Below are positions 1 to 64,000 of a stretch of 64,000 nucleotides of DNA, piece by piece. The stretch is taken from assembly GCA_022414725.1 (NCBI GenBank), contig CM039464.1, positions 54,742,361-54,806,360 of the forward strand, read 5' to 3'. The position numbers and the translations under genes are program-made. A model generated the notes under the pieces. The model was not told the DNA's origin and did no database searches. It was given only the letters and a program-made list of their open reading frames with translations. The stretch is from Microglena sp. YARC (lineage: Eukaryota > Chlorophyta > Chlorophyceae > Chlamydomonadales > Chlamydomonadaceae). Numbering within the stretch: position 1 is the stretch's first letter; every line of letters starts with the position of its first letter.

Positions 1-1580
1 ACACCTGGTGCAACTGGGGGTCAGGTAGTGGGAGACCACCACACCACACCTGTGCAACTGGGCTCAGGTATGGAGACCACCACACCACAACTGGTGCAAC
101 TGGGCTCAGGTAGTGGAACCACCACACCACACCTGTGCAACTGGCAACTCTCAGTAGTGGGAGACCACCACACCACACCTGTGCAACTGGGCTCTGGTAG
201 TGGGAGACCACCACACCACACCTGTTGCACTGGTAGGTAGTGGAGAGACCACCACACCACACTGTGCTCAGGTAAGAGACCAACACACCACACCTGGTGC
301 AACTGGGCTCAGGTAGTGGGAGACCACCACACCACACCTGGTGCAACTGGGCTCAGGTAGTGGGAGACCACCACACCACAACTGGTGCAACTGGGCTCAG
401 GTAGTGGGAGACCACCACACCACACCTGGTGCAACTGGGCTCAGGTAGTGGGAGACCACCACACCACACCTGGTGCAACTGCTCAGGTAGTGGGAGACCA
501 CCACACCAAACCTGGTGCAACTGGGCTAGGTAGTGGGAGACCACCACACCACACCTGGTGCAACTGGGCTCAGGTAGTGGGTGCAACTGGGCTCAGGTAT
601 GGGAGACCACCACACCACACCTGGTGCAACTGGGCTCAGGTTAGTGGGAGACCACCACACCACTGTGCAACTGCCCAGGTAGGTGGGAGACCACCACACC
701 ACACACCTGGTGCAACTGGCAGTGGGAGACCACCACACCACAACTGATGCAACTGGGCTCATGTAGTGGGAGACCACCACACCACAACTGGTGCAACTGG
801 GCTCAGGTAGTGGGAGACCACCACACCACACCTGGTGCAACTGGGCTCTGGTAGTGGGAGACCACCACACCACACCTGGTGCAACTGGGCTCAGGTAGTG
901 GGAGACCACCACACCACACCTGGTGCAACTGGGCTCAGGTAGTGGGAGACCACCACACCACACCTGGTGCAACTGGGCTCAGGTAGTGGGAGACTACCAC
1001 ACCACACCTGGTGCAACTGGGCTCAGGTAGTGGGAGACCACCACACCACAACTGGTGCAACTGGGCTCAGGTAGTAGGAGACCACCACACCACACCTGGT
1101 GCAACTGGGCTCAGGTAGTGGGAGACCACCACACCACCACACACGCTGGTGCAACTGGGCTCAGGTAGTGGGAGACCACCACACCACACCTGGTGCAACT
1201 GGGCTCAGGTAGTGGGAGACCACCACACCACACCTGGTGCAACTGGGCTCAGGTAGTGGGAGACTACCACACCACACCTGGTGCAACTGGGCTCAGGTAG
1301 TGGGAGACCACCACACCACACCTGGTTCAACTGGGCTCAGGTAGTGGGAGACCACCACACCACACCTGGTGCAACTGGGCTCAGGTAGTGGGAGACCACC
1401 ACACCACACCTGGTGCAACTGGGCTCAGGTAGTGGGAGACCACCACACCACACCTGGTGCAACTGGGCTCAGGTAGTGGGAGACCACCACACCACACCTG
1501 GTGCAACTGGGCTCAGGTAGTGGGAGACCACCACACCACACCTGGTTCAACTGGGCTCAGGTAGTGGGAGACCACCATAC
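1..1580 (+). repeat. 44-bp minisatellite derived from exon sequence
   Basis: About 36 head-to-tail copies of a 44-bp unit (core TGCAACTGGGCTCAGGTAG, then a GGGAGACCACCACACC part). The window starts inside the array. Copies are mostly near identical from about 750 to 1570, and shorter or indel-bearing ones are frequent before 750. The unit aligns by eye with the start of the exon at 2004-2108 (about 32 of 38 positions), so this is amplified exon sequence inside the upstream intron and not an independent satellite. There are no unique spacers between units. Long ORFs on both strands here are only the repeat read through. Confidence 0.93.
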
Positions 1581-1953
1581 CACACCAAACAAAATCACAC
1601 CAAACAAAACCAAAACAAACAACAAAATACCAAAACACGCCACCCCCTCTTGCATGTTACGACACTCCCCCTTCTTTGCTTTGCCAGAATGGTCGCAACT
1701 AGGCTTGGATAGAGGGAGACCACCACACCACACCAAGCAAAATCAGTCAATTGCACCAAACAAAACCAAAACAGCACCACACCACACCCAACCACCACAC
1801 TGCACCAAACAAAATCACGCCAAACAAAACCACACATAACCACACCAAACTTAACCACGCCAAACCACACCACTCCACACTACACCAGACCATATTTAAC
1901 CACACCAAACAAAATCACACTAAACCACACCACACCTCTAGGCCCCGCTCCAC
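1581..1953. repeat. CACCAAACAAAATCA-type simple repeat in the intron
   Basis: Degenerate 15-18 bp repeats built of CACCAAACAAAATCAC and CCACACCAAAC blocks fill this stretch on both sides of the exon echo at 1639-1729. No coding signal was seen. Confidence 0.8.
1639..1729 (+). pseudogene. Echo of 3' splice site plus exon start
   Basis: A pyrimidine-rich tract ending in TTTGCTTTGCCAG (to 1687) is followed by a degenerate copy of the first ~42 nt of the exon that truly starts at 2004 (about 34 of 38 aligned positions by eye). The intron part also matches the sequence just before 2004 (CACCCCCTCTTGC...). It is an intermediate between the true exon and the 44-bp minisatellite. No matching donor follows, so it is probably not used as an exon. 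Confidence 0.82.
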
Positions 1954-2003
1954 ACCACCCCCTCTTGCTTGTCACGACCCTCCCCTTCTTCTTGCTTCAT
2001 CAG

Positions 2004-2108
2004 GATGGACGCAATTGGGCTCGGATAGAGGGAGACCACCACACCGGTGCTCTGTTTGACGTGGGAGAGGAGGGAGAATGGGACGAGCTGATGGTGGCTG
2101 CACCACAG
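2004..2108 (+). CDS. Beta-propeller gene, first exon in window
   Basis: 105 nt, 35 codons, acceptor CTTGCTTCATCAG before 2004 and donor CACAG|GTTGGT after 2108. It encodes [20 protein letters not shown] and then GEEGEWDEL...AAPQ, matching the '[11 protein letters not shown](S/T)GALFDVG' segment of the plant family. Both halves of this exon have been copied into the introns: the start at 1-1729 and the end at 2109-3140. Confidence 0.88.
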
Positions 2109-3913
2109 GTTGGTTGGCTTGGTTCGGTTTGGTTAGATTCAGGAGGTGGAGGGTGGTGGTGGTAGGGGTGGTAGAGTGTGTGGTGGGGGGGGGGAGGTGT
2201 TTGACGTGGGAGAGGAGGAGAATGGGACGAGCTGATGGCGGCTGCTCCACTGGTAGGTTGGCTTGGTTCGGTTTGGTTCGGTTTAGGGGATGGGAGGGGG
2301 GGAGGGGCGGAGGTGTTTGATTGTGGGTGAGGAGGGACAGTGGACCATGAGCTGATGGTGGCTGCTCCACTGGTTGGTTGGCTTGGTTCAGTTTAGTCCG
2401 GTTTAGGGGTGTGGAAGGGGGGAGGAGGGGAGGGGGGGGGAGTTGTTTGATGTGGGTGAGGAGGGTCAGTGAAATGAGCTGATGGTAACTGCTCTACTGG
2501 TAGGCTGCTTGGTTCGGTTTGGTCAGGTTTAGGGGGTGGAGGGGGGAGGGGAGGGGGGGGGAGAGTTTGATGGGGGTGAGGAGGGTCAGTGAAATGAGCT
2601 GATGGTGGCTGCTCCACAGGTTGGCTTGGTTCAGTTTAGTCCGGTTTAGGGTGGAAGGGGGAGAGGGGAGGGGGGGAGGTGTTTGATGTGGGTGAGGAGG
2701 GACAGTGGACCATGAGCTGATAGTGACTGCTCCACTGGTAGGTTGGCTTGGTTCGGTTTGGTTTGGTTCGGAATTTAGGGGGTGGGAGAGGGGAGGTGGT
2801 GGGAAGGGTATGTGTGGGGGGGGAGGTGTTTGACGTGGAGAGGGGGTGGATGAGCTAATGATGGCTGCTCCACTGGTAGGTTGGCTTGGTTCGGTTGGTT
2901 AGGTTTAAGGGGTGTGGAGTGGGTGGTGTGGAGGGGGGAGGGGGGGGGGAGGGGCGGAGCTGTTTGAGGGAGGGAGGTTGGGATGAGCTGATGTGGCTGC
3001 ACCACAGGGAAGGTTGGCTGGTTTGTTTTGGTTAGATTCAGGGGGTGGGTGGGAGGGGGGAGGGGGCGGGAGGTGTTTGGTGTGGGTGAGGAGGAACAGT
3101 GGGATGAGCTGATGGTGGCTGCAACACAGGTAGGTTGGCTTGGTTCGCGTTTGGTTCCGTATAGGGGCAGAAGAGGGGAGGGGGTGGGAGGGGAGGAGGG
3201 GCGGAGATGTTTAATGTGGGAAAACAACGGACCCAAGGACATGAGCCACAAACACACACACACACACACATAAGCACACACTCATATACAGACAGTTATA
3301 TTCCCTGCTGCATCAGGTGATAAGCAACAGACCCAAGGACATGCGCCCCTTCTATCACTATCACCCGCACACTCATAAACACACACACATATAAACACAC
3401 ACATAAACACACACATACATAAACACACACATAAACACACACATACACACACATACACGCACATAAACACATACATAAACACACACACATACACAGGCAG
3501 TTATATTTCCTGCTACAACAGGTGATAAGCAACAGACCCAGGGACATGCGCCCCTTCTATCACTATCACCCGCACACTCATAAACACACACACATATAAA
3601 CACACACACATATACAGGCAGTTATATTCCCTGCTACAACAGGTGATAAGCAACAGACCCAAGGACATGCGCCCCTTCTATCACTATCACCCGCACACTC
3701 ATAAACACACACACACATAAACACACACATAAACACACACATAAACACACACATACATAAACACACACATAAACACACACACATACACACACATACACAC
3801 ACATAAACACATACATAAACACACACACATACACAGGCAGTTATATTTCCTGCTACAACAGGTGATAAGCAACAGACCCAAGGACATGGGCCCCTTTATC
3901 ACTATCACACACA

Positions 3914-3967
<54 letters not shown>

Positions 3968-4008
3968 TAAACACACACACACACAAACACACAAACACAT
4001 AAACACAT

Positions 4009-4052
<44 letters not shown>

Positions 4053-4060
4053 GCACACAT

Positions 4061-4094
<34 letters not shown>

Positions 4095-4156
4095 CACACG
4101 CACACATAAACACACACACACACACACACACACACACCCAAAACACACGCACACAT

Positions 4157-4196
<40 letters not shown>

Positions 4197-4290
4197 GCAC
4201 ACATAAACACACACACACACAGACACACACACACACACGCACACATAAACACACACACACACACACACACACATAAACACGCACACATAA

Positions 4291-4322
<32 letters not shown>

Positions 4323-4332
4323 GCACACATAA

Positions 4333-4364
<32 letters not shown>

Positions 4365-4372
4365 GCACACAT

Positions 4373-4418
<46 letters not shown>

Positions 4419-7309
4419 GCACACATAAACACACACATAATCACATACACATACACAGACAGTTGTATTCCCTTCTGCAACAGGTGATTTACAACAGACC
4501 CAAGGACATGCGCCCCATCTATCTCTATCACACACACACTCATAAACACACACGCACATAAACACATGCAAATAAACACACGCACACATAAGCACACACA
4601 TGTACAGAAAGTTACATTCCCTGCTACAACAGGTGATTAAAAACAGACTCAAGGACATGCGCCCCTCCTATCACTATCACACACACACTCATAAACACAC
4701 ACATACCAACACACTTACATACACACACATAAATACACATATACAGACAGTTATATTCCCTGTTTCCACAGGTGATAAACAACGGACCCAAAGACATGCG
4801 ACTCTTCTATCACAGCTGGGATGCTCGTAAGGGGCGCTACATAGTGGGCGTTGCCACCTCAGAGGATGGATTCCAGTGGAAGAAGAAGGGTGCGGTGTTT
4901 GACCCTGTGGAGCAGATCGCGGACGCCGACAAGGCAACTGCATTTGATGCACTCGGAGTGGCATCTCGCCATGTGGTATGTTCACCTCTCACACACGCAC
5001 ACACACACACAATACACACACATGCACACACACACACGATACACACGCATACACACGCAATACTCACACATGCAAACACACACACACGCCCTCGGCATCT
5101 CGCCATGTGGCACATTCACCTCTCACACACGCACACACGCATGCACACACACAATACATACACAAACACACACACGCATACACACACGCCCTCGGCATCA
5201 TGCAACGTGGCACGTTCACCTCTCTCACACACACACACACACACAATACACACACGCATACACACAATACACACACATGCAAACACACACGCATGGACAC
5301 ACACACAATACACACATGCATACACACACACGCCCTCGGCATCATGCAATGTGGCACGTTCACCTCTCACACACGCACACACACAATACACACACACGTC
5401 CTCGGCGTGGCATCACACTATGTGGTACATTCACCTCACACACACCACACACCCAACCACCCTCGGCACGGCAACTCGCCATGTGGTACGTTCACACACA
5501 CACACGCACACACACACGCACACACACACGTAACACACGTACCCTCAGGGTGGCATCACACCATGTAGTATGTTCACACCACACACGCACATAACACACA
5601 CACCCAGCGTGGCATCACGCAATGTGGTGTGTTCACCTCTCTCTCTCACACACACACACAAACAGACACACACTCAGCGTGGCATCCCGCAATGTGATAC
5701 ATTCACATCACACACACACACATAACACACACTCCCTCGGCGCGGCATCACACCATGTGGTATGTTCAAATCACATACACACACGCACACATCACACACC
5801 CAATCACCCTCGGTGCGGCACTTCACCATGTGGTACGTTCACCTCACACACACACACAAACAACACACACACACACTCTCAGCGTGGCATCACGCAATGT
5901 GATACATTCACATCACACACACACACACACATAACTAGGGTTGGGAGGCAAACGTATATTTTATTTTTTTAAGCCGTATAAACGTATAAACGTATACATA
6001 TAAATGCATAAAAACGTATATAAAAATTAGGCACTTCTTCAGAATATTCTTTTACATGGGTTTAAAGGTATTGCCGCGTAGCTAATTTAATTGGCATCAC
6101 ATATCAACTCTTAGAAAAATAATCTGGCAAGTTTAGGTTGTCCAAATCTCAGAAATTAAATCACGACCAGAAAGCGCGTCAACCAAGAAGCGCGGTGCCA
6201 ATCTAAGGGAGCCATTAATTGCCAGTTGGTCTATTATATAACTGTATTGTGAGTGTATAATAATAAAAGTACATAATGGTTTTGCAATATTGTCCACGTT
6301 CACATTACACTACACTTGTACGATCAATCCTTCAAGCCCACGCAGGAGCACAGCTTGTGGAATGGAAGGCTAGGTGGCGCTCTGATATGCGTGCCATCCT
6401 GACTATCTAGATCAACCATTAGGCAAAATGTTTATAAAATGGTGCAAGTGAATGGTGAATTGTATTGCATATTGTGATACAGGAGGTCACAAGCTTTCCA
6501 ATGAGCTATCTAAATCAAAAATATAATGAAAACCAAGAAATTTAAGTGCCGGGACGTGTGCTGTACTTCTCGAAGTACAGACTATACGTTTTGTATACGA
6601 CGTCTATGAGGTCGATTTGAGAAAAACTAGACGGCGTATTTAAACGTATAAACGTATTTTATACGTTTATATGTCGGCCCAACCCTACACATAACACACA
6701 CTCCTTCGGCGCGGCATCACACCATGTGGTATGTGCACATCACACACACGCACACTCACACACACATCACCCACCTAACCAACCTCGGTGCGGCATTTCA
6801 CCATGTGGTACGTTCACCTCTCACACACACACACAAACAAATTCAAACACACCCACCACCCACCCAACCACCCTCGGCGCAGTATCTCGCCATGCGGTGC
6901 ATTCACCTCACACACACATACACACACAAACAAACAACACACACACCCTCGGTGCGGCATCACGTATGTAGTACGTTCACATAACACACACACACATACA
7001 CACACACACACACACACATACACACACACACACACTACACACACACATACACACACACACGCACACTACACACACACATACACACACACACATACACACA
7101 CACATACATACAAACACACACTACACACACACATACACACACACACATACACACACACATACATACACACACACATACATACACACGCATACACACACAC
7201 ATAACACGCACATACACACACATACACACACACACACATACACACACACATACACACACACACCACACACACACACATAACACACACATAACACACACAT
7301 ACACACACA

Positions 7310-7341
<32 letters not shown>

Positions 7342-9975
7342 TACACACACACATACACACACACACATAACACACACATACACACATACACTCACACACA
7401 CACACACACACACACATACACACACACACATACACACACACACAAAACACACACACACACACAAACACACACATGGGATGGCTGTGTCCGGGTTCAGTTC
7501 ATCGGTGTTTTTTCTTTTTAGCCCTTCCTATGCGGTTGGGCAAGTCCCTTTAGCCTATTTGGCCTACCCCTGGGCTGTAACATACACACACACGGGATGG
7601 CTGTGCCCAAGGGTGGGCAGCAGGAATGGAAGCGCTTCCCCTCGACCATCACCCACCCCACATCACCCGTCCACCCACCCACTACACCCACCTTCCCCAT
7701 CTACCCACCCACCCACCCTCCCCCATCACCCATCACCCACCCACCATCTTTTCATCTGCTCCCCCCATCCTCCCCCCACTACCCAGCCCCCACTACACCC
7801 TCCCCCACCACCCATCACCCCCCCATCACACATCCACCCCCCACCCTCATCTACCCATCCACCCACCCCTCCCTCCCCCATCTACCCACCCACCCACCCA
7901 CTACACCCACACTCTCCTATCCCATCACCCACCCCCCATCTACCCATCTGCTCCCCCCATCTACCCCCACCACGCAGCCACCCATCCATACACCACACCC
8001 TCCCCCCACCCCCCACCTCACCACCATCAGGTCCAGGACATCGAAAACCGGCAATACGTGATGTACTACGAGGCAGTGGGTGTGAAAAATGTCAGCAGCT
8101 TAGGAATGGCAGTGTCCAAAGAATGGGCTGAAGAGCTGGAAGCACTGCCCCTCCACCATCACCTTCCCCCATCTACTGACCCTCCTCCATCTACCCATGT
8201 GCTCCCCCCGCCCTCCCCCACTTTACACCACATACCCTCCCCCACCCCACCACCATCAGGTCCAGGACATTGAGACAATCAATTTATTCCCCGTGCCACC
8301 AACACTCACCCACCCACCCACCTCCCCACACACCCCACCCCACCACCATCAGGTCCAGGACATTGAGACAATCAAATTATACCCCTCGCCACCAACACTC
8401 ACCAACCCACCCACCCACACTTACCCACACTGCACCTCCCCACACACACCTCTTCCCCCGACCCCCCATCCGGGTCCCCACCCCCCCACCATCAGGTCCA
8501 GGACATCGAGAACCAGCAATACGTGATGTACTACAAGGCGGTGGGTGTGAACAATGTTCGCAGCTTAAGGATGGCGGTGTCCAAGAATGGGCTGAAGGAC
8601 TGGAAGTGCTGCCCCTCCACCATCACCCACCCCCCATCACCCGTCCACCCATCACCACACCCACTTTCCCCATCTACCCACCCACCCACTGCACCTGCCT
8701 TCCTCATCTATCCCCCCACCCCCCCACCATCAGGTCCAGGACATCGAAAACCGGCAATACGTGATGTACTACGAGGCGGTGGGTGTGAACAATGTTCGCA
8801 GCTTAGGGATGGCCGTGTCCAAGGATGGGTTGAAGAGCTGGAAGCGCTGCCCCTATCCCATTTTCAGTGCGGACGCCGATTCCTGGGATTCCGGCTCAGT
8901 CGGAGCCCCCTGCCCCGTGTCAATGTCTGCGGGCAAGTGGCGTTTGTACTACTCCGGAAAGCAGGGGCAGAGACTGGTGAGTGGATGTGGTGGTGGTAGG
9001 GGGGGGGGGGGGGGGGGGGGGGGGGCAGATGCCAATTCCTGGGATTCTGGCTCAGTCGGAGCCCCCTGCCCCGTGTCGATGTCTGCGGGCAAGTGGCGTT
9101 TGTACTACTCCGGGAAGCAGGGGGCAGAGACTGGTGAATGGGTGTGGTGGTGGTCTGGTGGTAGAGGGGGGGGGGGGGGGGGGGGGGGAAGTGCCGATTC
9201 CTGGTATTCTGGCTCAGTCGGAGCCCCCTGCCCTGTGTCAATGTCTGCGGGTAAGTGGCGTTTGTACTACTCCGGAAAGCAGGGTGGGGGGGAGACTGGT
9301 GAGTGGGTGTGGTGCTGGTGTGCTGGTGTGGGGGGGGGGGGGGAGGGCTACTGGGCAGGGTGGCCACTACTCTGGAAACCAGGGTGGGGGAGAGAGTGGT
9401 GAGTGGGTGGGGTGGTAGGGTGTGGGTGGTGGGGTGGGGGGTGGCTACTGGGCAGGGGTGGTCACGTACTCCGGGGCGGATACTGGCGAGTGGGACATCA
9501 GCAACTATCACCCTATTACCTAACCAAGCAACAAACCACCTTCTCACTCCATGCCTTCCCCCGTCACCCTATTACCTGACTAACCAACCAACCAACCAAC
9601 CAACCAACCAATCACCTTCTCACTCCATGCCATCCCCCATCACCATATGACCTAACCAACCAACCAACCAACCAACCACCTTCTCACTCCATGCCTTCCC
9701 CCATCACCCTATTACCTAACCAACCAACCAACCAACCAACCAATCAACCAACCAAACAACCAAACAACCAACCACCTTCTCACTCCATGCCTTCCCCCAT
9801 CACCCTATGACCTAACCAATCAAATAAGCAACCAACCAACCAACCAACCAACCACTCCATGCCTTCCCCTGTAGGTCCCTGGGAGGGTGTTGGACTTGCT
9901 CTCAGTGTGGATGGCGGCAAGATGTTCGAGGGTGTGCCCTCTGTATATAAGAGAAGGACTGCCAAATCTGCTTAA
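2004..9975 (+). CDS. Glycosidase-like five-bladed beta-propeller protein, 3' part of gene (join of 4 exons)
   Basis: Spliced gene, join(2004-2108, 4772-4975, 8734-8976, 9875-9975), with earlier exons left of the window. The ~216 readable residues show the repeated blade signature of GH32/43/62/68-type (arabinanase/levansucrase/invertase-fold) propellers: [10 protein letters not shown]...[12 protein letters not shown], then YVMYYEAVG...[13 protein letters not shown], then [10 protein letters not shown]...[12 protein letters not shown] recognise it as a conserved plant/green-algal family usually named only by its fold; its substrate is not known to me, and I cannot place catalytic acids in this part. 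Exon 1 to 2 and 2 to 3 junctions are phase 0. The last junction needs phase 1, which the third exon as written misses by one G (see that exon). Every intron is filled with junction echoes. Confidence 0.85.
2109..3145 (+). repeat. Donor-side echo array of exon 2004-2108
   Basis: Eight further copies of the exon end plus 5' splice site follow the true donor, spaced about 115-145 bp (GAGCTGATGGTGGCTGC core near 2229, 2348, 2475, 2596, 2714, 2849, 2983 and 3104). A copy carries about 50 nt of exon (GTTTGACGTGGGAGAGGAGG to CCACTG), usually a GTAGGTTGG or GTTGG donor, and a GGTTTAGGGGGTGG / GGGGAGGGG intron part. The coding frame is broken in most copies. The G-rich intron part has expanded into GGGGGAGGGG tracts. 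Confidence 0.9.
3146..4741 (+). repeat. Acceptor-side echo array of exon 4772-4975 with CA-rich expansions
   Basis: Six copies of the branch/acceptor region plus the first ~48 nt of the next exon precede the true one: exon-like starts at 3317, 3522, 3643, 3862, 4484 and 4633, each after a TTATATTCCCTGCTACAACAG-like tract. A shorter fragment lies near 3222. The copies read GTGATAAGCAACAGACCCAA and on to CTATCACTATCAC, then pass into ACTCATAAAC(AC)n. The (AC)n and ACACATAAAC tracts between them are strongly expanded at about 3905-4440. Long Cys/Val-rich minus-strand ORFs here are read-through of the CA repeat. Confidence 0.9.
4772..4975 (+). CDS. Beta-propeller gene, second exon in window
   Basis: 204 nt, 68 codons, acceptor CCCTGTTTCCACAG and donor CATGTG|GTATGT. 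It encodes a complete propeller blade ([30 protein letters not shown]) and the linker ending [10 protein letters not shown]. It is the only one of seven neighbouring copies that stays open past the first 16 codons, which is why I take it as the real exon. Confidence 0.9.
4976..5935 (+). repeat. Donor-side echo array of exon 4772-4975, left part
   Basis: About eleven copies of the last ~26 nt of the exon plus the donor (CCTCGGCGTGGCATCACACC then ATGTGGTACGTTCACCTC) alternate with (CA)n. They lie near 5089, 5188, 5331, 5398, 5460, 5540, 5602, 5672, 5733, 5808 and 5877. Some keep a GT donor (GTATGT, GTACGT); others have GC or a lost dinucleotide. The array continues after the MITE at 6696. Confidence 0.9.
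5936..6687. mobile_element. hAT-type non-autonomous element (MITE), 752 bp
   Basis: The terminal inverted repeat starts TAGGGTTGGG at the left and ends CCCAACCCTA at the right, a perfect 10-bp match. An 8-bp target duplication CACATAAC flanks it (5928-5935 and 6688-6695), the size made by hAT transposases. Both subterminal regions are crowded with AAACGTATA / TATACGTTT motifs, as expected for transposase binding sites. Inside there is no transposase ORF. It inserted into the echo array, so that array is older than the insertion. Confidence 0.9.
6696..6985 (+). repeat. Donor-side echo array of exon 4772-4975, right part
   Basis: Four more exon-end/donor copies near 6702, 6784, 6870 and 6948 in the same arrangement as before the MITE, ending where a pure CA tract takes over. 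Confidence 0.88.
6986..7474. repeat. (CA)n / (CACATA)n microsatellite
   Basis: Almost 500 bp of ACACAC with ATACAC and ACATAACAC interruptions. No junction echo is visible inside. The long ORFs on either strand are repeat read-through. Confidence 0.95.
7475..7587 (-). repeat. Inverted copy of a ~100-bp dispersed repeat
   Basis: Read on the minus strand, 7488-7583 gives TGTTACAGCCCAGGGGTAGG, then AGGCTAAAGGGACTTGCCCAACC, then GGGCTAAA and GATGAACTGA. It matches a segment found in every 1.9-kb satellite monomer (for example 10606-10695) and, partly, the TIR element at 39100-39190. It splits an exon echo: GGGATGGCTGTG occurs at its left edge and again at 7597. Confidence 0.8.
7588..8733 (+). 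repeat. Acceptor-side echo array of exon 8734-8976
   Basis: CACCCACC-type pyrimidine-rich sequence with partial copies of the following exon. Two copies are long (8031-8152 and 8496-8617, each ~120 nt and about half of the exon) and two are short (starting 8260 and 8353). All come after the same CACCACCATCAG acceptor. An older fragment (GGGATGGCTGTGCCCAAGG and GGAAGCGCTTCCCC) lies at 7597-7645. Copies carry frame-breaking indels. Confidence 0.9.
8734..8976 (+). CDS. Beta-propeller gene, third exon in window (1-nt frame problem at its end)
   Basis: 243 nt after acceptor CACCATCAG, donor AGACTG|GTGAGT. It encodes the blade YVMYYEAVG...[18 protein letters not shown] and the segment [20 protein letters not shown] before RLYYSGKQG. 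As written it ends in phase 0, but the last exon needs phase 1. The G run at 8964-8967 has four G, while the echo at 9120-9124 has five and would give the expected ...GAET + GPWEG junction. A missing G in a homopolymer (sequencing error or real mutation) explains this. Confidence 0.88.
8977..9500 (+). repeat. Donor-side echo array of exon 8734-8976 with long poly-G tracts
   Basis: Two large copies of the second half of the exon with donor (about 9026-9133 and 9189-9298) and two worn ones (about 9340-9398 and 9440-9495). They are separated by G tracts of 27 (8999-9025) and 23 (9166-9188) bases. The first two copies keep the frame to the donor. Copy two also has a new internal GTAAGT at about 9251. 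Confidence 0.9.
9501..9874 (+). repeat. (CCAA)n repeat with echoes of the last intron's 3' end
   Basis: Blocks of CCAACCAACCAACC alternate with CTTCTCACTCCATGCCTTCC near 9539, 9617, 9681 and 9776. The same phrase forms the true acceptor tract CACTCCATGCCTTCCCCTGTAG ending at 9874, so only the intron side of this junction was multiplied. Confidence 0.85.
9875..9975 (+). CDS. Beta-propeller gene, terminal exon
   Basis: Begins after CCCTGTAG. In phase 1 it reads (G)[19 protein letters not shown] and on to YKRRTAKSA, with TAA at 9973-9975. PWEG-GLALS-DG is the C-terminal blade of the plant family, which fixes the frame although the phase-0 frame is also open for a while. Confidence 0.87.
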
Positions 9976-10053
9976 ATATGCCTCTCGGATGTTGTCTCCC
10001 GGATGTGTGCGGAGCGGGCTTGTCTTGGGCCAACAATGGTCTGCCTATGACAA

Positions 10054-10067
10054 TGTAATGTAATAAA
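10054..10067 (+). promoter_or_regulatory. Candidate poly(A) signals of the beta-propeller gene
   Basis: Two TGTAA motifs and AATAAA (10062-10067) about 80-90 nt after the stop codon. TGTAA is the common signal in many green algae and AATAAA the general one. The satellite-like sequence starts within a few bases after AATAAA. Confidence 0.5.
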
Positions 10068-10161
10068 AGCAAACGGGCTAGCCTTCGCCCCCCCCTCAAG
10101 CTTACGCCTCGTCATAGGGCGCAGCATTTATTTATTTATTTATTTATTTATTTATATACAA

Positions 10162-12048
10162 GGCACCGGTAGCAATTGCTATCCGGGACCCTGTTTGGGC
10201 CAAACCGTCTGCTACAATCGAATATAATAACCTGTTAGTTAGCAACGGTATGCCTCTACGTGATTGCAAGGTGCACACAGGAGCGCGTTGTAGCAGTTTG
10301 TGTACCTACTACCCATGCACGTTACTCAGCCCGCAGCCAGTGGGCGACTTGGAGGCTGATATAGTGATATACCATGCGTGTAAATAAGCCAAAGCTGGCC
10401 AAGTCTTTCAACTGTCTAATTCGCTTAGTCTGCACCCTGGTTTCCATTGGTATCGCATGGCGGTGAGCAGCCCAGAGTTGGCTGAAGAAGCATGTAACAA
10501 TCCAATCCTAGCGACACTTCATAGCTCCGACGCCAATTTAAATCCCAAAATATGCTGACCAGTCACACGGTGTGGACTCACACAAGTGTATATATGTATG
10601 TATGTTACAGTCCAGGGGTGGACACATAAGCTAAAGGGGCTTGCCCAACCTCGATATCAGGAGGGGCTAAAGCAAAAACAAGCACTGATGAACCAGGCCC
10701 CAACACACCTGGACCATAGTGCATGGTGCAACTAGGGTTGTTCATGATGCTGCGTCCTCCCTCGCAGGCGCAACGTCGAAGGGCCCATTCCGTTGCAGGA
10801 CGCAACGTGGGGAGGATCCGTTGCGTCGCATATGCAACTTCAGTGGGTTGGTTGCGTCGCAAAACACAGGCTATGGGTCGGTTATGGGTCGGTTGCGGGC
10901 CGGTTGCCTATTAGGACGCATGCTATGAAATGGTTGCTTCTGAGGACGCAGGCTGTACAATGTGTTGCTTCTCAAGACCCAGAGCTAGGGGTCTCCTGGT
11001 ATACCCTGGATGTAACCCGTTTCCAGTTGTGCCTTGCTTCTGTCTTTTTACAAGAAGTATGTTCGCCTCGAGGATGGGTCTCCGCGCGCCAGCACTAGAC
11101 TCGAGGTTTTGTGCTACCTATGCACGGCAGATGTACCGGATGTATGCTGCGGTCTAGGCTGTAGCTGATTTAGCTTGCGGGATTTGCCCGACACCTTGAG
11201 ACAATACTAATTACCAGCCGATCAGTCAAGCGAGGTTCTGGGACGGTCTGTACGGCAATCCATTATAGAACTGGGTTAATGGGTGCCGAGGCGCGCATTG
11301 CGCGATCCTCGGCCAGGCAAAAATTAAACGGTGCAGTATCCCATTTAGAGACCTGCGGCAGAAGCAGTCCACAGAGTGCAAGGTGGACCACGACTACCAA
11401 GAAACCACCTTGGTGATCATGGTTATCTTCCCGTCAGGTAAGTATGCTTTGAACGTGCCCGACAAGAGATAGGGGGGTGGCGACGCTGACGTCGTGACTA
11501 CCAGGCGGTGGTGGGCAAATCACTCTGGGCTGCAGAAACACGAGACAGCCAGCCTGGACACTCGACTACTACATACTACAGCGGCCGGCTAAAGAGCCTC
11601 CTAGATGGATTCGAGCCTGGGCAAGTCTGGGCACATTTTTAATCTGATTGAAGCCGTGTACGTGATTACATTCTGTAATCGGCAGTGTGGTGTGGTAGTG
11701 TTTATACTGCCCTCGTTTACTATGCCTGCAGGCGGTGAGCAGCCTAAAGGCTGAAATACCAAGTGACCAAAACAAAGTAAATACTCATTTTGGTGGTTGC
11801 CCCCAGTGCAAGCAAACGGACAGGCCCCCTACCCCAACCTCACGCCTCGCAATACGGAGTACTATTTATGCATGTATGCATTTATTTATGTACTTAAGTA
11901 ATTATGTATTTTTGTATTTATGTATTTATGTACCGGAATTTATGTATTCATGCATTTATTTAATTTAATACTCGTTTTGTGCCAAGCATTGATCACATGT
12001 ATCCGTGGCGCGCATTCATTATGCAGCAGAGTACTTTTCCACCACCGG
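10162..12048 (+). repeat. Satellite monomer 1 (left edge)
   Basis: Most diverged full copy. It has a 7-nt deletion (GCTGACCAGTCAC, near 10555), fewer TATG units, and private substitutions such as GTGCACACAGG and CCATGCACG. It shares TTTGAACGTG and CTATGCACGG only with monomer 2. Confidence 0.93.
10799..10827. other. Perfect inverted repeat inside the satellite monomer (first copy)
   Basis: GACGCAACG, 11-nt loop TGGGGAGGATC, CGTTGCGTC: a perfect 9-bp stem, within a ~100-bp cluster of further GTTGC and GCAAC motifs. The sequence recurs in every complete monomer. Confidence 0.85.
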
Positions 12049-13951
12049 GGCACCGGTAGCAATTGCTATCCGGGACCCTGTTTGGGCCAAACCGTCTGCT
12101 ACAATCGAATATAATAACCTGTTAGTTAACAACGGTATGCCTCTACGTGATTGCAAGGTGCAAACAGGAGCGCGTTGTAGCAGTTTGTGTACCTACTACC
12201 CATGTACGTTACTCAGCCCGCAGCCAGTGGGCGACCTGGAGGCTGATATAGTGATATACCATGCGTGTAAATAAGCCAAAGCTGGCCAAGTCTTTCAACT
12301 GTCTAATTCGCTTAGTCTGCTCCCTAGTTTCCATTGGTATCGCATGGCGGTGAGCAGCCCAGAGTTGGCTGAAGAAGCATGTAACAATCCAATCCTAGCG
12401 ACACTTCATAGCTCCGACGCCAATTTAAATCCCAAAATATGCTGACCCACGACCAGTCACACGGTGTGGACTCACACAAGTGTATATATGTATGTATGTA
12501 TGTATGTTACAGTCCAGGGGTGGACACATAAGCTAAAGGGGCTTGCCCAACCTCGATATCAGGAGGGGCTAAAGCAAAAACAAGCACTGATGAACCAGGC
12601 CCCAACACACCTGGACCATAGTGCATGGTGCAACTAGGGTTGTTCATGATGCTGCGTCCTCCCTCGCAGGCGCAACGTCGAAGGGCCCATTCCGTTGCAG
12701 GACGCAACGTGGGGAGGATCCGTTGCGTCGCATATGCAACTTCAGTGGGTTGGTTGCGTCGCAAAACACAGGCTATGGGTCGGTTATGGGTCGGTTGCGG
12801 GCCGGTTGCCTATTAGGACGCATGCTATGAAATGGTTGCTTCTGAGGACGCAGGCTGTACAATGTGTTGCTTCTCAAGACCCAGAGCTAGGGGTCTCCTG
12901 GTATACCCTGGATGTAACCCGTTTCCAGTTGTGCCTTGCTTCTGTCTTTTTACAAGAAGTATGTTCGCCTCGAGGATGGGTCTCCGCGCGCCAGCACTAG
13001 ACTCGAGGGTTTTGTGCTACCTATGCACGGCAGATGTACCGGATGTATGCTGCGGTCTAGGCTGTAGCTGATTTAGCTTGCGGGATTTGCCCGACACCTT
13101 GAGACAATACTAATTACCAGCCGATCAGTCAAGCGAGGTTCTGGGACAGTCTGTACGGCAATCCATTATAGAACTGGGTTAATGGGTGCCGAGGCGCGCA
13201 TTGCGCGATCCTCGGCCAGGCAAAAATTAAACGGTGCAGTATCCCATTTAGAGACCTGCGGCAGAAGCAGTCCACTGAGTGCAAGGTGGACCACGACTAC
13301 CAAGAAACCACCTTGGTGATCATGGTTATCTTCCCGTCAGGTAAGTATGCTTTGAACGTGCCCGACAAGAGATAGGGGGGTGGCGACGCTGACGTCGTGA
13401 CTACCAGGCGGTGGTGGGCAAATCACTCTGGGCTGCAGAAACACGAGACAGCCAGCCTGGACACTCGACTACTACATACTACAGCGGCCGGCTAAAGAGC
13501 CTCCTAGATGGATTCGAGCCTGGGCAAGTCTGGGCACATTTTTAATCTGATTGAAGCCGTGTACGTGATTACATTCTGTAATCGGCAGTGTGGTGTGGTA
13601 GTGTTTATACTGCCCTCGTTTACTATGCCTGCAGGCGGTGAGCAGCCTAAAGGCTGAAATACCAAGTGACCAAAACAAAGTAAATACTCATTTTGGTGGT
13701 TGCCCCCAGTGCAAGCAAACGGACAGGCCCCCTACCCCAACCTCACGCCTCGCAATACGGAGTACTATTTATGCATGTATGCATTTATTTATGTACTTAA
13801 GTAATTATGTATTTTTGTATTTATGTATTTATGTACCGGAATTTATGTATTCATGCATTTATTTAATTTAATACTCGTTTTGTGCCAAGCATTGATCACA
13901 TGTATCCGTGGCGCGCATTCATTATGCAGCAGAGTACTTTTCCACCACCGG
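12049..13951 (+). repeat. Satellite monomer 2
   Basis: 1903 bp. Keeps the left-edge variants TTTGAACGTG, CTATGCACGG and GCCTTGCTTCTG; private CTCCCTAGTTTCC near 12320. Confidence 0.93.
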
Positions 13952-15526
13952 GGCACCGGTAGCAATTGCTATCCGGGACCCTGTTTGGGCCAAACCGTCT
14001 GCTACAATCGAATATAATAACCTGTTAGTTAACAACGGTATGCCTCTACGTGATTGCAAGGTGCAAACAGGAGCGCGTTGTAGCAGTTTGTGTACCTACT
14101 ACCCATGTACGTTACTCAGCCCGCAGCCAGTGGGCGACCTGGAGGCTGATATAGTGATATACCATGCGTGTAAATAAGCCAAAGCTGGCCAAGTCTTTCA
14201 ACTGTCTAATTCGCTTAGTCTGCTCCCTGGTTTCCATTGGTATCGCATGGCGGTGAGCAGCCCAGAGTTGGCTGAAGAAGCATGTAACAATCCAATCCTA
14301 GCGACACTTCATAGCTCCGACGCCAATTTAAATCCCAAAATATGCTGACCCACGACCAGTCACACGGTGTGGACTCACACAAGTGTATATATGTATGTAT
14401 GTATGTATGTTACAGTCCAGGGGTGGACACATAAGCTAAAGGGGCTTGCCCAACCTCGATATCAGGAGGGGCTAAAGCAAAAACAAGCACTGATGAACCA
14501 GGCCCCAACACACCTGGACCATAGTGCATGGTGCAACTAGGGTTGTTCATGATGCTGCGTCCTCCCTCGCAGGCGCAACGTCGAAGGGCCCATTCCGTTG
14601 CAGGACGCAACGTGGGGAGGATCCGTTGCGTCGCATATGCAACTTCAGTGGGTTGGTTGCGTCGCAAAACACAGGCTATGGGTCGGTTATGGGTCGGTTG
14701 CGGGCCGGTTGCCTATTAGGACGCATGCTATGAAATGGTTGCTTCTGAGGACGCAGGCTATACAATGTGTTGCTTCTCAAGACCCAGAGCTAGGGGTCTC
14801 CTGGTATTCCCTGGATGTAACCCGTTTCCAGTTGTGCCTTGTTTCTGTCTTTTTACAAGAAGTATGTTCGCCTCGAGGATGGGTCTCCGCGCGCCAGCAC
14901 TAGACTCGAGGGTTTTGTGCTACCTATACACGGCAGATGTACCGGATGTATGCTGCGGTCTAGGCTGTAGCTGATTTAGCTTGCGGGATTTGCCCGACAC
15001 CTTGAGACAATACTAATTACCAGCCGATCAGTCAAGCGAGGTTCTGGGACAGTCTGTACGGCAATCCATTATAGAACTGGGTTAATGGGTGCCGAGGCGC
15101 GCATTGCGCGATCCTCGGCCAGGCAAAAATTAAACGGTGCAGTATCCCATTTAGAGACCTGCGGCAGAAGCAGTCCACTGAGTGCAAGGTGGACCACGAC
15201 TACCAAGAAACCACCTTGGTGATCATGGTTATCTTCCCGTCAGGTAAGTATGCTTTGGACGTGCCCGACAAGAGATAGGGGGGTGGCGACGCTGACGTCG
15301 TGACTACCAGGCGGTGGTGGGCAAATCACTCTGGGCTGCAGAAACACGAGACAGCCAGCCTGGACACTCGACTACTACATACTACAGCGGCCGGCTAAAG
15401 AGCCTCCTAGATGGATTCGAGCCTGGGCAAGTCTGGGCACATTTTTAATCTGATTGAAGCCGTGTACGTGATTACATTCTGTAATCGGCAGTGTGGTGTG
15501 GTAGTGTTTATACTGCCCTCGTTTAC
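13952..15526 (+). repeat. Satellite monomer 3, part left of the copia element
   Basis: Carries GCTATACAATG and GGTATTCCCTGG, variants shared only with monomer 4 on the other side of the copia element. It is cut after ...CTCGTTTAC and resumes at 22393. Confidence 0.93.
15522..15526. other. Target-site duplication, left copy (TTTAC)
   Basis: TTTAC before the left LTR matches TTTAC at 22393-22397. Uninterrupted monomers have a single TTTACTATGCC here, so insertion and TSD are directly visible. Confidence 0.93.
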
Positions 15527-15828
15527 TGTCAGCATGAATTGCGGTGCTCTCACGCGTTTTATGACTTGGTGACTACTTATGTACTTCCTTAGAACTATCG
15601 GTCCTGAGAGTACTATGTCAGCTTACTGTTGACTGCGTCATCGGTTCTTCTGACACGCGCTGTCTAACCTGTACCCTGATCAGGTTCCAGGCTACCGCCC
15701 CCCTTTCCTCCGCTGGTGTCCCTTTATGGTTCCACTATCTTTTGTAATAATTATTCTCGTCTCCGCATTTATAGATTGGCGTGCTGCACACACTAAGTCC
15801 ACTCTCCGGAGTGTTATCCAAGCTGATA
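15527..15828 (+). repeat. Left LTR of the copia element
   Basis: 302 bp, TGTCAGCATG to AAGCTGATA. It ends in TA instead of the usual CA; the end is fixed by the TSD at the right LTR. A TATA-like ATTTATAG lies near 15767. Confidence 0.93.
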
Positions 15829-15865
15829 GGTTATACGGTCCCTCATTTACTACCACTGCTTTGCG

Positions 15866-18043
15866 ATGCAACTTCCGCGAGGGCCTCCCGCTAATTTTGA
15901 GAAACTCCACGACAAGAATGGAGAATCTTGGACGCGCGGGATGCGCAGTGTCATTATAAGCAATGGCTGCGACCGTGTCCTTCCTAAGGAGGACCCGGGT
16001 CCTCTTGATGATTGGCTAGACGTCTGTGCACCAGCTGCCTCTGCTAGCGGTCATGAGAGTCCTTCCGCCATCGTGGAAGTGACCCCCCCCAATCAATCCT
16101 CCACCTTTACGGCTCCTTCTGCTACTGTCCGACGTCTCTCTCCTGAGATTGAGGACGTTCTGATGCGACTCTGCTGTGTTTCCACTCAGATTATCCAGTA
16201 CGCAGGGGCGCCTCCACCTCCTGATGCCCGTTTTGACTACGACTATCAAGAACTTGCTCGTCATCGCCGTGCAGATGGCTATGCTGATGACTCTGATGAT
16301 GGTGATGAAGATCTGCAGAGTGCTATGAGTGGTGACTTCGGTGGAGTCACTCCTTCCACTGCTACTCGAGTGTTCAATTCTACCGTCTCTCCTGTGTATG
16401 AGCCTCTGTCGGCACCTGCTCTTGCGCCTTCCCCGGAGTTTAAGCCTGATCCAGTCTCTGCGCCTCTGCTTGCGCCCCTTCCACCTGTCCACCCGGAGGT
16501 GGCCAGGCCGTCTTTGATGCAGAAGTCTGCGTCTTTCACCTTGCCTCCGGACCGAGGTCTGTCTGGCTACAATACTCGTGCTCGAGAGGCTTCTGCTGCT
16601 GCTGGCCGCGCATCCTTTGCTGGCCCTTCGCAGGAGCCCCCTCCACCCCCCCCTCCGCCTGTGGAGCAGCCCCCTGCTCCTGGCCCTCCGCCATATGTGC
16701 CTCCTTCGCTGTCATGCGACTCCTGGGAGCATCTGCTCGATGGCGGACATCCTCTGCGTCTATCCCTGCAGGAATGCCGTCTTATCCGCCAAGCTCAACA
16801 TGCTGGGGAATCCTTGGACCGCACTCTGTACGGTAGGCTGGATATGACTGCCACTCAGGCTATGGTTGATAGCAAGGGTCGCCCTAGGCCTAGGCGTGTG
16901 ATGGCTTATTCTGAGCTAGGTCTAGAGTGTCGGGCTTTTCTGGGACCTGTTATGCCAGGGATTAACTACCCTCCTGCTAATGGTGTGACCTCTGGAGGGG
17001 TTGGGCGTAGGAACAGTGACCTGCGAGGTTACCAGTTTGTTAAGGTGCCACTCCCTTTCTGTCCTGTTCGTCCTGATTTCGAGCTCATTGTGCGTGTTGC
17101 GCGTTCCCTAGATCTCATCAGGAACTTAGATGACCAGCGCGCTTATGACGCTGGTCTTGCTGCTGAGTATTTTCTGGCGATTCGTGAGTCTTTAGCTCCT
17201 CGGTGTGCTCCTCCTGCTGCTGGAAATTCGGCCTCTCATGGTGAGTCTAGTGTCGATCCTGCACTGTTGGGTTTCAGTGCGCTTACCCTACCCCGCCAAG
17301 AGTTCATGATCTTATCCATGATGCTTGCCAACATGACGGATGCCCTAGTCAAGGTGTATAGGGACTTTGCTTCACCTCGGGATATCTTTTTGCATATCCG
17401 GAGGCAGCAGTCCGATGCCCTTGCCTCGCGTGTCCCTCTCTTGCTGAAGGAGTATCATGCTTCGGCCATGGGCACTCATGAGCAGGTTGACGCTTTCTTT
17501 CGTCGGGTTCGCGGTATGTGCACTGACCTGCGCAGTGCTGGGTTTCCGCAGACTCAGCGTCACGCCATGGGCATTATAGTTCAAGGTGCGAGTCTGCCCC
17601 GGTTCGAAACGCTGCGGATTAAGTATGGTATCCTGATATACAACCAGCAACCTGTTGAGTACTGGTCCTGTCTAGAGGAATATAGGCAGCTAGATATTCT
17701 TAACATAGCGCTCCCTCAGTCGGATTCCAGGCATCCTGGTTGGTCCCGGACCGCTCCTCAGTTTCCTGCTAATGCTGCATTTCAGCGGCGGCAGAAGACT
17801 GGTGGTGGTTCTGGGTCGAACAAGAGGCGCCTGGAATGCACCTGGGGACCATGCCCCCACAAGGATGGTCACTCGGAGGACCGTTGCTGGACGAAGTTCC
17901 CTGCCCTGCGAAGGGTCCCTGGTCGTGCAGAACCAACGCTTCCTTCACCGTTGCCTGCTAACCTGGCCCTTCCAGGTCACCTTACTCCAAAGCAATTGTC
18001 TTCCTTGCAGGCTCAAATTGATGGGTTTGCTATGCAGAAGTAG
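15866..18043 (+). CDS. gag: Copia Gag polyprotein, ending at a TAG that may be read through
   Basis: ATG at 15866, 725 codons, stop TAG at 18041-18043. The structural protein packages the element's RNA. The N-terminal ~270 residues are acidic and Pro/Ser/Ala-rich with a PPPPPPP tract. A capsid-like helical part follows (YRDFASPRDIFLHIRRQQ, YHASAMGTHEQVDAFFRRV). A CCHC zinc knuckle near the C-terminus reads CTWGPCPHKDGHSEDRCW (from 17837). At 725 residues it is longer than many copia gags. The reading frame stays open after the TAG straight into protease, so Gag-Pol by stop readthrough is likely. Confidence 0.88.
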   Translation: MQLPRGPPANFEKLHDKNGESWTRGMRSVIISNGCDRVLPKEDPGPLDDWLDVCAPAASASGHESPSAIVEVTPPNQSSTFTAPSATVRRLSPEIEDVLMRLCCVSTQIIQYAGAPPPPDARFDYDYQELARHRRADGYADDSDDGDEDLQSAMSGDFGGVTPSTATRVFNSTVSPVYEPLSAPALAPSPEFKPDPVSAPLLAPLPPVHPEVARPSLMQKSASFTLPPDRGLSGYNTRAREASAAAGRASFAGPSQEPPPPPPPPVEQPPAPGPPPYVPPSLSCDSWEHLLDGGHPLRLSLQECRLIRQAQHAGESLDRTLYGRLDMTATQAMVDSKGRPRPRRVMAYSELGLECRAFLGPVMPGINYPPANGVTSGGVGRRNSDLRGYQFVKVPLPFCPVRPDFELIVRVARSLDLIRNLDDQRAYDAGLAAEYFLAIRESLAPRCAPPAAGNSASHGESSVDPALLGFSALTLPRQEFMILSMMLANMTDALVKVYRDFASPRDIFLHIRRQQSDALASRVPLLLKEYHASAMGTHEQVDAFFRRVRGMCTDLRSAGFPQTQRHAMGIIVQGASLPRFETLRIKYGILIYNQQPVEYWSCLEEYRQLDILNIALPQSDSRHPGWSRTAPQFPANAAFQRRQKTGGGSGSNKRRLECTWGPCPHKDGHSEDRCWTKFPALRRVPGRAEPTLPSPLPANLALPGHLTPKQLSSLQAQIDGFAMQK

Positions 18044-18049
18044 CAGGTA
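18041..18049 (+). promoter_or_regulatory. Candidate stop-codon readthrough site between gag and pol
   Basis: TAG CAG GTA: one UAG with CAG next, which fits the first half of the plant-virus type readthrough context (UAG CAR YYA); the second codon is GUA and not YYA. Gag and protease are in the same frame with no other stop between, which favours readthrough over frameshifting. CAGGTAAGC also looks like a splice donor, but the nearest acceptor is only ~30 nt away and would not remove the TAG. Confidence 0.6.
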
Positions 18050-19360
18050 AGCCCTGTCCTATTCTCCTGCACCTCTAGGTTCTCAAATGTGTGTAGTCCG
18101 AGCCTGTCTGAGGGGGTCTGGCATGTGGATTCTGGAGCTGGAATGTCCATCACAGGTGATAGATCTTTGTTCACTGTGTTTGATGTTCCACTGAATCTGC
18201 CATCAGTTCGATTTGGTGATGGTGTGGTTCAACGGGCAGTAGGTAAGGGATCCATTGAGTTATGTAGTGATTGGTTACCAACACCAATCATTCTAACTAA
18301 TGTTCTCTACATACCTCACTGTCCGGTGAACCTCCTGTCAGTAAATGCTGTGGCTCATTCTCTCCACTGCAAGATTTCTTTTGATAGTATTAGTTGCACT
18401 GCCACTCAGGGCTCTTCTATTCTCTGGTCCTTCCCTGCCTCCAGTGATGTGTTTTACAAGTTTGCATGTAGGCCTTGTTACACCACCAGTGGCTGTTCGT
18501 TTGGTGCTGACAATTACCCAGTTTTTGCACTTGATGTTGATAAGGACGGTGGAGTTGTTATCCCTATCACTCCTGAATGGCTGTGGCATAGGCGGCTGGG
18601 TCACCCCGGCTATGATGCCATGCACAGACTTGTCAAGAAGGGTATGGTTAAGAACTTACCCCTCTCACTCAACCAGGTCCAAAAACTGGCTAAGATCCCT
18701 TGTGATGCTTGTCAAAAGGCTAAGGGCAAACGTCTCCCTTTTCCTAAAGCAAGCACTACTCCGATCAATGCACCTCTCCAACGCCTTCACTTGGACATCA
18801 TGGGGCCAGTTCATATTAGAGGTCTGCGTGGGGAGTTTTATATTCTGTGCCTCACAGACCAACACTCTGGCTATGCTGAAGTGTTGTGCTTGAGGACCAG
18901 GGATGAAGCTCCCTTAGCAGTTCAGACTATCATCCTCAGATGGATGAATCAGCTGCACGGATTTGCCTTTAAGTGCCTGAGGTCTGACAGGGCTAAGGAG
19001 TTTATAGTAAAGTGGTTTGAGGATTGGCTGATATCGGTTGGGGCAGTGCATGAGTTATCTTTGGCATACACTGCACAGCAGAATGCAACTGTGGAGAGGT
19101 ACAATGGGGTCTTACAGTCTATAGCTAGGAGCATCCACCTGGAGTCAAAGCTAACTAAGTCTTTCTGGCCCTATGCCTTCCTAGCTGCGTGTTACCTTCG
19201 TAATCGCTTGCCCAATCAGGGAGATAAGACTCCTCATGAGCTTTTCTTTGGAGTTCAGCCTGATGTGTCGATGTTGCGCGTGTTTCGGATGCCCTTGCTA
19301 CGTTACGTTAGTCAATGGGAAGAAGCGCAACAAGCTGGACGAAAGGGCGTTATCTGGTAG
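18044..19360 (+). CDS. pol: Copia pol, protease and integrase part (frame lost near 19283)
   Basis: Continues the gag frame. Aspartic protease motif WHVDSGAGMSITG (Asp at 18128). GAG-pre-integrase zinc-binding region WLWHRRLGHPG...CDACQKAKGK. Integrase core with Asp 18794, Asp 18986 and Glu 19094; the second Asp and the Glu are 35 residues apart, the DD35E spacing. Around the second Asp the usual NGGEF is RAKEF. At 19283-19285 a T run has one base more than the downstream frame needs, so this frame ends at 19360 in an unrelated tail. Confidence 0.9.
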   Translation, partial: QVSPVLFSCTSRFSNVCSPSLSEGVWHVDSGAGMSITGDRSLFTVFDVPLNLPSVRFGDGVVQRAVGKGSIELCSDWLPTPIILTNVLYIPHCPVNLLSVNAVAHSLHCKISFDSISCTATQGSSILWSFPASSDVFYKFACRPCYTTSGCSFGADNYPVFALDVDKDGGVVIPITPEWLWHRRLGHPGYDAMHRLVKKGMVKNLPLSLNQVQKLAKIPCDACQKAKGKRLPFPKASTTPINAPLQRLHLDIMGPVHIRGLRGEFYILCLTDQHSGYAEVLCLRTRDEAPLAVQTIILRWMNQLHGFAFKCLRSDRAKEFIVKWFEDWLISVGAVHELSLAYTAQQNATVERYNGVLQSIARSIHLESKLTKSFWPYAFLAACYLRNRLPNQGDKTPHELFFGVQPDVSMLRVFRMPLLRYVSQWEEAQQAGRKGVIW

Positions 19361-19703
19361 ACTGGTTGGGTATTCCCTGGTGAGTAAGGGTTATTTTGTT
19401 TGGGTTCCTAAGTTGCGCCAGGTAGTAGAGAGTCGTGATGTACTCTTCTATGAGCAGTTTGATCATAACTGTATTCCTGGGCTATCTCCCTATGACGGGT
19501 CGCCGTATGTCTCTCGCATCCCTGCCGCTATCAACGGACATATGCCTGTGCCTACGGTTAATTCCCTTGACCCTTTGCTAACCCCAATTGTCGACCGCTG
19601 CCCTGATCATGGGATGACCTTGCGTCCCAGGTCAGGGGCTGATGGTGCTGTATTGTGTGTGAAGGCACTGGGCGGGGCGAGATTCTGCAGTTCTTTCAGA
19701 TAA
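19286..19703 (+). pseudogene. pol: Copia pol, end of integrase in the +1 frame
   Basis: Continues the integrase with FGCPCYVTLVNGKKRNKLDE and GYSLVSKGYFVWVPKLRQVV, typical of the copia integrase C-terminus, in the frame one base later than 18044-19283. Its stop at 19701-19703 comes after a second frame change near a G run at 19673-19680. Confidence 0.85.
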
Positions 19704-20080
19704 AATCTTAGCCGAATCGCAGGGGGTCGCCAGGCCCTCCTCTGCGCCACATTTCGTCGGTGAAGATTTAGGATTACGACAGCCTTCGATCATAGTGGTA
19801 CCTGGATCAGGTCCATTGACTAATAGTCGCCAACCTCCGACCACCTCGGATGACTCGCGGGTGTCGTTCATTCAGACGCCTCCTGTCGTCCCTGGTGGAT
19901 TACTCGGGTCAAGGCCATGTGATGAAGTAGCCGTTGCCGATAGTGCAAGTGATGATCTGGAACACTGGTCGGGTTCCGATACTGCGTATGGCTGGGGTGT
20001 TCCGGTCGACCCAGGCTTCGTTGATATAGAGGCAAATAAGGCCGGCCCTGTTCAAAACCAGGCAGTAGTTCTGCGCTGGG
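19681..20080 (+). pseudogene. pol: Copia pol, linker between integrase and RT in a third frame
   Basis: Open in the third frame (...KILAESQGVARPSS..., TPPVVPGGLLGSRPC...) with the low-complexity acidic/Pro-Ser character of copia linkers. It returns to the RT frame near a G run at about 20075. There are no motifs here, so the exact switch points are uncertain by some tens of bases. Confidence 0.6.
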
Positions 20081-20884
20081 GGCTATACTACCGGTTACTG
20101 CTGATACTGCTGATATCCCCGCTGCTCATGTACAAGTACACTGCTTGTACGTGGGAGCATACATTTCCACTTCCACTGAACTGACCTTCAAAGCTGCCAT
20201 GCTTCCCACCAACCCTGACAGGGATCAATGGCTCCTTGCTATGAAGGATGAGATGGCGTCCCTACATGCCCATGGCACTTGGGCGCTCACTCCACTGCCT
20301 CCTAAACAGAGGGTCCTGTCTGGCAGGTGGTTATTTGTGAAGAAGGTTGGGGTTGATGGTTCTATTCGCTTCAAGGCACGTTTTGTGGTTCGTGGTTTTC
20401 TGCAGCGTCCTGGGTTGGATTTTCATGATGTATATGCCCCCGTTTCTTCTAAAGCAGGTCTGAGGGTGCTCCTGGCTGCCATCACTCATAGGAAGATGTT
20501 TGTTCGGCAGCTGGACATCAAGACTGCATTTCTGAATGCTCCCCTTGAACCTGGTCTGGACCTGTACTGCCACCAGCCTGAGGGCTTTAAGGTACTTGGT
20601 CCTAACGGTGTTCCCCTTGTGTGCAAGCTGATCAAGTCCCTTTATGGTTTGAAACAGGCGCCCAGGGCTTGGAGTATGGATGTCAAGCGGGTTTTGGTTG
20701 CACATGGTTTTTATTATGTGCAAGGCGGAACCTGCTCTGTATTTAGGAGGGATTCTAATGGTGGGTGGAGCTATGTCCTAACCTATGTTGATGATTTTAT
20801 CTGTGCTTTTAGTGAGCTGGATAGGTATGTTTTGCTGATCAAGGCTATGGAGAAAGCTGGCTGGGAGGTCAAAGAGATGGTGTG
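20081..20884 (+). CDS. pol: Copia pol, reverse transcriptase part
   Basis: RVT_2-type reverse transcriptase: WLLAMKDEMASL, GRWLFVKKVG, KARFVVRGF, QLDIKTAFLNAPL, LIKSLYGLKQAPRAWS and the catalytic YVDD (Tyr at 20784). Copies element RNA into DNA in the particle. Intact through the active site, then leaves the frame near 20880. Confidence 0.92.
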
Positions 20885-21754
20885 CCGGTTCAGTTCCTCT
20901 CCTTGGACATGGCTTGTACACTTGACTCTGACGGCAGGTGTGTTCAGATCAACCTCTCCCAGCACTCCTACATTGTTGATCTGGTGGAGCAGTTTGGTCT
21001 GACTGCTGCTGCCAAGCCCAGGTTTGGTGCCCCCATGGACAAGTCCACCGTCACTGACCCACCTGGAGAACCCCTGTCCTCTAATAGCCAGTACCTCTCT
21101 CTTGTTGGTGCTTTGCTATACCTGGCTACTTGCACCAGGCCTGATATTGCCTTTGCTGTGAGCTACCTGTCCAGGTTTTCTGCTCACCCTACCGTCCCCC
21201 TGTGGGGGGCAGCCAAGCGTTTGCTTTTGTATTTGAGGTCACATTCCCACCTGGGACTCACTTACACACACAGCCCTGATTTCTCTTTTACTGTCTTTAG
21301 TGACTCATCCTTTGCTGATGATGGGTCTGACAGGAGATCTCAGACTGGCTTTGCTGTCCTGGCTGGAGGGTGCATAGTGAACTGGATGAGCAAGAGGCAG
21401 CCTACAGTTGCCATTAGCTCTTGTGAGGCTGAGTATCAGGCCCTGTCTCAGGCTGCCAGGGAGGTGCAATGGTTGAAGAAGTTGAGGGTGGATCTGGGTC
21501 TGCCTTGTGATTTAGTTACCATTCAGGGTGACAACATAGGGTCTCTGAGATGGGCCAATGACTGGCAGCTCCTCCCTCGCAGCAAGCACATTGATGTTAT
21601 TCATCACTACATCAAGGAGCTGGTGGAGGACGGTTCACTAGATGTTGCCTATGTTAACACCAAGGACAACTGTGCTGACCCCTTCACCAAGCCCCTTGAT
21701 CCTGCTGTGTTCTGGAGGTTTATGCGGATGCTTGGGATGACCGCTTCTTCTTAG
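20882..21754 (+). CDS. pol: Copia pol, end of RT and RNase H
   Basis: Resumes as VPVQFLSLDMACTLDSDG, in the frame of gag. RNase H part: SDSSFADDGSDRRSQTG, SSCEAEYQALSQAAREVQWL, GDNIGSL, KHIDVIHHYIKE, DPFTKPL. It ends at 21752-21754 (TAG). The four frame changes in pol are two of +1 and two of -1, so the net shift is zero. Confidence 0.92.
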   Translation: MPVQFLSLDMACTLDSDGRCVQINLSQHSYIVDLVEQFGLTAAAKPRFGAPMDKSTVTDPPGEPLSSNSQYLSLVGALLYLATCTRPDIAFAVSYLSRFSAHPTVPLWGAAKRLLLYLRSHSHLGLTYTHSPDFSFTVFSDSSFADDGSDRRSQTGFAVLAGGCIVNWMSKRQPTVAISSCEAEYQALSQAAREVQWLKKLRVDLGLPCDLVTIQGDNIGSLRWANDWQLLPRSKHIDVIHHYIKELVEDGSLDVAYVNTKDNCADPFTKPLDPAVFWRFMRMLGMTASS

Positions 21755-21977
21755 GGTATATAAATTTTTTTTTTTGTTACATCGGTTTCTTTGGTTATCA
21801 TTGTATGGCATTAGGTTCCTATTCCCGGATCGGGTTTTCTATACCGTTGTTACCCATCTTTGATATTTGGTTTTCATCCTTTTCTAACTTGGCAAATTTT
21901 GTTTTTTGCCGTGTTTCATTCCTTCCTATAAACCTTTGGGTTTCCATTTGAAGTTCTCTCGAATTTTCGGAGTTCTT

Positions 21978-22009
<32 letters not shown>

Positions 22010-22090
22010 CAATCTGTTACATATAGTTCTATGTCACCAGTGCCATAGGTGGAGAAGTAGTATTGTATGTCACCTGTGTCATAGGTGGAG
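21755..22090 (+). other. Copia 3' untranslated region with poly-T and candidate polypurine tract
   Basis: T-rich with a 29-base T run at 21981-22009. Two near copies of TGTCACC-GTG-CATAGGTGGAG follow (about 22032 and 22068). The second ends directly at the right LTR, so ATAGGTGGAG is the best, though weak, polypurine tract. Confidence 0.65.
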
Positions 22091-22392
22091 TGTCAGCATG
22101 AATTGCGGTGCTCTCACGCGTTTTATGACTTGGTGACTACTTATGTACTTCCTTAGAACTATCGGTCCTGAGAGTACTATGTCAGCTTACTGTTGACTGC
22201 GTCATCGGTTCTTCTGACACGCGCTGTCTAACCTGTACCCTGATCAGGTTCCAGGCTACCGCCCCCCTTTCCTCCGCTGGTGTCCCTTTATGGTTCCACT
22301 ATCTTTTGTAATAATTATTCTCGTCTCCGCATTTATAGATTGGCGTGCTGCACACACTAAGTCCACTCTCCGGAGTGTTATCCAAGCTGATA
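22091..22392 (+). repeat. Right LTR of the copia element
   Basis: 302 bp. I see no difference from the left LTR when reading them side by side, including the six-C run. Confidence 0.94.
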
Positions 22393-22725
22393 TTTACTAT
22401 GCCTGCAGGCGGTGAGCAGCCTAAAGGCTGAAATACCAAGTGACCAAAACAAAGTAAATACTCATTTTGGTGGTTGCCCCCAGTGCAAGCAAACGGACAG
22501 GCCCCCTACCCCAACCTCACGCCTCGCAATACGGAGTACTATTTATGCATGTATGCATTTATTTATGTACTTAAGTAATTATGTATTTTTGTATTTATGT
22601 ATTTATGTACCGGAATTTATGTATTCATGCATTTATTTAATTTAATACTCGTTTTGTGCCAAGCATTGATCACATGTATCCGTGGCGCGCATTCATTATG
22701 CAGCAGAGTACTTTTCCACCACCGG
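22393..22725 (+). repeat. Satellite monomer 3, part right of the copia element
   Basis: Starts with the second TTTAC and completes the monomer. Removing the element and one TSD copy gives a normal 1903-bp unit. Confidence 0.93.
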
Positions 22726-24627
22726 GGCACCGGTAGCAATTGCTATCCGGGACCCTGTTTGGGCCAAACCGTCTGCTACAATCGAATATAATAACCTGTT
22801 AGTTAACAACGGTATGCCTCTACGTGATTGCAAGGTGCAAACAGGAGCGCGTTGTAGCAGTTTGTGTACCTACTACCCATGTACGTTACTCAGCCCGCAG
22901 CCAGTGGGCGACCTGGAGGCTGATATAGTGATATACCATGCGTGTAAATAAGCCAAAGCTGGCCAAGTCTTTCAACTGTCTAATTCGCTTAGTCTGCTCC
23001 CTGGTTTCCATTGGTATCGCATGGCGGTGAGCAGCCCAGAGTTGGCTGAAGAAGCATGTAACAATCCAATCCTAGCGACACTTCATAGCTCCGACGCCAA
23101 TTTAAATCCCAAAATATGCTGACCCACGACCAGTCACACGGTGTGGACTCACACAAGTGTATATATGTATGTATGTATGTATGTTACAGTCCAGGGGTGG
23201 ACACATAAGCTAAAGGGGCTTGCCCACCTCGATATCAGGAGGGGCTAAAGCAAAAACAAGCACTGATGAACCAGGCCCCAACACACCTGGACCATAGTGC
23301 ATGGTGCAACTAGGGTTGTTCATGATGCTGCGTCCTCCCTCGCAGGCGCAACGTCGAAGGGCCCATTCCGTTGCAGGACGCAACGTGGGGAGGATCCGTT
23401 GCGTCGCATATGCAACTTCAGTGGGTTGGTTGCGTCGCAAAACACAGGCTATGGGTCGGTTATGGGTCGGTTGCGGGCCGGTTGCCTATTAGGACGCATG
23501 CTATGAAATGGTTGCTTCTGAGGACGCAGGCTATACAATGTGTTGCTTCTCAAGACCCAGAGCTAGGGGTCTCCTGGTATTCCCTGGATGTAACCCGTTT
23601 CCAGTTGTGCCTTGTTTCTGTCTTTTTACAAGAAGTATGTTCGCCTCGAGGATGGGTCTCCGCGCGCCAGCACTAGACTCGAGGGTTTTGTGCTACCTAT
23701 ACACGGCAGATGTACCGGATGTATGCTGCGGTCTAGGCTGTAGCTGATTTAGCTTGCGGGATTTGCCCGACACCTTGAGACAATACTAATTACCAGCCGA
23801 TCAGTCAAGCGAGGTTCTGGGACAGTCTGTACGGCAATCCATTATAGAACTGGGTTAATGGGTGCCGAGGCGCGCATTGCGCGATCCTCGGCCAGGCAAA
23901 AATTAAACGGTGCAGTATCCCATTTAGAGACCTGCGGCAGAAGCAGTCCACTGAGTGCAAGGTGGACCACGACTACCAAGAAACCACCTTGGTGATCATG
24001 GTTATCTTCCCGTCAGGTAAGTATGCTTTGGACGTGCCCGACAAGAGATAGGGGGGTGGCGACGCTGACGTCGTGACTACCAGGCGGTGGTGGGCAAATC
24101 ACTCTGGGCTGCAGAAACACGAGACAGCCAGCCTGGACACTCGACTACTACATACTACAGCGGCCGGCTAAAGAGCCTCCTAGATGGATTCGAGCCTGGG
24201 CAAGTCTGGGCACATTTTTAATCTGATTGAAGCCGTGTACGTGATTACATTCTGTAATCGGCAGTGTGGTGTGGTAGTGTTTATACTGCCCTCGTTTACT
24301 ATGCCTGCAGGCGGTGAGCAGCCTAAAGGCTGAAATACCAAGTGACCAAAACAAAGTAAATACTCATTTTGGTGGTTGCCCCCAGTGCAAGCAAACGGAC
24401 AGGCCCCCTACCCCAACCTCACGCCTCGCAATACGGAGTACTATTTATGCATGTATGCATTTATTTATGTACTTAAGTAATTATGTATTTTTGTATTTAT
24501 GTATTTATGTACCGGAATTTATGTATTCATGCATTTATTTAATTTAATACTCGTTTTGTGCCAAGCATTAATCACATGTATCCGTGGCGCGCATTCATTA
24601 TGCAGCAGAGTACTTTTCCACCACCGG
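22726..24627 (+). repeat. Satellite monomer 4
   Basis: Shares GCTATACAATG and GGTATTCCCTGG with monomer 3. Private one-base loss CTTGCCCACCTCG near 23226 and GCATTAATCAC near 24568. Confidence 0.93.
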
Positions 24628-26529
24628 GGCACCGGTAGCAATTGCTATCCGGGACCCTGTTTGGGCCAAACCGTCTGCTACAATCGAATATAATAACCTG
24701 TTAGTTAACAACGGTATGCCTCTACGTGATTGCAAGGTGCAAACAGGAGCGCGTTGTAGCAGTTTGTGTACCTACTACCCATGTACGTTACTCAGCCCGC
24801 AGCCAGTGGGCGACCTGGAGGCTGATATAGTGATATACCATGCGTGTAAATAAGCCAAAGCTGGCCAAGTCTTTCAACTGTCTAATTCGCTTAGTCTGCT
24901 CCCTGGTTTCCATTGGTATCGCATGGCGGTGAGCAGCCCAGAGTTGGCTGAAGAAGCATGTAACAATCCAATCCTAGCGACACTTCATAGCTCCGACGCC
25001 AATTTAAATCCCAAAATATGCTGACCCACGACCAGTCACACGGTGTGGACTCACACAAGTGTATATATGTATGTATGTATGTATGTTACAGTCCAGGGGT
25101 GGACACATAAGCTAAAGGGGCTTGCCCAACCTCGATATCAGGAGGGGCTAAAGCAAAAACAAGCACTGATGAACCAGGCCCCAACACACCTGGACCATAG
25201 TGCATGGTGCAACTAGGGTTGTTCATGATGCTGCGTCCTCCCTCGCAGGCGCAACGTCGAAGGGCCCATTCCGTTGCAGGACGCAACGTGGGGAGGATCC
25301 GTTGCGTCGCATATGCAACTTCAGTGGGTTGGTTGCGTCGCAAAACACAGGCTATGGGTCGGTTATGGGTCGGTTGCGGGCCGGTTGCCTATTAGGACGC
25401 ATGCTATGAAATGGTTGCTTCTGAGGACGCAGGCTGTACAATGTGTTGCTTCTCAAGACCCAGAGCTAGGGGTCTCCTGGTATACCCTGGATGTAACCCG
25501 TTTCCAGTTGTGCCTTGTTTCTGTCTTTTTACAAGAAGTATGTTCGCCTCGAGGATGGGTCTCCGCGCGCCAGCACTAGACTCGAGGGTTTTGTGCTACC
25601 TATACACGGCAGATGTACCGGATGTATGCTGCGGTCTAGGCTGTAGCTGATTTAGCTTGCGGGATTTGCCCGACACCTTGAGACAATACTAATTACCAGC
25701 CGATCAGTCAATCGGGGTTTTGGGACAGTCTGTACGGCAATCCATTATAGAACTGGGTTAATGGGTGCCGAGGCGCGCATTGCGCGATCCTCGGCCAGGC
25801 AAAAATTAAACGGTGCAGTATCCCATTTAGAGACCTGCGGCAGAAGCAGTCCACAGAGTGCAAGGTGGACCACGACTACCAAGAAACCACCTTGGTGATC
25901 ATGGTTATCTTCCGTCAGGTAAGTATGCTTTGGACGTGCCCGACAAGAGATAGGGGGGTGGCGACGCTGACGTCGTGACTACCAGGCGGTGGTGGGCAAA
26001 TCACTCTGGGCTGCAGAAACACGAGACAGCCAGCCTGGACACTCGACTACTACATACTACAGCGGCCGGCTAAAGAGCCTCCTAGATGGATTCGAGCCTG
26101 GGCAAGTCTGGGCACATTTTTAATCTGATTGAAGCCGTGTACGTGATTACATTCTGTAATCGGCAGTGTGGTGTGGTAGTGTTTATACTGCCCTCGTTTA
26201 CTATGCCTGCAGGCGGTGAGCAGCCTAAAGGCTGAAATACCAAGTGACCAAAACAAAGTAAATACTCATTTTGGTGGTTGCCCCCAGTGCAAGCAAACGG
26301 ACAGGCCCCCTACCCCAACCTCACGCCTCGCAATACGGAGTACTATTTATGCATGTATGCATTTATTTATGTACTTAAGTAATTATGTATTTTTGTATTT
26401 ATGTATTTATGTACCGGAATTTATGTATTCATGCATTTATTTAATTTAATACTCGTTTTGTGCCAAGCATTGATCACATGTATCCGTGGCGCGCATTCAT
26501 TATGCAGCAGAGTACTTTTCCACCACCGG
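24628..26529 (+). repeat. Satellite monomer 5
   Basis: First copy with the right-hand variant GGGGTTTTGGGAC instead of GAGGTTCTGGGAC. Private one-base loss ATCTTCCGTCAGG near 25910. Confidence 0.93.
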
Positions 26530-28432
26530 GGCACCGGTAGCAATTGCTATCCGGGACCCTGTTTGGGCAAACCGTCTGCTACAATCGAATATAATAACCT
26601 GTTAGTTAACAACGGTATGCCTCTACGTGATTGCAAGGTGCAAACAGGAGCGCGTTGTAGCAGTTTGTGTACCTACTACCCATGTACGTTACTCAGCCCG
26701 CAGCCAGTGGGCGACCTGGAGGCTGATATAGTGATATACCATGCGTGTAAATAAGCCAAAGCTGGCCAAGTCTTTCAACTGTCTAATTCGCTTAGTCTGC
26801 TCCCTGGTTTCCATTGGTATGGCATGGCGGTGAGCAGCCCAGAGTTGGCTGAAGAAGCATGTAACAATCCAATCCTAGCGACACTTCATAGCTCCGACGC
26901 CAATTTAAATCCCAAAATATGCTGACCCACGACCAGTCACACGGTGTGGACTCACACAAGTGTATATATGTATGTATGTATGTATGTTACAGTCCAGGGG
27001 TGGACACATAAGCTAAAGGGGCTTGCCCAACCTCGATATCAGGAGGGGCTAAAGCAAAAACAAGCACTGATGAACCAGGCCCCAACACACCTGGATCATA
27101 GTGCATGGTGCAACTAGGGTTGTTCATGATGCTGCGTCCTCCCTCGCAGGCGCAACGTCGAAGGGCCCATTCCGTTGCAGGACGCAACGTGGGGAGGATC
27201 CGTTGCGTCGCATATGCAACTTCAGTGGGTTGGTTGCGTCGCAAAACACAGGCTATGGGTCGGTTATGGGTCGGTTGCGGGCCGGTTGCCTATTAGGACG
27301 CATGCTATGAAATGGTTGCTTCTGAGGACGCAGGCTGTACAATGTGTTGCTTCTCAAGACCCAGAGCTAGGGGTCTCCTGGTATACCCTGGATGTAACCC
27401 GTTTCCAGTTGTGCCTTGTTTCTGTCTTTTTACAAGAAGTATGTTCGCCTCGAGGATGGGTCTCCCCGCGCGCCAGCACTAGACTCGAGGGTTTTGTGCT
27501 ACCTATACACGGCAGATGTACCGGATGTATGCTGCGGTCTAGGCTGTAGCTGATTTAGCTTGCGGGATTTGCCCGACACCTTGAGACAATACTAATTACC
27601 AGCCGATCAGTCAAGCGGGGTTTTGGGACAGTCTGTACGGCAATCCATTATAGAACTGGGTTAATGGGTGCCGAGGCGCGCATTGCGCGATCCTCGGCCA
27701 GGCAAAAATTAAACGGTGCAGTATCCCATTTAGAGACCTGCGGCAGAAGCAGTCCACAGAGTGCAAGGTGGACCACGACTACCAAGAAACCACCTTGGTG
27801 ATCATGGTTATCTTCCCGTCAGGTAAGTATGCTTTGGACGTGCCCGACAAGAGATAGGGGGGTGGCGACGCTGACGTCGTGACTACCAGGCGGTGGTGGG
27901 CAAATCACTCTGGGCTGCAGAAACACGAGACAGCCAGCCTGGACACTCGACTACTACATACTACAGCGGCCGGCTAAAGAGCCTCCTAGATGGATTCGAG
28001 CCTGGGCAAGTCTGGGCACATTTTTAATCTGATTGAAGCCGTGTACGTGATTACATTCTGTAATCGGCAGTGTGGTGTGGTAGTGTTTATACTGCCCTCG
28101 TTTACTATGCCTGCAGGCGGTGAGCAGCCTAAAGGCTGAAATACCAAGTGACCAAAACAAAGTAAATACTCATTTTGGTGGTTGCCCCCAGTGCAAGCAA
28201 ACGGACAGGCCCCTACCCCAACCTCACGCCTCGCAATACGGAGTACTATTTATGCATGTATGCATTTATTTATGTACTTAAGTAATTATGTATTTTTGTA
28301 TTTATGTATTTATGTACCGGAATTTATGTATTCATGCATTTATTTAATTTAATACTCGTTTTGTGCCAAGCATTGATCACATGTATCCGTGGCGCGCATT
28401 CATTATGCAGCAGAGTACTTTTCCACCACCGG
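26530..28432 (+). repeat. Satellite monomer 6
   Basis: Private TTTGGGCAAACCG (one C lost), GGTATGGCATGG, CCTGGATCATAG and a 2-nt gain in GTCTCCCCGCGCG. Confidence 0.93.
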
Positions 28433-30333
28433 GGCACCGGTAGCAATTGCTATCCGGGACCCTGTTTGGGCCAAACCGTCTGCTACAATCGAATATAATA
28501 ACCTGTTAGTTAACAACGGTATGCCTCTACGTGATTGCAAGGTGCAAACAGGAGCGCGTTGTAGCAGTTTGTGTACCTACTACCCATGTACGTTACTCAG
28601 CCCGCAGCCAGTGGGCGACCTGGAGGCTGATATAGTGATATACCATGCGTGTAAATAAGCCAAAGCTGGCCAAGTCTTTCAACTGTCTAATTCGCTTAGT
28701 CTGCTCCTGGTTTCCATTGGTATCGCATGGCGGTGAGCAGCCCAGAGTTGGCTGAAGAAGCATGTAACAATCCAATCCTAGCGACACTTCATAGCTCCGA
28801 CGCCAATTTAAATCCCAAAATATGCTGACCCACGACCAGTCACACGGTGTGGACTCACACAAGTGTATATATGTATGTATGTATGTATGTTACAGTCCAG
28901 GGGTGGACACATAAGCTAAAGGGGCTTGCCCAACCTCGATATCAGGAGGGGCTAAAGCAAAAACAAGCACTGATGAACCAGGCCCCAACACACCTGGACC
29001 ATAGTGCATGGTGCAACTAGGGTTGTTCATGATGCTGCGTCCTCCCTCGCAGGCGCAACGTCGAAGGGCCCATTCCGTTGCAGGACGCAACGTGGGGAGG
29101 ATCCGTTGCGTCGCATATGCAACTTCAGTGGGTTGGTTGCGTCGCAAAACACAGGCTATGGGTCGGTTATGGGTCGGTTGCGGGCCGGTTGCCTATTAGG
29201 ACGCATGCTATGAAATGGTTGCTTCTGAGGACGCAGGCTGTACAATGTGTTGCTTCTCAAGACCCAGAGCTAGGGGTCTCCTGGTATACCCTGGATGTAA
29301 CCCGTTTCCAGTTGTGCCTTGTTTCTGTCTTTTTACAAGAAGTATGTTCGCCTCGAGGATGGGTCTCCGCGCGCCAGCACTAGACTCGAGGGTTTTGTGC
29401 TACCTATACACGGCAGATGTACCGGATGTATGCTGCGGTCTAGGCTGTAGCTGATTTAGCTTGCGGGATTTGCCCGACACCTTGAGACAATACTAATTAC
29501 CAGCCGATCAGTCAAGCGGGGTTTTGGGACAGTCTGTACGGCAATCCATTATAGAACTGGGTTAATGGGTGCCGAGGCGCGCATTGCGCGATCCTCGGCC
29601 AGGCAAAAATTAAACGGTGCAGTATCCCATTTAGAGACCTGCGGCAGAAGCAGTCCACAGAGTGCAAGGTGGACCACGACTACCAAGAAACCACCTTGGT
29701 GATCATGGTTATCTTCCTGTCAGGTAAGTATGCTTTGGACGTGCCCGACAAGAGATAGGGGGGTGGCGACGCTGACGTCGTGACTACCAGGCGGTGGTGG
29801 GCAAATCACTCTGGGCTGCAGAAACACGAGACAGCCAGCCTGGACACTCGACTACTACATACTACAGCGGCCGGCTAAAGAGCCTCCTAGATGGATTCGA
29901 GCCTGGGCAAGTCTGGGCACATTTTTAATCTGATTGAAGCCGTGTACGTGATTACATTCTGTAATCGGCAGTGTGGTGTGGTAGTGTTTATACTGCCCTC
30001 GTTTACTATGCCTGCAGGCGGTGAGCAGCCTAAAGGCTGAAATACCAAGTGACCAAAACAAAGTAAATACTCATTTTGGTGGTTGCCCCCAGTGCAAGCA
30101 AACGGACAGGCCCCCTACCCCAACCTCACGCCTCGCAATACGGAGTACTATTTATGCATGTATGCATTTATTTATGTACTTAAGTAATTATGTATTTTTG
30201 TATTTATGTATTTATGTACCGGAATTTATGTATTCATGCATTTATTTAATTTAATACTCGTTTTGTGCCAAGCATTGATCACATGTATCCGTGGCGCGCA
30301 TTCATTATGCAGCAGAGTACTTTTCCACCACCG
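28433..30333 (+). repeat. Satellite monomer 7
   Basis: Private loss in CTGCTCCTGGTTTCC near 28702. First copy with TTCCTGTCAGG instead of TTCCCGTCAGG. Confidence 0.93.
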
Positions 30334-32237
30334 GGCACCGGTAGCAATTGCTATCCGGGACCCTGTTTGGGCCAAACCGTCTGCTACAATCGAATATAAT
30401 AACCTGTTAGTTAACAACGGTATGCCTCTACGTGATTGCAAGGTGCAAACAGGAGCGCGTTGTAGCAGTTTGTGTACCTACTACCCATGTACGTTACTCA
30501 GCCCGCAGCCAGTGGGCGACCTGGAGGCTGATATAGTGATATACCATGCGTGTAAATAAGCCAAAGCTGGCCAAGTCTTTCAACTGTCTAATTCGCTTAG
30601 TCTGCTCCCTGGTTTCCATTGGTATCGCATGGCGGTGAGCAGCCCAGAGTTGGCTGAAGAAGCATGTAACAATCCAATCCTAGCGACACTTCATAGCTCC
30701 GACGCCAATTTAAATCCCAAAATATGCTGACCCACGACCAGTCACACGGTGTGGACTCACACAAGTGTATATATGTATGTATGTATGTATGTTACAGTCC
30801 AGGGGTGGACACATAAGCTAAAGGGGCTTGCCCAACCTCGATATCAGGAGGGGCTAAAGCAAAAACAAGCACTGATGAACCAGGCCCCAACACACCTGGA
30901 CCATAGTGCATGGTGCAACTAGGGTTGTTCATGATGCTGCGTCCTCCCTCGCAGGCGCAACGTCGAAGGGCCCATTCCGTTGCAGGACGCAACGTGGGGA
31001 GGATCCGTTGCGTCGCATATGCAACTTCAGTGGGTTGGTTGCGTCGCAAAACACAGGCTATGGGTCGGTTATGGGTCGGTTGCGGGCCGGTTGCCTATTA
31101 GGACGCATGCTATGAAATGGTTGCTTCTGAGGACGCAGGCTGTACAATGTGTTGCTTCTCAAGACCCAGAGCTAGGGGTCTCCTGGTATACCCTGGATGT
31201 AACCCGTTTCCAGTTGTGCCTTGTTTCTGTCTTTTTACAAGAAGTATGTTCGCCTCGAGGATGGGTCTCCGCGCGCCAGCACTAGACTCGAGGGTTTTGT
31301 GCTACCTATACACGGCAGATGTACCGGATGTATGCTGCTGCGGTCTAGGCTGTAGCTGATTTAGCTTGCGGGATTTGCCCGACACCTTGAGACAATACTA
31401 ATTACCAGCCGATCAGTCAAGCGGGGTTTTGGGACAGTCTGTACGGCAATCCATTATAGAACTGGGTTAATGGGCCGAGGCGCGCATTGCGCGATCCTCG
31501 GCCAGGCAAAAATTAAACGGTGCAGTATCCCATTTAGAGACCTGCGGCAGAAGCAGTCCACAGAGTGCAAGGTGGACCACGACTACCAAGAAACCACCTT
31601 GGTGATCATGGTTATCTTCCTGTCAGGTAAGTATGCTTTGGACGTGCCCGACAAGAGATAGGGGGGTGGCGACGCTGACGTCGTGACTACCAGGCGGTGG
31701 TGGGCAAATCACTCTGGGCTGCAGAAACACGAGACAGCCAGCCTGGACACTCGACTACTACATACTACAGCGGCCGGCTAAAGAGCCTCCTAGATGGATT
31801 CGAGCCTGGGCAAGTCTGGGCACATTTTTAATCTGATTGAAGCCGTGTACGTGATTACATTCTGTAATCGGCAGTGTGGTGTGGTAGTGTTTATACTGCC
31901 CTCGTTTACTATGCCTGCAGGCGGTGAGCAGCCTAAAGGCTGAAATACCAAGTGACCAAAACAAAGTAAATACTCATTTTGGTGGTTGCCCCCAGTGCAA
32001 GCAAACGGACAGGCCCCCTACCCCAACCTCACGCCTCGCAATACGGAGTACTATTTATGCATGTATGCATTTATTTATGTACTTAAGTAATTATGTATTT
32101 TTGTATTTATGTATTTATGTACCGGAATTTATGTATTCATGCATTTATTTAATTTAATACTCGTTTTGTGCCAAGCATTGATCACATGTATCCGTGGCGC
32201 GCATTCATTATGCAGCAGAGTACTTTTCCACCACCGG
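30334..32237 (+). repeat. Satellite monomer 8
   Basis: 3-nt gain in TATGCTGCTGCGGTC near 31331. AATGGGCCGAGG near 31470 has lost three bases from AATGGGTGCCGAGG. Confidence 0.93.
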
Positions 32238-34108
32238 GGCACCGTTTGGGGCCAAACCGTCTGCTACAATCGAATATAAATAACCTGTTAGTTAACAACG
32301 GTATGCCTCTACGTGATTGCAAGGTGCAAACAGGAGCGCGTTGTAGCAGTTTGTGTACCTACTACCCATGTACGTTACTCAGCCCGCAGCCAGTGGGCGA
32401 CCTGGAGGCTGATATAGTGATATACCATGCGTGTAAATAAGCCAAAGCTGGCCAAGTCTTTCAACTGTCTAATTCGCTTAGTCTGCTCCCTGGTTTCCAT
32501 TGGTATCGCATGGCGGTGAGCAGCCCAGAGTTGGCTGAAGAAGCATGTAACAATCCAATCCTAGCGACACTTCATAGCTCCGACGCCAATTTAAATCCCA
32601 AAATATGCTGACCCACGACCAGTCACACGGTGTGGACTCACACAAATGTATATATGTATGTATGTATGTATGTTACAGTCCAGGGGTGGACACATAAGCT
32701 AAAGGGGCTTGCCCAACCTCGATATCAGGAGGGGCTAAAGCAAAAACAAGCACTGATGAACCAGGCCCCAACACACCTGGACCATAGTGCATGGTGCAAC
32801 TAGGGTTGTTCATGATGCTGCGTCCTCCCTCGCAGGCGCAACGTCGAAGGGCCCATTCCGTTGCAGGACGCAACGTGGGGAGGATCCGTTGCGTCGCATA
32901 TGCAACTTCAGTGGGTTGGTTGCGTCGCAAAACACAGGCTATGGGTCGGTTATGGGTCGGTTGCGGGCCGGTTGCCTATTAGGACGCATGCTATGAAATG
33001 GTTGCTTCTGAGGACGCAGGCTGTACAATGTGTTGCTTCTCAAGACCCAGAGCTAGGGGTCTCCTGGTATACCCTGGATGTAACCCGTTTCCAGTTGTGC
33101 CTTGTTTCTGTCTTTTTACAAGAAGTATGTTCGCCTCGAGGATGGGTCTCCGCGCGCCAGCACTAGACTCGAGGGTTTTGTGCTACCTATACACGGCAGA
33201 TGTACCGGATGTATGCTGCGGTCTAGGCTGTAGCTGATTTAGCTTGCGGGATTTGCCCGACACCTTGAGACAATACTAATTACCAGCCGATCAGTCAAGC
33301 GGGGTTTTGGGACAGTCTGTACGGCAATCCATTATAGAACTGGGTTAATGGGCGCGCATTGCGCGATCCTCGGCCAGGCAAAAATTAAACGGTGCAGTAT
33401 CCCATTTAGAGACCTGCGGCAGAAGCAGTCCACAGAGTGCAAGGTGGACCACGACTACCAAGAAACCACCTTGGTGATCATGGTTATCTTCTGTCAGGTA
33501 AGTATGCTTTGGACGTGCCCGACAAGAGATAGGGGGGTGGCGACGCTGACGTCGTGACTACCAGGCGGTGGTGGGCAAATCACTCTGGGCTGCAGAAACA
33601 CGAGACAGCCAGCCTGGACACTCGACTACTACATACTACAGCGGCCGGCTAAAGAGCCTCCTAGATGGATTCGAGCCTGGGCAAGTCTGGGCACATTTTT
33701 AATCTGATTGAAGCCGTGTACGTGATTACATTCTGTAATCGGCAGTGTGGTGTGGTAGTGTTTATACTGCCCTCGTTTACTATGCCTGCAGGCGGTGAGC
33801 AGCCTAAAGGCTGAAATACCAAGTGACCAAAACAAAGTAAATACTCATTTTGGTGGTTGCCCCCAGTGCAAGCAAACGGACAGGCCCCCTACCCCAACCT
33901 CACGCCTCGCAATACGGAGTACTATTTATGCATGTATGCATTTATTTATGTACTTAAGTAATTATGTATTTTTGTATTTATGTATTTATGTACCGGAATT
34001 TATGTATTCATGCATTTATTTAATTTAATACTCGTTTTGTGCCAAGCATTGATCACATGTATCCGTGGCGCGCATTCATTATGCAGCAGAGTACTTTTCC
34101 ACCACCGG
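32238..34108 (+). repeat. Satellite monomer 9
   Basis: 25-nt deletion at its start (GGCACCGTTTGGGG), ACACAAATG in place of ACACAAGTG, and the shortened AATGGGCGCGCATTG near 33347. Confidence 0.93.
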
Positions 34109-36014
34109 GGCACCGGTAGCAATTGCTATCCGGGACCCTGTTTGGGCCAAACCGTCTGCTACAATCGAATATAATAACCTGTTAGTTAACAACGGTATGC
34201 CTCTACGTGATTGCAAGGTGCAAACAGGAGCGCGTTGTAGCAGTTTGTGTACCTACTACCCATGTACGTTACTCAGCCCGCAGCCAGTGGGCGACCTGGA
34301 GGCTGATATAGTGATATACCATGCGTGTAAATAAGCCAAAGCTGGCCAAGTCTTTCAACTGTCTAATTCGCTTAGTCTGCTCCCTGGTTTCCATTGGTAT
34401 CGCATGGCGGTGAGCAGCCCAGAGTTGGCTGAAGAAGCATGTAACAATCCAATCCTAGCGACACTTCATAGCTCCGACGCCAATTTAAATCCCAAAATAT
34501 GCTGACCCACGACCAGTCACACGGTGTGGACTCACACAAGTGTATATATGTATGTATGTATGTATGTTACAGTCCAGGGGTGGACACATAAGCTAAAGGG
34601 GCTTGCCCAACCTCGATATCAGGAGGGGCTAAAGCAAAAACAAGCACTGATGAACCAGGCCCCAACACACCTGGACCATAGTGCATGGTGCAACTAGGGT
34701 TGTTCATGATGCTGCGTCCTCCCTCGCAGGCGCAACGTCGAAGGGCCCATTCCGTTGCAGGACGCAACGTGGGGAGGATCCGTTGCGTCGCATATGCAAC
34801 TTCAGTGGGTTGGTTGCGTCGCAAAACACAGGCTATGGGTCGGTTATGGGTCGGTTGCGGGCCGGTTGCCTATTAGGACGCATGCTATGAAATGGTTGCT
34901 TCTGAGGACGCAGGCTGTACAATGTGTTGCTTCTCAAGACCCAGAGCTAGGGATCTCCTGGTATACCCTGGATGTAACCCGTTTCCAGTTGTGCCTTGTT
35001 TCTGTCTTTTTACAAGAAGTATGTTCGCCTCGAGGATGGGTCTCCGCGCGCCAGCACTAGACTCGAGGGTTTTGTGCTACCTATACACGGCAGATGTACC
35101 GGATGTATGCTGGATGTATGCTGCGGTCTAGGCTGTAGCTGATTTAGCTTGCGGGATTTGCCCGACACCTTGAGACAATACTAATTACCAGCCGATCAGT
35201 CAAGCGGGGTTTTGGGACAGTCTGTACGGCAATCCATTATAGAACTGGGTTAATGGGCGCGCATTGCGCGATCCTCGGCCAGGCAAAAATTAAACGGTGC
35301 AGTATCCCATTTAGAGACCTGCGGCAGAAGCAGTCCACAGAGTGCAAGGTGGACCACGACTACCAAGAAACCACCTTGGTGATCATGGTTATCTTCCTGT
35401 CAGGTAAGTATGCTTTGGACGTGCCCGACAAGAGATTGGGGGGTGGCGACGCTGACGTCGTGACTACCAGGCGGTGGTGGGCAAATCACTCTGGGCTGCA
35501 GAAACACGAGACAGCCAGCCTGGACACTCGACTACTACATACTACATCGGCCGGCTAAAGAGCCTCCTAGATGGATTCGAGCCTGGGCAAGTCTGGGCAC
35601 ATTTTTAATCTGATTGAAGCCGTGTACGTGATTACATTCTGTAATCGGCAGTGTGGTGTGGTAGTGTTTATACTGCCCTCGTTTACTATGCCTGCAGGCG
35701 GTGAGCAGCCTAAAGGCTGAAATACCAAGTGACCAAAACAAAGTAAATACTCATTTTGGTGGTTGCCCCCAGTGCAAGCAAACGGACAGGCCCCCTACCC
35801 CAACCTCACGCCTCGCAATACGGAGTACTATTTATGCATGTATGCATTTATTTATGTACTTAAGTAATTATGTATTTTTGTATTTATGTATTTATGTACC
35901 GGAATTTATGTATTCATGCATTTATTTAATTTAATACTCGTTTTGTGCCAAGCATTGATCACATGTATCCGTGGCGCGCATTCATTATGCAGCAGAGTAC
36001 TTTTCCACCACCGG
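34109..36014 (+). repeat. Satellite monomer 10
   Basis: No 25-nt deletion. Has a 12-nt duplication (GGATGTATGCTGGATGTATGC near 35101, 21 nt shown in two overlapping units), GGGATCTCC, AGAGATTGG and CTACATCGG. Confidence 0.92.
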
Positions 36015-37898
36015 GGCACCGTTTGGGCCAAACCGTCTGCTACAATCGAATACAATAACCTGTTAGTTAACAACGGTATGCCTCTACGTGATTGCAAGGT
36101 GCAAACAGGAGCGCGTTGTAGCAGTTTGTGTACCTACTACCCATGTACGTTACTCAGCCCGCAGCCAGTGGGCGACCTGGAGGCTGATATAGTGATATAC
36201 CATGCGTGTAAATAAGCCAAAGCTGGCCAAGTCTTTCAACTGTCTAATTCGCTTAGTCTGCTCCCTGGTTTCCATTGGTATCGCATGGCGGTGAGCAGCC
36301 CAGAGTTGGCTGAAGAAGCATGTAACAATCCAATCCTAGCGACACTTCATAGCTCCGACGCCAATTTAAATCCCAAAATATGCTGACCCACGACCAGTCA
36401 CACGGTGTGGACTCACACAAATGTATATATGTATGTATGTATGTATGTTACAGTCCAGGGGTGGACACATAAGCTAAAGGGGCTTGCCCAACCTCGATAT
36501 CAGGAGGGGCTAAAGCAAAAACAAGCACTGATGAACCAGGCCCCAACACACCTGGACCATAGTGCATGGTGCAACTAGGGTTGTTCATGATGCTGCGTCC
36601 TCCCTCGCAGGCGCAACGTCGAAGGGCCCATTCCGTTGCAGGACGCAACGTGGGGAGGATCCGTTGCGTCGCATATGCAACTTCAGTGGGTTGGTTGCGT
36701 CGCAAAACACAGGCTATGGGTCGGTTATGGGTCGGTTGCGGGCCGGTTGCCTATTAGGACGCATGCTATGAAATGGTTGCTTCTGAGGACGCAGGCTGTA
36801 CAATGTGTTGCTTCTCAAGACCCAGAGCTAGGGATCTCCTGGTATACCCTGGATGTAACCCGTTTCCAGTTGTGCCTTGTTTCTGTCTTTTTACAAGAAG
36901 TATGTTCGCCTCGAGGATGGGTCTCCGCGCGCCAGCACTAGACTCGAGGGTTTTGTGCTACCTATACACGGCAGATGTACCGGATGTATGCTGGATGTAT
37001 GCTGCGGTCTAGGCTGTAGCTGATTTAGCTTGCGGGATTTGCCCGACACCTTGAGACAATACTAATTACCAGCCGATCAGTCAAGCGGGGTTTTGGGACA
37101 GTCTGTACGGCAATCCATTATAGAACTGGGTTAATGGGCGCGCGCATTGCGCGATCCTCGGCCAGGCAAAAATTAAACGGTGCAGTATCCCATTTAGAGA
37201 CCTGCGGCAGAAGCAGTCCACAGAGTGCAAGGTGGACCACGACTACCAAGAAACCACCTTGGTGATCATGGTTATCTTCCTGTCAGGTAAGTATGCTTTG
37301 GACGTGCCCGACAAGAGATTGGGGGGGTGGCGACGCTGACGTCGTGACTACCAGGCGGTGGTGGGCAAATCACTCTGGGCTGCAGAAACACGAGACAGCC
37401 AGCCTGGACACTCGACTACTACATACTACATCGGCCGGCTAAAGAGCCTCCTAGATGGATTCGAGCCTGGGCAAGTCTGGGCACATTTTTAATCTGATTG
37501 AAGCCGTGTACGTGATTACATTCTGTAATCGGCAGTGTGGTGTGGTAGTGTTTATACTGCCCTCGTTTACTATGCCTGCAGGCGGTGAGCAGCCTAAAGG
37601 CTGAAATACCAAGTGACCAAAACAAAGTAAATACTCATTTTGGTGGTTGCCCCCAGTGCAAGCAAACGGACAGGCCCCCTACCCCAACCTCACGCCTCGC
37701 AATACGGAGTACTATTTATGCATGTATGCATTTATTTATGTACTTAAGTAATTATGTATTTTTGTATTTATGTATTTATGTACCGGAATTTATGTATTCA
37801 TGCATTTATTTAATTTAATACTCGTTTTGTGCCAAGCATTGATCACATGTATCCGTGGCGCGCATTCATTATGCAGCAGAGTACTTTTCCACCACCGG
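36015..37898 (+). repeat. Satellite monomer 11
   Basis: Combines the 25-nt deletion of monomer 9 with the 12-nt duplication, GGGATCTCC, AGAGATTGG and CTACATCGG of monomer 10. Confidence 0.93.
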
Positions 37899-40044
37899 GG
37901 CACCGGTAGCAATTGCTATCCGGGACCCTGTTTGGGCCAAACCGTCTGCTACAATCGAATATAATAACCTGTTAGTTAACAACGGTATGCCTCTACGTGA
38001 TTGCAAGGTGCAAACAGGAGCGCGTTGTAGCAGTTTGTGTACCTACTACCCATGTACGTTACTCAGCCCGCAGCCAGTGGGCGACCTGGAGGCTGATATA
38101 GTGATATACCATGCGTGTAAATAAGCCAAAGCTGGCCAAGTCTTTCAACTGTCTAATTCGCTTAGTCTGCTCCCTGGTTTCCATTGGTATCGCATGGCGG
38201 TGAGCAGCCCAGAGTTGGCTGAAGAAGCATGTAACAATCCAATCCTAGCGACACTTCATAGCTCCGACGCCAATTTAAATCCCAAAATATGCTGACCCAC
38301 GACCAGTCACACGGTGTGGACTCACACAAATGTATATATGTATGTATGTATGTATGTTACAGTCCAGGGGTGGACACATAAGCTAAAGGGGCTTGCCCAA
38401 CCTCGATATCAGGAGGGGCTAAAGCAAAAACAAGCACTGATGAACCAGGCCCCAACACACCTGGACCATAGTGCATGGTGCAACTAGGGTTGTTCATGAT
38501 GCTGCGTCCTCCCTCGCAGGCGCAACGTCGAAGGGCCCATTCCGTTGCAGGACGCAACGTGGGGAGGATCCGTTGCGTCGCATATGCAACTTCAGTGGGT
38601 TGGTTGCGTCGCAAAACACAGGCTATGGGTCGGTTATGGGTCGGTTGCGGGCCGGTTGCCTATTAGGACGCATGCTATGAAATGGTTGCTTCTGAGGACG
38701 CAGGCTGTACAATGTGTTGCTTCTCAAGACCCAGAGCTAGGGGTCTCCTGGTATACCCTGGATGTAACCCGTTTCCAGTTGTGCCTTGTTTCTGTCTTTT
38801 TACAAGAAGTATGTTCGCCTCGAGGATGGGTCTCCGCGCGCCAGCACTAGACTCGAGGGTTTTGTGCTACCTATACTGTAGGCGCCTGTATTGTTGGCGC
38901 TTTTAATTGTTGGCGGCCACACAATTATTTTGCACCAAATGACTTTGTGCCAGAACTTTGGCGGTAATTTACAATTTGGGAGAAACATAAATTGGCCCAA
39001 GTGCCATGCACTGGCGGTTCCATTTTAAAACACATTCTTGGCCATGGCTGCTCAATTTTAAAACACATTCAATGCCCCATAATCAGATGTTGTTATTATT
39101 ACAGTCCAAGAGTAGGCCAGACAGGCTAAAAGGACCTCCCCAACCAAAAAGGAGGGGCTAAAAAAGGAATATCTAGGCTGGTTGTACCGGTAGGCTATGC
39201 CCCCTCATCATGTACGCATGGGCCGCACTGTGACACATTAAAATAAAACACACTCTTGGCCATGCCTGCTCCATTTTAAAACACATTCTATGCCCCATAA
39301 GCAGTTGTTGTTATTACAGTCCAAGGGTAGGCCGAATAGGAAGGGTAGGCCGAAGAGGAATAGCAATGGCAGGCTGGTCGAGCTTGTTAAAAAACGAAGA
39401 GATGAGAGATTGGCCGGGACGCTGTTGTGGGATAGGGCAGGGAGCACCACCTTGAAGAGGGGACAGGGAGCGAAGGCCCAACGTCCTTGGAGAATCCATC
39501 AATTATGACAATATGCAGAAGCGAACTAGCAAGACCACATACCGGTGTTTGACCCTCTCTGAGGCTGTATGTTTGAGTGTGTACTGCACTGTAGTCCAGC
39601 TGCTCGCGCCTGAACGTTGGCGGTTGATCCGGTTTGTGCTCGAACCGGTTTTGGCCTACACGCCTACCTTGCAGGAACATGGCGGTACCCCAACCGCCAA
39701 ATTTATCGCCAACATTACAGGCGCCTACGGTACACGGCAGATGTACCGGATGTATGCTGCGGTCTAGGCTGTAGCTGATTTAGCTTGCGGGATTTGCCCG
39801 ACACCTTGGGATAATACTAATGACCAGGCGATCGGTCAAGCGAGGTTTTGGGACAGTCTGTACGGCAATTCATTATAGAACTGGGTTAATGGGTGCCGAG
39901 GCGCGCATTGCGCGATCCTCGGCCAGGCAAAAATTAAACGGTGCAGTATCCCATTTAGAGACCTGCGGCAGAAGCAGTCCACAGAGTGCAAGGTGGACCA
40001 AAACTACCAAGAAACCACCTTGGTGATCATGGTTATCTTCCCGT
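37899..40044 (+). repeat. Satellite monomer 12 (right edge, incomplete, split by the TIR element)
   Basis: 37899-38876 plus 39731-40044. The second part is more diverged (GGGATAATACTAATGACCAGG) and stops at ATCTTCCCGT, about three fifths through the unit, where an unrelated GAATGAAAAAAATT repeat starts. Confidence 0.92.
38877..39730. mobile_element. Non-autonomous TIR DNA transposon, 854 bp
   Basis: Inserted between CTATAC and TACACGG of a satellite monomer, with TAC doubled (3-bp TSD). Ends are inverted repeats: GTAGGCGCCTGTATTGTTGG on the left against GTAGGCGCCTGTAATGTTGG read inward from the right (about 21 of 22). TTGGCGG motifs recur near both ends. Inside there is a ~220-bp spaced duplication (TTTTAAAACACATTC...CCCCATAA...TTACAGTCCA, 39056-39120 and 39276-39340) and copies of the ~100-bp dispersed repeat. 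No transposase ORF. The superfamily is uncertain: a 3-bp TSD is seen in PIF/Harbinger, but the sequence TAC is not the usual TWA. Confidence 0.85.
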
Positions 40045-40125
40045 ACCCGAATGAAAAAAATCTCCAGATTTTACCCGAATGAAAAAAATTACAAAATTTA
40101 CCCAAATGAAAAAAATTACAAAATT
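40045..40125. repeat. Short tandem repeat ACCCGAATGAAAAAAATT
   Basis: Three units of about 29 bp (TTACCCGAATGAAAAAAATT and ACAAAATT) directly after the satellite's right edge. Confidence 0.85.
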
Positions 40126-40762
40126 TTGATTGAGGGATTAGCCTGTCAAAACTGTTTGTGTGTGTGTGTGTGTTTGTCCGTGTGTCACAACGTACTTTTC
40201 AGGTTTCACTTCAAATCACAAGAAAACAAAACATTATATAAGATATCCCAATTATAAGACTTATTGATACCGGAGATTTTCTCAAGGGACCACTTATGAG
40301 CATCGCAATTCAAGAAAAGGAGCTAAGGTTTGTGCTTTTTGGGCCAAAAGCGACAATTATTGGGTAACATTTGTCATCATTTCAACTTCGTCCCATCCAA
40401 TCATGTGCGCATGCATAGGTTTGGGAATGGAATTGTCGTCAAAAAATCGAGACGAAACATGCAAGCATCACAATGGACGAAACATTCCCCTAGGGCACTA
40501 AAGCTATTTTTAGCACGTACTTCAGCCCCAGCTCAGCCGCAGGGCCGTGCGTGGGGCACCGGTGCGTGGGCACCGGTGGTGCGTGGGGTGTCCCGGGTGG
40601 GTAATGAAACCACGCCAACTATGGTACTTCTACTTCTAATTCACGTAATCCTCATGTTTCCAGGCTTGCCAACTTGCACAATGAACAATTCGATGGGAAA
40701 CGATTACATATTCATGTCACGCACTTGCTGAGCTTGGAATGAAGCACTGCCGACCTTCGTGT
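40126..40762 (+). repeat. Dispersed repeat B, copy 1
   Basis: TTGATTGAGGGATTAGCCTG to about GCACTGCCGACCTTCG. The same ~630-bp sequence lies at 56134-56750 and, in noisy form, near 60750-61370. No long ORF and no TIR or TSD that I could define. Copies 1 and 2 lie on either side of the Helitron. Confidence 0.85.
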
Positions 40763-41603
40763 TGTAGGGTGAGGTTTGCGGCAGCCAGCAGCGTGATCTG
40801 ACACGTGTCAAGCCAACACCCACTAGACCCTGGACGACCTGGGGCACCTTTGAACTTGCCAACTGTCGTCCACGCGCTTCCTAACTTTTCAGTGGACGCA
40901 TACAAGTTTTTGCTTTGTTGGAAACAAGGGTGCAGCGCCCTACATGTCGTCGTTGAAACCTGTTTGGACGGCACACGGCGTCATGACAGCAATCTCGACC
41001 ACACCTGATTCGACCGAATAGTAGGGGTATCTTGCTCGACTGTCATTCCGGTTAATCCGTACTTCCGTACATCGACTGCTGGGTAAATCGCAGGTCTTCA
41101 GCCTATGCTCTTATATCCTCGACCATCTGTCGTCGCCTTCTTTGCTTGATTCCTTAGCCCTCCGCTAATATCCACCAATCTAATTGTGACCAGTCCATTT
41201 CAACTCGCGAAATCGCCTCGAGTCGTCATCGCCGCCGACTCTTGTTCCATTGCATCATTCACTCAACCATGTACATTGAGCTTCGTAAGGTTTTACCCCT
41301 GTAGGTTCATGATAGCCGTCTTGGCCATCTCACGCTATTAACTCTATGTACAATCAATCATGTCCTTGACCAACACTAACCAACCTACTTACCTACTTAC
41401 CTAGTCACATCAACCTAACCATATCAACCTAAGCATAAGCAACTAATCTATTAGTATTTATCCTAAATAATACACACCAATTGACGGCATCCAAACATCC
41501 ACATCTAACATTGGCATTGTGCTGTTTTTCGCCACAATAGTTTGTTCAATATTGGTGCTACCAAGGGTGTGCGCTCAGCAATTATCATTGTTTGTGCTTC
41601 ATT
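40763..41603. other. Intergenic or Helitron 5' region without visible gene
   Basis: Ordinary mixed sequence. A TTACCTACTTACCTAG motif and a run of CATCAACCTAA units at about 41385-41440 are the only structure. The Helitron's 5' TC terminus should lie here or further left, but it cannot be placed by eye. Confidence 0.5.
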
Positions 41604-43065
41604 ATGGCTGTAACCTTAGCATTGTTTGTGCTTGATGGGTTAACCTATAGGGTGCCATCTTTGTTCAAGTTTTTCTCAGGTGATTGTGGATTTGATAGCA
41701 TAGTGTACCTATGGCTTCTGTGCAATCCTGGATTGACTTTCACTGTCAAAGATTTACGCCGAGCTGTGAGTAGTAAGTTGAAGGAAGATTTGGCTATTTA
41801 TGATGCTGCTGCCATGAATCAGCATTTGAAATACATGATAACCTAGAGCACTATTTACGGTGTGTTGAAACATCCACTAGGGATCTCCCTCCATTTAGTA
41901 AAACACGATCTTACTGGATGGATGGTGTTTCATCCATTTGGGCAGCCAAAGTCCTTGGCATCAACATTAACATCTATAACTCTGAAACAAAGCAGTATAC
42001 ATTGAAAACTGAGTTTATCAGCGATTGCACGTTCGTACTGCTATACAATGGTGTAGACCATTATGAGCCCTTAGTACGTGTCAGTAACGTTAAGTTGCAT
42101 CCATCCCAACCCAAACCTCCCCAACCCCATCCTCAACTCCACTCCTATTCCCAACCCCAACCTCAAGATCAACCCCAACTCCAATCCCAAATCCAACCCC
42201 TACCCCAACCCCAACGTCAACCCCAACTCCAACCACAACCCCAATCCCAACCCCAAACCCAAACGGAACCCCAAACCCAACCCCAACCCCTAACCTGTTC
42301 CCAACTCCAACACCTAACACAAACCCAAACCCAAACCCAACCTCGACCCCAACCCCAGCCCCAACCCCAACCCCAACTCCATCACCAATCCCATCCCCAA
42401 ACCCAACCCCATCCTCAAACCCAAACCCATACCCGTCCTCGTCCCCAATTCCAACCCCAAACCCAAACCCAAACCCAAACCCAACTTCAATTCCAAACCC
42501 AACTCAAACCCCAAACTCAACCCCAATCCCAACCCCAACCACAACCTACGCCCCAATCCCTACCACGAACCCATTCCCATCCCAATTCCCACCCACAATC
42601 TCAACCTTCAATCCTAACCCAACCCAAAACCCAGTCTCCTACATCAAGTTCAATTGCAACCTCAAACTTACCACTAGGAGATAGACCTTGGAATAACGTA
42701 CAAAGTGTGAAGAGGCGGAAAGGGCCCATGAATTTAGTTAGCAGCATTGTGCTTCCTAGTGCACCATTGAATCCCAACCAATTTGCAGCCATTGCACCCC
42801 CTGAGGAGGACCTCGAGATCTTAAACTGTACACCATGCGAACCTTCTCAACTAGCGCTCACTACCTCATGTCAACAATTGGACCCAGGTGACCCATGTAC
42901 TGTATTAAATGCCACCACAATCAACACTAATGTACGAAAGAGTGGTCGAAATCGTGAAGTTGTTGGCAAGCCTGATTACAACGAGATTGACAGTGCTGAT
43001 GATGTGGTGGTTGACAATAGTAATCGAGAGAAGGCAAGACTGAGGCAGCAACAATGTCGAGCTAA
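41604..43065 (+). CDS. Helitron exon 1: OTU-type protease and Pro/Gln-rich repeat
   Basis: ATG at 41604. SGDCGFDSIVYLW carries the Asp-x-Cys part of an OTU active site and GVDHYEPLV the His part, with the strand ININIYNSETKQYTLKTEFI between. OTU proteases occur in several Helitron families. The first frame stops at 41844-41846, and the continuation (LEHYLRCVETS...) lies one base off, so there is a one-nucleotide indel between about 41795 and 41843. From 42096 to 42640 CCCAAN hexanucleotides encode ~180 residues of PQ/TQ dipeptides. The exon ends REKARLRQQQCRA with donor AA|GTGAGT. An internal acceptor at TTTTTCTCAG (41680) could be the true exon start. Confidence 0.8.
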
Positions 43066-46000
43066 GTGAGTCATATGGGTCTTAGCCTTATAGCCTTTGA
43101 AGCAGGCCAAAGTTCACGTAATGTTCATGATTCCAAAGTTCAATTCACGTAATGTTCGCAGCCATCCTTGTTCATCATCCATATATGATTTCTTACTATT
43201 GTGCCTTGTATTTAGTCACTACATTGTTATGAATATGTGCAAAAATCTCTATTATGTAGCCTCTATTTGTATGAGTTAATATCTGTACAGTTCATTTCTT
43301 CCATTGTATATCTTGTTTGCTTAATCTGTTTCTTAAGTTATGTTCATTAAATGCAGACGTGGCAAACCAACTATAGCGAAAGATAATGAAGCTAACAGGT
43401 TGCTAATGAAGAAATCAAGGGTTGAGTAAGTATGAGAGTGCATGGAGGCTTCTGTAATGTGCATGCGTGTGTATATAATGTCCTACTTGTGACATATAAT
43501 GTTCCCAGTCACACAATGTTCCTAGTCATACTATGTTCCCAATCACATTATTACTGGAGTGATGATAGTGTCGTGCCTTTGACTTCTAATGTGTTCAGGG
43601 TTTAGTTGCTTAGTGGTTTTAATGCCAGCGGTTGAACATAATTCCGATGCCAATTGTCTCGGCTGTCAAGACTATATGTTCGATCCTATGACGTCAAGGA
43701 CATGCCCAGCCGACTCTACAACCTTTTTGGCAAAACACGTGTCAGACCGCATATCACACAGCAATCTCGTAATACGATATTTGGTCTTCATGTCTCTTTT
43801 TATTCATTGGAATTCTTGATCAATGCTACATATAGTATGGTTCATGCAGCATGACTATGTTTCATCCTTCCTTATAAGACCTTTTCTTGATATCTATTTC
43901 ATGCTTGATTAATCAGTTGCTTAATCTGTGAACATTATATGCAGGCGTGACGAACCAACAGTAGCCAAGGACAAAGTAGCTAACAAGTCGCAAAAGGAGA
44001 AATCAAGGCTAGAGTAAGTATGAGAGTTGCTGGTTGTGCTATCTATTATCCATTGTAATTCTTGGTTAAGATAAATATAGTAAGGTTCATGTGGCATGTC
44101 TATGTTTCATCATCCTTTTGAAGGTCTTTTGATGATATGCCTTGTCACAACTTCATGTCTATCTATCCCTTATGTACCTTCCCTATACCCCTCTCTCTCT
44201 TAGAGACCGCTAGCTATGTGTGATTAGGGAGTGGAAATCTATATAAGTCAATTGAAGGCGCATCCTTAATCAGTTCATCGCATAAAGGATATTGTGTAAA
44301 ATAGGTATCATCTAACTATCTATATATGTATGATTAAATGGATGGTTATTTCTTGCTGCTATGATATATATGTACTAGCATGATGGGTATTGTTATGATT
44401 TATGTGTATGCCTTGAGGCATTTGGTTTAAATGCATGATGCTCTCGATTAGTAGGATTCAATCAACAACTTGTTTGTTAACTATATTATAAATCCATATA
44501 TCTATTATTGTTCTACATGTCACACCCAACCATACATCATTGACCACTCTCTTGTGTGCCTTGTATTCTATCAAAATATGGTACCATGGTGTCATGACAA
44601 GTATCATCAATATATTGCATTCAAATATGCCATCTTAAGTATACAAACACTTTGTTTACCCCCTTTGGTTTCATGCTTGATTAATCAGATGCTTAATTTG
44701 TGAACATTATATGCAGGCGTGACGAACCAACTGTAGCCAAGGACAATGAAGCTAACAAGTTGCAAATGAAGAAATCAAGGCTAGAGTGAGTATGCGAGTT
44801 GCTGGTTGTGCTCTCCATTATCTATTGTGATTCCTTGTTACTGATAAATATAGTAAGGTTCATGTGGCATGTCTATGTTTCATCATCCTTTTAAGGACTT
44901 TTGATGATATGCCTTTGCACAACTTCAGGTCTATCCATCCCTTATTTACCTTCCCTTTACCTCTCTCTCTCTAGTAGATTGCTAGCTATGTGTGATTAGG
45001 GAGTCGGGATCTATCTAAGCGACTGGTACCTCTGGTCCCTGTCCTTGAGATTGAACTTAATCAGTTCATCGCATGAAGGATATTGTGTAAAATAGGTATC
45101 ATCTACCTATCTATATATGTATGATTAAATGGATGGTTATTTCTTGCTGCTATGATATATATGTACTAGCATGATGGGTATTGTTATGATTTATGTGTAT
45201 GCCTTGAGGCATTTGGTTTAAATGCATGATGCTCTCGATTAGTAGGATTCAATCAACAACTTGTTTGTTAACTATATTATAAATCCATATATCTATTATT
45301 GTTCTACATGTCACACCCAACCATACATCATTGACCACTCTCTTGTGTGCCTTGTATTCTATCAAAATATGGTACCATGGTGTCATGACAAGTATCATCA
45401 TTATATCGCATTCATATATGCCATCTTATGTATACAAACTCTTTGTTTACCCCCTTTGGTTTCCTGCTTGATTAATCAGATGCTTAATTTGTGAACATTA
45501 TATGCAGGCGTGACGAACCAACTGTAGCCAAGGACAATGAAGCTAACAAGTTGCAAATGAAGAAATCAAGGCTAGAGTGAGTATGAGAGATGATATATGA
45601 GAGCTTTATAATCAATTGCAATTCTTGTCATTGCTGAATAAGTATGGTTCATGTGGCATGACTATGTTTCATCATTTTTAAAAGGCCTTTGGTTAATATG
45701 TCTTGAGCATATTTAAACCTCTATCCACCCCTTTACCCACCTCACCCCCCAACTCTCTATCTAAGACACCGCTAGCTATGAGCAATTATGGAGTGAGGAT
45801 CTAACTAGGAGACTGTTACCTATTTTTGTCCAACATCTACCATAGTGCTATCTTATGTAGGGCATCTTTGCCATGTTGTAGATTTGCACATTGCATAATG
45901 AATATTTCAGTGCTAAATTTGCATTAACTTTGTCCAAATACTTGGCATGCGCAGGAAGAAGAACACAAATGAAGAGAACATCGAAGTTATAATAGGAAAC

Positions 46001-49000
46001 CAACTAGAAAAACTGTTAGACTTCAACAATGTTAATAAGGACGTTTCGTCGTTGCCTAGGCTACGTAGCTTCAGTGAAATGTGTGATGATGCACAGAAGT
46101 TCAGAGATAGTTGAAGTAGTAAGAGCACCAAAGTCGTGTGCTCTGTGTGTAGTATGTACGTCTTGAAAGCAACGCTATGTGCATCAAGCGATGCAGATGG
46201 TTTTATTGCTGTTAGTGGCATACCTAATTTGGACTTGTTGCGTGCTGATGTAGAGCCAACTGATGAATTACCCCGTCATGCAAAGACAACCTTTAAGTTT
46301 AACGAGCACTCATATTGTATGCAACCTGCAGCATGCATTGGTGATAAAGCAAGAGTGTGTCACACCTGCTACACAAAATTGTGTGCAGAAACAGTACCCA
46401 AGAATTCATTAGCTAGGTTTGATATAGGGGGATTACCAATCTGCGAGGAAACAAATGAAACATTCCCCCAATTAACTATGATTGAGGAGAAACTTCTGTC
46501 CCAATACAGATCATCTAGGATTGTTATGATAATGAAACCTCCAGCAGTGTTTAGACCATTAGATACATACCAAATAGGGCATCGTGGTCATGTGATAGCG
46601 TTTCCAAACGTCCCAGTAAAAGAGACAAGGAGAATGTTGTTACCAGCATTAGATTCTTTACCAGAACATATTAAAGTCGTCTTCTTGACCAAGGCATCAC
46701 CAGAAGAAATGAATAACATGTGCAAGAATGCACCCGCTCTTCATGTCCGAGGCAAAGTCGTCTTGCAGTGGGCTGATCATTTAATGAAGGTAAGGCATAT
46801 CATGTTTGAAGGTAATGCTATAAATATAATGTGACATAAATATGTGCTACATAAAATAATGTGCTATAAATATGTGCTATCAAATATGTGTTATACAAAA
46901 TACTCATATGAGTGACAGGATGTAAAGTTATAACTATTGACTTAGTATACACATATTGTATGCTATATGTTGAGGACATCATGCACATGTACATGTAAAT
47001 AAATTGCCACACTATTGTATCACTCATGGCATATCATTTAATAAAATATGTGCTATAAAACATAATGTGCTATACATATAATGTGACATTCATGCTCGTT
47101 GGCCATCCTTGCTTGTTTGCCATGCATGCTTGGTTGTGTCCATGTCCGTTTGTCGTCTATGCTTATTTGTGTCAACCTATTATATTTCAAAATGTCAACC
47201 TTTTCCATTTCAATATGTTATGTTGTATCAATATTTACATGAATAATGTACACATTGCTTTGCAGGTGTATCCAGATGAATTTGACAGTGCGGTTGACAA
47301 TCGAGATGAGTATTCCTCCTTGGATGGGACTCCCGCATCATTGGTTAATACTACAACATGCGCCCAGACTGAAGAAGAAGCTAGGGGATTATGTACTGCA
47401 TTTACTGGAGATAGACAAGGTTATGCAAACACCAGGGAATTTCTAGATGTTGATGGTAAGTGCAATATATTTACCGTATGCGCAACATGTAATGGTAAAT
47501 GATTTGGCAAACGACCATTTGTCAATGTCGTTTCAGCACGTAAGTGAGCCGGTCCTGGGTCACCAGCGTTTGCCAAGTTTGTCCAACACCGTCGATTCAA
47601 ACAAACTCAGTTCGACTGGTCCGGATCGCCTTGATCGTTCCTTGTATGCACTGATTTCGAGATACAATGAGCTGGTCGCGCCTAATGAAGCTGGTTGCGC
47701 CTGTCAAAGCTGCTCGCGCCTATCGCACTGACTGGTTTGACCGCCAGCGGTTTGAACGCTAGCCGGATGCCACTTTCTATATCCCAGACCCGAAGGGTGA
47801 TTCGCCCACCACCGTTCTGTTGCAAGGATCTGCCTCGAGCCTGGACTAGTACATATGGAGGACTTGGGCAACCCATACGTATCACAAAAAAGATTTGATG
47901 CACCGACCATTCCTCCCCTCCCCCACCCCCACCCCCAAAAAACACCGACAACATTACTAACAAGGTTATCAGATCTCCTCAGTCGTTCGCCAAGCAAAGC
48001 CCTGATTTGGATCATTTCTTTTTCAGACTATGACCAAGAGGAACTGTTTTTAAAGCTTTCCCCAGCAACCTACTTTTAAAAATGGAAGAAGGAAATGTAA
48101 CAAGCAAATTGGAGATTTGCCAAATGTTTCCAAGTCAAACCTTTCCAAGTCAAACAAAGTCTCAGACCCAAACCCTTTGCCAAATTAGTTTTGTCACACA
48201 TTTGTGATTTATGAAATAAGGTTTAAAACCACATTTGCCAATGTTTATTTCTGCCATTACATGTTGCGCATACGGTACTTCTAACTAGCCTATTTAACCT
48301 GAGGTTAAATACTCATACGTATTGCCTGTTCATTTTCTTACACATACCAATGTTAACAATACGGTTAACTCATTCAATTTCACTATGCCACTTATCATGA
48401 CATTATCTAACACTCTTTCTCTATTAACTTCCTCTCTACCCTAGGAATGTTGCATCCAAATGAGCATGATGGAGAACCCAGAGCCCCACCTTCATCAGTA
48501 CCTAACGGCACGCCTAGTTCTCCATTGGATACCACTAATGTATCTCAAGATTCTCCATTAGCCTCCGATTCTCCCCCACAAGATCCTTCTCAACATTCTA
48601 TGGAACATGTCGTGCAACCTACCCCTAGTAAGTTATGCTTAAGTGAAGTACCATCTCATCGTCAAACCAAAAGTAATAAGTGCCAAACCAAAATTGCAGT
48701 CTAATATAGTGCTAAGGTCTAATACAATCATACACATATCTCAATATTATGTGTCCATATGTTGATATGTGCATGAATGTAGTATATTGACACACATCAC
48801 ACACCATAGTATGAAGTAATTAGTGCAACAAAAGCATGGCCATCTTCAACGCCAACACACACATTCCTCCACACTTCATCTCTCATCTTCCATTAAGCTT
48901 GACTTGTGTGATTCATCACCTCCTGAATGATGCAACACAAGCATGGCCATCTTCCTCGCCTATAGGCTACACATACGAACCCACACACGTACTGCCTCCC

Positions 49001-52000
49001 CTTCCATTAAGCAAGACCTGTGTGATTCATTACCTCCCATGTGACAAGAACGGCCATCTTCAATGCCAACACACAGGCACCCACAAACGTACTATTTCTC
49101 TTTCCATTAAGCCGGACATGTGTGACCCCTCCTACCCCCACATCCCCCCCCCCCACACACACACACAAGTGGTGCAACGCAAGCATGTCCAACTTCAACA
49201 CCAACCTGGTACCCACACACTGTTGTCTCCCTTCCATTACGAACGTCTTGTGCGATACAGCCCCCCCCCTACTCCCACCCCCCCGCCCCCTGTCACCACC
49301 CACCCATATGGTGCACCACAAGCATGACTATCTTCACCGCCAACCCACATGCACCAGCTCACATATTGTCCCCAATACCAGCTGAACTTATGTGATATAC
49401 TAGTACCCGCCTATGTGTTGTAACACAATAATGGACATCTTCACAACAACACATATCTCCCCCCGAAATACATAAAAGTCTACTATGTGTTGTCATTTCG
49501 AGACAAACATGAGTTTTGTTATTACACCTGAGTACAAGTCATTTCTTGGTGTATCTAAAGCAAGGCCAATTCTTGCTTCTTGCAGGTTGTACTATGCATG
49601 GATTGGATGAAGTGGAGTTACAGTTTCACACGAACATCATTCCAGATGTGTTCAATTCTGCCGATAAAATGAAAGCAGGATTCTCATCTGAGGACACACT
49701 AGCACCTTATGTCACGCGAGGGGAAATCCAAAATGATTATGACCCTATGTGGATGATCAGAACACATTGTTCATCATTTCCTCATGGGACAGGGCAATGT
49801 CCTAAAGGAATGAGTGCAAAGGAAGACTATAAAGCTCTATTACAGAGATATCCTAGAACACAATTTGCACAGAATCCAGCACTCATCATAGATGCCTTTA
49901 ATGTAGTGCAACGACATGAAGTCAACTTACAATCACACGTCCAATTGGGTTTCGGATCAAATTTTAAGACAAGCACCTTGTCTTTAAAGGAGCCAGAACT
50001 TCATGCTGTGCTAGATTGTTCTGGCTCATATGATGCATATATTAAATCTCAAAATAGTTACAAAGCTCTAAATGATGCACAGCGCACTGTGTTCAAAGGT
50101 CTATCATGCATAGGTGGTCGAGTCATCGGATCACCACAATCATTCAGATCCTTACGTAGTAAGGTTCTTGCAACACATGTTGTATTTGGTCCATATACAA
50201 CAATGTTCAATCTGTGTCCAGGTGAACAATTCTCGGAGTGGACATTTGCATTAGCAGGCAAAAAGTACAAGTTTGATACATATGGGAAACCAGAGGGTCG
50301 ACCAGAAACCTTAGAGTGTTTGAAAACAGTTGCTCAAAACCCAGATGCATGTGCCCATTTCATCCAAGCCTACCTTGAAGCATTCTGCGATATCTTTTTA
50401 GGATGGCCGATGGGTAGTGCTAAACAAGTGAACCCAGATTGTATGTTTGGGGTTCTATTAGCTGCATACTTGAAATATGAGGCAAGTGGACGTGGAGGCA
50501 AACATGCCCATGGGCAAGCAATTCAAGCTTACCTTCATTTTAAAAATTTAGAGAATATAATGAAAAACGGACAGATGGCAAGTCATTTGTTCACTTTCAT
50601 GGAAAGTGTAGCATGCCCCTACTTCCCTAGCCCTGAAAAGCCTTTGGGATCACAAATCATTATTGATTTGCATCCTACTGAAGCTCCTACACTGGAAGCT
50701 TGTCCTCTCCAAGCTACTTCACGTGAAGTTCGGTCATTGGAAGCTAGTACTACTGAAGCTAGTTCACCTGATGCATCATCATTGGAATCTAGTACTCTGG
50801 AAGCTGGTTCATCTGAAGATCTTACATTGGAAGCTAGTACCATGGACGTGATGATACCAAATCCATCATGTAAGTTATTGTTGAGTAATAAAATTATTCA
50901 ACTGTTCACCATTTATTGCCATCTACATCTACCAACTGCATACCACTTAGCCACCTACTGCATTTACTGGCTCCACCTACTGTCACAAACTGCTACCTTA
51001 GCCACATACTTGAAAATGCATACAAATCAGCAATTATTAGCATTATACATTCAGTTATAAACTAATCTAACTATGCATATCCATCCATGCCTACATTCAT
51101 ATGTTCGGCTCTCTCTGGCTCGTGCTCTCCCCCACTCACACACAACCTCCCTCCCCCTCCTTCGCCCCCTACACACACACACAAACACACTTCCCCTGCA
51201 CACACCCACTGCCCATTCCTTTCCCAATTATAACTTGTCTAAATGGTAACTAACCACCACTTCCCCCCCCACCCCCCACCCCTTTTTTTCTCCCAATCCA
51301 TTGGGTTTGCAGATACATTTGGGACAACGCCTCATGCAGCTTGGGACAAAGTGCTTGAAGGGCAATCTAATGATAAAGTGGTAATGGCTATGAGAATCCC
51401 ATTGGATCCTACTAAAACAGTGCTTCTGTATAACTATGTGGAATCAGCTGCTCGGTCATGCCAAATGCACAAACACACACCAACGTGCAAAAAAGGTGGA
51501 AGAACTGGAGATCATAGTGATTGTAGGATGGGATATGATAGACCACTAGTACATACCACTCATTGTTTGAATGCAACAGCTAACAATGTCCTACTCAGGC
51601 GAACACATGGCAACCTTGTTGCTTACATGCCAGTATTGATGTTAGCTATGCCGGGCAACCACTTTGTGTCTATGACACATGAGCATGGTCGTGGTCTTAG
51701 AGACTGGATGTTGTGGAAAGACAAATTCGATAAAGGTGCAACTATTTCAGAACCTCCAAGTATGTTAGATGCTGAGACGCACTCAATTATGCAGTCTGAA
51801 TATGCTTCTAAATATTGTGCAAAGATTGACAATACGGACATTAATACAAATGCATTCATATTGTTGGTCGAGCATGAAGCTGAGACTCGCACTCCTGACC
51901 AGCAGGCCAAGTCTCTTTTGCAAAAGTTATTACACAAGATGAATGGCTCTCAAACATATCCATTAGTTCTTACAACATCTTTCTTGCTAGGTCATGATGA

Positions 52001-52466
52001 TCATTGGTTTCCAATTCCTTGCGCTACTTTTGATCCTTGGCACTTCTATAAATCATGCATGTCACACTCTAAACAATGTGGTGATTTAGACATGCATGAT
52101 GTGCAATGCCGCTTAGATCACAATGCAGAAGACAACAGCGTCACAATATCAACCCAATTATCTAGATACAATCGTAGGCATTTCGCCTTGCACGATTGGT
52201 CACCATACGAAATGACTATGGCGTTCGATTGTGCCAAGCCTACTGGATTGGCAGGGCAGTTGTTGCATCTAGATAATGACAGCGACCAAGGACACAATCC
52301 TGTAGCAAATATTAGAATTCCACAAATTGTCAAAGATATTCCACCCTACCCAGCGGAGACCTGTGATCTTGAATTCAAGGAGGAGTGGGCTGCATATGCT
52401 TTGGGAGTCTTCCTCCCCTTTGATACTATGCTGGATGAATTGGAAGGAGACTCATTGTGGGAAAAG
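41604..52466 (+). CDS. Helitron Rep-type protein with OTU domain (join of 10 exons; broken; no helicase seen)
   Basis: Exons 41604-43065, 43357-43425, 43945-44013, 44717-44785, 45508-45576, 45955-46789, 47266-47455, 48445-48627, 49586-50869 and 51313-52466. All nine junctions have GT/AG ends and agree in phase, so the model holds although I had no alignment. Domain order: OTU-type cysteine protease, Pro/Gln repeat, charged 23-residue repeats, DUF6570-like part, Helitron_like_N with HUH, then the zinc-finger-like and two-tyrosine Rep part. Helitrons move by rolling circle using the HUH/Tyr Rep nuclease and a Pif1-type helicase; no helicase motif is visible after 52466, although that exon ends at a good donor. 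Broken by a frameshift near 41800-41845 and a TGA at 46112-46114. Confidence 0.85.
43357..43425 (+). CDS. Helitron exon 2: 69-nt charged unit, copy 1
   Basis: Acceptor AAATGCAG, donor GA|GTAAGT, phase 2 at both ends. Encodes RGKPTIAKDNEANRLLMKKS. Most diverged of the four 69-nt exons. Confidence 0.85.
43588..43780 (+). repeat. Dispersed repeat C, copy 1 (in Helitron intron)
   Basis: GTTCAGGGTTTAGTTGCTTA to CTCGTAATACGATAT, about 190 bp. Homologous to 55224-55420 and to 59814-60013. It lies only in the intron between the first and second 69-nt exons. Confidence 0.82.
43945..44013 (+). CDS. Helitron exon 3: 69-nt charged unit, copy 2
   Basis: Encodes RDEPTVAKDKVANKSQKEKS. Acceptor TATATGCAG, donor GA|GTAAGT, phase 2 to phase 2. 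Confidence 0.87.
44014..45507 (+). repeat. Tandem exon-intron duplication (units ~772 and 791 bp)
   Basis: The introns 44014-44716 and 44786-45507 are long near-copies (shared GTTCATGTGGCATGTCTATG, CTAGCTATGTGTGATTAGGG, GATGCTCTCGATTAGTAGG), as is the exon each is paired with. The intron after 45576 keeps a more worn copy of the first part. Intron length and exon phase are preserved, so every duplication adds 23 residues without a frameshift. Confidence 0.9.
44717..44785 (+). CDS. Helitron exon 4: 69-nt charged unit, copy 3
   Basis: Encodes RDEPTVAKDNEANKLQMKKS. Apparently identical to copy 4 in exon sequence. Part of a ~790-bp exon-plus-intron tandem unit. Confidence 0.9.
45508..45576 (+). 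CDS. Helitron exon 5: 69-nt charged unit, copy 4
   Basis: Same 23-residue unit as exon 4. Donor GA|GTGAGT. Confidence 0.9.
45955..46789 (+). CDS. Helitron exon 6: DUF6570-like region (in-frame TGA)
   Basis: Acceptor CATGCGCAG, donor ATGAAG|GTAAGG. After KKKNTNEENIEVIIG and SLPRLRSFSEMCDDAQKF an in-frame TGA at 46112-46114 interrupts; the same frame continues CSVCSMYVLKA and CHTCYTKLCA (paired cysteines), LTMIEEKLLSQYRSSRIVMI and HRGHVIAFPN, DSLPEHIKVVFL, VRGKVVLQWADHL. This order fits the DUF6570 domain found before the Rep part of many Helitrons. The TGA is either a real inactivating change or an error. Confidence 0.82.
47266..47455 (+). CDS. Helitron exon 7: acidic linker
   Basis: VYPDEFDSAVDNRDEYSSLD and on to EFLDVDG. 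190 nt, donor GATG|GTAAGT, phase 1. No known domain. It joins the DUF6570-like part to the Rep part. Confidence 0.8.
48445..48627 (+). CDS. Helitron exon 8: Ser/Pro-rich linker
   Basis: Acceptor CTCTACCCTAG, donor CCCCTA|GTAAGT, 183 nt. Encodes MLHPNEHDGEPRAPPSSVPN and then a Ser/Pro/Asp-rich stretch. Assigned by splice signals and matching phase only. Confidence 0.72.
48820..49460 (+). repeat. Intronic minisatellite, ~105-145 bp units
   Basis: Six degenerate units with the phrase GCAACACAAGCATGGCCATC near 48825, 48931, 49037, 49174, 49312 and 49418, followed by CTTCCATTAAGC--GACTTGTGTGATTCAT and C-rich stretches. It lies within the intron before the HUH exon. Confidence 0.82.
49586..50869 (+). 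CDS. Helitron exon 9: Helitron_like_N with HUH motif
   Basis: Acceptor TTGCTTCTTGCAG, 1284 nt, donor CATCAT|GTAAGT. Contains VVFGPYTTMFNLCPGEQFSE (the 'GPPTLFFTLS' position of Rep), DACAHFIQAYLEAFCDIFLG, and YEASGRGGKHAHGQAIQAYL, where KHAH (His codons 50503 and 50509) is the HUH metal-binding motif of rolling-circle nucleases. The C-terminal ~60 residues are a tandem LEAST/TEASS repeat. Confidence 0.88.
51313..52466 (+). CDS. Helitron exon 10: Rep with two-tyrosine motif
   Basis: Acceptor TTGGGTTTGCAG, donor GAAAAG|GTAGGT. HKHTPTCKKGGRTGDHSDCR is the Cys/His-rich part of Helitron Reps. NVLLRRTHGNLVAYMPVLML follows, then EYASKYCAK: tyrosines at 51801 and 51813, four residues apart, the Y2 catalytic pattern that nicks and joins DNA in Helitron transposition. 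The end LEGDSLWEKV reaches a good donor, but no further exon is recognisable. Confidence 0.88.
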
Positions 52467-54436
52467 GTAGGTCATGTTTATCAATATGCATGAAGTATTC
52501 TAAATATGTGAACTATTTTTTATGTAGGCTGTTGTATATTTAAATGCCTTTATTTGATGCAAAACACATAAAAATCATTTTAAGGTTCCTTGTGCTTTCA
52601 ACAAAAATACAGGAATTATTTTTAGTTCAGTAATCACTTGTGAAGCTCGCTGCCGGTGCGGTCACATGCTAAACGGTCACTACATAGCCTCCAAACCAAC
52701 CCAGGCCTAGTCCCCCTTACCCCCATCAGCAGTTCATCACCATCAGCAGTTCAGCCTACGTCAGGTCCTAGAAAAAGTCTTTAAACTGTATAATTGTACA
52801 GCTACTAAGCAGCTCCCCTGGCTGGCTATTCAGCCAAACCTGACGCAAACTAGTGCACAAGGAGCTGCCTAGAAGCTGCTACTGATTTGTATCCCCGTCA
52901 TGCTGCTTGATGCCTAGGCGACCCATGGCCTTTTGCAGCCACTAGTTGTTGATCCTCTTTAAGGGTGTCTGGGTTGTGTACAAGAAGCTCGTAAAGTCCT
53001 ACTCAAAGGCATCACGCTGCCTTAGTGGCAATGTGAACTTCATGATCAGCCCACCAGATGCGACCCACCAAACAGTTCATCATCATCATCATCAATTCAT
53101 CATCATTCCACAATTACTTCGCTAGGCTAGTGGACTAGTAGGGTTACACGAACGCATCGTGCAGTTGCCCTGAATCATCCCATAAAGGCCATAGGCTAAA
53201 GCCCTATTCGCTAGCAGGATAGGAGCATCGTTTCTAAGGCGAGTGTTGTAAGAAGGGCTGCCAGGTCCTGTTCCACAACGCAGCTGGCTTTGTTTGTTGA
53301 GACCCCCTGGCATGCCTTCATGTGCGCATGTTTGTCTAATATGCTAGTGTTGTTGGGACTGACGCCAATGTCACGAGCTCGACAAATCAACAGGCAAGGT
53401 CCGCCTTCTTCAATCAGCACATCGAAGTTTGCTCTCCAGTTAAAAGCCTGTGGGGCTTTCTCAAGGATGGCCAAGACAGCTGCAGGCGACTTCCGATCAC
53501 TCGTATAACTGCCCTTTAATCACTCGTATAACTGCCCTTGAACCACTCGTATAACTGTTTAAGCTGCCTTCATTCAGAAGTCTATTTGCCGTTTCCATTT
53601 GGAACAGTGCGAAGAAAGCGAATAGCAAGTTAGATGAACATTCGACGGCTCAAACTGCCCATATAGATCTAGAGACGGTGTGAGCTACCAATACTAGTTT
53701 ATGATGATTCCAATGCTATACTTTTCTGCTTTGGAGTTAATTAGTTCCCTCAACTGTACCTTCAAGTGGCACATACTTCGACCAATCCCTTCATGTTGAA
53801 CATTGTGACTACTAAATGGCTAGATAATCATAAATGACAGAATTCATGATGGGAAATACCCCTCAAGTTCAAAGACCTTAATAATAAGCTATTGATACCT
53901 AAATAGTGCAGTAGAAAAGACGCGTCCCACTTATGATATCACATATGTACTTTTCGTCCCTAGGTGAAATGCACACCCTCCAGTTTCAGCCCACCATGCT
54001 CAACATAACAATAATTGCCATGATAGAAAATTGCCATAATGGACAATAGAGAACAATTAAAGGAGTTTCAGCTAAACAAGGGACTAGAATATGGGGAAAT
54101 TGTGTGTCCTTTCCTTGGTCAGAAATATAGAACCCCTTCTGAACCTCAAACCATATGTTATTATTATCGCTCCATTCTGTGGACAAGAATGTTGGTAGAC
54201 GCTAAGACAGTACTTGTGAATTAACTAAAGAAAATATTACTTTGGATATACTGTTACCTCCTTCAATCCCACCGAAGGTGGAGAGTACAGTGCTATTGCT
54301 TTATTATTAATACTTTTACAACATCATATGGAGTTCTTTAAGTCTAGATTTTAACACTTACGTAATCAAGTACAACATTTAACGCTATGTAACCGTTCCT
54401 TAATACCTATACTTCTTACCTCTTCTACACTCACAA
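52467..54436. other. No recognisable gene
   Basis: Mixed sequence downstream of the last Helitron exon. A search by eye for helicase motifs found none. Small repeats: CAGCAGTTCATCACCATCAG (~52727), ATCATCATCATCATC (~53080) and TCACTCGTATAACTGCCCTT three times (~53498-53550). An 88-codon minus-strand ORF (53211-53474) has no known domain. Confidence 0.6.
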
Positions 54437-54464
54437 GAGTGCCAGTTCACCACGGGGTTGTCTT

Positions 54465-54895
54465 GTAGTGCATGGATAGCCAGATGTGTGTGTATGTACT
54501 AGCACATGGCTGTGCGACAATGTATGTGTAGCCAGTTGTTTTGTGTGTGCATGCTTGATTGGCTGAATGTGTTTGTGTTTGCATGTGGTTATCTTGTAGT
54601 GCATGGATAGTCAGATGTGCGTGTGTGTGCGTGCATAGTGCTGTGATGTAGTGCATAGATGGCCAGATTTGTGTGTATGTGCATGCTCAGTGCTGTGTGG
54701 TAATGCACGGATAGCCGGCTATGTGTGTGTATGTGCGTGCGCAGTGCTGTGTGGCAGTGCATGGATAGCCACATGTGTGTGTAAGTGCGTGCACAGTGCT
54801 GTGTGGCTGTGCATGGATAGCCATATGTATGTGTATGTGCGTGCATAGTGCTGTGTGGCTGAGCATGGATAGCCACATGAGTGTGTATGTGTGGT
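54465..54895 (+). repeat. GT-rich minisatellite, ~58-64 bp units
   Basis: About seven units with GCATGGATAGCCACATGTGT and GTGCGTGCATAGTGCTGTGT. Degenerate at the left. Noisy counterpart at 59027-59450. Confidence 0.88.
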
Positions 54896-55223
54896 GTGGT
54901 ATAGAGTATGTATGATTTAGGCCTCTGATGACCACCCGTCTCTTTGTACATTAGTTTGTCTCTCTCCATCTGTGCTGCTGATACCGGCAAACTCAGCACC
55001 CAAACATTTGGCTCGTAGTTGGAGTGCGCATGACTAGAGATATCAGCATTGCAGCGGTCATGATCCTTCTCAATAGTTGTCAAATGTTTTGTAGCATATT
55101 CTGCTATGAGGACCTACTTACTCCACTACTTCTTAAACTCCCAGCCTCCCTCCTCTCACTTTCTCGCATTCTGCATATCAACTATTTCTCGACTATTTGC
55201 CCCATTTCCTGCCCGAGACTTCA

Positions 55224-55420
55224 AATGTGTTCTGGGTTTAGTTGCTTAGTGGTTTGAATGCCAGCGGTTGACCATAATTCAGATGCCACGTGTCCATGCT
55301 GTCAAGACTATGTGTTCAATCCCACGCACGCCAGGGACAACGTCCAGGCCGACTCTACAACCTCATTGGCAAAACACGAGTCAGAATGGCATATCACACT
55401 GCGATCACGTAATACTATAT
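55224..55420 (+). repeat. Dispersed repeat C, copy 2
   Basis: GTGTTCTGGGTTTAGTTGCT to CACGTAATACTATAT; matches 43588-43780 in the Helitron intron at roughly 80-85% by eye. Confidence 0.82.
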
Positions 55421-55661
55421 TGTATTTGGGCAGCAAGTGCCGTGCCTGGGGGTCCCGAATTAATTGCCATAAATGTGGGGAATGAAGCCACATCAAGCTG
55501 AACAAATTCAACCATACCTCTGATTGGTTACATTTCGTGTGCATCAACTGCTTGCAAATAAATCCCATCTACGAGACAGTCCAGGCACATTTAATACTGC
55601 TTCAAATTTAACAACCCTACAAAATGTCAATTGTCGTTACTTCGTTGTAAACAAAGCTACA

Positions 55662-56104
55662 TTACATCGATTCAAATTAAATTAAATGCAAATCTAATTG
55701 AATTCAAATGCATAACAATGCAAATTCAATTAAATGCATTAAATTCAAGTATCGATATATACAACACACTTTTGATTCTATCAAATTAGTTAAATACTGT
55801 TTAACTATATTAATTAATTAATTAGTTAAATACTGTTTAACTATATTAATTAATTAATACAATTAAATTAATTAAAATTGATAATTAATTTAATATAAGT
55901 TTAATTAATTATGTTATTGATCAATTAATGAATTAATTAATACTTTTAAATTAACCAATTAATTTAATAGAATTTGATTAATTCAGTTTAATCATATAAT
56001 CTATCAATTAACTACAATGAATTAATTAATTATACAAATTATACAATAATAAAATGTATACAATTAAATTTTTAATTTAATTAATATTATTTTAAACATT
56101 TTCA
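55662..56104. repeat. AT-rich block of TTAATTAA motifs
   Basis: About 440 bp almost without G or C, dominated by ATTAATTAATT and TTAATTTAAT, with many short self-complementary segments and a 39-bp tandem repeat around 55786-55850 (AGTTAAATACTGTTTAACTA twice). Confidence 0.88.
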
Positions 56105-56133
56105 TTCGGGACGCGCCTCCAGGCGCCCTTTAT

Positions 56134-56750
56134 TTGATTGAGGGATTAGCCTGTCAAAACTGTTTGTTTGTGTCCGTGGTCACAACCTACTTTTTTCAGG
56201 TTTCACTTCAAATCACAAAAAAACGAACATTATTAAAGATATCCCAATTATAAAGACTTATTGATACTGGACATATTCTCACGAGAATACATATGAGCAT
56301 CGCAATTCAAGAAAAGGAGCTAAAGGTTTGGCTTTTTGGGCCAAAAGCGACAATTATTGGGTAACATTTGTCATCCATTTCAAATTCGTACCATCCCAAT
56401 CATGTGCGCATACTAGGTTTGGGAAAATGGAATTGTCGTCAAAAATCGAGGCCGAAACATGCAAGCATCACCAATGGACGAATCATCCCTTAGGCACTTG
56501 AGCTATTATTAGCACGCGTGTTCACCACAATTCAGCCGCAGGGGCCTGCGTTGGGGTGGGACGGGTGCCCTCGGTGGGCCTACGGATAGTGTACTGTGTA
56601 CTTCTTTAAATCACGTAATGTTCATGTTTCCAGCCCTCGCGAGCTTGCACAATGGAAACAATTACAGTGGGCAAACGATTACATATCCAGCTCACACACT
56701 TAGCGGAGCTTGGAATTAAGCACCAGCGACTTTCGAGTTGCAAAACTTAT
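56134..56750 (+). repeat. Dispersed repeat B, copy 2
   Basis: TTGATTGAGGGATTAGCCTG to CACCAGCGACTTTCGAG, same direction as copy 1 at 40126-40762. Preceded by GGCGCCC. Confidence 0.85.
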
Positions 56751-57339
56751 GAGGTACCATCGCATTCGCATGGGACCAAGCGCCCCCATTTGTATTGCCG
56801 AGGCGAAATGGGACCACGCCACCGCGCCATACGTTACCCCTCCCTGGCAGGCGGGCCTAGGATCGCCAGGGGGACCCGCTCTTCGCTCGTTTTTCCCTCC
56901 TCGGGCCCTTCTCGCAGGCCTTATTCAGTTTGAAGTTTCTCAATTATTAGCTTTCAGACACACGCACCTAGACTTGTCGTTTGAGCAATTCTCGCTATTC
57001 TTGATGCCCCCCTTCCAGTTCAACTCTGGATTAGTCGCCCATCGCCTTCATCAAGCGCGCGCGGTTTCCCTCTTCGCTTGCAGCTGAGACACATGGGAAG
57101 GATCATGCTACCACCCTTGCTCTACCTGCATAGGTAAATTTGTGGTATGTACTGCATTGGTGCCAGAAAGCATGACATTGAATGTTATTTATACCTAACA
57201 TTGCATGGTACGGTGGTAGATTAGTATGGTATGGCTGGTGCAGCATAGCACTGCATGATATATGGGTTTATACCAACATGCAAGGTTACAATGGGAATAA
57301 TAGTGGGGCATTGGCATTGGTTGTAGCCATAGCATTGTA
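56751..57339. other. No recognisable gene
   Basis: A GC-richer stretch (56770-57090) shared with 61375-61690, then GTATGGT-type low-complexity sequence. ORFs are short and without domains. Confidence 0.6.
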
Positions 57340-58000
57340 TGATGTGTACCTACATGCATAAACATAACCACACCACACAGCCTACCACCTCGCCACACCA
57401 CGCTCACCACACCCACACCACACCACACACACAACCAGCCACACTTGCACCGCACATCCCGCCTCACACACCACACACACCCACATCACACCACACCACA
57501 CCACACCACACCACACAAAATCGACCACAAAACAACAGACCGGTAATACGCCACGCAAACACCACACCACACCACAACTACACCACACCACACCTCACCA
57601 CACCACACCACACCCACACCGCACCAAACCACGCCTCACCACACCCCACCACACCCACACCACACTACCACACCACACCACACCACACACACCTTACCAC
57701 ACCACACAGCCTTCACCTCGCCACACCACGTCCTTACCTACACCACACCACACCACACCACCACTGCACAAGCCCACCATTACCCACGCCTCACCACACC
57801 ACACCACACCACACTCACCACACCACACCAGCACCACACCACACCCACACCTCACCATACATCTCACCACACACAACACACCACAACACCCCACACACAC
57901 ACACTGCACCACACCACACCATACCACTACAACAAAACGACACAAATCGACCACAAAACAACCGACATGATACGCCACGCAACACCACACCATCTCTCTC
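57340..58000. repeat. (ACCAC)n-type repeat running into the gap
   Basis: ACCACACCACACCAC with Cs and occasional GACCACAAAACAAC insertions. It ends in CTCTCTC at the N run. The Thr/His/Pro-rich ORFs are repeat read-through. Confidence 0.92.
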
Positions 58001-59000
58001 NNNNNNNNNNNNNNNNNNNNNNNNNNNNNNNNNNNNNNNNNNNNNNNNNNNNNNNNNNNNNNNNNNNNNNNNNNNNNNNNNNNNNNNNNNNNNNNNNNNN
58101 NNNNNNNNNNNNNNNNNNNNNNNNNNNNNNNNNNNNNNNNNNNNNNNNNNNNNNNNNNNNNNNNNNNNNNNNNNNNNNNNNNNNNNNNNNNNNNNNNNNN
58201 NNNNNNNNNNNNNNNNNNNNNNNNNNNNNNNNNNNNNNNNNNNNNNNNNNNNNNNNNNNNNNNNNNNNNNNNNNNNNNNNNNNNNNNNNNNNNNNNNNNN
58301 NNNNNNNNNNNNNNNNNNNNNNNNNNNNNNNNNNNNNNNNNNNNNNNNNNNNNNNNNNNNNNNNNNNNNNNNNNNNNNNNNNNNNNNNNNNNNNNNNNNN
58401 NNNNNNNNNNNNNNNNNNNNNNNNNNNNNNNNNNNNNNNNNNNNNNNNNNNNNNNNNNNNNNNNNNNNNNNNNNNNNNNNNNNNNNNNNNNNNNNNNNNN
58501 NNNNNNNNNNNNNNNNNNNNNNNNNNNNNNNNNNNNNNNNNNNNNNNNNNNNNNNNNNNNNNNNNNNNNNNNNNNNNNNNNNNNNNNNNNNNNNNNNNNN
58601 NNNNNNNNNNNNNNNNNNNNNNNNNNNNNNNNNNNNNNNNNNNNNNNNNNNNNNNNNNNNNNNNNNNNNNNNNNNNNNNNNNNNNNNNNNNNNNNNNNNN
58701 NNNNNNNNNNNNNNNNNNNNNNNNNNNNNNNNNNNNNNNNNNNNNNNNNNNNNNNNNNNNNNNNNNNNNNNNNNNNNNNNNNNNNNNNNNNNNNNNNNNN
58801 NNNNNNNNNNNNNNNNNNNNNNNNNNNNNNNNNNNNNNNNNNNNNNNNNNNNNNNNNNNNNNNNNNNNNNNNNNNNNNNNNNNNNNNNNNNNNNNNNNNN
58901 NNNNNNNNNNNNNNNNNNNNNNNNNNNNNNNNNNNNNNNNNNNNNNNNNNNNNNNNNNNNNNNNNNNNNNNNNNNNNNNNNNNNNNNNNNNNNNNNNNNN
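58001..59000. other. Assembly gap, exactly 1000 N
   Basis: The round number suggests a placeholder of unknown true size. ORFs drawn across it have no meaning. Confidence 0.99.
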
Positions 59001-62000
59001 GAGTGCAGTTCACCACGGGTGTCTGTAGTGCATGGAGTAGCCAGATGTATGTGTGTATGTACTAGCACATGGCTGTGCACAATGTACTGTGTAGCCAGTG
59101 TTTTTGTGTGCATGCTTGATTGCTGAATGTGTTTGTGTTTGCATTGTGGTTATCTTGTAGGGCATGGAGGATAGTCAGATGGGTGTTGTGCGTGCATTAG
59201 GTGTGCGGTATGTAGTGCATAGATGGCCAGATTTGTGTGATGTGCCATGCTCAGTTGCTGTGGTAAATGCGACGGATAGCCGGCTATGGTTGTTATGGGC
59301 GCGTGCGCAGTCTGTGTGGGCAGTGCATGATAGCCACATGTTGTGAAGTGCTGCACAGTGCTGTGTGGCTGTGCATGGGATTAGCCCATAGTGTTGTTGT
59401 ATGGTGCGGTCATAGTGCTGTGTGGCCTGAGCTGGATGAGCCACATGAGTGTGTATGTGTGTGTGGTATAGAGTTATGTGATGATTTAGGCCTCTTAGAC
59501 CACCCGTCTCTTCTTGTACATTAGTTTGTCATCTCTCCATCTGTGCTGCTGATTCGGCCAAACTCAGCACCCAAACATTTGGCTGCGTAGTTGGAGTGCG
59601 GCATTGACTAGAGATTATCAGCATTGCACGCGGGTGCGATTATTCTGTGCTTCTCAATTAGTTGTCAAATGTTGTCTGTAGCATATTCTGCTATGATGGA
59701 CCTACTTACTCCACTACTTCTTAAACTCCCAGGGCCTTCCTCCTCTCACTTCTCGCATTCTGCAATCAAGATATTTCTCGCTATTATGCCCCATTTCCTG
59801 CCCGAGACTTCAAATGTGTTCTGGGTTTAGTTGCTTAGTGGTTTTATGATATGGCCAGCGGTTGACCCATAATTCAGACTGCCACGTGTTCCTGCTGTCA
59901 AAGACTATGTGTTCAATCCCACGCACGCCAGGGACACGTCCAGCCGACTCACAACCTCATGGGCAAAAACACGATCAGAATGCATATCACACTTTCGATT
60001 CACGTAATACGTATATTGTATTTGGCAGCAAGTGGTGTCCTGCGGTCCCGAAATTAATGCATAATGTGGGGAATGAAGCCACATCAAGCTGAACAAAATT
60101 CAACCATACCTCTGATTGGTTACATTCGTGTGGTGGTGCATCAACTGCTTGCAAATAAATCCCATCTACGAGACAGCTCCAGGCACATTAATACTGCTTC
60201 AAATTAACAACCCTCTGGTGCAAAACAAATGTCAATTGTCCGTTACTTCGTTCGTAAACAAAGCTACATACACACTTTCAATTAAATTAAATGCAAATCT
60301 ATTGAATTCAAATGCATACAATGCAAATCAATTTAAATGCATTAAAATTCAAGTATCTCGATATATACAAACACACTTTATTACTATCAAATTAGTTAAA
60401 TACTGTTTAACTATATTAATTATTAATTAGTTAAATTACTGTTTAACTATATTACATTAATTCATATCAATTAAATATATTAAATTGATAATTGAATTAA
60501 TATAATTTAATTAATTCATGCTTATTGATCAATTAAATGAATTAATTCTAATACTTTTAAATTAACAATTTAACTTTAATAGAATTTGATAATTCGACCT
60601 TTAATCATATAATCTATCAATTAATCTACAATGAATTAATTAATTATACAATTATATCAATAATAAAAAATATTACAAATTAAATTTTAATTTAATTAAT
60701 ATTATTTAAACATTTTCATTCGGTACGCGGCCTTCCAGGCGCCCTGTTATTGAGTGGAGGGGATTAGCCTGTCAAAAACCTGTGTGTTTGTGTCCCGGCT
60801 GTGTCCACAACCTACTTTTCAGTTTCACTTCAAATCACAAAAAAACGAAACATATATATAATATGCCCAATATAGACTTATTGATACTGGACATTTCTCA
60901 CGAGTAGATACATATGAGCATCGGCAATTCAAGAAAAAAAGGAGCTAAGCCGTTTGTGCTTTTGCGGCCAACAAGCGACAATTATTGGGTAACATTGTCA
61001 TTCATTTCAAATTCTGTACCATCCCAATCATGTGCGTCGATACATATGGTTTGGAATGGATTGTCTGTCAATAAAATCGAGGCGAAACATGCAAGCAATG
61101 CACAATGGACGAATCATTTCCCTTAGGCACTTGAGCATTATTAGCACGGTTTCACCCACAATTCAGCCGCAGAGGCCTGTGCGTGGGGTGACGGTGCCTC
61201 GGAGTGGGCCTACGGATATGCTACTGTGTACTTCGAAAATCACGTAAGTGTTCATGTTTCAGGCCTCGCGAGCTTGCACAATGAACAGATTACATGGCAA
61301 CGATTAACATATCCAGCTCACACACTTGCGAGCTATGGAATTAAGCACCAGCGACTTTCGAGTGCAAACTATGGAGGTACCATCAGTTCGCATGGGGCCA
61401 AGCCGCCACCCATTTCTATTGCCGAGCGAAATGGACCACGCCACCGCGCCATACGTTACCCCTCCCTGTTCAGCGCGCTAGGATCGCCAGGGACCCGCTC
61501 TTCGCTCGTTTCCCTCCTCGCCATTCTCGCAGCTTATTCAGTTGAAGTTTCTCAATTATTGCTCTACACCACGCCTAGGACTTGTCTTTGAACCAATCTT
61601 CGCTATTCTTGACTGCCCCCCCTCAGTTCAACTCTATAGTCGCCCATCGCCTCATCAAGGCGCGCGCGGTTCCCTTTGCTTGCTGCTTGGCAGCTGAGAC
61701 AATCTATTGGCGAAAGGATCATCGGTCTACCACCCACTTCTCTACGTGCATGGTAAATTTCCGTTGTATAGCGCTACTTGCCTATGGTGCTAAGCAATAG
61801 CACATATATTTAATGGATTTATACTCTACACTTGCATACGCTACAATCTGCGATTGATCCTATCGATTAGTTTTCTTATTCGACCACGTCAAGATAGCTA
61901 CTGCAGACTTCCTATCTTTATTAACACGCCACTGACCCGGTACAATATGGCACAATAATAGTGTGAGCAATGCATGGTTTAGTCATACATTGTATGATCT

Positions 62001-64000
62001 CATATCATCATGCATAACATAACCCAGGGCACCACACAGCCTACACCCGCCACAGCCCACGCCCCTCACCACACCACACCCATCACCACATCACACACAC
62101 ACACCACACTGCACCGCACCATACCACGCCTCACCACACCACACCACACCACATCCACCACATTGCACACCCACCCACACCACACCAGCACAAAAACGAC
62201 TCACAAGAGAGATACCAACACGCTCACGTATCTAGACCACCGCAACACACCACAGGTTTAACACAAACCAGCTCTTGACACCACTGGACCCACACAAATA
62301 CCTCACGCCTCACCAACCACAGGCTTACACACCACAGCCAACACCGACACAACACTGCCACCAACACCGCATTTCGCTCCGCAACCCAACCACCCCACCA
62401 ACACCACACCACGCACACCACACCACCTGCACAACGCCACACACACCTTTGTACCACACCCACACATGCAAACCCACACCTGCGGGGCCACACACGCTTG
62501 ACGCACACTCCACCAGCCGACACACCATCACCCCAACGTGTCACTCGGCCAATCTGCAATTTTGTTACCCAACGCAAGCACTCACCACTCCCTGGCCAAT
62601 GCCACAGCCACACCACACTTCACCTTCACGCCTCACACCACACACCCACACCTTCACCTTGCACACCACGCCTCCTCACCACAGTTTTGTTTTATCCTGC
62701 ATATCACCTACACCACACCCACAACACCAATCCCGCACCATAATCTTTAACACGCACGCACCAACACCCACACCACACCACGACCAACTCACCAACACCA
62801 CACAAAATACGGACACAAAATCAACCGCTGTCTCAATGATACGCCACCACACCACACCACCACACATCTACAAAGCACACCAACAACACACCCACAACAC
62901 CCACCACACCACTAACACACTGCACCACGCCTACAACACATTTACCACGACACAAACGACACAAATACGACACAAAACAACACGACATGATACGCCCACG
63001 CAACACCACACCACACCAATCAGCAACCTTACCACACAAACCACACCACACCACACCACAACTGCACTACACCATACCACGCCACACCACACCTACCACG
63101 ACCACAAAACGACACCAAAGACGACACAAACAACACAATGATACGCCACGCAACTCTACTCACCAACACCACACAACACCACACCACACACACCACACCA
63201 CACACCCACGACGTCAAGTACTGCAGCTAACAGCCACATACCACGCCACACTACACCACACCACAAACCTACACCACACCCACACCACACCACTCACACA
63301 CACGACACACACACCCATCCGACACCACACACAAATCGGCACACACACCCCACCGCTTCTCACTCACACACACACCCACACACAGACATCACAGCCACAC
63401 CATACCACACAACCACACCACACACAACCGACACACCAGCAACCCTTAATCACACCACACTCGGCCCTCGACGCCTCACTCACACAAGGACCCCAAACCA
63501 CACAACCACACCCGCAGACTTCACCACAGCCACCACACACCACGACCACACCTTTAAGCACCGACACAGCTACACAACCACGCTCAGACCGACACTCACA
63601 CAACCACACGCCGACACGCACACTGACACCAGGCGACAACACCGCTCACGGCCTCACACACACACCACACAACCGACACCACACTGACCTTTCACACCTC
63701 CAACCTCACCACAACACATAACACACACATGATGGTCACCAGACCTCACCACACCCTCACACCAATCACAACACACGACACAACCACACCGACACACCAC
63801 ACCCCACCCAACCAACACAAAACGCACAACCACCACACCCTCATGATACGCCACCGGCAAGGATCCACCACACCCACCAAAGTATCCATACCACCACCAC
63901 CACACTCACGGATACCGCACCTTACCACACCATACCACCCTACAAACACAACCCAGCACCATCGCCACATTCACACCACGACACATACAACCGAGCGGCT
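59001..64000 (+). repeat. Noisy second copy of 54437-58000, probably unpolished long-read sequence
   Basis: Blocks follow the order of the left copy: GAGTGCAGTTCACCACGGG (59001), repeat C (59814-60013), AT-rich block (about 60270-60715), repeat B (about 60750-61370), GC-richer part, then ACCAC repeat from about 62030 to the window end. It differs by single-base insertions and deletions every ten or so bases, with more insertions than deletions (offset grows from 4564 to about 4657). This spectrum is typical of raw long reads. No gene. Confidence 0.88.
62030..64000. repeat. ACCAC/CACAC-type repeat, noisy
   Basis: About 2 kb of CACCACACC-like sequence with irregular interruptions. At least three times longer than the corresponding clean part at 57340-58000, so it probably covers sequence missing in the gap. 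ORFs on both strands are repeat read-through. Confidence 0.85.

Follow-up and report, generated by a model that had tools for sequence, protein, structure and literature searches.

In the genes sampled from this alga, copies of exon edges, in most arrays including the splice site, lie in direct orientation and only in the adjacent intron, and they are free of coding constraint. These echoes are widespread, but they do not occur in every intron: across three gene families, 66 of 105 edges have echoes and 39 have no detectable echo. The introns concerned probably grew by tandem duplications that straddled a splice junction and were neutral, with the resulting arrays growing in register. The window, the whole 64,000-nt stretch analysed (G000:C3:54742361-54806360, within a 568-Mb assembly), covers the end of intron 5 and introns 6–8 of a host gene that starts 13.6 kb upstream of it. 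Once 20 kb of upstream sequence is added, the gene extends from −13577 to 9976 (window coordinates), with 8 introns separating its 9 exons. Its splice sites are predictions from the reading frame and from protein homology to homologues; so placed, the introns measure 0.9–3.8 kb each and all 8 are GT...AG. Among named homologues, the closest to the encoded protein come from chlorophytes (59% to Chlamydomonas sp. UWO241); one source labels a homologue as a GH43/DUF377-family glycosyl hydrolase, a Pfam search of the host protein returned no domain, and the gene is here called GH43/DUF377-like (the GH gene). Several segments of a public gene model, P0002, match its exons at 98–100%, and on this similarity the source of P0002 is probably the same species.

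The splice site is included in all 25 donor-type copies of the window and in 11 of its 41 acceptor-type copies (Table 1). The resulting 36 copies with a splice site compare well with the ~40 junction copies claimed in an earlier, sequence-only reading, and every copy in the window is intron-side, as that reading also stated, and in direct orientation. Its further description of all four introns as carrying, next to the exons, copies of the exon edge together with the splice site is accurate for most edges, with two departures. On the acceptor side of intron 5 there are 30 copies, and the splice site is present in the last one only (1668–1729), the other 29 consisting of exon letters alone; at the 3′ end of intron 8, the acceptor at 9875 (exon 9) has no exon echo in the intron. 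Intron 6 has a seventh acceptor-side match, exon-only, at 3222–3243. Head-to-tail units, a regular period and common unit ends were all found, from Tandem Repeats Finder (TRF) output and shared exonic breakpoints. The transposable element inside the intron 7 donor array, which we take to be hAT-like, has an 8-bp target duplication (CACATAAC) at 5928–5935 and 6688–6695 and the ends TAGGGTTGGG/CCCAACCCTA; since it sits within the array, the array predates the insertion.

Table 1 Predicted exons, echo arrays and associated features of the host gene inside the window (window coordinates).
Feature	Position	Strand	Basis
44-nt tandem array, ~36 units of exon 6 letters (2011-2045) + 9 nt, intron 5	1..1586	+	TRF; 29 matches, all without splice site
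Single junction copy (intron 5/exon 6), acceptor type, 84% identical, AG retained	1668..1729	+	
Exon 6	2004..2108	+	tblastn of homologues P0003 and P0016; reading frame
Intron 6 donor array: 8 copies, last 40–56 nt of exon 6 + donor site, period ~120	2198..3155	+	
Intron 6 acceptor array: 6 copies, acceptor site + first 40–42 nt of exon 7, CA repeats between	3292..4674	+	
Exon 7	4772..4975	+	tblastn; reading frame
Intron 7 donor array: 14–15 copies, last 16–26 nt of exon 7 + donor site, amid CA repeats	5094..6995	+	
Presumed hAT-like non-autonomous element, inverted ends, inside intron 7 donor array	5936..6687	.	By-eye reading
Intron 7 acceptor array: 5 copies, 4 across the AG, with exon parts of up to 120 nt or more	7594..8606	+	
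Exon 8	8734..8976	+	tblastn; frame break near 3′ end in present assembly; P0002 skips that part
Intron 8 donor array: 3 copies, last 29–108 nt of exon 8 + donor, poly-G between	9025..9416	+	
Intron-only tandem array (CCAA repeats + polypyrimidine block), 3′ end of intron 8, no exon letters	9522..9851	+	TRF
Exon 9 including stop codon	9875..9976	+	tblastn; reading frame

Across the whole host gene, each of the 16 edges that face an intron was represented by up to 60 letters of pure exon sequence and compared with all 8 introns on both strands. This matrix gave 73 matches, all in direct orientation, in 12 of the 16 cells pairing an edge with its own adjacent intron, and no match on either strand in the 112 other edge/intron cells, so chance is excluded. 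Junction-spanning queries found copies in the adjacent intron for 14 of the 16 edges (7 donor, 7 acceptor), 108 copies in total after matches with fewer than 8 exon letters had been dropped, as they were from the CCT junction counts below. There are 55 donor-type copies, 51 of them spanning the splice site with GT kept in 36/51, and 53 acceptor-type copies, 22 of them spanning the splice site with AG kept in 17/22. The copies share 67–97% identity with the exon and carry changes and indels of their own. Array spans make up 49–94% of each intron (16,930 of 22,204 bases summed) when simple repeats and the nested transposon are included, recognisable copies alone accounting for 7–39% of the bases per intron. 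Echoes were absent from the 2.4 kb preceding exon 1, the 0.9 kb following exon 9 and the exons themselves, and a search reaching 3 kb from the edges of four transposon ORFs found none either.

The sequence-only reading had allowed that the pattern might be a local oddity of one gene; echoes recur, however, in kinesin loci on several chromosomes, sampled as the best 30 of 128 matches, and in three CCT chaperonin genes picked for their complete-looking exon sets. Among these best 30 of 128 kinesin matches, 23 of 30 exon cores have echoes, and all 124 exon-core matches are direct and nearer to the adjacent edge, 117 of them beginning within 15 nt of it. Once splice sites were called and minus-strand loci reoriented in the same best 30 of 128, 37 of 57 edges in 29 loci (19 acceptor, 18 donor) carried 138 copies, a count that leaves out L032, a near-duplicate of L018, and the acceptor of L029, where no site was called. 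All 48 CCT exon-core matches obey the same edge rule (direct, adjacent edge), with 4 matches in the other two CCT regions. CCT junction queries yielded 64 copies at 15 of 32 edges (7 donor, 8 acceptor), and none of 118 pairings with other introns of the same gene matched. Eleven of the 16 CCT introns show echoes on at least one side and 5 show none on either side at the sensitivity used, so the pattern, though widespread, does not reach every intron. A simple scoring scheme of our own placed the splice sites of the kinesin and CCT loci, and some of these may be wrong. In the exon-core, similarity-gradient and breakpoint analyses the side labels mean left and right for minus-strand loci, which leaves the edge rule, gradient and breakpoint counts unaffected. 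The cross-locus kinesin control was dirty (73 direct and 77 inverted matches at E 1e-3), the loci being paralogous and some overlapping; the clean controls are the host gene matrix and the CCT intron pairs. Two observations were made alongside these counts. One kinesin acceptor array (L042, 6402-8549 in reverse-complement coordinates) has a ~366-bp higher-order repeat with three kinds of partial exon copies. At G000:C6:13962293-13963762, one open frame of 544 aa without interruption encodes a GroEL/TCP1-family chaperonin, in contrast to the CCT genes with their many introns; it is possibly an organelle-targeted gene or a contaminant.

With the exon under selection and the copy free, mismatches between them at codon positions 1, 2 and 3 are expected at ~1:1:2, because positions 1 and 2 differ through the copy only and position 3 through both copy and exon. 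Observed mismatches to the exon were about equal at positions 1 and 2 and 1.6–2 times as high at position 3, with values of 0.115/0.085/0.173 in the GH gene (46 copies, none from the 44-nt array, from exon 9 or from the last part of exon 8), 0.085/0.077/0.162 in kinesin (138 copies; best 30 of 128 matches) and 0.125/0.105/0.180 in CCT; these figures describe a pattern rather than a p-value test, copies within an array not being independent. Splice dinucleotides behave like the letters around them. In kinesin the donor dinucleotide was retained at 0.892, against 0.878 on the exon side and 0.846 on the intron side, and the acceptor dinucleotide at 0.858, against 0.875 and 0.870 in its flanks, while the GH donor copies keep G in 46/51 and T in 39/51, within the range of the surrounding letters. 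The decoy splice sites thus appear to be neither preserved nor selected against. Donor and acceptor edges are affected about equally (7 and 7 in the GH gene, 18 and 19 in kinesin, 7 and 8 in CCT), as DNA-level duplication predicts, and this balance would argue against RNA-mediated or polarity-bound mechanisms. Codon-position mismatches, dinucleotide retention and the balance of edges all support the neutral duplication model put forward in the sequence-only reading. Donor-type copies lie 5′ of acceptor-type copies in all 10 introns with both (6/6 GH, 4/4 CCT), so that no pair of copies forms a pseudo-exon; among 264 acceptor-copy/donor-copy pairs in the GH gene, none has the acceptor copy before the donor copy.

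Across 34 arrays, 169 of 221 copies have the exonic breakpoint of their array in common to within 3 nt. Each edge therefore seems to have had a single founding duplication that later expanded in register. The stepwise growth proposed earlier receives some support, though modest. In 12 of 34 arrays the copy that best matches the exon is also the one closest to it, where 7.2 such arrays would be expected, and similarity declines with distance at a mean rank correlation of −0.24; permutation gives p 0.0055 for this gradient, but a sign test gives p 0.08. Neighbouring copies are slightly more alike than distant ones in 17 of 24 arrays (identity 0.896 for neighbours, 0.879 for others) and exceed the copy-to-exon identity, 0.882 overall, in 13 of 24. 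Copy-to-copy identity is thus not clearly above copy-to-exon identity, so a simple ladder does not describe the history, and copies may exchange sequence with the exon. There is a weak excess of microhomology at the breakpoints: at k=4 it is present in 10 of 49 arrays, where 3.7 would be expected. Simple repeats are often seen by eye right beside the breakpoints.

Under the proposed mechanism, a founding duplication would have one breakpoint in the exon, ~15–130 nt from its edge, and the other in the intron, often in simple sequence. The outermost junction would still complete the exon, leaving the mRNA unchanged and the mutation nearly neutral, and with two units present more could be added in register by unequal exchange or slippage. 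The upstream row of acceptors would have no donor at exon distance and the downstream row of donors no acceptor; exon definition would pair just the two sites flanking the real exon, and the decoys would be ignored and tolerated because they are left without a partner. Ancestral introns were probably short, in which case most duplications of such size would include a junction, and duplications inside exons would be removed by selection.

Whether junctions are hot spots is the sole difference between this mechanism and a largely compatible alternative, in which tandem duplication is very frequent everywhere, exon letters make old copies recognisable, exons are purged and junctions have no special role. 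We place this alternative just short of an even chance. Tandem repeats of period 20–500 occupy 31–89% of the GH introns and 2–39% of four random 10-kb windows (three of the four reach 26–39% at period 20 or more), and they occupy 32% of the far-upstream 5 kb; because these other regions are repeat-rich too, the process may not be junction-specific. The intron-only array of intron 8 and the near-equal involvement of donor and acceptor edges fit the same reading, against which stands the low share of such repeats in the rest of the window (4–7%). A generally high duplication rate with a selection filter may therefore suffice without a junction hot spot. It is unlikely that the copies are functional, with inner donors, acceptors or partial exons used in alternative or stepwise (recursive) splicing. 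Many decoys do keep their dinucleotides, in the proportions given above for the GH gene and in 38/47 (GT) and 29/42 (AG) of kinesin sites scoring 2.5 or more, and the consensus score of some GH decoy donors equals or exceeds that of the real donor, although the mean is slightly higher for real donors (6.4 of 9) than for decoys (5.8). Retention is nevertheless no better than at neighbouring letters, codons decay freely, indels occur in the exon part of 17/46 GH copies and anywhere, intron part included, in 64/138 kinesin copies, and the GH gene lacks any acceptor copy ahead of a donor copy. Multiplication of junctions by long-read misassembly is very improbable: homopolymer trouble is conceivable, given the frame break in exon 8 and the long poly-G runs, but the divergence of the copies from the exon with private changes and indels, the transposon with target duplication nested in one array, and the presence of echoes in three gene families on several chromosomes all speak against an artefact.

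Several known processes share features with the junction echoes. Introner elements also reshape introns genome-wide, through one family sequence common to introns of different genes, whereas each intron tested here carries letters of its own exons only; they were rejected on the absence of matches in other introns of the same gene (0/112 GH, 0/118 CCT), a within-gene comparison only. Duplication of whole, mutually exclusive exons was likewise rejected, as none of the 124 kinesin matches (best 30 of 128) comes as close as 15 nt to the opposite end of the exon core. Intronic minisatellites and VNTRs resemble the arrays in unit size, in-register growth and common unit breakpoints; to our knowledge, ordinary minisatellites are not seeded systematically at both exon edges. 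Intron gain by tandem duplication, in which an exonic AGGT gives rise to a new intron, has been described (PMC3443670, PMC2891723) and likewise involves exon-derived DNA neutralised by splicing. It makes a new intron, whereas here introns already present appear enlarged, with units that straddle a single existing junction and echoes in the reverse order. We give scarcely any credence to such Rogers-type gain as the source of the echoes, although exon-derived tandem repeats in introns have precedents in fission yeast and potato. Under that model an intron would begin with letters of the downstream exon and end with letters of the upstream one, the reverse of what all six GH introns with both types show, and the order in the four CCT introns led to the same rejection. 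The closest event among the cases considered is in the potato RdRp gene, where a single tandem duplication across an acceptor junction made a new intron (PMC4974935); that was one event, while here rows reach 30 copies, donors are involved too, many genes are affected and no new intron is inferred. In fission yeast, the portion of the report consulted describes introns made of exonic tandem repeats, two isolated gains via proto-splice sites in the unit (PMC3629103); introns from exon-derived tandem units are common to both cases, and that portion describes no rows of donors or acceptors.

Extrapolating from the 105 edges, we lean, by a narrow balance, towards junction-spanning tandem duplication as the dominant genome-wide route of intron enlargement in this lineage, responsible for much of the intronic bulk of the 568-Mb genome and for tens of thousands of intact decoys ignored via exon definition. 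For comparison, the six annotated species in a comparative Chlamydomonas genomics study, as given in the part of the paper available, have median intron lengths of 198–343 bp, and its intron sections, to the same extent, mention no such echoes (PMC8226300). A literature search by titles and the beginnings of abstracts, of partial coverage, returned no report of junction echoes as a genome-wide mode of intron growth. Intron length is usually explained by transposons; junction duplication would be a different, testable route, made harmless by the splice site itself. Each such intron would be a record of its own growth, and each row of decoys a natural experiment on how the spliceosome chooses among near-identical sites. 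Echo arrays are also a likely annotation hazard, an example being P0002, which omits exon 6 and further stretches that homologues conserve.

Elsewhere in the window, the minus strand carries eleven U1 snRNA genes at 11285-37294, tandemly repeated in units of ~1.9 kb; a Copia-type element (~15.8–21.8 kb) breaks the array. In the single U1 copy examined, the 5′ end (AUACUUACCUG) is intact; that U1 dosage might be connected with the decoy donors is no more than an idea. Further along, a DUF6570 domain lies at 46115-46834 and a Helitron-like helicase domain at 49513-51060.
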